Assembly (NCBI GenBank): GCA_937862805.1 | Contig: CALMDO010000083.1 | Coordinates: 1 to 33,931 of the forward strand | Direction: 5' to 3' | Source of the DNA: an uncultured Bacteroidota bacterium | Lineage (GTDB): Bacteria > Bacteroidota > Bacteroidia > Bacteroidales > FEN-979 | Length of the DNA stretch: 33,931 nucleotides | Shown: in pieces, positions 1 to 33,931 of the stretch | Layout of the letters: every line of letters starts with the position of its first letter | Position numbering within the stretch: the first letter of the stretch is position 1 | Notes under the pieces: generated by a model | Told to the model about the DNA's origin: nothing | Database searches by the model: none | Seen by the model: the letters and a program-made list of their open reading frames with translations, nothing else | Translations under genes and position numbers: made by a program

Positions 1-662
1 TCCTTTCCCCGTTCGATGATTGCGATCTCCTCATCGTTCATGTACACCACGTTATCGGTGTATTCTATCAGCGGGGTGGCGTCGGAGGCGACAAAGAACT
101 CTCCCTGCCCGATGCCGATCACCATGGGGCTTCCTTTACGTGCGGCAATGATTTTGTCGGGGAAGTCTCGCGCCAGGATCACGATGGCATAAGCGCCGAT
201 CACCTGGTTCAGGGCGATGCGTACGGCCTCTTCTACCGGAACCTGTTCATTGACCATAATATCTTCGATCAGATGGCCCAGCACTTCGGTATCCGTTTCA
301 CTGGTAAATTCATAGCCACGGTTACGCAATTCGCTGCGAAGCACCAAATAGTTCTCGATGATCCCGTTATGGATGATGGCGATGGATTTATTCTTGGAGA
401 AGTGGGGATGGGCGTTGATCTGGTTGGGCTCACCATGGGTAGCCCAACGGGTGTGGGCCATTCCGCAGGTACCGGAAATATCTTCCCCCGCCACGTAATC
501 TTCTAACTCCGATACTTTTCCTTTACATTTATATACTTTGATATCGCCGTTGAGCAGGCAGATTCCCGCACTGTCATAACCACGATATTCCAGCCGGTGC
601 AATCCTTTCATGAGAATTGGGTAAGCCTCCCGGGGACCGATGTAAGCTACAATTCCGCACAT
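1..662 (-). CDS. glmS: Glutamine--fructose-6-phosphate aminotransferase (isomerizing), N-terminal glutaminase part; truncated by window edge
   Basis: Reverse-strand reading from ATG at 662: MCGIVAYIGPREAYPILMKGLHRLEYRGYDSAGI..., with CGMAHTRWATHGEPNQINAHPH; N-terminal Cys nucleophile and class II GATase motifs. Continues past base 1. Confidence 0.95.
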   Translation of the reverse strand, partial: MCGIVAYIGPREAYPILMKGLHRLEYRGYDSAGICLLNGDIKVYKCKGKVSELEDYVAGEDISGTCGMAHTRWATHGEPNQINAHPHFSKNKSIAIIHNGIIENYLVLRSELRNRGYEFTSETDTEVLGHLIEDIMVNEQVPVEEAVRIALNQVIGAYAIVILARDFPDKIIAARKGSPMVIGIGQGEFFVASDATPLIEYTDNVVYMNDEEIAIIERGK

Positions 663-687
663 AAACGATCAGTTTAAAATGAAGGAT

Positions 688-720
688 CAAAAGTAATAAA
701 TAAATCTTAACTTAATTCAA
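688..720 (-). promoter_or_regulatory. Candidate Bacteroidetes promoter for glmS (TACTTTTG -7 box)
   Basis: CAAAAGTA at 688-695 reads TACTTTTG on the minus strand (TAnnTTTG), 26 nt upstream of the glmS ATG; a CAA (TTG) lies about 22 nt further upstream. Consensus match only. Confidence 0.3.
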
Positions 721-2067
721 TACCGTGTAGGTAACTTTCAGTCTGAAGCGGTCTTCTTCAGCGCCGGGAAGAGTTGGCCGGGTGCCGGTAAAGACAACCC
801 GTCCGGGATTGATCACGCTGGAAAGGGGATAGTTGACGAGGATGTAAAGATCAAAATGGTTGGAATAGTAGTGTTCCATGATCTTTTGCATGTGTTGTGT
901 GATACGGAAAAAATAGGTTCTTTTTGTCTGATCGTAATAGCCACCGAAGTACTCGGTTCCCTCGGTGTCGTCCACTACATATCCCATGCGGCCGATGCTG
1001 TCCTGCCGTATCATGGTAATGGTGGGTGGCGGAGCAAAGGTCGTGTCGGTTTCAAAGTTCTTGATCATCAGCAGGGCGTCGTTAATAGCTACCACTTTCC
1101 CCTTGGCAAATTGGTCCATGTAGGGGAATTTGACTTTGATTTTGACGCCACCCATTCCCTGCAGAAAGAGTTTGTTGGCTCCCTGTGCAGAGTCGTGGTT
1201 GAGCACTTGCCTTTTGAAATCCTGGCTGGCATGGAGATAACCATGGTGGTTGATCTGCACAAACCGGGCACAGCTTTCGTTAACCGGCATTTCAAATTTG
1301 AGTGAATCTTCTTCCGGGTCATTGCCGTTGTGATAATAGACAACCAGTTTGGAGAGGCCGTTGTTGGTGATGAACCGCAGCAAAGCGCCGTTGCTGGTCA
1401 CCGGATTGGCAGTTACATAGAGGCCTTTGAAGAATTTGATAAATTCGTCATTGCTTGCCAGGGCGGCAGAGGGGGCATAGAGGATCTTGTTTCCCAGGTA
1501 GTGGGACTGGTTGCTCAGGTTGATTCGCAGGTGGGCCTGTTCTTTTTTCCCGTCGATGGTAACGCTGTCAGTGGGATGGGGGGTAAAATACTGGTCAGCC
1601 AGCAAAGTCGGATAGCAGCCGACCGATTGGTTAGAGTAATAATTGCTGTCGTAATAGATATCCTGGCTGAGTTCGTAAACTTTAACATTTTGCCGGGTGG
1701 TGGTATCGCCGGTGCAGGTGCTGTAGTAAAGTTTTAGTACGAGTGAATCGAGGACCGGAGCGGTACCGAAATCAACCCCTTCGGTTGAAAGTTGAACCTG
1801 GCTGTAGAAACTGCAGGTGGTTTTACCGAAGACCGGGTCGAGTATGGAGCCCAGCACCAGGGTAGATGGTTCGCTGGTACGCACTGAATCCTGGATCATG
1901 GAAAAGGCGTACACGGTGCAGGTGTCGGTAGTTTGGACATGAAGGGTATCGCTCGGCGGAAGCAGATCGAAACCGATTTCATAAGCATCTTTTTTGCAGG
2001 AACCAAGGGCCAGGAGTAGTGTTCCGGTAATCATCAGGGCCGACAGGAGCTTCCGGGGAGATTTCAA
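712..2067 (-). CDS. DUF4270 family lipoprotein
   Basis: 451 aa; lipobox-like LLLALGSCKKD; N-terminal ...YEIGFDLLPPSDTLHVQTTDT... typical of DUF4270; lies between glmS and short glycogen synthase as in many Bacteroidetes. Confidence 0.8.
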   Translation of the reverse strand: MKSPRKLLSALMITGTLLLALGSCKKDAYEIGFDLLPPSDTLHVQTTDTCTVYAFSMIQDSVRTSEPSTLVLGSILDPVFGKTTCSFYSQVQLSTEGVDFGTAPVLDSLVLKLYYSTCTGDTTTRQNVKVYELSQDIYYDSNYYSNQSVGCYPTLLADQYFTPHPTDSVTIDGKKEQAHLRINLSNQSHYLGNKILYAPSAALASNDEFIKFFKGLYVTANPVTSNGALLRFITNNGLSKLVVYYHNGNDPEEDSLKFEMPVNESCARFVQINHHGYLHASQDFKRQVLNHDSAQGANKLFLQGMGGVKIKVKFPYMDQFAKGKVVAINDALLMIKNFETDTTFAPPPTITMIRQDSIGRMGYVVDDTEGTEYFGGYYDQTKRTYFFRITQHMQKIMEHYYSNHFDLYILVNYPLSSVINPGRVVFTGTRPTLPGAEEDRFRLKVTYTVLN

Positions 2068-2091
2068 GCGTAGGGCGTTTTAGGTTCAGGG

Positions 2092-2919
2092 TTAATCGAC
2101 AGCAACCTGGTTGTGCACAAGGATCTCTTCATAAAAATCGTTGTACGCATCCACGTAGCGATCCAGTGGTTGAAAATCGAGGTAAGGTTTGTCGGTTTCC
2201 TGCATATACCGAACCAATTCCGGGTTTACTTTGGGAGAGCCGATGATCACACCGTCGGAAAAATCAATCGCTGCTTTTATCACATTAACGTAATTCGGGT
2301 TTTTATAGTGTTTCAGATCCTTTGCTGAAATACCTTCAAGTTTAATTTTATTCGAAAACTCTTTGTGCATCAGCTCTTCGAAATCGTCATCATAAATTGA
2401 AAAAACGACTTTGGTGTCGCTGAAGAGGGGGTTATCGTGGTAGGCTTTTTTGATGTAAAGTGGCAGAAGACTGGTCAGCCAACCGTGGCAATGGACCACA
2501 TCGGGGCCCCAGCCCAGTTTTTTGACGGTTTCCAGAACGCCGCGTGAAAAGAAAATGGCCCGCTCGTCGTTGTCGTTGAAAAATTTATTGTTTTTATCGT
2601 GAAGGGTGTATTTTCTCTGGAAATAATCTTCGTTGTCGATGAAATAGATCTGCATTCTGGCCTGCTGGATAGAAGCTACCTTGATGATGAGCGGATGGTC
2701 AGTGTCGTCGATGATCAGATTCATGCCGGACAACCGGATCACTTCGTGCAATTGATTTCTTCGTTCATTAATGTTTCCATAGCGCGGCATAAAGGTCCGT
2801 ATTTCCCTTCCTTTTTCCTGGATTCCCTGGGGCAGATAGCGCCCGATTATACCCATGGGACTTTCTTTCAGATACGGGGTGATCTCCTGTGCAACAAATA
2901 AAACTTTCGCTTTTTCCAT
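2092..2919 (-). CDS. Short glycogen/starch synthase-like protein (GT5 N-terminal domain only)
   Basis: 275 aa; KVLFVAQEITPYLKESPMGIIGRYLPQGIQEKGREIRTFMPRYG and DVVHCHGWLTSLLPLYIKKAY match the GT5 starch-synthase catalytic N-domain; C-terminal GT1-type domain absent. Confidence 0.8.
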   Translation of the reverse strand: MEKAKVLFVAQEITPYLKESPMGIIGRYLPQGIQEKGREIRTFMPRYGNINERRNQLHEVIRLSGMNLIIDDTDHPLIIKVASIQQARMQIYFIDNEDYFQRKYTLHDKNNKFFNDNDERAIFFSRGVLETVKKLGWGPDVVHCHGWLTSLLPLYIKKAYHDNPLFSDTKVVFSIYDDDFEELMHKEFSNKIKLEGISAKDLKHYKNPNYVNVIKAAIDFSDGVIIGSPKVNPELVRYMQETDKPYLDFQPLDRYVDAYNDFYEEILVHNQVAVD

Positions 2920-3000
2920 TTTGTCTGCCTGTTTTTCCCTTTTTGATTATCTGTGCAATGTTTGGTATCGGCCCTAACAGCCGGTTTTAAAATTCGGGTG

Positions 3001-3039
3001 CAAAGATACTAAAAATTTTTCGGATAATTTCCAAATATA
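3001..3039 (-). promoter_or_regulatory. Candidate promoter region for the glycogen synthase gene (two TAnnTTTG boxes on minus strand)
   Basis: CAAAGATA (3001-3008) and CAAATATA (3032-3039) read TATCTTTG and TATATTTG on the minus strand, upstream of the ATG at 2919. Confidence 0.35.
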
Positions 3040-3095
3040 AAGTGTAAATAAATGATAATGTATGGCTTGTATTTTATCCATATTACCTTTAGAAA

Positions 3096-3130
3096 CCTTT
3101 CCGGATTAAGCATGAAAAAGTCCGGAAAGG
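3096..3130. other. Intergenic inverted repeat, perfect 10-bp arms (CCTTTCCGGA / TCCGGAAAGG), 15-nt loop
   Basis: Arms at 3096-3105 and 3121-3130, read directly. Confidence 0.6.
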
Positions 3131-3284
3131 AGGTATTGTCAGATGGTTTAACCAATGATAACACGGAAATGGACCCGGCCGATCCTCTTCCGCGGGGCGC
3201 TTCCGGGATGCCAAAATCCCCGGTAACAACGCGCACTACCTGCGTCCAAAGGGTAGTACACCACACTTGTACAATTTATCAACT

Positions 3285-3758
3285 ATGAAAAAGTTTATGA
3301 TAACCCTTCTGTTGGGTTCCCTGATCCTGGGTAATTCTCTCTCTGCAGCCGAAGCCGTCACGATACCTTCCGCTCCTGCCGGTGTCTGGATTAAATTGAT
3401 CATCAATTTTCACAAACCAAAATTTGATTGTGAACGAGGATTCGGATTTTGCTTCGACATTGAATGGGGATTTCAGGAGGGAGCTCCCTCTGCCCCCGCC
3501 GGTTGCCTGGTACGCGCAAAGATCGATGACCATAAACAAATGGTTATGGAAATTGCAGAAAGAGACCTTTTGGCCTACGAAAACGGCACCACTCTCCCCT
3601 TTTTCAAAAACCAAAAAGCGATCATGCTGGATGAACCCTTCACTTTTTCGGAAAAGTCAAGCAAAGCACTTGGCGAATCCAACCGGTTTACCATAAAACC
3701 CGGAACTTATCCCGTTACCTATAAAAACGGGATTTATACAGTTGTTTTTAAACCCTGA
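3285..3758 (+). CDS. Small secreted protein of unknown function
   Basis: ORF 3267-3758; likely start at 3285 gives MKKFMITLLLGSLILGNSLSAAEA signal peptide; about 157 aa. Confidence 0.65.
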   Translation: MKKFMITLLLGSLILGNSLSAAEAVTIPSAPAGVWIKLIINFHKPKFDCERGFGFCFDIEWGFQEGAPSAPAGCLVRAKIDDHKQMVMEIAERDLLAYENGTTLPFFKNQKAIMLDEPFTFSEKSSKALGESNRFTIKPGTYPVTYKNGIYTVVFKP

Positions 3759-3764
3759 CCCTAC

Positions 3765-3815
3765 GCTGCCCCGACTCATGATAACATTCCATCCCAGACT
3801 GCCGGGGCAGCTTTT
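3765..3815 (+). terminator. Possible long-loop hairpin terminator
   Basis: GCTGCCCCG (3765-3773) and CGGGGCAGC (3803-3811), perfect 9-bp arms followed by TTTT, just 3' of the preceding stop codon; loop is long (29 nt). Confidence 0.4.
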
Positions 3816-3845
3816 CCTCTTCTCCATCTATATAAAACACTGTTT

Positions 3846-4460
3846 ATGTGCAAATTAAAAGTGATTTCCCTGTTGACGATCCTCTTCCTGCCCGGATTGG
3901 TCCTGTCAGGATGCCGGACTCTTCTCAAATTCCGCTACGAAATGAAACAACCGGCGGAAGAAACACCTTCCGGTCTGATCCGGTTCCTTGAAAAAAACGA
4001 TTTTCCGGTGAACTCCCAATATGTCTTCCGGGACAGTACTGCATGGTTAAAAGCGATGCGCAACGAGACTATCCGGAAAAACATGATGAGCTTCCTGATT
4101 TTCGACCATGTCGGCCGGTTACTCGAAAATGACACCAACAAGTGCCAGTGGGCAGGGTACGACGTGATACAAAACCTTAACCCCGATTCGGTCTACCGAC
4201 TTTCCACCGAACTGAGATTGGAAAATATCCAGAACAACATCATCCCGATGACATGGGCTGAGCCCCTCCCCGAATTTCCTCCTGACTTTACCGTGGTGAT
4301 CACCTGGGCAAAATTCCTGGGGAAATATAACCAACGCCTTTTTGTCTTGGAAAAAGCTGTCCGGGAGAACCATACAGCCCGGCTCCGCTTACTCTACCTG
4401 AACATCGACATGCAAAAAAGCTGGGGACTTGTTTCACGCCAGAAAATATCTGTGAATTGA
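3846..4460 (+). CDS. Putative lipoprotein of unknown function
   Basis: 204 aa; MCKLKVISLLTILFLPGLVLSGCRTLLKF has a lipobox-like LVLSGC. Confidence 0.65.
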   Translation: MCKLKVISLLTILFLPGLVLSGCRTLLKFRYEMKQPAEETPSGLIRFLEKNDFPVNSQYVFRDSTAWLKAMRNETIRKNMMSFLIFDHVGRLLENDTNKCQWAGYDVIQNLNPDSVYRLSTELRLENIQNNIIPMTWAEPLPEFPPDFTVVITWAKFLGKYNQRLFVLEKAVRENHTARLRLLYLNIDMQKSWGLVSRQKISVN

Positions 4461-4499
4461 AACGGGATTGCCTTTTCACCGAATATCATCGCCTGAATC

Positions 4500-5432
4500 G
4501 TGTCAAAGAGAGAGGCCTGTCTGCTGTTTGTATTCATTCTGCTGTGGACTACCGGAAACGGGCAGGCGCTGGCATTGGGCGATTCGGTGATCGAATCAAC
4601 CATTCCGGGATTGTCACGCTTGGGTCCCTCTCCCCTGGCCTTCCGCTTCGTCCATGATGTCGATTACAATCTCTCTGCATCAGGCTTCTTCCCGGGGGAC
4701 AACACAAGCCATGATGACAGGAAATTTACGGTAATCCATACTTTCCGCTATGTAACCCGGTTGATTAAAGTTCCCTGGCTCAACATCACCCAAGTTTTCG
4801 TGCATAACCTCGGCCTCGAGATGTGGCCAGACAAACTGACCCGGTTCACTACCGACGAAAACACGCTGGATACCCGGTTTGAGATAACACCCGGCAAGAT
4901 ACTCAGTTTCACGGTGATCTCCTCCCTCTCCACCCGGTTGTTCCGAAACTATGACCGCCAAGACGATGGTAACGGTTCTATCCTGAAAAATCCTGTCTCC
5001 TCCTTCCTGACCCCGCTGACTTGGAACTTTTCATTGTGCCTGGGGTTCCGTGTACCCGACTTTCTGACACTGAGTGTCGGCCTCTCTTCCGCAAGGCTGA
5101 CATGGCTGAGGGAGCAAAGATGGCTGGAGCAGAACGGGCAGGCCAACAACTTCGGAATTTCCGCAGGTCAAAAAAGCCGCTTCGATTACGGACTCAGCCT
5201 CAACTTGTTGATCGACCGGAACTTGGGGCGTTGGGGCCACTGGAATTGCGATGTCAACCTCTTTAAAGAAGGTGATGCTTCCGTTGACCTGCTGGTCAAA
5301 AACCTCCTCGATATATCCCTCACCCGGTTCATTCAAACGACCATCCAAACAAAGCTCGTTTACGATGAAGACCTGCAGCCTTTCCTGCAAACCGAAAACA
5401 TCATCACCCTCGGACTCAACATACATTTTTGA
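4500..5432 (+). CDS. Putative outer-membrane beta-barrel protein (DUF3078-like)
   Basis: 310 aa from GTG start; signal peptide MSKREACLLFVFILLWTTGNGQA; alternating aromatic/hydrophobic strands and C-terminal ...ITLGLNIHF ending in Phe. Confidence 0.55.
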   Translation: MSKREACLLFVFILLWTTGNGQALALGDSVIESTIPGLSRLGPSPLAFRFVHDVDYNLSASGFFPGDNTSHDDRKFTVIHTFRYVTRLIKVPWLNITQVFVHNLGLEMWPDKLTRFTTDENTLDTRFEITPGKILSFTVISSLSTRLFRNYDRQDDGNGSILKNPVSSFLTPLTWNFSLCLGFRVPDFLTLSVGLSSARLTWLREQRWLEQNGQANNFGISAGQKSRFDYGLSLNLLIDRNLGRWGHWNCDVNLFKEGDASVDLLVKNLLDISLTRFIQTTIQTKLVYDEDLQPFLQTENIITLGLNIHF

Positions 5433-5510
5433 TCTGTGAAATCTTTCACAACAAAACCCCTTCCGATACTCAAAAAAAATCTAATTTTGCGGGTTCAAAC
5501 TTCCATTACT

Positions 5511-8500
5511 ATGTATAAAATCACAAAACATCCGATCCTCGATATCCCCGCGGATGAGAAGACCCGGTTCCTTTTCGGGGGGCAGATCATTGAAGGAAAC
5601 AAAGGCTTTACGATTGCAGCAGCCCTGCACCAGGCAGGTTATCCTGTTCACAGCCACAGCCTTACCAACCGTGAACGCAGCCTGGAATGTGGCATCGGTA
5701 AATGCGGTGCATGCGAAATGCTGGTGGATGGCCAGATCAAAAGGATCTGTATCACTCCGGTGAATGGTGTGAAAGAGGTCAGTGAAATCCCTTCAGATTA
5801 CGCCCCGCAGCGGGTTCCCGTAACAAAAGAGGTACCCCTGAATGTTTATAAAACCACCGTTGCCATCATCGGCGCCGGACCTGCGGGTCTTGCGGCTCGT
5901 GAAGAGCTGAACCGGCACCAAATCCCTAACCTGGTCATCGACAACAACGATAAGATCGGCGGTCAATTCCTGATGCAGACCCATCAATTCTTCTTTTTTG
6001 AAAAAGTTCAGAAATTCGGCGGAATGCGTGGTTTTGATATTGCAAAGACGTTAGCCGGCGACAATCACGAAGGGATATTCCTGAACTCAACCGTATGGGA
6101 TATCCTCGAAGGGGGAAGAATAGCCGTGAAGAACATCCGTACCGGAGAGATCTGTTTTGTCGACACCGAATACCTCATCGTCGCCACCGGAGCCGTACCC
6201 TTCATGCCGGCCTTTGAAAATGATGATTTGCCAGGTGTGTACACCGCGGCCGTCGTACAAAAAATGATGAACAACGAGTTGACCCTGCTCGGTAAAAATG
6301 TCCTTACCGTCGGAGCCGGGAATATCGGTTACCTCACCTCCTACCAGCTCATGCAGGCCGGCGCAAAAGTCAAAGCCATCCTCGAAGCGCTTCCCACGGA
6401 AGGCGGGTTCCCTGTTCAGGCTAACCGGGTGCGGCGACTGGGTATCCCGATCCTTACTTCCCACATGCTCCTCAAGGCGATCCCGAATGAACATCATGAC
6501 GGCATCACGGGCGCTGTGATAGCCGAATGCAGCAACTTCAAACCCATACCGGGTACTGAAAAGGTGATCGAAGGAATCGACGCGATCAATATTTGCACCG
6601 GACTGGTACAGGATGACCAGTTGCTGATTAAAGGAAACGAGATTTTCGGCAGAAATTGTTTCGGTGCCGGAGATGCCATCCGTATCGGAGAAGGCACCAG
6701 CGCTGTTCTCAGGGGTCGTCAGGCCGCTTTCGACATCCTTCAGGAGATGGGCGAACGGATCGACTATGATGAATTCCTCTCGCTCTCGAAAGAATACATC
6801 GACTCGCAACAACATCCGGTCAGGGTAATCAATGAACCCTCCAGCCCTTCAGAAGGCAGGATGAACGAAAAAGGTTTCGTAATGATCGACTGCCTTTATG
6901 GTTTTGCATGTAACCCCTGTGCTTTCTCCTGTCCCCATGGAGCCATCACCAAATCGTCCACCAGCACGGTTCCCGAGATTGATTTCGGGAAATGCATCGG
7001 CTGTATGGATTGTGTTTATCAATGTCCCGGACTGGCCATCTTCGGGTACAACCTTAAAAAAGACTGGCTTTTCCTTCCCATCGAATACGAGGTGGCTGAG
7101 CAATCAGAATGTTACCTGGTCGATAACAACGGGAAACAACTTGGCGAAGGCATCGTTGAAAAGATCCTCCGCAAGCCCAATAAAACCAATATTGCCAGGG
7201 TTCGTTCGACAACCCTCCATGGAACTGACATGAGTCGTGTCAGGGGTTTTATTGTAAAGGAAAACTACCCGGAACCCTTGATTTGCAAGCCATACCAACA
7301 TCAGCCCAAAGAAAAAACTTACATCTGTCACTGCGACGATGTCACCCTGGAGGAGATCCTGGAGACCATTGGCGACCGGAAATTCATCTCGGTGGATGAA
7401 GTAAAGCATACTACACGTTTGGGAATGGGCGCTTGTCGCGGAAAACGGTGCATCAAACGGCTGAAATCGACCCTGGCCGGTTCGGGCATTTCCATCGTAG
7501 GAGAGCCTACGCCCCGGGGGCCATTATCAAACCAGGTCTCTATGGGAGAGCTCTATCCCCGGTCGGTGCATGAGCGCGTGATCACCGATGTGAACGGGAG
7601 GAAATGCCGTAAAATTAAAGTGAAATCGGTGGTAGCCGGCGGGGGTATGGCAGGAAGTTCATTGTTCCGGTACCTCAGCGAAGCAGGGTTGAAACCGGTG
7701 CTCATCAACCATGGGCGCGGTGCTTCCTGGCGCAACATTGCAGGAGGCCGGCCCAATTTCTCGGTTCCCGAACTCTCCGATATCGCTGTTCATAATCTTG
7801 AGATATTTAAGAAGTTACAGAAAATCCACAACATCGATTACCGGCCGATCCTCTATGTCACTTTCGCCCACAACGACGAGATGTACCGGGCTCTGGAAGC
7901 TTCGATGGCATGGTCGAATGCGTACATGGTCGAACCCGGTGATTTCCGGAAAGAGATCGCCCCGGGGCTCAATCCCGCTCTGACAACTTACCAGGCAGCT
8001 TTGATCACGCGCGATTGCTGGCAGGCCACACCCGGTCGGGTCATCGATCTGGTCAGAAGACTGGGGATCAACCACGGCGGGATGGTGGAGGAAGATTGTA
8101 AAGTAGTGGATGTCAACCGTGTTAATGACCGTTATTTTATTCTGGTCCAGGACCACCGGAAAGAGTATGTCGAATATGAAACACCTGTCTTCGTCAATGC
8201 TCTCGGTCCTGAAGGTGAAAAATTTGCCCGTCACCTGGGTATTGAAACGGGCTTGTTCCCGGTCAAACATCAGGCCTTTATCACCCGTCGTTTACCCATG
8301 ATGGGAAAAGAGGGAACACCTCTTCCGATGTTGATCGATCGCAGGAGATACAAGGGTTTTATCGCGGTTTACGGGCAACAGTTAGCCGAAACCGGACAGA
8401 TTATCGGTTGCGCTTCTCCCGCTGTAGAACCCATGGAAGCCAGGAAAAACATCAAGATCAACTCGGAAGATTTTGTTGAGATCGCTTCCGAGATCTTCAC

Positions 8501-8744
8501 CAACTGGCTCCCTGATCTGTCGTCGGTCGGGTTCCAGGCTGTGTGGGCCGGTTATTATGTTGAACCGCGGATGATCATTGATCCGGAGCTGGGTCTTTTC
8601 CTGGGATTGCGGGGTCAGGGGTTCATGTTAAGCCAATACCTGGCGAAGATGTACGTTGACAAGCTCACCGGTAAACCGGTGCCTTCCTATTTCGACCGGT
8701 TGAAAATTTCCGGTGACGGAATGCCTGAAAAAGCCTTCAAATAG
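5511..8744 (+). CDS. Multi-domain redox fusion: Fer2_4 [2Fe-2S] + FAD/NAD pyridine nucleotide-disulfide oxidoreductase + 4Fe-4S + BFD-like [2Fe-2S] + DAO-type FAD oxidoreductase
   Basis: ORF 5436-8744; likely start ATG 5511 (MYKITKHPILD). Motifs: LECGIGKCGACEMLVDGQIKRICITP; VAIIGAGPAGLAA; ACNPCAFSCPHGAI and KCIGCMDCVYQCPG; ICHCDDVTLEEI...GMGACRGKRC; VVAGGGMAGSSLFRYLSEAG. Confidence 0.85.
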   Translation: MYKITKHPILDIPADEKTRFLFGGQIIEGNKGFTIAAALHQAGYPVHSHSLTNRERSLECGIGKCGACEMLVDGQIKRICITPVNGVKEVSEIPSDYAPQRVPVTKEVPLNVYKTTVAIIGAGPAGLAAREELNRHQIPNLVIDNNDKIGGQFLMQTHQFFFFEKVQKFGGMRGFDIAKTLAGDNHEGIFLNSTVWDILEGGRIAVKNIRTGEICFVDTEYLIVATGAVPFMPAFENDDLPGVYTAAVVQKMMNNELTLLGKNVLTVGAGNIGYLTSYQLMQAGAKVKAILEALPTEGGFPVQANRVRRLGIPILTSHMLLKAIPNEHHDGITGAVIAECSNFKPIPGTEKVIEGIDAINICTGLVQDDQLLIKGNEIFGRNCFGAGDAIRIGEGTSAVLRGRQAAFDILQEMGERIDYDEFLSLSKEYIDSQQHPVRVINEPSSPSEGRMNEKGFVMIDCLYGFACNPCAFSCPHGAITKSSTSTVPEIDFGKCIGCMDCVYQCPGLAIFGYNLKKDWLFLPIEYEVAEQSECYLVDNNGKQLGEGIVEKILRKPNKTNIARVRSTTLHGTDMSRVRGFIVKENYPEPLICKPYQHQPKEKTYICHCDDVTLEEILETIGDRKFISVDEVKHTTRLGMGACRGKRCIKRLKSTLAGSGISIVGEPTPRGPLSNQVSMGELYPRSVHERVITDVNGRKCRKIKVKSVVAGGGMAGSSLFRYLSEAGLKPVLINHGRGASWRNIAGGRPNFSVPELSDIAVHNLEIFKKLQKIHNIDYRPILYVTFAHNDEMYRALEASMAWSNAYMVEPGDFRKEIAPGLNPALTTYQAALITRDCWQATPGRVIDLVRRLGINHGGMVEEDCKVVDVNRVNDRYFILVQDHRKEYVEYETPVFVNALGPEGEKFARHLGIETGLFPVKHQAFITRRLPMMGKEGTPLPMLIDRRRYKGFIAVYGQQLAETGQIIGCASPAVEPMEARKNIKINSEDFVEIASEIFTNWLPDLSSVGFQAVWAGYYVEPRMIIDPELGLFLGLRGQGFMLSQYLAKMYVDKLTGKPVPSYFDRLKISGDGMPEKAFK

Positions 8745-8772
8745 GTCAATCCGGTAAGGAGCGCAATAACGG

Positions 8773-9456
8773 TTATTCGATTTCCCCGTTGCGGAAGATG
8801 TACTCCTGCACCAGCCAGGTCTCCATGGAAGGATAATCGATAAAGGAGCGCGTATCGGTGAGAACATGCAGCATCCGTGCCAGCACTACATGGGGTTTCC
8901 CAAAAAAACGGAAAGGATTGAGCAAGTCCCGGCGGGTCCTGACATGTTCCTCCACGATCCCGTCCCAGCGAATGCCGTTGGCACTGGGAATCTCGTTGAC
9001 CACATTACGGCTGTAGTGCCACAAGGGATGAATGCGTAGCGACAAGGGGGTGTGGCTGTTGTGCCAGCGATCAAGAAAGGTCTGGTAATCAATATTCTTA
9101 CGTTTGCGAAAGAGCGTCAACAGGCAGATTCCCGGGGTTCGTTCACCATCGGGCCAGGTTTTCGTGTACGCTACCGGCAATGCCTCTTCGACGCGGTTGA
9201 CCGAATCAAATCCCTCCAATTCGACGAGCATTGGCAACGGTTGCCCCTCTTCCCTTTTCATTGAGAAAGCGGCGATTTTTCCCCTTCGGAAAGGGATAAC
9301 CGACAGGAGAGGCGGTTTTTCTTCGGTAAGGGTAACCGACAAAACGATGGGTTTAAACAGTTGGTCCACTTTACGGGCAGCCTGCAAAATTCTGTCCCTG
9401 AAACCAGAATAGGTTTCCAGGCCGGTTTCGCGGACGAAGTAAATCTCTTTTATCAT
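8773..9456 (-). CDS. EthD domain-containing protein
   Basis: 227 aa; LLTLFRKRKNIDYQTFLDRWHNSHTPLSLRIHPLWHYSRNVV resembles EthD (ferredoxin-like alpha/beta barrel) domain. Confidence 0.6.
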   Translation of the reverse strand: MIKEIYFVRETGLETYSGFRDRILQAARKVDQLFKPIVLSVTLTEEKPPLLSVIPFRRGKIAAFSMKREEGQPLPMLVELEGFDSVNRVEEALPVAYTKTWPDGERTPGICLLTLFRKRKNIDYQTFLDRWHNSHTPLSLRIHPLWHYSRNVVNEIPSANGIRWDGIVEEHVRTRRDLLNPFRFFGKPHVVLARMLHVLTDTRSFIDYPSMETWLVQEYIFRNGEIE

Positions 9457-9475
9457 GGCGCAAATTTAAAATTCC

Positions 9476-9507
9476 TTTGGTGATCGCGGGGTGAGTTTCT
9501 ACATTTG
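9476..9507 (+). promoter_or_regulatory. Bacteroidetes-type promoter TTTG-N20-TACATTTG
   Basis: TTTG at 9476-9479, 20-nt spacer, TACATTTG at 9500-9507, 17 nt upstream of the ATG at 9525. Confidence 0.6.
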
Positions 9508-9524
9508 CCTGAAAAAATTCTTCC

Positions 9525-10583
9525 ATGGATATTCCTTTTGCTGCCACTACTCATCCGAAGATCCTGTTGACCGGCGCAGCCGGGTTCTTAGGTCGCGCCA
9601 TCATTCACGAACTGTTGTCAGAAAAATCTCCTTTGAGACCAGACTTGTTGGTTTGCTATGATCTGCAAGGCAACCCGGGGTTCAACAATCCTGCAATCCG
9701 ATGGATAGTGGGGGATGTAAGAGATGTGGAAAAGTTACAGGCAGCCTGTCAGGGGATCGATATCGTCATTCACACGGCAGCGGTAGTCGATTGGGGGACC
9801 AAACCGGAACAGGATATCCTGGATGTCAATTACGGAGGCACTTTAAATGTTCTGGAAGGATGTTTGTCTCAACAGGTACCCTTCATGGTTTATACCAGTT
9901 CGCTGGATGCTATTTACACCGGGCAGGCCATGAGGGACATCGACGAAACAATTTCTTACCCTGATGTTCATCCGAATTCCTATTGCAAAAGCAAGTACCT
10001 GTCGGAAATAAAGGTGATGGAAGCCAACAACAGCGCCCTGAAAACCTGCATTTTGCGCCCTTCTGATATTTACGGTGAAGGAGATCCCTTCCACATCGGG
10101 TCGTTGATCGACATGGCCCGGGGCGGGTTTTATGTCAGGCTGGGAGACGGCAGTGCAAAATCGCAGCATGTTTATGTGGGCAACATGGCCTGGGCGCATG
10201 TTTTAGCAGCCCATGCTTTGTACACGGGAAATCGAAGGGTCCCCGGAAGCATCTATTTCATCACTGACGGCGCTCCTTCGAATTTCTTTCACTTTTTCGA
10301 TCGTGTCGTAGAGAAGGCCGGTTACAAAATATGGCCAGTCAACCTCTGGATCCCCAGAAACACTGCCATGATAATGGGGATCCTCTCTGAAGGGATCGCA
10401 CGGCTGGTGCGCCCTGTGAAAAAATATACACCCAAATTCAGCCGTTTCGCAGTACGATATACCTGTAACGATTTTACCTTCAAGACCAGCAAGGCCAGGG
10501 ATGAGTTCGGGTTCTATCCGCGGTACAGCCAGGAGGAAGCCATTGACCGAACCGTTACTTTTTATCAGAAAGCCCACAGGTAA
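9525..10583 (+). CDS. NAD-dependent epimerase/dehydratase, 3-beta-hydroxysteroid dehydrogenase-like SDR
   Basis: 352 aa; TGAAGFLG nucleotide-binding motif, YTSSLDAIY, YxxxK in SYCKSKYLSE, LRPSDIYGEGD, VYVGNMAWAHVLAAHAL - similar to sterol-type 3beta-HSD/ERG26-like proteins. Confidence 0.8.
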   Translation: MDIPFAATTHPKILLTGAAGFLGRAIIHELLSEKSPLRPDLLVCYDLQGNPGFNNPAIRWIVGDVRDVEKLQAACQGIDIVIHTAAVVDWGTKPEQDILDVNYGGTLNVLEGCLSQQVPFMVYTSSLDAIYTGQAMRDIDETISYPDVHPNSYCKSKYLSEIKVMEANNSALKTCILRPSDIYGEGDPFHIGSLIDMARGGFYVRLGDGSAKSQHVYVGNMAWAHVLAAHALYTGNRRVPGSIYFITDGAPSNFFHFFDRVVEKAGYKIWPVNLWIPRNTAMIMGILSEGIARLVRPVKKYTPKFSRFAVRYTCNDFTFKTSKARDEFGFYPRYSQEEAIDRTVTFYQKAHR

Positions 10584-10626
10584 AAAAGCAATATTTCGTA
10601 TATTAGCCACCCTAACCGTCCCTGTC

Positions 10627-12279
10627 ATGAACACCAATGACAATAACCTGGTTGCCCTCTTTCAAAATGCAATCCGCAACAATTGGGAATTTCGATCGCT
10701 TTCCGATTACGGAGGCGACAGTTATACATACCGTGAAATCGGGACAAAGATCCTGTGGTTACACCGTTATTTAAAGGCAGCCGGGGTGAGGAAAGGAGAC
10801 AAAGTCGCCTTGCTTGGAAAAAATTCTGCCCATTGGGGTATTGTATACATCGCCACGGTTACTTACGGCGCCGTGATCGTACCCATTCTACCCGATTTCA
10901 AGCCTGCAGATGTCCATTCCATCGTAACCCATTCCGATGCCCTGGTCCTGTTTGTCGAAGAATCGATTTATAAGGATCTCAACCCCGAATCCATGCCCCT
11001 GATCGGGATCATCCTGAACATAACCGATAACAATGTTTTGTTCAGCCGTACCCTGCTGACCGAAGAACGGATCAGGATTCCTGCCGCTGAGACGGTAAAC
11101 ACCCCCATGGAAATAACTCCGGAATTGATCAGTTTCGACCCTTCCGGCCCCGAAGACATTGCCGTAATAAGTTACACTTCAGGAACCACAGGCTTTTCGA
11201 AAGGGGTTGTACTACAACACAAAAGTCTCCTGGGAAACATACTGTTCGCACAGCGTAACATGCCCCTTAACCCGCAGGATAAGCTGCTCTCTTTCCTCCC
11301 GCTGGCCCACACCTATGGCTGTGCTTTTGAATTCCTTTTCCCTTTTACGCTGGGCTGCGACATCACCTTTCTTACAAAAACACCTTCCCCAAAGATTATC
11401 ATGCAGGCCTTTCAGGAGATCCGCCCTGCCCTGATCCTCTCCGTCCCGCTGGTCATTGAAAAAATCTTCAAAACGCAGATCCTTCCCTTGTACCGTAAAC
11501 CAGGGCTCCGCACCATGATCCGTATCCCGCTGCTGAACAAGATCATCTATGCCAAGATGCGACAAAAGTTAATGGAGGCTTTTGGAAGTAACTTCAGGGA
11601 ATTGATCATCGGTGGAGCTCCCTTCAACACCGAAGCTGAAAAATTCTTCAAAAAGATCAATTTCCCTTTTACCATCGGTTACGGGATGACAGAATGTGGT
11701 CCGCTGATCTCTTATGCTTCGTGGAATACAACCAGGCTGGGAGCTTCGGGCCGTATCGTGAACGAATTGGAGGTAAAGATCGATTCTCCCGATCCGATCC
11801 GTCAGGCCGGGGAAATCCTGCTGAAGGGGAACCATGTCATGGCGGGCTATTATAAAAATCCGGAAGCTACGCGTGCAGTGATCGATAATGAGGGATGGTT
11901 GCATTCGGGCGATCTCGGGGTAATAGACACTGCGGGGAACATATACATCCGCGGTCGCAGTAAAAGCATGATCCTCGGAGCCAACGGCAAAAACATCTAT
12001 CCCGAAGAGATTGAAGCCTATCTGAACAACCGCTTCATGGTCATGGAATCGCTCGTCATTGACCGGGAAGGAAAGCTGATCGCCCTGATTTATCCCGACC
12101 TTGATGCCGTTTCCAGAGCTGGTTATACAAAGGAACAGTTGCCCGAAATCTTCGCCGGCTACATCCGCGATCTTCAACATCACCTCCCAAAATATATCAA
12201 AGTAAATGATTTTGAGATTGTTGCCTCAGAATTTGAAAAGACCCCCAAGAAAAGTATCAAACGGTTTTTGTACCAATAA
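10627..12279 (+). CDS. AMP-dependent synthetase/ligase (long-chain acyl-CoA ligase-like)
   Basis: ORF 10501-12279; likely start ATG 10627 (MNTNDNNLVALFQ). Motifs ISYTSGTTGFSKGVVLQH, GYGMTECGP, HSGDLGVIDTAGNIYIRGRSKSMILGANGKNIYPEEIE. Confidence 0.9.
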   Translation: MNTNDNNLVALFQNAIRNNWEFRSLSDYGGDSYTYREIGTKILWLHRYLKAAGVRKGDKVALLGKNSAHWGIVYIATVTYGAVIVPILPDFKPADVHSIVTHSDALVLFVEESIYKDLNPESMPLIGIILNITDNNVLFSRTLLTEERIRIPAAETVNTPMEITPELISFDPSGPEDIAVISYTSGTTGFSKGVVLQHKSLLGNILFAQRNMPLNPQDKLLSFLPLAHTYGCAFEFLFPFTLGCDITFLTKTPSPKIIMQAFQEIRPALILSVPLVIEKIFKTQILPLYRKPGLRTMIRIPLLNKIIYAKMRQKLMEAFGSNFRELIIGGAPFNTEAEKFFKKINFPFTIGYGMTECGPLISYASWNTTRLGASGRIVNELEVKIDSPDPIRQAGEILLKGNHVMAGYYKNPEATRAVIDNEGWLHSGDLGVIDTAGNIYIRGRSKSMILGANGKNIYPEEIEAYLNNRFMVMESLVIDREGKLIALIYPDLDAVSRAGYTKEQLPEIFAGYIRDLQHHLPKYIKVNDFEIVASEFEKTPKKSIKRFLYQ

Positions 12280-12314
12280 TTTCTAAATTCCTATACTCTG
12301 AAGCCAGCGTCACA

Positions 12315-13832
12315 ATGCGCCTGATTTTCTATTGGTTGATGGTCTTTGCGACCCTGCCCTTCTTCTTTGGTTGCCGGGAAACACCGAAGAAGCAGGAAAC
12401 CGGCCGTGATGTTGCCGTGAAAACCCAGCAAAAGAACCCTTCCGACTCGCTGATTGCCAGGCAGTTATTAGATAGTTTGGTAAATGATTCCGTCTTCCGG
12501 AATTCCGGAATCGGCATTTTGGTTACCGAGGTCACTCCCCATTCAGGACGTGTTCTGGTGGCATACAACCCCGATTTGACCCTGGTCCCGGCCAGTGTCC
12601 TGAAAATTTTCACCACAGCCACCGCTCTGGAGATATTGGGGGGGAGCAAAAGTTTCGGAACCCATTTGCAATATTCCGGGCAGGTCGAAGGAAGAGTCCT
12701 CCATGGTAACCTGTACATCCGGGGTGGCGGGGATCCCACTTTTACGATCGAAAGAAGTTTCAGCCGGTGGATTGAAGCGGTGGCTACGCTGGGAATCGAT
12801 ACCGTGGATGGAAACATCATAGGAGATGCCCGGATTTTCGGAAGGTTTCCGATCCCTTCCACCTGGACCTGGGGAGAGTTAAACAGCTCTTATGCTGCGG
12901 CACCCTCGGGATTGACCATTAACGACAATGTGTACGAGGTTAAAAGCAGGCTGAAAAACGAACAGGGCCAGGCCATCGCGGGCGACCCCTTACAACCTTA
13001 CCTTGCCCATTTCCTCTTCCACAACAGGGTTACGGAAGCGGGAGATGGAAGCGGGGACGTCTATGTCACGGGAAACCCGTTTGACACCGAAAAGTATCTG
13101 GAAGGCACCGTCGCCAAAGGGGTAAAAGACTTTTCTGTTTTCGGGGCCATGCCCGATCCGGCGCTGGCTGCAGCCACCGTGTTCCTCCAACGATTAGAAG
13201 CAAAAGGGATTCACGTTACCGGGAAACCTTATAACTACAGTAACATCAGGGATACCGCAGTACTTCGTACCCTTCTTGATCAAAGAACCCAGATCGGTTC
13301 AGTTTTTTCACCCGGCGCAGCCACGCTGGTCCATACTGCGAACCAGGAAAGCAACAACCTGTACGCCGAACACCTGATCAAACACATCGGCCTGAACCGT
13401 TTCCACAATGGCAGCGATGAAGCGGGAGCCCGCGCCATTACTGAATTCTGGAAAACGAAAGGGATGGATACCGGCGGACTTTATCTTTTCGACGGCTGCG
13501 GAATCTCAAGATACAACGGGGTCACGGCTCGCCAGTTGGTCTTCCTGCTTCATGCCATGCAAAGTTCAGCTTACGCTGAAGTCTTTTACAACTCCCTCCC
13601 GTTGGCCGGTGTTACCGGAACCTTGCGAAATGCCTTCAGGGACAGCCCTGCAGAAGGACACCTCCGGGCCAAGACCGGCACCATGTCAAGAGTAAAAAGC
13701 ATGGCAGGATACATGCATACCCGATCTGACCGGACTTTCATCTTTGCCATCCTGCTAAACAATTTCAGCGCACCTCAAGGCGACATCAAACAAAAGATGG
13801 AGCGTTTCCTGAACGGATTAATCCTGCTCTGA
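12315..13832 (+). CDS. dacB: D-alanyl-D-alanine carboxypeptidase/endopeptidase (PBP4/S13 family), lipoprotein-like
   Basis: 505 aa; SxxK in VPASVLKIFTTATALEILGG, SxN in QESNNLYAEHL, KTG in LRAKTGTMSRVKSMAGYM; lipobox-like LPFFFGC. Confidence 0.9.
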   Translation: MRLIFYWLMVFATLPFFFGCRETPKKQETGRDVAVKTQQKNPSDSLIARQLLDSLVNDSVFRNSGIGILVTEVTPHSGRVLVAYNPDLTLVPASVLKIFTTATALEILGGSKSFGTHLQYSGQVEGRVLHGNLYIRGGGDPTFTIERSFSRWIEAVATLGIDTVDGNIIGDARIFGRFPIPSTWTWGELNSSYAAAPSGLTINDNVYEVKSRLKNEQGQAIAGDPLQPYLAHFLFHNRVTEAGDGSGDVYVTGNPFDTEKYLEGTVAKGVKDFSVFGAMPDPALAAATVFLQRLEAKGIHVTGKPYNYSNIRDTAVLRTLLDQRTQIGSVFSPGAATLVHTANQESNNLYAEHLIKHIGLNRFHNGSDEAGARAITEFWKTKGMDTGGLYLFDGCGISRYNGVTARQLVFLLHAMQSSAYAEVFYNSLPLAGVTGTLRNAFRDSPAEGHLRAKTGTMSRVKSMAGYMHTRSDRTFIFAILLNNFSAPQGDIKQKMERFLNGLILL

Positions 13833-13841
13833 AAGGACTTA

Positions 13842-14258
13842 CTATTTTTTTACGCGGAAAGTATTGATCTGGCTCTTTCTGAAAACACAGCCATCAGAAT
13901 TTTCGTAACTGTTATCTCCTTTGGAGTACAAGCAGGCAGTGCTTTTTCCGGAATAGTGAATGACAAACCAGTCGTTTTCGAAAAACACAACCTGTCCTAC
14001 ATCTGAACCCTTCCGTGTCCACGCTTTGGTGACTGTATCCTGTGACCACTCCATGATGATCGCCTGGTTTTCACCTACGAACTTCATCTCAACACCAACC
14101 GGTCCTGACCAAAAAGCCCAGTCGGATTCGGTCAGCACTTTCCATAATTCGGGATTGGAAATACCCGCGCTTTCTGAGGATTTTTTACCGGAGCAGGAAG
14201 CTGACATCAGGGCGACTGCAATAATCATCACCAGTCCTGCAATTTTCAGATTTTTCAT
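13842..14258 (-). CDS. Small putative lipoprotein
   Basis: 138 aa; MKNLKIAGLVMIIAVALMSASCSGKKSSES with lipobox LMSASC. Confidence 0.7.
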   Translation of the reverse strand: MKNLKIAGLVMIIAVALMSASCSGKKSSESAGISNPELWKVLTESDWAFWSGPVGVEMKFVGENQAIIMEWSQDTVTKAWTRKGSDVGQVVFFENDWFVIHYSGKSTACLYSKGDNSYENSDGCVFRKSQINTFRVKK

Positions 14259-14297
14259 GATAGAAACAATTGATGAGTTTAGTTTTTAAAAGTTGTG

Positions 14298-14339
14298 CAA
14301 ATATATTAATAAATCATCAATTCAAAGATGCTATATTTG
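14298..14339. promoter_or_regulatory. Divergent pair of TATATTTG -7 boxes
   Basis: CAAATATA at 14298-14305 (TATATTTG on minus strand, toward 14258) and TATATTTG at 14332-14339 (+ strand, toward 14417). Confidence 0.45.
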
Positions 14340-14416
14340 TAAGATGTAACAAGGCTTTGACTATCATTAACGGGGAATGATAACTTCAGCTTTTTGACAT
14401 CATAAAAACAATTGAC

Positions 14417-15487
14417 ATGAAAAAACTCGAAATCCCTCTTTTTTTGCTCTTTTTCCTCTTCCTGACCTCCCTGCTGTTTTTCCCCATTGGCAACCATCTG
14501 ATCGCGCAGAATGCCGGCGATCCCGACGCCCTGCCGGGAGAAGCCACACTTGTCATCCCGGTCCTGTCGGGCACTGCTCCCGGGCCGGTATCCATCCCGG
14601 TAACGGCAAGCGGTATCGTCAACGTGGGCTCTTTCCAGTTCAGCGTAGAGTACGACACTGCACTAATGACCTATATCGGAACCTCGGGATGGTATCCCGG
14701 CATCACCGATGTGCTGATCAGTGAAATGACCCCGGGTCGTCTGGCTTTTATCTGGGCCGGACTGGACGAAGGGATTTCCCTTCCCCAAGGGACTTTTTTT
14801 ATCTTACATTTTGAATGGCATGGCACGCTCTCAACCTCTCCCCTGATCTGGAGCGACCGCCCCACTCCCCGCGAATTCGGAGATTACGACGGCTCTATTT
14901 TCATTCCGTCCTATACCAGCGGATCAGTGACAGGATACACTGAACCTCAGGATGTTATATTTCTCGAAAACCAACGGGTCAGTGCGGGACAATCCTTCTG
15001 TTTCAACGCTACCGATTACATTACCGTGGGCACCACAGGCAACGGATTCCGGGTAGCCGACAGCGGAAGTGTGAGCCTGATTTCAGGCGGGGTCATCCTG
15101 CTGCTGCCCAACACCCGCATTGACAGCGGAGGTTATTTGTCGGCACGGATCACCACCACTGCAGGATACTGCGGATCGGAAGATAATTCAGTGCCCGTAT
15201 TGCGGAATGATCTGAAAATGGTGGAATCTGCTTTGCCGTCAGATCCCTTGTTCAGAATAATTCCCGATTCCGACAAAGACTGTTTCAGACTTGAAATCCC
15301 CTCAGGGAAAGAAAACCAAACGGCCCGTGTCACCTTGTACAACATGATGGGAGCTGGCTTGTTAAACCAGGAAATATCTGCCGGTGTGCCCTGCCGGATC
15401 ACGCTCCGCGAAAAACCCGCAGGACTTTATTTCATCCGTGTTTCACTTGGTGAAGATGCTTCTGTGATCAAATTGTTTCACTATTAA
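14417..15487 (+). CDS. Secreted cohesin-like domain protein with T9SS type A sorting domain
   Basis: 356 aa; signal peptide; SGIVNVGSFQFSVEYDTALMTYIGTSGW...MTPGRLAFIWAG cohesin-like; C-terminal VTLYNMMGAGLLNQEISAGVPCRITLREKPAGLYFIRVSLGEDASVIKLFHY is T9SS CTD-like. Confidence 0.7.
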   Translation: MKKLEIPLFLLFFLFLTSLLFFPIGNHLIAQNAGDPDALPGEATLVIPVLSGTAPGPVSIPVTASGIVNVGSFQFSVEYDTALMTYIGTSGWYPGITDVLISEMTPGRLAFIWAGLDEGISLPQGTFFILHFEWHGTLSTSPLIWSDRPTPREFGDYDGSIFIPSYTSGSVTGYTEPQDVIFLENQRVSAGQSFCFNATDYITVGTTGNGFRVADSGSVSLISGGVILLLPNTRIDSGGYLSARITTTAGYCGSEDNSVPVLRNDLKMVESALPSDPLFRIIPDSDKDCFRLEIPSGKENQTARVTLYNMMGAGLLNQEISAGVPCRITLREKPAGLYFIRVSLGEDASVIKLFHY

Positions 15488-15497
15488 TCAATACTTT

Positions 15498-18400
15498 ATG
15501 CGCTCATCTTTACTGATCCTTCTGTTCTTCCTGTCGTCCCTCGTATCAGCACAGGATAATCCTTTATGGCTGCGTTACACGGCTATCTCACCCGACGGGA
15601 AAACCATCCTTTTCTGCTACAAAGGCGACCTCTGGTCGGTCTCCTCCGAAGGAGGGATCGCCTATCCTCTCACCATCACCGACGCTTACGAATATTCTCC
15701 GGTTTGGAGCCATGACGGGAAAAAAATTGCTTTCGCATCCGACCGTACCGGTAACTTTGATCTCTTTATCATGGATGCCACGGGAGGTGAAGCCCGCCGG
15801 TTGACCTATCACTCCGGCCGGGAAGTCCCGACTGCTTTTACCGCCAATGATCAGGATGTTATCTTTTCAGCATCCCGACAGGATCTCGTTTCCAATGCCC
15901 AATTCCCGATGTCGTTGCTGGGAGAGCTTTACACCGTTCCGGTTACCGGAGGAAAAGTATCCCTGTTGCTCCCTACCCCTGCCCTTTCGGCTTGTCCAAC
16001 ATCCACCGGGAACAAGATCCTTTTCGAAGACATCAAGGGCTACGAGAACGAGTGGCGCAAGCACCATCTCTCTGCCATTGCCCGCGACCTGTGGGTTTAC
16101 GATTTCAACGCCCGTAGCTATACCCTCCTGACCCGGTTCGAAGGGGAAGACCGCAACCCGGTCTGGGCGGCCAACGATCGCGATTTTTACTACCTCAGTG
16201 AACAAAACGGCTCATTCAACGTCTTCCGTTCATCCCTGGACGATCCCTCTAAAAGCACGGCCCTCACCAGGTTCACTACAAACCCGGTCCGCTTCCTTTC
16301 CCGGTCGCAGCAGGATGTTCTTTGTTTTACTTACGACGGGGAGATTTATACCCTGAAGCCGGGAGGAGCTCCCGTGAAAGTCAAGATCACTATCAACGCC
16401 GACGGGCGAAGTTCGCAGGAGCGCATCGTTCCGGTGAATGAAGGCTTCACTGAAGCACGGCTCGCCCCCGGAGGAAAAGAATATGTTTACGTTTTCCGGG
16501 GCGAAATCTTCGTCAGCAGCATCGACGGGGGATTTACCAAAAGGATCACCAACACTCCTTACCAGGAACGCTCCGTGAGTTTCAGCCCCGACGGCCGGTC
16601 ACTTTTATATGCCGCCGAAGTGGATAACAGCTGGAACGTCTATACGACCTCAATTGTCAGGAAAGAAGAACCCTGCTTTTCCGCCTCGACCCTCCTGAAG
16701 ACGGAACCGGTCATCGCTACCGCCGCGGAAGAATTCCAACCTGAATTCTCCCCCGACGGGAAAGAGGTGGCTTACCTTGAAAACCGTGTGGTACTGAAGG
16801 TGATCAACCTGGCTTCAAAAGCTACCCGGATCATCCTTCCGGCCAATGTCAATTATTCCTATGCCGACGGGGACCAATATTACCAATGGTCACCCGACAG
16901 CCAATGGTTCCTGGTAAACTACGCCTTCCCCGACCGGATCTTTTCACCGGAGGTGGGACTGGTTTCAGCCGATGGAAAAGGGACCATCACCAACCTTACC
17001 CTGAGTGGCTATGATGATTACGCCCCGAAATGGTCATCCGACGGGAAACAGATGACCTGGGGCTGCAACCGCAACAGCGACCGGACCCAGGGCGGCAACC
17101 TCTCGAGTAGCGATGTGTACACCCTGTTCTTTTCCAAAACAGCTTACGACCGCTTCCGGCTGTCGAAAGAGGAATTGACCCTTGTAAAAGACCAGGAAGA
17201 AAAAGAAAAAAAGGAAAAAGAGAAAGAACAAAAATCAACCACCGGGAAAGACAAAAAGGGTAAAAAGGAGGAAGATGTACCGGCAAAAGACTCCGTTAAG
17301 GTGACGATTGATTGGAAAGACCTGACTGACCGCAAAGCCAGGATCACCCTCCATACCTCGTCAATTCAAGACTGGCTCTTGTCAAAAGACGGTGAAAAAC
17401 TCTTTTACCTCACCAGCTTCGAAAAAGACAATGACCTTTGGGTTAGCGAGATCCGTACCAAAGAGACCAAGATATTAGCCCGCCTGGGAGCCAAAAGGGC
17501 CGGCATGGAATTGTCTGCCGACGGGAAATTCATTCTGGTCTTTGCGGATGGAAAACCGGTAAAAGTGGAAACGGACGGGGGAAAGTCTGAACCCCTGAAA
17601 ACCACAGGGGAGATGGTGCTGAAACCGGCTCAGGAAAGGAATTATATTTTTGACCATGCCTGGCGCCAGTTCAAAGAAAAATTTTACGTGGAAGACCTTC
17701 ACGGGGTTAATTGGGATGAGTACAAAACGGTTTACCAAAAGTTCCTTCCATTTATCGACAACAATTATGATTTTGCCGAGATGTTGAGCGAGATGTTGGG
17801 AGAGATGAATGCCTCCCATACCGGATGCAGTTACCGTTCTGGTAAATCCAATACAGACCAGACCGCGGACCTGGGTCTCTTTTTTGATTATGATTATACC
17901 GGTCAGGGATTGAAGGTAGCTGAAGTGGTCGAAGGCGGGCCGCTCGACAAAGGCGCTTCAAAGGTAAAAGCCGGGGTGATCGTCGAAAAGATAGATGGAG
18001 AGATTCTGTCTTCTTCCATCGATTTCTATGCGCTGCTGAACCGGAAAACTGACAAACTGACTCTTTTATCGCTCTATGATCCGCAAACCGGCGAGCGATG
18101 GGAAGAGGGCGTTAAACCGATCGGCGGAGGAGAAGCCCGGGAACTGCTGTACAACCGTTGGGTTAAGAACCGCAGGCTGGAGACGGAAAAACTTTCAGGC
18201 GGAACGATTGGTTATGTTCATGTCCGTTCCATGGACGACGCCAGCATGCGCGTAGTTTTTGAAGAGGCTTTAGGCAGGAATTTCGAAAAAAAAGCGCTGA
18301 TCGTTGATACCCGTTTCAACGGAGGTGGCAATATTCACGAGCAATTATCCGATTTTTTAAGTGGCAAAAAATACATGGATATTGTGCCCCATGGTCAGTA

Positions 18401-18746
18401 CATCGGATCGGAACCATACGACAAATGGGTCAAACCGTCGATCGTGCTGGTGGGGGAGAGCAACTATTCCGATGCCCACCTTTTCCCCGTGGCTTACAAA
18501 CTGAAGAGCACCGGAAAAACCTTGGGTATGCCCGTTCCCGGGACCGGCACCTTTGTCTGGTGGGAACAACAGATTGATCCCTCTCTCGTTTTTGGCATCC
18601 CGATGGGCGGGTGGAGGACACCCGATGGTAAGTTTTGTGAAAACAACCAATTGGAGCCCGATATCCGGGTAGCCAACGACCCGGGTATTATCGCAACCGG
18701 GAGAGATCAGCAGATCGAAGAAGCCGTGAAAGCGTTGCAAAAATAA
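15498..18746 (+). CDS. Tricorn protease homolog (TolB/PD40 propeller, PDZ, S41 peptidase)
   Basis: 1082 aa; signal peptide; multiple xSPDGK/xSHDGKKIAFASDRTG propeller motifs; PDZ-like GLKVAEVVEGGPLDKGASKVKAGVIVEKIDGE; S41 core IVDTRFNGGGNIHEQL...VGESNYSDAHLFPVAYK. Confidence 0.9.
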   Translation: MRSSLLILLFFLSSLVSAQDNPLWLRYTAISPDGKTILFCYKGDLWSVSSEGGIAYPLTITDAYEYSPVWSHDGKKIAFASDRTGNFDLFIMDATGGEARRLTYHSGREVPTAFTANDQDVIFSASRQDLVSNAQFPMSLLGELYTVPVTGGKVSLLLPTPALSACPTSTGNKILFEDIKGYENEWRKHHLSAIARDLWVYDFNARSYTLLTRFEGEDRNPVWAANDRDFYYLSEQNGSFNVFRSSLDDPSKSTALTRFTTNPVRFLSRSQQDVLCFTYDGEIYTLKPGGAPVKVKITINADGRSSQERIVPVNEGFTEARLAPGGKEYVYVFRGEIFVSSIDGGFTKRITNTPYQERSVSFSPDGRSLLYAAEVDNSWNVYTTSIVRKEEPCFSASTLLKTEPVIATAAEEFQPEFSPDGKEVAYLENRVVLKVINLASKATRIILPANVNYSYADGDQYYQWSPDSQWFLVNYAFPDRIFSPEVGLVSADGKGTITNLTLSGYDDYAPKWSSDGKQMTWGCNRNSDRTQGGNLSSSDVYTLFFSKTAYDRFRLSKEELTLVKDQEEKEKKEKEKEQKSTTGKDKKGKKEEDVPAKDSVKVTIDWKDLTDRKARITLHTSSIQDWLLSKDGEKLFYLTSFEKDNDLWVSEIRTKETKILARLGAKRAGMELSADGKFILVFADGKPVKVETDGGKSEPLKTTGEMVLKPAQERNYIFDHAWRQFKEKFYVEDLHGVNWDEYKTVYQKFLPFIDNNYDFAEMLSEMLGEMNASHTGCSYRSGKSNTDQTADLGLFFDYDYTGQGLKVAEVVEGGPLDKGASKVKAGVIVEKIDGEILSSSIDFYALLNRKTDKLTLLSLYDPQTGERWEEGVKPIGGGEARELLYNRWVKNRRLETEKLSGGTIGYVHVRSMDDASMRVVFEEALGRNFEKKALIVDTRFNGGGNIHEQLSDFLSGKKYMDIVPHGQYIGSEPYDKWVKPSIVLVGESNYSDAHLFPVAYKLKSTGKTLGMPVPGTGTFVWWEQQIDPSLVFGIPMGGWRTPDGKFCENNQLEPDIRVANDPGIIATGRDQQIEEAVKALQK

Positions 18747-18828
18747 ATGCCAGGGACTCCTGTTTTCCTGTCTTTTAGAGAAAAATATTAACTATCTTTA
18801 CTTGTTACTATTCAGGTTTCTTGCATTC

Positions 18829-19596
18829 ATGATGCAACTGCCAAAAGGATACTTTATTTTACCTGAAGCCCTCTTGCTGAAGAGGTACCTCATTGTCATA
18901 ATTCTGTTGAGCCTGGCCGGAGGGGGCTGTTCCAGATGCAACAGTGACAAATCCAAAGCTCCTGCTTCAAATGTGGAGGAAAAGCATGTCTTTAGCAATT
19001 CAGTGACAGATATCGACGGGAACAACTATCAGGTCAAATCCATTGGCGGACAGGATTGGTTTACCGAAAACCTCAGGGTGACCCGATTCGTCAACGGTGA
19101 CCCCATTCCTGAAATCCAGGATAAACAAACCTGGGAAAAGACCCGTACCGCCGGTCGATGCAACTTCGACAACGATCCTTCCAGCGCCATCCGGTTGGGT
19201 ACTCTTTACAATTGGCACGCGGTTGCCGACCCCAGAAATCTTTGTCCGAAAGGATGGCATATCCCATCGGAACAGGAATGGTCACAACTTACCCAATTCT
19301 TAGGAGGAGATGCCGTAGCCGGTGGAAAAATGAAAAGCCAGGGCAATGACCGATGGGCCTGGCCCAACTCCGGCGCCACCAACGAAAGCGGATTCAATGC
19401 CATTCCCAATGGTTATCGCAGCAACGCCGGGATTTTTTACGTACTCGATACCTACACCTTTTTCTGGACCTCCACCGGCTACTCCGGGGAGGAGGCTTTG
19501 TCAAAATTTCTTCAAAATGATTATGACGGAGTGACCACCATCGAAAACAACCATAACTTTGGTTTCTCGGTACGTTGTGTCAAAGACCGTGATTGA
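18829..19596 (+). CDS. FISUMP (Fibrobacter succinogenes major paralogous domain) lipoprotein
   Basis: ORF 18802-19596; lipobox-like LSLAGGGC; DIDGNNYQVKSIGGQDWFTENLRVTRF...LGTLYNWHAV...CPKGWHIPSEQEWSQLTQFLGG...FSVRCVKD. Confidence 0.85.
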   Translation: MMQLPKGYFILPEALLLKRYLIVIILLSLAGGGCSRCNSDKSKAPASNVEEKHVFSNSVTDIDGNNYQVKSIGGQDWFTENLRVTRFVNGDPIPEIQDKQTWEKTRTAGRCNFDNDPSSAIRLGTLYNWHAVADPRNLCPKGWHIPSEQEWSQLTQFLGGDAVAGGKMKSQGNDRWAWPNSGATNESGFNAIPNGYRSNAGIFYVLDTYTFFWTSTGYSGEEALSKFLQNDYDGVTTIENNHNFGFSVRCVKDRD

Positions 19597-19629
19597 AAAC
19601 CAATAAAAATCAGCATAACTACACTTTCT

Positions 19630-20970
19630 ATGACCTCTTCAAAACTCTACTACTGGTCGATCGTCGTCGCAATGGCCGGCTTTCTTTTTGGATTCGATAC
19701 CGTCGTCATCTCAGGCGCAGACAAGCAGTTGCAGGATTTGTGGCAATCTTCCGACCTGTTCCACGGATTGGTGATCATGTCGATGGCACTGTGGGGAACG
19801 GTGATCGGGGCCCTTTTCGGTTCGATCCCCGCCAACCGGATCGGCAGAAAAAGAACCCTCTTCCTGATCGGGATCCTGTTCCTGCTCTCAGCCATCGGTA
19901 CGGCGCTTGCACCCAATCCCTTCTTTTTTGCCCTGTTCCGTTTCACGGGAGGATTAGGGATCGGCGCCTCCACCATCGCCGCCCCGGCTTATGTCTCGGA
20001 GATCGCACCGGCGAAGAACCGGGGAAAACTGGTGGCGCTTTATCAATTCAATATCGTCTTCGGAATCCTGATGGCTTATGTCTCCAATTACCTCCTCAGG
20101 GATACAGGGGAGAACGCATGGAGGCTGATGCTGGGAGTGCAAACGCTTCCGGCACTCATTTACATGGTGCTCACCCTGACCATCCCCGAAAGTCCGCGAT
20201 GGTTGCTGGTTTATGAAAAAGATCCGGAGAAAGCGGCAATCGTTTTCAGGAAGATCGATCCGGGTACCGATCCGGGAGAGGAGATCGCCCGAATTCTTGC
20301 TGAAGAGAAACAGTATGGCGCCAAAGATAACCTTTTCAGGAAAAAATACAGAGCACCCTTGTTGCTGGCCTTTTTTATCGCCTTTTTCAACCAGTTTTCC
20401 GGCATTAACGCCTTTCTTTACTATGCTCCGCGAATCTTTGAACTGGCCGGGCTTGAAAAATCAGCCTCCTTCCTGAGCAGTGTCGGCATCGGCCTTACCA
20501 ACCTGATATTCACCCTGATCGGCATTTCCCTGATCGACCGGTTTGGCCGGAAAACCCTGATGTACGCCGGGTCAATCGGGTACATCATATCGTTGGGACT
20601 GGTCTCCGCTGCCTTCCTGTTAGGATGGAAGGGTATTTATGTTCCCGTCTTCTTCTTCCTGTTTATTGCAGCCCATGCCATCGGCCAGGGGGCTGTGATC
20701 TGGGTTTTTATCTCCGAAATCTTTCCTAACCGCCTGAGGGCCGCCGGGCAATCGTTTGGCTCCTCGGTCCATTGGGTGTTGGCGGCCCTGATCCCATCCC
20801 TCATTCCTCTCCTTTTCAGGGAAATCGGACCAGCGACCGTCTTTACTATCTTTTGCCTGATGATGGTATTACAACTGGTCTGGGTCATCTTCCGGATGCC
20901 TGAAACCCGTGGCATTGAGCTGGAAGAGCTTTCTGAGAAACTCACACGCCGTTCACAACAAACGCCATAA
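19630..20970 (+). CDS. MFS transporter, sugar porter family
   Basis: 446 aa; GFDTVVISGA, RIGRKRTLFL, PESPRWLLVYEK, NQFSGINAFLYYAPRIFE, DRFGRKTLM, PETRGIELEELSEKL. Confidence 0.92.
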   Translation: MTSSKLYYWSIVVAMAGFLFGFDTVVISGADKQLQDLWQSSDLFHGLVIMSMALWGTVIGALFGSIPANRIGRKRTLFLIGILFLLSAIGTALAPNPFFFALFRFTGGLGIGASTIAAPAYVSEIAPAKNRGKLVALYQFNIVFGILMAYVSNYLLRDTGENAWRLMLGVQTLPALIYMVLTLTIPESPRWLLVYEKDPEKAAIVFRKIDPGTDPGEEIARILAEEKQYGAKDNLFRKKYRAPLLLAFFIAFFNQFSGINAFLYYAPRIFELAGLEKSASFLSSVGIGLTNLIFTLIGISLIDRFGRKTLMYAGSIGYIISLGLVSAAFLLGWKGIYVPVFFFLFIAAHAIGQGAVIWVFISEIFPNRLRAAGQSFGSSVHWVLAALIPSLIPLLFREIGPATVFTIFCLMMVLQLVWVIFRMPETRGIELEELSEKLTRRSQQTP

Positions 20971-20989
20971 ATCCATTGATCCGAAAGGG

Positions 20990-23900
20990 TCAGTTCCTGT
21001 TCATGAATTCATCCAGCCTTCTCCTGAAATCCGCTTGCTCACCGGGAGTCATGAGATAATCAAACCTCCCGAGCGATTGCTGAAGGTCATAGTAGCTTTT
21101 GATGAAAGTATAAAAAGCGGTATTCACCGCCATTGCGGAGGTGAGGTTTTGTTGCTGGGCATCCAATACATCCAGGATACTTTTTTGCCCCAGGAGGTAT
21201 TGGTTGTCGACAATCTCGAAGTTCCTGGTTGCTGCAACCTCCGCAATTTCCATTTGCTTGTAATCATAGTAAGCTGACATCAGTTCCGAAAGGTTCGACA
21301 ATACGGCTGTTTCCAGTTTTTCCATGGCTGCTTGTTTTTCGGTCCTCATTTGAACCAGGTTCAGCCGGGCTTTTGCTACCGTGGTGTTGTTTTTCAACCC
21401 CGTAAATAAAGGTATCTCCACTTTTGCCATAAGTGACCATGCATAACCGGGATACGAAGAGGTGATCCCGCCAGGCAGCTCGTAGGATGGTTGATAAAGC
21501 CGGTTGGCATAACTCCCGGAAGCAGTGGCCACCGGGATGTATCGGGAAACAGCGCCCGACCTCCAGGTGCGTTCCTGGGCACTGATAAGGAAATCATATT
21601 GCCTGAGTACCGGAGAATTGGAAGCGCCTTCCTCTACCATAAACCGTCCCAGCTTCTGAAGACGGATGGGATCCTCCAATAGTTCCATGAAGGTTGAATC
21701 CATAACCAGTAATCCCGAATCTTCCAGCCGGAATTCAGCCAGGTCATAAGAGGTCAGGGTTTTTACATGAATCAGTTGAACCAGTTGGTACGCAAGCCTG
21801 GCGATTGAAGCATAGGAACTGATCACATTCTTTTTCGATCGGGCCGCTTCGATCTCCCATCGCAACACTTCATCCTCTCCGGCCGAACCGGTCTCCTTTT
21901 TCATTTTGGCCACTTCCAGGTTCGACCGGGTGATGATCAGGTTGTTGATAAACAGATAGAAATTTTTTTGTTGTTCCATGATACTCAGGTAAGTCTGGGC
22001 CACCTGGTTTCCTATATCCAGCTTATCGTTGACCAACCCTTCTTCCCTGGCCTGTTGCTGTAACCGGGTAATTTTAAGATCTGACCACAAAGGTTCCGAC
22101 CAGAGTACCTGGGTGAGGTTAGCGTTGGCAGTGACCGACTGCGGGGGCATGTAATTCACCGGATCGTTCAGCGTTCCCGAAGCATCGATGCCCAGATAGG
22201 GCAAAAGAGCAGAACGGGCAATGCTGAAATCTTTCTCGCCTGCCAGCACTTCCAACCTGCGGGCTACCAATTCACGGTTGCTGTCGAGGGCCACATTCAT
22301 CAGATCAGGAAGGGAAATGAACCGGGCCGCGGTGTCCTGTTTCATGAGATCCACGATGGTTGCTTCAGTGAAAAGATCCCAGGAAATCACCTCCAGTCCT
22401 AATTTACCAAAAGTACTCAGGTTCAGGAACAATCCTTTCCCCATCAGCAGTTCCACCGGGAGACTCCCGGCATCATGCCCCAGGAGTATCTGCTGAATAT
22501 TCAGCGCGATTCTTTTTGATAACCGGCCCAACATGCTCGGGTAGACCGATGCAAGCACCCCCTCCTCCACCGCTGACTGGTCAAAACCGAAACTCGGTAT
22601 CTTGCGGGCATTCAAAGAATCGACCAGTTTCCTATATTCTTTATCCGGTAACCTGAACAACGGATCGAGGTAGATGGCATCGGCCCCGGTTGGGATTGCC
22701 CGGAGGATCGTTTCAGCGGTACTATCAGCCATAATCAGGTTGATCCTTACATCCGAAAGGGTGTCGTAAGCTGATACCGGCCGGTTTTCGGGGTTGAGGA
22801 TGGCATAATACTCCCTCGGGGCAACCAGTGAAAGGTTCCTGAAAGAGACTATTTTCTTCAGCTCCTTCAATTCGCTCTCCATGGAGGGCTTCAACTGAAT
22901 ATAAGAGAGGTTAGGTATTCCACTGGCCCCGTTGATCAAGGGGATGTTTTGCAGGTCGTGGTTGATGACCAACCCCGCGATGGCCGGCTTTGGTAAGTTC
23001 TTCCGGTGAGCCAGGTCGTGCGACGCCAGCACCCCGATAGTGACGATCAGGTCAACTGCGGGATCTTTTAAAATCCTTGAATTCAACGCTGAAATGCTTT
23101 CAGCGCTCCAATTTCCCGTTGTTTGTGAAATGTCAACAAAGTCGACAGTAACTTGTCCGGCCATCAATCCCCTGACTTCACGTACAATGGCCTCCTGGAT
23201 CACCGCGTTGCTTTTGGCTTTTCCGTCGTACACCACAGCCAAAGTGATCTTCCCCGATCCGAAAGTAATGGGTTCCTGGGCCTGTACAGGGATCACAGTT
23301 GACAAACAAAACAGGATGGGTACGACAAGATGTGTCGTTTTGATCCGGATGGAAGACCGGGAGGAGCGATCGAGGAAATGGGCCATTTTTTCATAGATGA
23401 TCGGCACAACGAACAAGGTCAGCAACATCGAACTGGTAAGCCCTCCAATCAGTACCCATGCCAGTCCGTTTTTCCATTCGGCCCCTGCGCCTGATGCGGT
23501 AGCGATCGGAAGCATACCGAAAATCATGGCAAAGGTGGTCATGAAAATCGGACGGATGCGCATTCTTCCGGCATCGATCAACGATGCCCGGATGGATTCA
23601 CCGGCAACCCGTCTGTCGTTGGCGCGGTCGACGATCAGAATGGCGTTCTTTGATACCAATCCGATCATCATGATCAAACCCAGAATGGAAAAGACGTTGA
23701 TGGTGTTGCCAGTCAGGGCCAGCGCCAGGATAGCTCCGATCAGCGCTACGGGAATGGAAAATAAAACCACCATCGGATAAGCAAATGAATCATAGAGGAT
23801 TACCATGATGAAATAGACAAAAATGATCCCGGCTATCAAGGCAACGAAAAGGCTCAGGAAGGAGTTTAACATCTCATCCTGATCACCCCCGAAGCCTATC

Positions 23901-26422
23901 CGTGTCCCTTGCGCCTTGTTGTTGCCCAGGGTGGCCATGAATCCCTGAATGACAGAACCGCTCGGTGAACCGTCGGTATAAGCGCTTACCGTGGTGAGAG
24001 CGTTGCGGTTTTTCCGTTCCAGCTTCGTGGGTCCGGAAGATTGGTATATGGAGGCAAATTGCTGCAATTCGATGATCTCCCCTTTTGTATTGATAAAGGA
24101 TAGATGGCTGAGATGGTCAGGATTGCTTTTGTCGAACTTGTCGAGCGCAACACGGATATCGTACTGATTCGATCCTTCGCGGAACTTGGAGTCGTTATTA
24201 CCGGTGAGGGCTACCTGGAGAGTCGATCCCACGTCGGTGACCGTGAGTCCGAGCGCCGCCATCTTTTGCCGGTCGATCTCGACCCGTGTCTCGGGGTTAC
24301 CACGGGAAGCAGCAAATTTAAGGTAGGTCACCCCCGGAGTACGTTCCAACGTGCGGGCCACACGATCCGCCGTTTTCATGATGCTGTCGTAGCTGATCCC
24401 CGTGATCTGAACACTGACAGGAGCCCCGCTGGTACTCCCCGTGAAATCGATCTGGTTGATGAAGACTTTAACCCCCGGCAGATCCGAAGTCAATGCTTTG
24501 ACCTTTTCTCCCAATTCAGCAGTGGAAAGAGAGCGCTCTTCCTTAGGGCACAGGGAGACAACAATCTCGGTCTGGTTATCGGTTGAAACCCCGTCGTCGC
24601 CCTTCCCGATATTGGTCAAAATACTGGTGACCTCCGGAAGGGAGGCGATCCGTTTCTCAACCAACTGAGTTTGCCGGTTATTCCGCTCCAGGGTCGTTCC
24701 GGGAGCATATTCAAGGCTTACCGAAAACTGGCTCCGGTCGGTCTGTTTCATGAATTCGAAACCGGTGATCCCTGCCACAGGGATCATCAGCGTGATGACC
24801 AGCGCTGCCGAAACCAGATAGAGCACTTTGTTCGGATGATCGAGGCTCCATTGCAGGAGGCGTGTGTAAAAGTCAGTCACCCGGGTAAACCCGCGTTCGA
24901 AGAGCCTGCCGAAACGGTTCAGAAGACTGGTAGAATCGTACGATTCGCGTCTTGCAAAACGCGAAGCAAGGATCGGCGTCACTGTGAAAGAGACCATAAG
25001 GCTGGTCAGGGTAGAGACCAGGACAATAATCGAAAAACCCCTGACGATATCGCCGATCAGCCCGGTGGTCAACGCAAGGGGGACAAAGACCACCACATCC
25101 ACAAAAGTGATGGAGACGGCCGCGAATCCGATTTCGGTTCGTCCTTTCAGCGCGGCGACCCGTTTTTCTTCTCCCTTTTCCAGGTGATGATAGATGTTCT
25201 CAAGCACCACGATGGAGTCATCGACCAGGATGCCGATCACCAGCGATAAAGCAAGCAAAGTAAAGAGATTCAGGCTCATTCCGAAGATCCACATCACCAC
25301 GAAGGCTGTTGTCAGGGAACAGGGAATAGAGACCATCACGATGAGTGCGGTCCTGAATGAATGGAGAAAGAGGAACATCACCAGGGCCACCAAAAGGATG
25401 GCAAGCCCCAGGTCTTCCATTACCGAGCGGGCTGCTGCCATGGTATAGACACTCTGGTCATCCGCGATGTCAAAATGAAGACGGATGCCTTGGTAATCTG
25501 CCTCCAGACGGGTCAATTCCTCGCGCACTGATTCACAGACCTTCACCATGTTAGCATCATTTTGTTTCTGGATCTCCAGCCCCAGGGCATTGACCCCGTT
25601 GAAACGGCTGATCCGGGTAGCATCTACCGTTCCATCCTCCACTTCAGCCACATCCCTTAACCTGACCTCCCCGCCCCGGGAAGAATACCCAACCACCAGG
25701 TTTTTCATCTCTTCCAAAGAAGCCACCTTACCTGCCACCCTGACTACGTACTGGTAAGCGGGATCCATTAGTTTTCCGGTTGGGAAATCCAGGTTTGCCG
25801 TGTAGATCGACTGTGCGATCTGGCTTATTGAAAAACCATAAGATCTTGCTTTCTGGGCATCGACATTGATTTTGATCTCTCTTTTGGATCCACCGGTAAT
25901 GGTGATATTACCGACCCCCTGGACCCTTGAAAGGGTGGGTTTGATCTGATCATCCACCAGAGTGTAAAACCTGGAAGATGGCATAGTCGAAGTCAACGAC
26001 AACCGGAGCACCGGCATCTGACTGGCAGAGTAAGTCAGCAGCGAAGGGGTTTTGGTGTCTTTCGGAAGGGTTGACAGGATCTCGTTCACCTTCCGTTGAA
26101 CATTCTGCACCGCGGTATTGATCTTTTCCGAACGGTAGAATTCAAGAAAAACGATGGAGAGCCCTTCATAAGAGACCGAGGTTACATTCTTCACTTTTTC
26201 AATCCCCGATACAGCATCTTCGATAAGCCGTGTGACATTGCTCTCTACCTCTCCCGGTGAGGCCCCGGGGTATATCGTCTGTACCGTTACATAGGGCGCA
26301 TCGATTTTAGGTAACAGTTCATATCCGAGTTGGTAATAGCCGAACACGGCCAACATGCCCAATGCCAAAAAGATGACAATAATAAATGAGGGTCTTTTTA
26401 TGGATAATTCAGTGAGCGACAT
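20990..26422 (-). CDS. Three-module fusion: HAE1/AcrB-type RND efflux permease + ABC_sub_bind-like periplasmic domain + TolC-type outer-membrane factor
   Basis: Single 1810-aa ORF. About aa 1-1020 RND (TVQTIYPGASPGEVESNVTRLIEDAVSGIEKVKNV; GFAAVSITFVDVVVFVPLALTTGLIGDIVRGFSIIV; GLIMMIGLVSKNAILIVDRAND); then KITLAVVYDGKAKSNAVIQEAIVREVRGL...DLIVTIGVLASHDLAHRK...KPAIAGLVI (ABC_sub_bind-like); then ISLPDLMNVALDSNRELVARRLEVLAGEKDFSIARSALLPYLGIDASGTL...GQKSILDVLDAQQQNLTSAMAV (TolC). Confidence 0.88.
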   Translation of the reverse strand: MSLTELSIKRPSFIIVIFLALGMLAVFGYYQLGYELLPKIDAPYVTVQTIYPGASPGEVESNVTRLIEDAVSGIEKVKNVTSVSYEGLSIVFLEFYRSEKINTAVQNVQRKVNEILSTLPKDTKTPSLLTYSASQMPVLRLSLTSTMPSSRFYTLVDDQIKPTLSRVQGVGNITITGGSKREIKINVDAQKARSYGFSISQIAQSIYTANLDFPTGKLMDPAYQYVVRVAGKVASLEEMKNLVVGYSSRGGEVRLRDVAEVEDGTVDATRISRFNGVNALGLEIQKQNDANMVKVCESVREELTRLEADYQGIRLHFDIADDQSVYTMAAARSVMEDLGLAILLVALVMFLFLHSFRTALIVMVSIPCSLTTAFVVMWIFGMSLNLFTLLALSLVIGILVDDSIVVLENIYHHLEKGEEKRVAALKGRTEIGFAAVSITFVDVVVFVPLALTTGLIGDIVRGFSIIVLVSTLTSLMVSFTVTPILASRFARRESYDSTSLLNRFGRLFERGFTRVTDFYTRLLQWSLDHPNKVLYLVSAALVITLMIPVAGITGFEFMKQTDRSQFSVSLEYAPGTTLERNNRQTQLVEKRIASLPEVTSILTNIGKGDDGVSTDNQTEIVVSLCPKEERSLSTAELGEKVKALTSDLPGVKVFINQIDFTGSTSGAPVSVQITGISYDSIMKTADRVARTLERTPGVTYLKFAASRGNPETRVEIDRQKMAALGLTVTDVGSTLQVALTGNNDSKFREGSNQYDIRVALDKFDKSNPDHLSHLSFINTKGEIIELQQFASIYQSSGPTKLERKNRNALTTVSAYTDGSPSGSVIQGFMATLGNNKAQGTRIGFGGDQDEMLNSFLSLFVALIAGIIFVYFIMVILYDSFAYPMVVLFSIPVALIGAILALALTGNTINVFSILGLIMMIGLVSKNAILIVDRANDRRVAGESIRASLIDAGRMRIRPIFMTTFAMIFGMLPIATASGAGAEWKNGLAWVLIGGLTSSMLLTLFVVPIIYEKMAHFLDRSSRSSIRIKTTHLVVPILFCLSTVIPVQAQEPITFGSGKITLAVVYDGKAKSNAVIQEAIVREVRGLMAGQVTVDFVDISQTTGNWSAESISALNSRILKDPAVDLIVTIGVLASHDLAHRKNLPKPAIAGLVINHDLQNIPLINGASGIPNLSYIQLKPSMESELKELKKIVSFRNLSLVAPREYYAILNPENRPVSAYDTLSDVRINLIMADSTAETILRAIPTGADAIYLDPLFRLPDKEYRKLVDSLNARKIPSFGFDQSAVEEGVLASVYPSMLGRLSKRIALNIQQILLGHDAGSLPVELLMGKGLFLNLSTFGKLGLEVISWDLFTEATIVDLMKQDTAARFISLPDLMNVALDSNRELVARRLEVLAGEKDFSIARSALLPYLGIDASGTLNDPVNYMPPQSVTANANLTQVLWSEPLWSDLKITRLQQQAREEGLVNDKLDIGNQVAQTYLSIMEQQKNFYLFINNLIITRSNLEVAKMKKETGSAGEDEVLRWEIEAARSKKNVISSYASIARLAYQLVQLIHVKTLTSYDLAEFRLEDSGLLVMDSTFMELLEDPIRLQKLGRFMVEEGASNSPVLRQYDFLISAQERTWRSGAVSRYIPVATASGSYANRLYQPSYELPGGITSSYPGYAWSLMAKVEIPLFTGLKNNTTVAKARLNLVQMRTEKQAAMEKLETAVLSNLSELMSAYYDYKQMEIAEVAATRNFEIVDNQYLLGQKSILDVLDAQQQNLTSAMAVNTAFYTFIKSYYDLQQSLGRFDYLMTPGEQADFRRRLDEFMNRN

Positions 26423-26437
26423 AGGAAACGGTTGATG

Positions 26438-27487
26438 TTAGTGGATGATCATGACCCTTGATTGGTCGGTGAGATTGTTCTGGCCGCTGGTGACAACCAA
26501 TTCTCCCTCTTCCAGTCCGTTAAGGATCTCCAGCAGTTGGCCCGATTCTCTGCCAATGGTCACGTTGCGAAGCCGGGCGATTTTGCCTTGTACCACGAAA
26601 ACCTGCGCATTTCGGACGCTCCCGGTAAGCGCTTCGCGGGGAATGACAAGGGCTTTCCTGGCTGTGATGGAGGTGAAATTGACCCGGGCAAACATGCCTC
26701 CTTTGAGAGGAAATTGCGATGAGTTGGGCAACCTGATCTCTACCGGGAAGGTGTGATCATCCATCGCTTTGGAAGAGATGTTGTCGACATACCCGAAAAA
26801 TGAACGACCCGGATAAACATCGGTGGAGATCTCCACCGAATCACCCGATCTGAGCATGAAAACATCTTTTTCCGAAACATTCACCTTGACCTTCAGCGTA
26901 GATATATCGACAATGCTTCCAAGGGTGCTGTTAAGTTGAGCATAAGAACCCTCATTGACTTTCCGTGCGTTGATGATGCCGTTGATGGTGGCTTTAACCC
27001 GTGTATCATCCAGGGACTTTTGAGCCCTTGTCATTTCATTTTCCGCCGATTGCATGTCCAGCCGGGAGAGATCAAGTTGCGCGGCAGAGATTGAATTTTG
27101 TTCATACAGTGTTTTATTACGCTCGAAATCACGTTTCGATTTGAAATAGTTGATCTGCTGCTTGGCCATATCTGACCGCAGGACAAGGTCGTCGATTTCT
27201 GCCAGAACCATCCCTTTTCTGACCTGATCTCCCACCTTGAAATGAACGGCTTTGACGATTCCCTGGGCTTCTGAAATGATATCCACATCGTTGTCAGGAT
27301 CGATCACCCCCACCATGCTCACTACGTTGGATAAAAGTTGCATTTTTATTTCGATCACGTTGACCGGAATGTCGTTAAGCACCTCGCCACGGGATTTGTT
27401 TTGGCTTTTTTTACCCAGCAGAAATACAAGGATTACAACCAGAAGAATGACCGCTGTGGATATTACAGGAAAGATAAATCGCTTCAT
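26438..27487 (-). CDS. RND efflux periplasmic adaptor subunit (HlyD/AcrA-like membrane fusion protein)
   Basis: ORF 26438-27562; likely start at 27487 (MKRFIFPVISTAVILLVV). GIVKAVHFKVGDQVRKGMVLAEIDD lipoyl-like, coiled-coil hairpin, VIPREALTGSVRNAQVFVVQ. Confidence 0.9.
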   Translation of the reverse strand: MKRFIFPVISTAVILLVVILVFLLGKKSQNKSRGEVLNDIPVNVIEIKMQLLSNVVSMVGVIDPDNDVDIISEAQGIVKAVHFKVGDQVRKGMVLAEIDDLVLRSDMAKQQINYFKSKRDFERNKTLYEQNSISAAQLDLSRLDMQSAENEMTRAQKSLDDTRVKATINGIINARKVNEGSYAQLNSTLGSIVDISTLKVKVNVSEKDVFMLRSGDSVEISTDVYPGRSFFGYVDNISSKAMDDHTFPVEIRLPNSSQFPLKGGMFARVNFTSITARKALVIPREALTGSVRNAQVFVVQGKIARLRNVTIGRESGQLLEILNGLEEGELVVTSGQNNLTDQSRVMIIH

Positions 27488-27590
27488 AGAAAAAAGAATA
27501 TAAGTTAAAGTGGTACTTTCTTGAAAACAGGATGGAGTAATTTTCAAATTTAGAAAAATCAAATGTATCTTTATAAACTTTTATCAACCA

Positions 27591-30563
27591 GTGATCAGAT
27601 TTCTGTTAATAGTCCTCCTGCTGCTGATATGTTCCTTCAAAGGTCAGGGACAGAAAACCCTTCCGGTTTCTATACAGGTAAAACCCCTCAACGTAGAGGA
27701 GGGTCTCAGCCAAAGTACCGTGAACCAGGTATTTCAGGATCACAACGGGTTGATCTGGGTCGTCACAGGTGGCGGTTTGCAATATTTCGACGGGAGCGGT
27801 TTCCGTTCCTTTGACCCGCCCGGATATCTTTCCACGGCAATCGGCGGGAACATCATTCGGGAGATCGTTGAGACAGCCAGCGGAGAGCTCCTTCTTTCCA
27901 CTCCGTCCGTTCTGCTCAGTTTTAACAGTTCCTCCGGCGCTTTCAAGGTTCCTGGTCAACGATCAAGGCAGTTCCCCTTCCTTTTTACCACATCGCTGAA
28001 AGGGTTCCCTTTGTGCTGGTTATCGAAAGATGGTCTCTGCATTGTACAAGAAGACACCATCCGCCCGTTACCGTTGATCTTCGACAGGAATAACAGGTTG
28101 CCTCTTCCCTTCGTTCCCCTGAAATCGTGTTATGCTCCTGACGGTAAAATCTGGATTGCCGCGGAAAACGGGCTTTTGCAGATCGATACGGTGGCCACCA
28201 AAGGAAATTTGGCATATCCTGCACGATGGTTCCCCTTTCCTTCCCCGATCCGGGATATGGTCAGGGCTCCCGGTGGACAGGTTTTCCTTTTAGCCGGAGA
28301 AGATATCTGGAAATTTACCTCATCGGGATCTTTCGAAAAGTTGAACAATCATGAGATTAAAAGCCCCGACCGGATCTTTATCGACCGAAACGGAACGTAT
28401 TGGATTACAGATTACACCCGTGAAAATCTCTACCGGATCTCCAACGGGTTATGTGAAAAGGTAAAACTGTTTAACCGTGAAGGAAAACATACCGACACCC
28501 TCCGGGTCAGTATCCGCAATTTTTTTGAAGACCGGCGAGGCAACATCTGGATTGGGACCGATGGCGCGGGTTTACTCTGGTATTCACCGGCGTTGGTTAC
28601 CTTCAACCTTTTAAAGATTGGTTTTACCCGTTGTATCCGGGAATTCAACGGGGATATATGGGTCGGAACCTTTAAAAAGGGGTTGTGGCGACTGCCACCC
28701 GGCTTGCAAGGTGCTCAAAGGGTCAATCCCGCCCTTTTTACCCATCAGATGAACTTTTTGGATATGACCGTCGACCGCGATCAGCGCCTCTGGATAGCTA
28801 CCGAAGGAGCCCTCTTTGTACTGGACAAAAGGGGTGTAATCGTTGCACAGATGCCACTCAATGCCCGCTCCGCTTACTTTCTGGAAATCGCCGATGGCCG
28901 GTTGTTTCTGTCTGCCTATGACCGGCTGTATGCCTGCAATTCCGGGAACCGGCCGCACCTGACGCTCCTGCGCAGCCAAAGCCAGGTCCGGCAGTTGATT
29001 GAATGGAAAGGTTGCTGGTGGGTGGCCGGCTACTCGGGTTTGTACCGGTATGACCGCAAAACAAAAGTGGAAGACGCATTGAATTTCGACAAGAGCTTTC
29101 TTCTCTCTTCTGCCCAGGTATATGCGTTACTTCCTGTCGGAGAAACCCTTTGGGCCGGAACAGATCATGGCATTGTTTGTTTTACGCCGGAAGGGAAAAC
29201 CCTTCAACCGACCAGGTTATTTGAAAACCTGAAGAATGAGGTGGTGTATTCGCTGCTCACCGATCAACAGGGACGGATATGGTTTACGAGCAATAACGGG
29301 ATCGGTACCATCGCGAAAACCGACGGCCGGATTGTCCGTTTTTCATTGCAAAACAACCTCCAATCCACGGAATTCAATTATAATGCCGCCTTTGCTGCCA
29401 ACGATGGTTGGTTTTATTTCGGCGGGATCAATGGGATCAATGGCTTGATGACCAGCCATTTTAAATTTTTTCATTCACTGCCATCGGTGCGTTTGCTCAC
29501 CCTTCACCTCTCCGATACCTCCTTTACGGATGGGATTCCCCCGGCCCATGTTACCCTTCGGCTGGACTGGAAGCGGGCCCATTGCAGTGGAACTGTTTTC
29601 ACCCCGGATTATCTCCCTGATGGGACCGCCACCTATGCTTTCTTCCTGAAAAACTACCAGTCGGGATGGAGCCAGCCTTCAAAATTCCCGGCCTTCAGCT
29701 TCCGTAACCTCCCTCCGGGAACATACCAGCTCTGGGTACGATGTACCGACGGTTTTTCAAACCAGGGAACAGCTCAATGTGTCCTGACCCTCCAGATTGT
29801 TCCTCCTTTTTGGAAAACCTGGTGGTTCGGACTGCTCCTTACCCTCCTGGTGGTCGGTATCAGCATCATGGGCGTAGTACTTATCCAAAGAGAGCGTTAC
29901 AACCGGCGACTGATCGTTCTCGAACACCGCAATGCAATCGACAGGGAAAGGCTGCGCATTTCGCGTGACATGCATGATGAAATCGGCGCCAGTCTTACCC
30001 AAATCGCCATCCTGAGTGAAATAGTAAAAAAACAGAAAGAGATTCCCGAGCCAACCCTGAAGTTGATCGGCCGGATATCCGAAATCTCCGGAACCGTTGT
30101 GGACGATATGGGAGAGATCATCTGGGCCATGAACCCGCGCAATGACAACCTTCCGAGTTTTGTCTCCTACCTCCGTCAACATACCTCCGAATACCTTACC
30201 GTAGCCGGCCTCGCTGCCGATTTTAACTTCCCGGAAGAGGTTCCCGACAGGGACATGACTTCAGAACAGCGGCGAAACATCTTCCTGGTGGTCAAGGAGA
30301 CTCTTCACAACGTGGTAAAACATGCAACCGCTACCCGTGCAGCAATCCGGTTGAATTGGTCCGACGACAGGCAAAAGCTTGAAATTGAGATCACCGATAA
30401 CGGACAGGGATTCGACCTTGAGGCAAAAAGTGCAACAGGCAACGGTCTGACCAATATCCGGAAAAGAATCGACAGCCTGGGCGGAACCTGCACCATCGAA
30501 ACAAACCCTGGAAAAGGAACACGCATCCGGTTCACAGTTCCCCTCAGCCAGATTCCAAAATAA
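27591..30563 (+). CDS. Two-component sensor: regulator propeller repeats + Y_Y_Y domain + TM + HisKA_3/HATPase_c histidine kinase
   Basis: 990 aa from GTG; signal peptide; EGLSQSTVNQVFQDHNGLIWVVTGGGLQYFDG, NFFEDRRGNIWIGTDGAGLLWY, SLLTDQQGRIWFTSNNG; RISRDMHDEIGASLTQIAILSEI; EITDNGQGFD...GNGLTNIRKRIDSLGG. Confidence 0.92.
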   Translation: MIRFLLIVLLLLICSFKGQGQKTLPVSIQVKPLNVEEGLSQSTVNQVFQDHNGLIWVVTGGGLQYFDGSGFRSFDPPGYLSTAIGGNIIREIVETASGELLLSTPSVLLSFNSSSGAFKVPGQRSRQFPFLFTTSLKGFPLCWLSKDGLCIVQEDTIRPLPLIFDRNNRLPLPFVPLKSCYAPDGKIWIAAENGLLQIDTVATKGNLAYPARWFPFPSPIRDMVRAPGGQVFLLAGEDIWKFTSSGSFEKLNNHEIKSPDRIFIDRNGTYWITDYTRENLYRISNGLCEKVKLFNREGKHTDTLRVSIRNFFEDRRGNIWIGTDGAGLLWYSPALVTFNLLKIGFTRCIREFNGDIWVGTFKKGLWRLPPGLQGAQRVNPALFTHQMNFLDMTVDRDQRLWIATEGALFVLDKRGVIVAQMPLNARSAYFLEIADGRLFLSAYDRLYACNSGNRPHLTLLRSQSQVRQLIEWKGCWWVAGYSGLYRYDRKTKVEDALNFDKSFLLSSAQVYALLPVGETLWAGTDHGIVCFTPEGKTLQPTRLFENLKNEVVYSLLTDQQGRIWFTSNNGIGTIAKTDGRIVRFSLQNNLQSTEFNYNAAFAANDGWFYFGGINGINGLMTSHFKFFHSLPSVRLLTLHLSDTSFTDGIPPAHVTLRLDWKRAHCSGTVFTPDYLPDGTATYAFFLKNYQSGWSQPSKFPAFSFRNLPPGTYQLWVRCTDGFSNQGTAQCVLTLQIVPPFWKTWWFGLLLTLLVVGISIMGVVLIQRERYNRRLIVLEHRNAIDRERLRISRDMHDEIGASLTQIAILSEIVKKQKEIPEPTLKLIGRISEISGTVVDDMGEIIWAMNPRNDNLPSFVSYLRQHTSEYLTVAGLAADFNFPEEVPDRDMTSEQRRNIFLVVKETLHNVVKHATATRAAIRLNWSDDRQKLEIEITDNGQGFDLEAKSATGNGLTNIRKRIDSLGGTCTIETNPGKGTRIRFTVPLSQIPK

Positions 30564-30578
30564 CACCAACGTGTGATT
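30562..30578. promoter_or_regulatory. Candidate response-regulator operator, copy 1 (AACACCAACGTGTGATT)
   Basis: 15/17 identical to 31289-31305; located 49 nt upstream of the response regulator ATG. Confidence 0.4.
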
Positions 30579-30626
30579 CCTTATGAAAAGTTGCTTTCTA
30601 CCTTTACATCTCATTAATACCCCTCC

Positions 30627-31268
30627 ATGAACGACGAAATCAGGATCATGATCGTGGAAGACCAGGAACCCGTGAGAGAAGGGCTGCGCGTTCTGATCAA
30701 CGGATCTGAAGGGTACCGTTGCATAGCTGCCTGCCGTACAGCCGAAGAAGCGCTCGATTGTATCGGTGATGAACTCCCTGACGTGGTACTGATGGACATT
30801 AACCTCCCCGGCATGCGCGGCACCGAATGTGTTGTCCATATTAAAAACAGCCACCCTGAAGTCCAGGTGATGATGCTTACCGTTTTCGAAAACAACGAAG
30901 AGATATTCACCTCCCTGGAAGCCGGCGCCACCGGTTATCTCCTGAAAAAAACACCCCCTGCCCAATTGCTCCAGGCCATCTCCGACCTGGTCAAAGGTGG
31001 CTCCCCCATGAGCAGCGAAATTGCCAGGAAAGTGGTGCAACGTTTCCACCTATCCTCCCCTTCCCGCTTCCCCGAAGCAAACCTGACCTCCCGCGAAGAG
31101 GAGATTCTCTCCTACCTGGCCAAGGGATATCTCTATAAAGAGATCGCTGCCAGCCTCTTCATTAACATCGAGACCGTCAGGACCCATATCCATAAAATCT
31201 ACCAGAAACTTCAGGTCCGTACCCGTACCGAAATGCTCCTGAAATACCTTCGCCAACCAGAACAGTGA
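30627..31268 (+). CDS. LuxR/NarL-family response regulator
   Basis: 213 aa; receiver domain VEDQEP, VVLMDINLPGMRG, GYLLKKT; HTH LTSREEEILSYLAKGYLYKEIAASLFINIETVRTHIHKIYQKLQVRTRTEML. Confidence 0.95.
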   Translation: MNDEIRIMIVEDQEPVREGLRVLINGSEGYRCIAACRTAEEALDCIGDELPDVVLMDINLPGMRGTECVVHIKNSHPEVQVMMLTVFENNEEIFTSLEAGATGYLLKKTPPAQLLQAISDLVKGGSPMSSEIARKVVQRFHLSSPSRFPEANLTSREEEILSYLAKGYLYKEIAASLFINIETVRTHIHKIYQKLQVRTRTEMLLKYLRQPEQ

Positions 31269-31288
31269 AAAGGCGTTAAAAATAAATT

Positions 31289-31305
31289 CACACGAACGTG
31301 TGATT
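31289..31305. promoter_or_regulatory. Candidate response-regulator operator, copy 2 (CACACGAACGTGTGATT), palindromic
   Basis: CACACG-AA-CGTGTG perfect 6-bp arms; 86 nt upstream of the ATG at 31391; 15/17 match with 30562-30578. Confidence 0.45.
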
Positions 31306-31390
31306 GATCCCCCCGGTGATTGTCACGACTTTTGCAGCAGTATCTGTTTTTCAATTCATCGATGTTTTTCTTCTTAAACCTTAGAAACCC

Positions 31391-33334
31391 ATGAAAACTA
31401 ACCGGTATTCCGTGATCCTTCTCCTGACCGTGATATTCCTGGCATTTTCACGACCCGTGACCATCGCCGGGGGGGATCCCTCTTTCAGACAACTACAACA
31501 CATCAAACTTCCTTTTACCCCGGCTGTTCATTACTACACCCATACCGGAGATTTTACCTTCTTTCTCTGTTCCACCAAATCCGATATGCTGATGATCGAC
31601 GGGATCAATGGCAAAATCCTCTGGCAGAAAAATTTTGAGAAAGATTTTAAAAACAAAAAATTCTCTAACCAGTTTTGGAATAAAAAAGCCAACGTTATCC
31701 TGGTTTACGATGAGGATACAAAAAAAGGGATCGCTACCAAGTATTTCATCGATGGAAAAACAGGCAACACGCTCTGGACCAGTGATAAATACATCTCGGA
31801 CCTGGGTGATTATGAACTTTCGAAAGGATTTACCAACTACTTTGATGACGCCACCAACGGAGTCCTTCTGCCAACCCGCGAAAGCGTTGACCTGGTGAAT
31901 GTGGTCACGGGAAAAACCATCTGGTCGAAGCCGATCACCCTGACAGGAAAATCGAAAGATTTCGATTGTTTTATCATGAACTATTACGACCTGGTGAAGA
32001 TCATCACCGGAAAAGACAATGAAGTGTGCGTTACCGTCGACGAAGGAAAAGAGGTGACCAATGTGAACGCCTATTTCAACAAGAAAAAATACCTGGCCGA
32101 CCGGCAACATGCGAAGATCTTAGACATCCCTGAAAAAAACATGTACGTACTGATGATCTCCGAAACAATCTATGGCTTTGCCGCTATCACCGGGTTCAAC
32201 CTGCCAAGCTTCAACATGAATTTCATGGCCTTCAACGACAAAACAGATGAACTGATCTGGAGCAAAAATTATCATGTCGCCTGCGAATACGACTGGGTAA
32301 GTAACGATGACTATTTCGCAAAACTGCATTACGACGGGGTGAACCTGTATATCGAACACAACCCGGGTCCCAAAACAAACACAGGCCTCACGGTCCTTGA
32401 TCCCCTGACCGGCGAGATGAAATGGGAAACCACCTTTACCGCCAGTGAGCGGAAATCGTCCGGACTGACCAAAACCCTCACCACGCCATTCCCTGCCCCC
32501 GATCCCGTAACCCTTGACGGAAAAACCTACGTGGTGAACAAGGTCAAAAACATTGTATCCTGCTTCGACGCTGAAAAAGGAACAAAAATCTGGGATTCCG
32601 AAAAATTTCCCGACGCCCAGAAGATACCAACCCTGATCCTCTCCAACGGACTGCTGATCATGGGCTACGGGGGTGATGCCCTTAAATGTGCCTCCATCGT
32701 TCAGGACAAAGGTCCCAACATTGAACGATACGAATTCAACAACAAGGATAAATACGGCATCAACGCCTATGATGTCGCCACCGGAAAGATCATATGGAGC
32801 AATGAGACCATCGAAAAGAAAGCCAAAGACAAATTCGACCTGATCGCCGGACTGCAACTGATCAACGGGCAACTCTTCTGTGCTACTGACAAAAACTTCT
32901 TTATCCTTGATCCCAAAAACGGAGATGTTTTGAAAAGCACCCCCATCGCTGCAGAAAAACTGGGCGATACCTGGAAAATGTTTTATTTCCCGAAGGAAAA
33001 CAAGATCGTTCTCAACTGTGAAAAAGGCATCGTGAAAATCGATCCCGCTTCCCTGAAAATCGAAGGCATTGTAAAAACCTCCACCGTCCCGTTTTACCAG
33101 GCTTCCAAATTTATGAATGGCGACGACGAATTCCAGGATTACGCCATCTTTACTGAAGGAGATGGCACGAAAATGACTTTCAAAGAATTTGCCTCCATCG
33201 ACCTGGAAAAAATGGCCATCCGGGGTGTCGGCAAAGGAGATCTCTTGTTCAAGGAAGTTTCGCGTTTCAGCGAAGGCGGTGAAATGTTTTACGATACTGA
33301 CGGCGAAGAGTTAACCATCTATTCGGTCAAATAA
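31391..33334 (+). CDS. Secreted PQQ-binding-like beta-propeller repeat protein
   Basis: 647 aa; signal peptide; repeated propeller motifs IDGINGKILWQKNF, IDGKTGNTLWTSDK, VVTGKTIWSKPI, LDPLTGEMKWETTF, FDAEKGTKIWDSEKF, YDVATGKIIWSNETI. Confidence 0.8.
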   Translation: MKTNRYSVILLLTVIFLAFSRPVTIAGGDPSFRQLQHIKLPFTPAVHYYTHTGDFTFFLCSTKSDMLMIDGINGKILWQKNFEKDFKNKKFSNQFWNKKANVILVYDEDTKKGIATKYFIDGKTGNTLWTSDKYISDLGDYELSKGFTNYFDDATNGVLLPTRESVDLVNVVTGKTIWSKPITLTGKSKDFDCFIMNYYDLVKIITGKDNEVCVTVDEGKEVTNVNAYFNKKKYLADRQHAKILDIPEKNMYVLMISETIYGFAAITGFNLPSFNMNFMAFNDKTDELIWSKNYHVACEYDWVSNDDYFAKLHYDGVNLYIEHNPGPKTNTGLTVLDPLTGEMKWETTFTASERKSSGLTKTLTTPFPAPDPVTLDGKTYVVNKVKNIVSCFDAEKGTKIWDSEKFPDAQKIPTLILSNGLLIMGYGGDALKCASIVQDKGPNIERYEFNNKDKYGINAYDVATGKIIWSNETIEKKAKDKFDLIAGLQLINGQLFCATDKNFFILDPKNGDVLKSTPIAAEKLGDTWKMFYFPKENKIVLNCEKGIVKIDPASLKIEGIVKTSTVPFYQASKFMNGDDEFQDYAIFTEGDGTKMTFKEFASIDLEKMAIRGVGKGDLLFKEVSRFSEGGEMFYDTDGEELTIYSVK

Positions 33335-33532
33335 ATACGTTGTAACACCACTCAGACCAGGCTCCCCCGGTTGCATTGATTACAACCAGATAATTTTACT
33401 CATCTTATGGTTACGGACCGGTGCTCGCGGTTTCAACACCCGACACCGTGTCCGTTTTTTCGGGGGGATTCAACTTCCTAACCGGCAAACTTTCCACCAA
33501 CCTCCACATGAGGCATTTTCATTTTAAACAAA

Positions 33533-33572
33533 AAACCGGCTAAACCGGACGAATTGCCGGCTTAGCCAGTTT
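33533..33572 (-). terminator. Rho-independent terminator for the T9SS-CTD gene on the minus strand
   Basis: Arms AAACCGGCTAAACCGG (33533-33548) / CCGGCTTAGCCAGTTT (33557-33572), 14/16 complementary; on the minus strand the hairpin is followed by TTTTTTGTTT and lies just 3' of the stop at 33596. Confidence 0.7.
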
Positions 33573-33595
33573 CTGATTATTCAACAGACGGTCTT

Positions 33596-33931
33596 TTACT
33601 GAATAATAATCTTTTCAGAGATGCAAGATTTATCCGTAGTTACGGTCATCAGATAATAGCCTTCAGGCTGATTCTGAAGGTCAAGATTGTAATTGCTCTG
33701 AGTGCCGGAGTATGTTTGTTCAAAAACAACTTTACCCAGGGAATTAACAACTTTTACGTTTACCTTTTCGGCGTGGTTAACAGAGAAAGTAAATTTGCCG
33801 TTATTCGGATTTGGATAAATATTCAAACCGTTTTGGTTAAGGTTATCGATACCGGTTATTGAACCAACACTTCCGTTTACAAAGGCAGGAGAAAACAGAT
33901 TACCTTCATAATCGCTGAATTCAATTTTTGT
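33596..33931 (-). CDS. C-terminal end of a T9SS type A sorting domain protein; truncated by window edge
   Basis: Frame open to window end: TKIEFSDYEGNLFSPAFVNGSVGSITGIDNLNQNGLNIYPNPNNGKFTFSVNHAEKVNVKVVNSLGKVVFEQTYSGTQSNYNLDLQNQPEGYYLMTVTTDKSCISEKIIIQ; classic IYPNPNNGKF and C-terminal motifs. Confidence 0.88.
   Translation of the reverse strand, partial: TKIEFSDYEGNLFSPAFVNGSVGSITGIDNLNQNGLNIYPNPNNGKFTFSVNHAEKVNVKVVNSLGKVVFEQTYSGTQSNYNLDLQNQPEGYYLMTVTTDKSCISEKIIIQ

Follow-up and report, generated by a model that had tools for sequence, protein, structure and literature searches.

Can the inner-membrane pump and the outer-membrane channel of an efflux system be made from one reading frame, and do they then remain one protein? 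The question is raised by a window from an uncultured freshwater Bacteroidales bacterium (the window is the whole 33,931-nucleotide stretch of DNA that we analysed). Positions 20990-26422 of its minus strand form a single open frame of 1810 aa (ATG at 26422, stop at 20990-20992), which carries, in order, an HAE1-type RND permease, an ABC_sub_bind-type domain and a TolC-type channel. The matches to ACR_tran, ABC_sub_bind and OEP were all above the curated Pfam cut-offs and, together with the frame check, confirmed the original prediction of one uninterrupted frame with these three parts.

The fused frame, its permease and its adaptor

The genome of the window is a draft of 329 contigs, and a sequencing or assembly artefact that had fused two genes therefore had to be ruled out. 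The three-domain frame is kept in 11 relatives from three Bacteroidales genera. Ten of them were found among 61 genomes as long open frames, nine complete at 1816-1924 aa and one truncated by the end of its contig; their fusions are 67-74% identical over the aligned length. The eleventh, L062 (genome G562), belongs to another family of the same order. A query of the genome contigs with the single protein gave no match; copies were found when the same contigs were queried with an alignment. Copies that carry a name come chiefly from metagenome-assembled genomes of uncultured Bacteroidales or Bacteroidetes. Although the fragmented draft would speak for an artefact, 11 other assemblies from three genera show the same junction and frame, and we rejected assembly error as having a negligible chance of being true. 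The loss of a stop codon through misassembly, which the original prediction had named as a possible refutation, is excluded by the same open frames.

The permease (aa 1-1015; 23378-26422, minus strand) has 12 transmembrane helices and the proton-relay residues D401, D402, K925 and R957. It is complete at aa 1-1011, with an ACR_tran match to aa 4-1011 (846.6 bits), and D401 and D402 (the Asp-Asp pair in TM4) and K925 (the Lys in TM10) are invariant across 30 aligned RNDs. The NCBIfam profile RND_permease_2 scored 774 bits and the AcrB-type profile 530, versus 424 for CusA/CzcA; the RND half thus sits on the HAE1 rather than the heavy-metal side, which bears out its earlier assignment. Like HAE1 tripartite pumps of the AcrAB-TolC or MexAB-OprM kind, the locus combines an RND with the Asp-Asp/Lys relay, an adaptor and a channel of the TolC/OprM fold. 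In contrast to those pumps, which are encoded by three separate genes, it has the RND and the outer-membrane protein (OMF) in one frame and a binding domain on the OMF.

Only the periplasmic adaptor (RND_mfp/HlyD_D23; 26438-27487, minus strand) is encoded separately, as had been proposed. It scored 215.6 bits with RND_mfp, lies 15 bp upstream of the fusion gene and is the upstream gene of a two-gene unit with it. The order adaptor-fusion is found in 11 out of 11 relatives, with 64-74% identity of the adaptors, and these two are the only genes that stay together in all of the relatives' loci. Beside the pump operon, and divergent from it, lie a propeller sensor kinase (Reg_prop, Y_Y_Y, HisKA_3) and a LuxR-type regulator (27591-31268, plus strand). 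A link of these genes to the pump was considered and is unsupported, with no homologues in the fetched loci of the relatives.

The binding domain and the origin of the channel half

The middle domain (aa 1057-1366; 22325-23254, minus strand) is a type I periplasmic-binding domain of the ABC_sub_bind type, recognized by PF04392, by a profile and by Foldseek. On the full frame the best PF04392 stretch was aa 1262-1344, at 30.8 bits (cut-off 25.9), and the slice containing the domain alone scored 35.6 bits. Among 29 homologous domains 17 matched PF04392 at E 1e-3, and a profile of the 29 found 3lkv (E 1.6e-13), 6hni and 3lft by sequence. The same three structures were found by Foldseek for the first half of an AlphaFold model of aa 1049-1810 (pLDDT 84.9, 33 homologues), at TM-scores of 0.74-0.78 by target length. 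They are aromatic amino-acid binders (TrpX-like 3lft, CD0873 6hni and VC_1101 3lkv) with bound Tyr in CD0873, Phe in VC_1101 and Trp in SP1069 (3lft) (PMC6816091), and share both fold and sequence family with the domain of the window. The selectivity residue Glu263 of CD0873 aligns, in our reading of the profile alignment, with Asp1281 (PMC6816091), which is invariant in ten aligned fusions. This replacement suggests a pocket that may have been kept but changed, conservation of the pocket being readable at one or two residues only; no ligand is named here.

Unlike the ABC_sub_bind binders, the domain is attached to a channel and has no adjacent ABC permease or ATPase gene: none was seen among the window neighbours scanned, and its partners are the adaptor and the RND. 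The domain is therefore a member of ABC_sub_bind by descent and not by role.

The channel itself (aa 1367-1810; 20993-22324, minus strand) is of the TolC/OprM type. Pfam OEP matched at 97.7 bits, with aa 1596-1784 as the best stretch, and Foldseek for the second half of the same model found OprM (3d5k, E 1.4e-17) and TolC (1ek9), within a range of E 1e-15 to 1e-17.

In a survey of the phylum the binding domain was present in 16 of 396 genomes beyond that of the window, always in a frame too short to include an RND. Within the sample of the order, five genomes have the form without RND, and G562 is the only one apart from that of the window to have the fused form. In all 22 loci that we read (L046-L061 and L063-L068) the domain is followed by TolC, usually in a protein of about 800 aa; an adaptor gene and then an RND gene come after the channel gene in 21 of them, the exception being L051, which gave no adaptor or RND match. 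The proteins of about 800 aa start with N-terminal signal peptides, most of which end in xAQ, and are scattered across many Bacteroidota families. No description of this OMF class was found in the papers searched.

The binding domain thus belongs to the channel: it forms the N-terminal part of an OMF type that is widespread and, in most genomes which have it, encoded by a gene of its own. The view of the domain as an independent insertion between the two was rejected, since it travels with the channel; the functional position 'between' the two that had been proposed for it accordingly gives way to that of an N-terminal OMF domain. The original prediction had also allowed that homologues might uniformly be two genes; this is not so for the close relatives, which are fused, and does hold for the channel half across the phylum.

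The OMF of the window is built like these proteins, which have about 800 aa and a signal peptide, but they are encoded by separate genes placed first in OMF-adaptor-RND operons, and the RNDs of those operons are only 23-26% identical to the RND of the window. We consequently rejected a derivation of the whole fusion from this type of operon. HAE1 pumps of the order, on the other hand, are 41-47% identical to the RND of the fusion, and most of their operons have a TolC that lacks the binding domain. Because of this difference in identity, the fusion is best described as a chimera, in which an HAE1 pump with its adaptor is joined to the channel of another type of operon.

A probable internal signal peptide at the junction

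The sequence that joins the pump to the binding domain resembles a signal peptide. A basic stretch similar to an n-region (aa 1011-1028; 23339-23392, minus strand), seen in the sequence and the alignment, is followed by a hydrophobic h-region (aa 1029-1044; 23291-23338, minus strand) and by a predicted signal peptidase I site, A1048|Q1049 (VQA|Q; 23276-23281, minus strand), identified by motif and alignment. In Bacteroidetes, cleavage by signal peptidase I leaves most substrates with an N-terminal Gln, which is later cyclised (the Q-rule; PMC5837995, PMC10653852). A1048 and Q1049 are invariant in 11 aligned sequences, and L062 likewise has AQ. The columns of the h-region around the invariant Ala-Gln are hypervariable, with an entropy of mostly 1-2.4 bits. 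By alignment, all 12 three-domain fusions have the n-region, the h-region, small residues at -3 (A, V, S or T) and -1, and Gln at +1. The signal peptide is internal, after a 12-TM protein, rather than at an N-terminus; in the unfused homologues the N-terminal signal peptide ends at the equivalent place, mostly in xAQ.

In an AlphaFold2 model of aa 1-1058 the RND is confident to about aa 1020 and folds without aa 1026-1058, which stay below pLDDT 50, and the h-region shows no confident packing on the RND bundle. A segment foreign to the pump would be expected to behave in this way; with only 11 informative rows for this segment, the low confidence is weak evidence. On the best reading, the junction between pump and channel is a retained signal peptide with a predicted Q-rule site for signal peptidase I.

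The same signature recurs in other RND-OMF fusions. We assembled 52 fusions, of which 12 have three domains and 40 are RND-TolC fusions without the binding domain (39 of CusA/CzcA type, including one on contig C219 of the host, and a second host fusion on contig C184). A strict motif, a hydrophobic stretch followed by [AVSTGLICN]x[AGS]|Q in an alignment-anchored run, was found at 49 of the 52 junctions versus 11 of 669 hydrophobic segments within the RND parts of the same proteins, a contrast that is still large, although its P value should not be read literally, the motif having been defined after the junctions had been viewed and related sequences not being independent. The three remaining junctions all keep the Gln after the hydrophobic run, with A, S or T at -1. 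In L133, a CusA neighbour pair that is not fused, the N-terminus of the TolC gene product ends in a similar signal peptide, LPLQA|QQ.

Four groups carry the signature: that of the window, L162 (HAE1 with plain TolC), L108 and the CusA group. Their RNDs are 22-26% identical to each other, except for the window and L162 (45%), of which only the former has the binding domain, and their channel parts are about 20-28% identical or cannot be aligned. At least four RND-OMF fusion events thus appear, by these comparisons, to have been independent.

The CusA/CzcA-type fusions of Bacteroidota (about 1440-1520 aa) resemble that of the window in that a single frame encodes RND and then OMF and contains the same internal signature, but have a heavy-metal-type RND and no binding domain, and apparently arose in separate fusion events. 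The RND of the window is only 25.8% identical to that of L086, a CusA-type fusion of the same host, and the window fusion falls outside the CusA/CzcA-TolC type. RND-TolC fusion is not new in itself. The original prediction had left open that the architecture might already be common, and this applies to the form without binding domain, which is common in Bacteroidota, and not to the three-domain form; the latter is rare among the genomes surveyed, in line with the view that a binding domain between pump and channel is unusual. The two further RND-OMF fusions of the host, L086 (CusA-type; G000:C219:30510-33596) and L108 (another RND type; G000:C184:15280-18282), both have an internal junction similar to a signal peptide.

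Proposed processing of the fusion

We propose, with a probability of roughly three in four, that the 1810-aa frame encodes a polyprotein, from which signal peptidase I is predicted to release pump and channel in equal numbers. The RND half would insert into the inner membrane with its C-terminus, after TM12, in the cytoplasm, and the next hydrophobic segment would act as an internal signal peptide that returns the chain across the membrane. Signal peptidase I would then cut after Ala1048, exposing Gln1049. The freed OMF of 762 aa (binding domain and TolC channel) would trimerise in the outer membrane and the RND in the inner membrane, with the adaptor from the preceding gene connecting the two. 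One frame would thereby give pump and channel at 1:1, as two trimers require. The channel would carry the binding domain on its periplasmic part, where the domain probably binds a small ligand, to be delivered, sensed or used for gating; this role is the least certain part of the model. What we observed is the frame, its three parts and their conservation, and the signal-peptide signature with its recurrence; from these we infer that the chain is cut, that pump and channel are made in equal amounts and what the binding domain does.

The main rival is an uncut chain, in which aa 1029-1044 form a permanent 13th transmembrane helix and all three parts function tethered to each other at 1:1. The single frame in all relatives agrees with this, as does a hydrophobic helix where the topology needs one; a 13th helix is in fact needed in any case to place the OMF part in the periplasm. 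A transmembrane helix, however, needs neither an invariant Ala|Gln nor the (-3,-1) rule, although the conservation of Ala and Gln could in principle have another cause than cleavage, and the segment is hypervariable, with no confident packing in the model. Geometry also argues against an intact chain. The N-terminus of TolC lies far from the inner membrane, given the dimensions of tripartite pumps. The linkers of a few residues that flank the binding domain seem too short to span the periplasm to this point, and those of the CusA-TolC fusions, which do not even have the binding domain as a spacer, appear too short for an uncut chain to reach the outer-membrane channel. Cutting is therefore favoured over a tether, and we consider the uncut chain unlikely.

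A minor rival, which we consider very unlikely, is that the OMF is also, or instead, made from an internal translation start near the junction, the signal peptide then acting as an ordinary N-terminal one. All 11 three-domain genes checked have an in-frame ATG 36-52 codons ahead of the site, several CusA-TolC fusions keep a Met right before the signal peptide, and the channel gene of the unfused pair L133 begins at that place. The ATGs of the three-domain genes, however, are in non-homologous columns (1013 or 1016/1017), just past TM12, and no start near the h-region is conserved in this family. Furthermore, internal initiation alone would not require the frame across the junction to be open, as it is in all relatives.

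The predicted cleavage by signal peptidase I thus changes how two earlier proposals are to be read. The 'one polypeptide' stands as one frame, but one mature protein is very improbable in view of the conserved signal peptide and its Q-rule site. The fixed pump:channel ratio is retained as an idea, with equimolar synthesis rather than a tether as its presumed basis. Bradyrhizobium FbcH (cytochrome b/c1) reportedly offers a parallel, as a chain of an inner-membrane and an exported part with an internal signal peptide that is cut by signal peptidase, processing having been shown experimentally; the proteins are unrelated to those of the window, and cleavage is experimental there and predicted here.

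More broadly, it seems somewhat probable that the RND-OMF fusions of Bacteroidota, formed several times independently, are polyproteins processed by signal peptidase I at an internal Q-rule signal peptide to give equal amounts of pump and channel, and that this lineage took over from a foreign operon a channel whose binding domain is of the aromatic-amino-acid type, so that the exit duct of its pump has three ligand sensors. Our literature search found no paper that treats such fusions as polyproteins or deals with signal peptides inside them, and the accessible part of a 2021 Chem Rev review does not discuss RND-OMF fusions of this kind; as far as the literature searched shows, neither the internal Q-rule signal peptide nor its recurrence has been described. 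If the proposal is true, many of the 'single-chain RND-TolC pumps' of Bacteroidota are polyproteins, with consequences for their annotation, tagging, purification and modelling. The Q-rule would also extend to internal sites, and there would be a simple way to match the numbers of pump and channel. A pyroglutamate N-terminus on the channel is a clean prediction that could be confirmed in existing proteomes. The OMFs with a binding domain, in turn, suggest that some outer-membrane channels form a class that carries an appendage for ligand binding.

Two other parts of the window also drew attention. A frame of 1102 aa (5436-8744, plus strand) combines a 2Fe-2S domain (Fer2_4), Pyr_redox_2, a BFD-like 2Fe-2S domain and an FAD-dependent DAO domain, and resembles three subunits of the HcnABC/opine-oxidase type fused in one chain. 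At 9525-12279 (plus strand), a 3-beta-HSD/2-alkyl-3-oxoalkanoate reductase gene (OleD-like, below cut-off) overlaps that of an AMP-binding ligase, a pair reminiscent of OleCD of olefin hydrocarbon biosynthesis.
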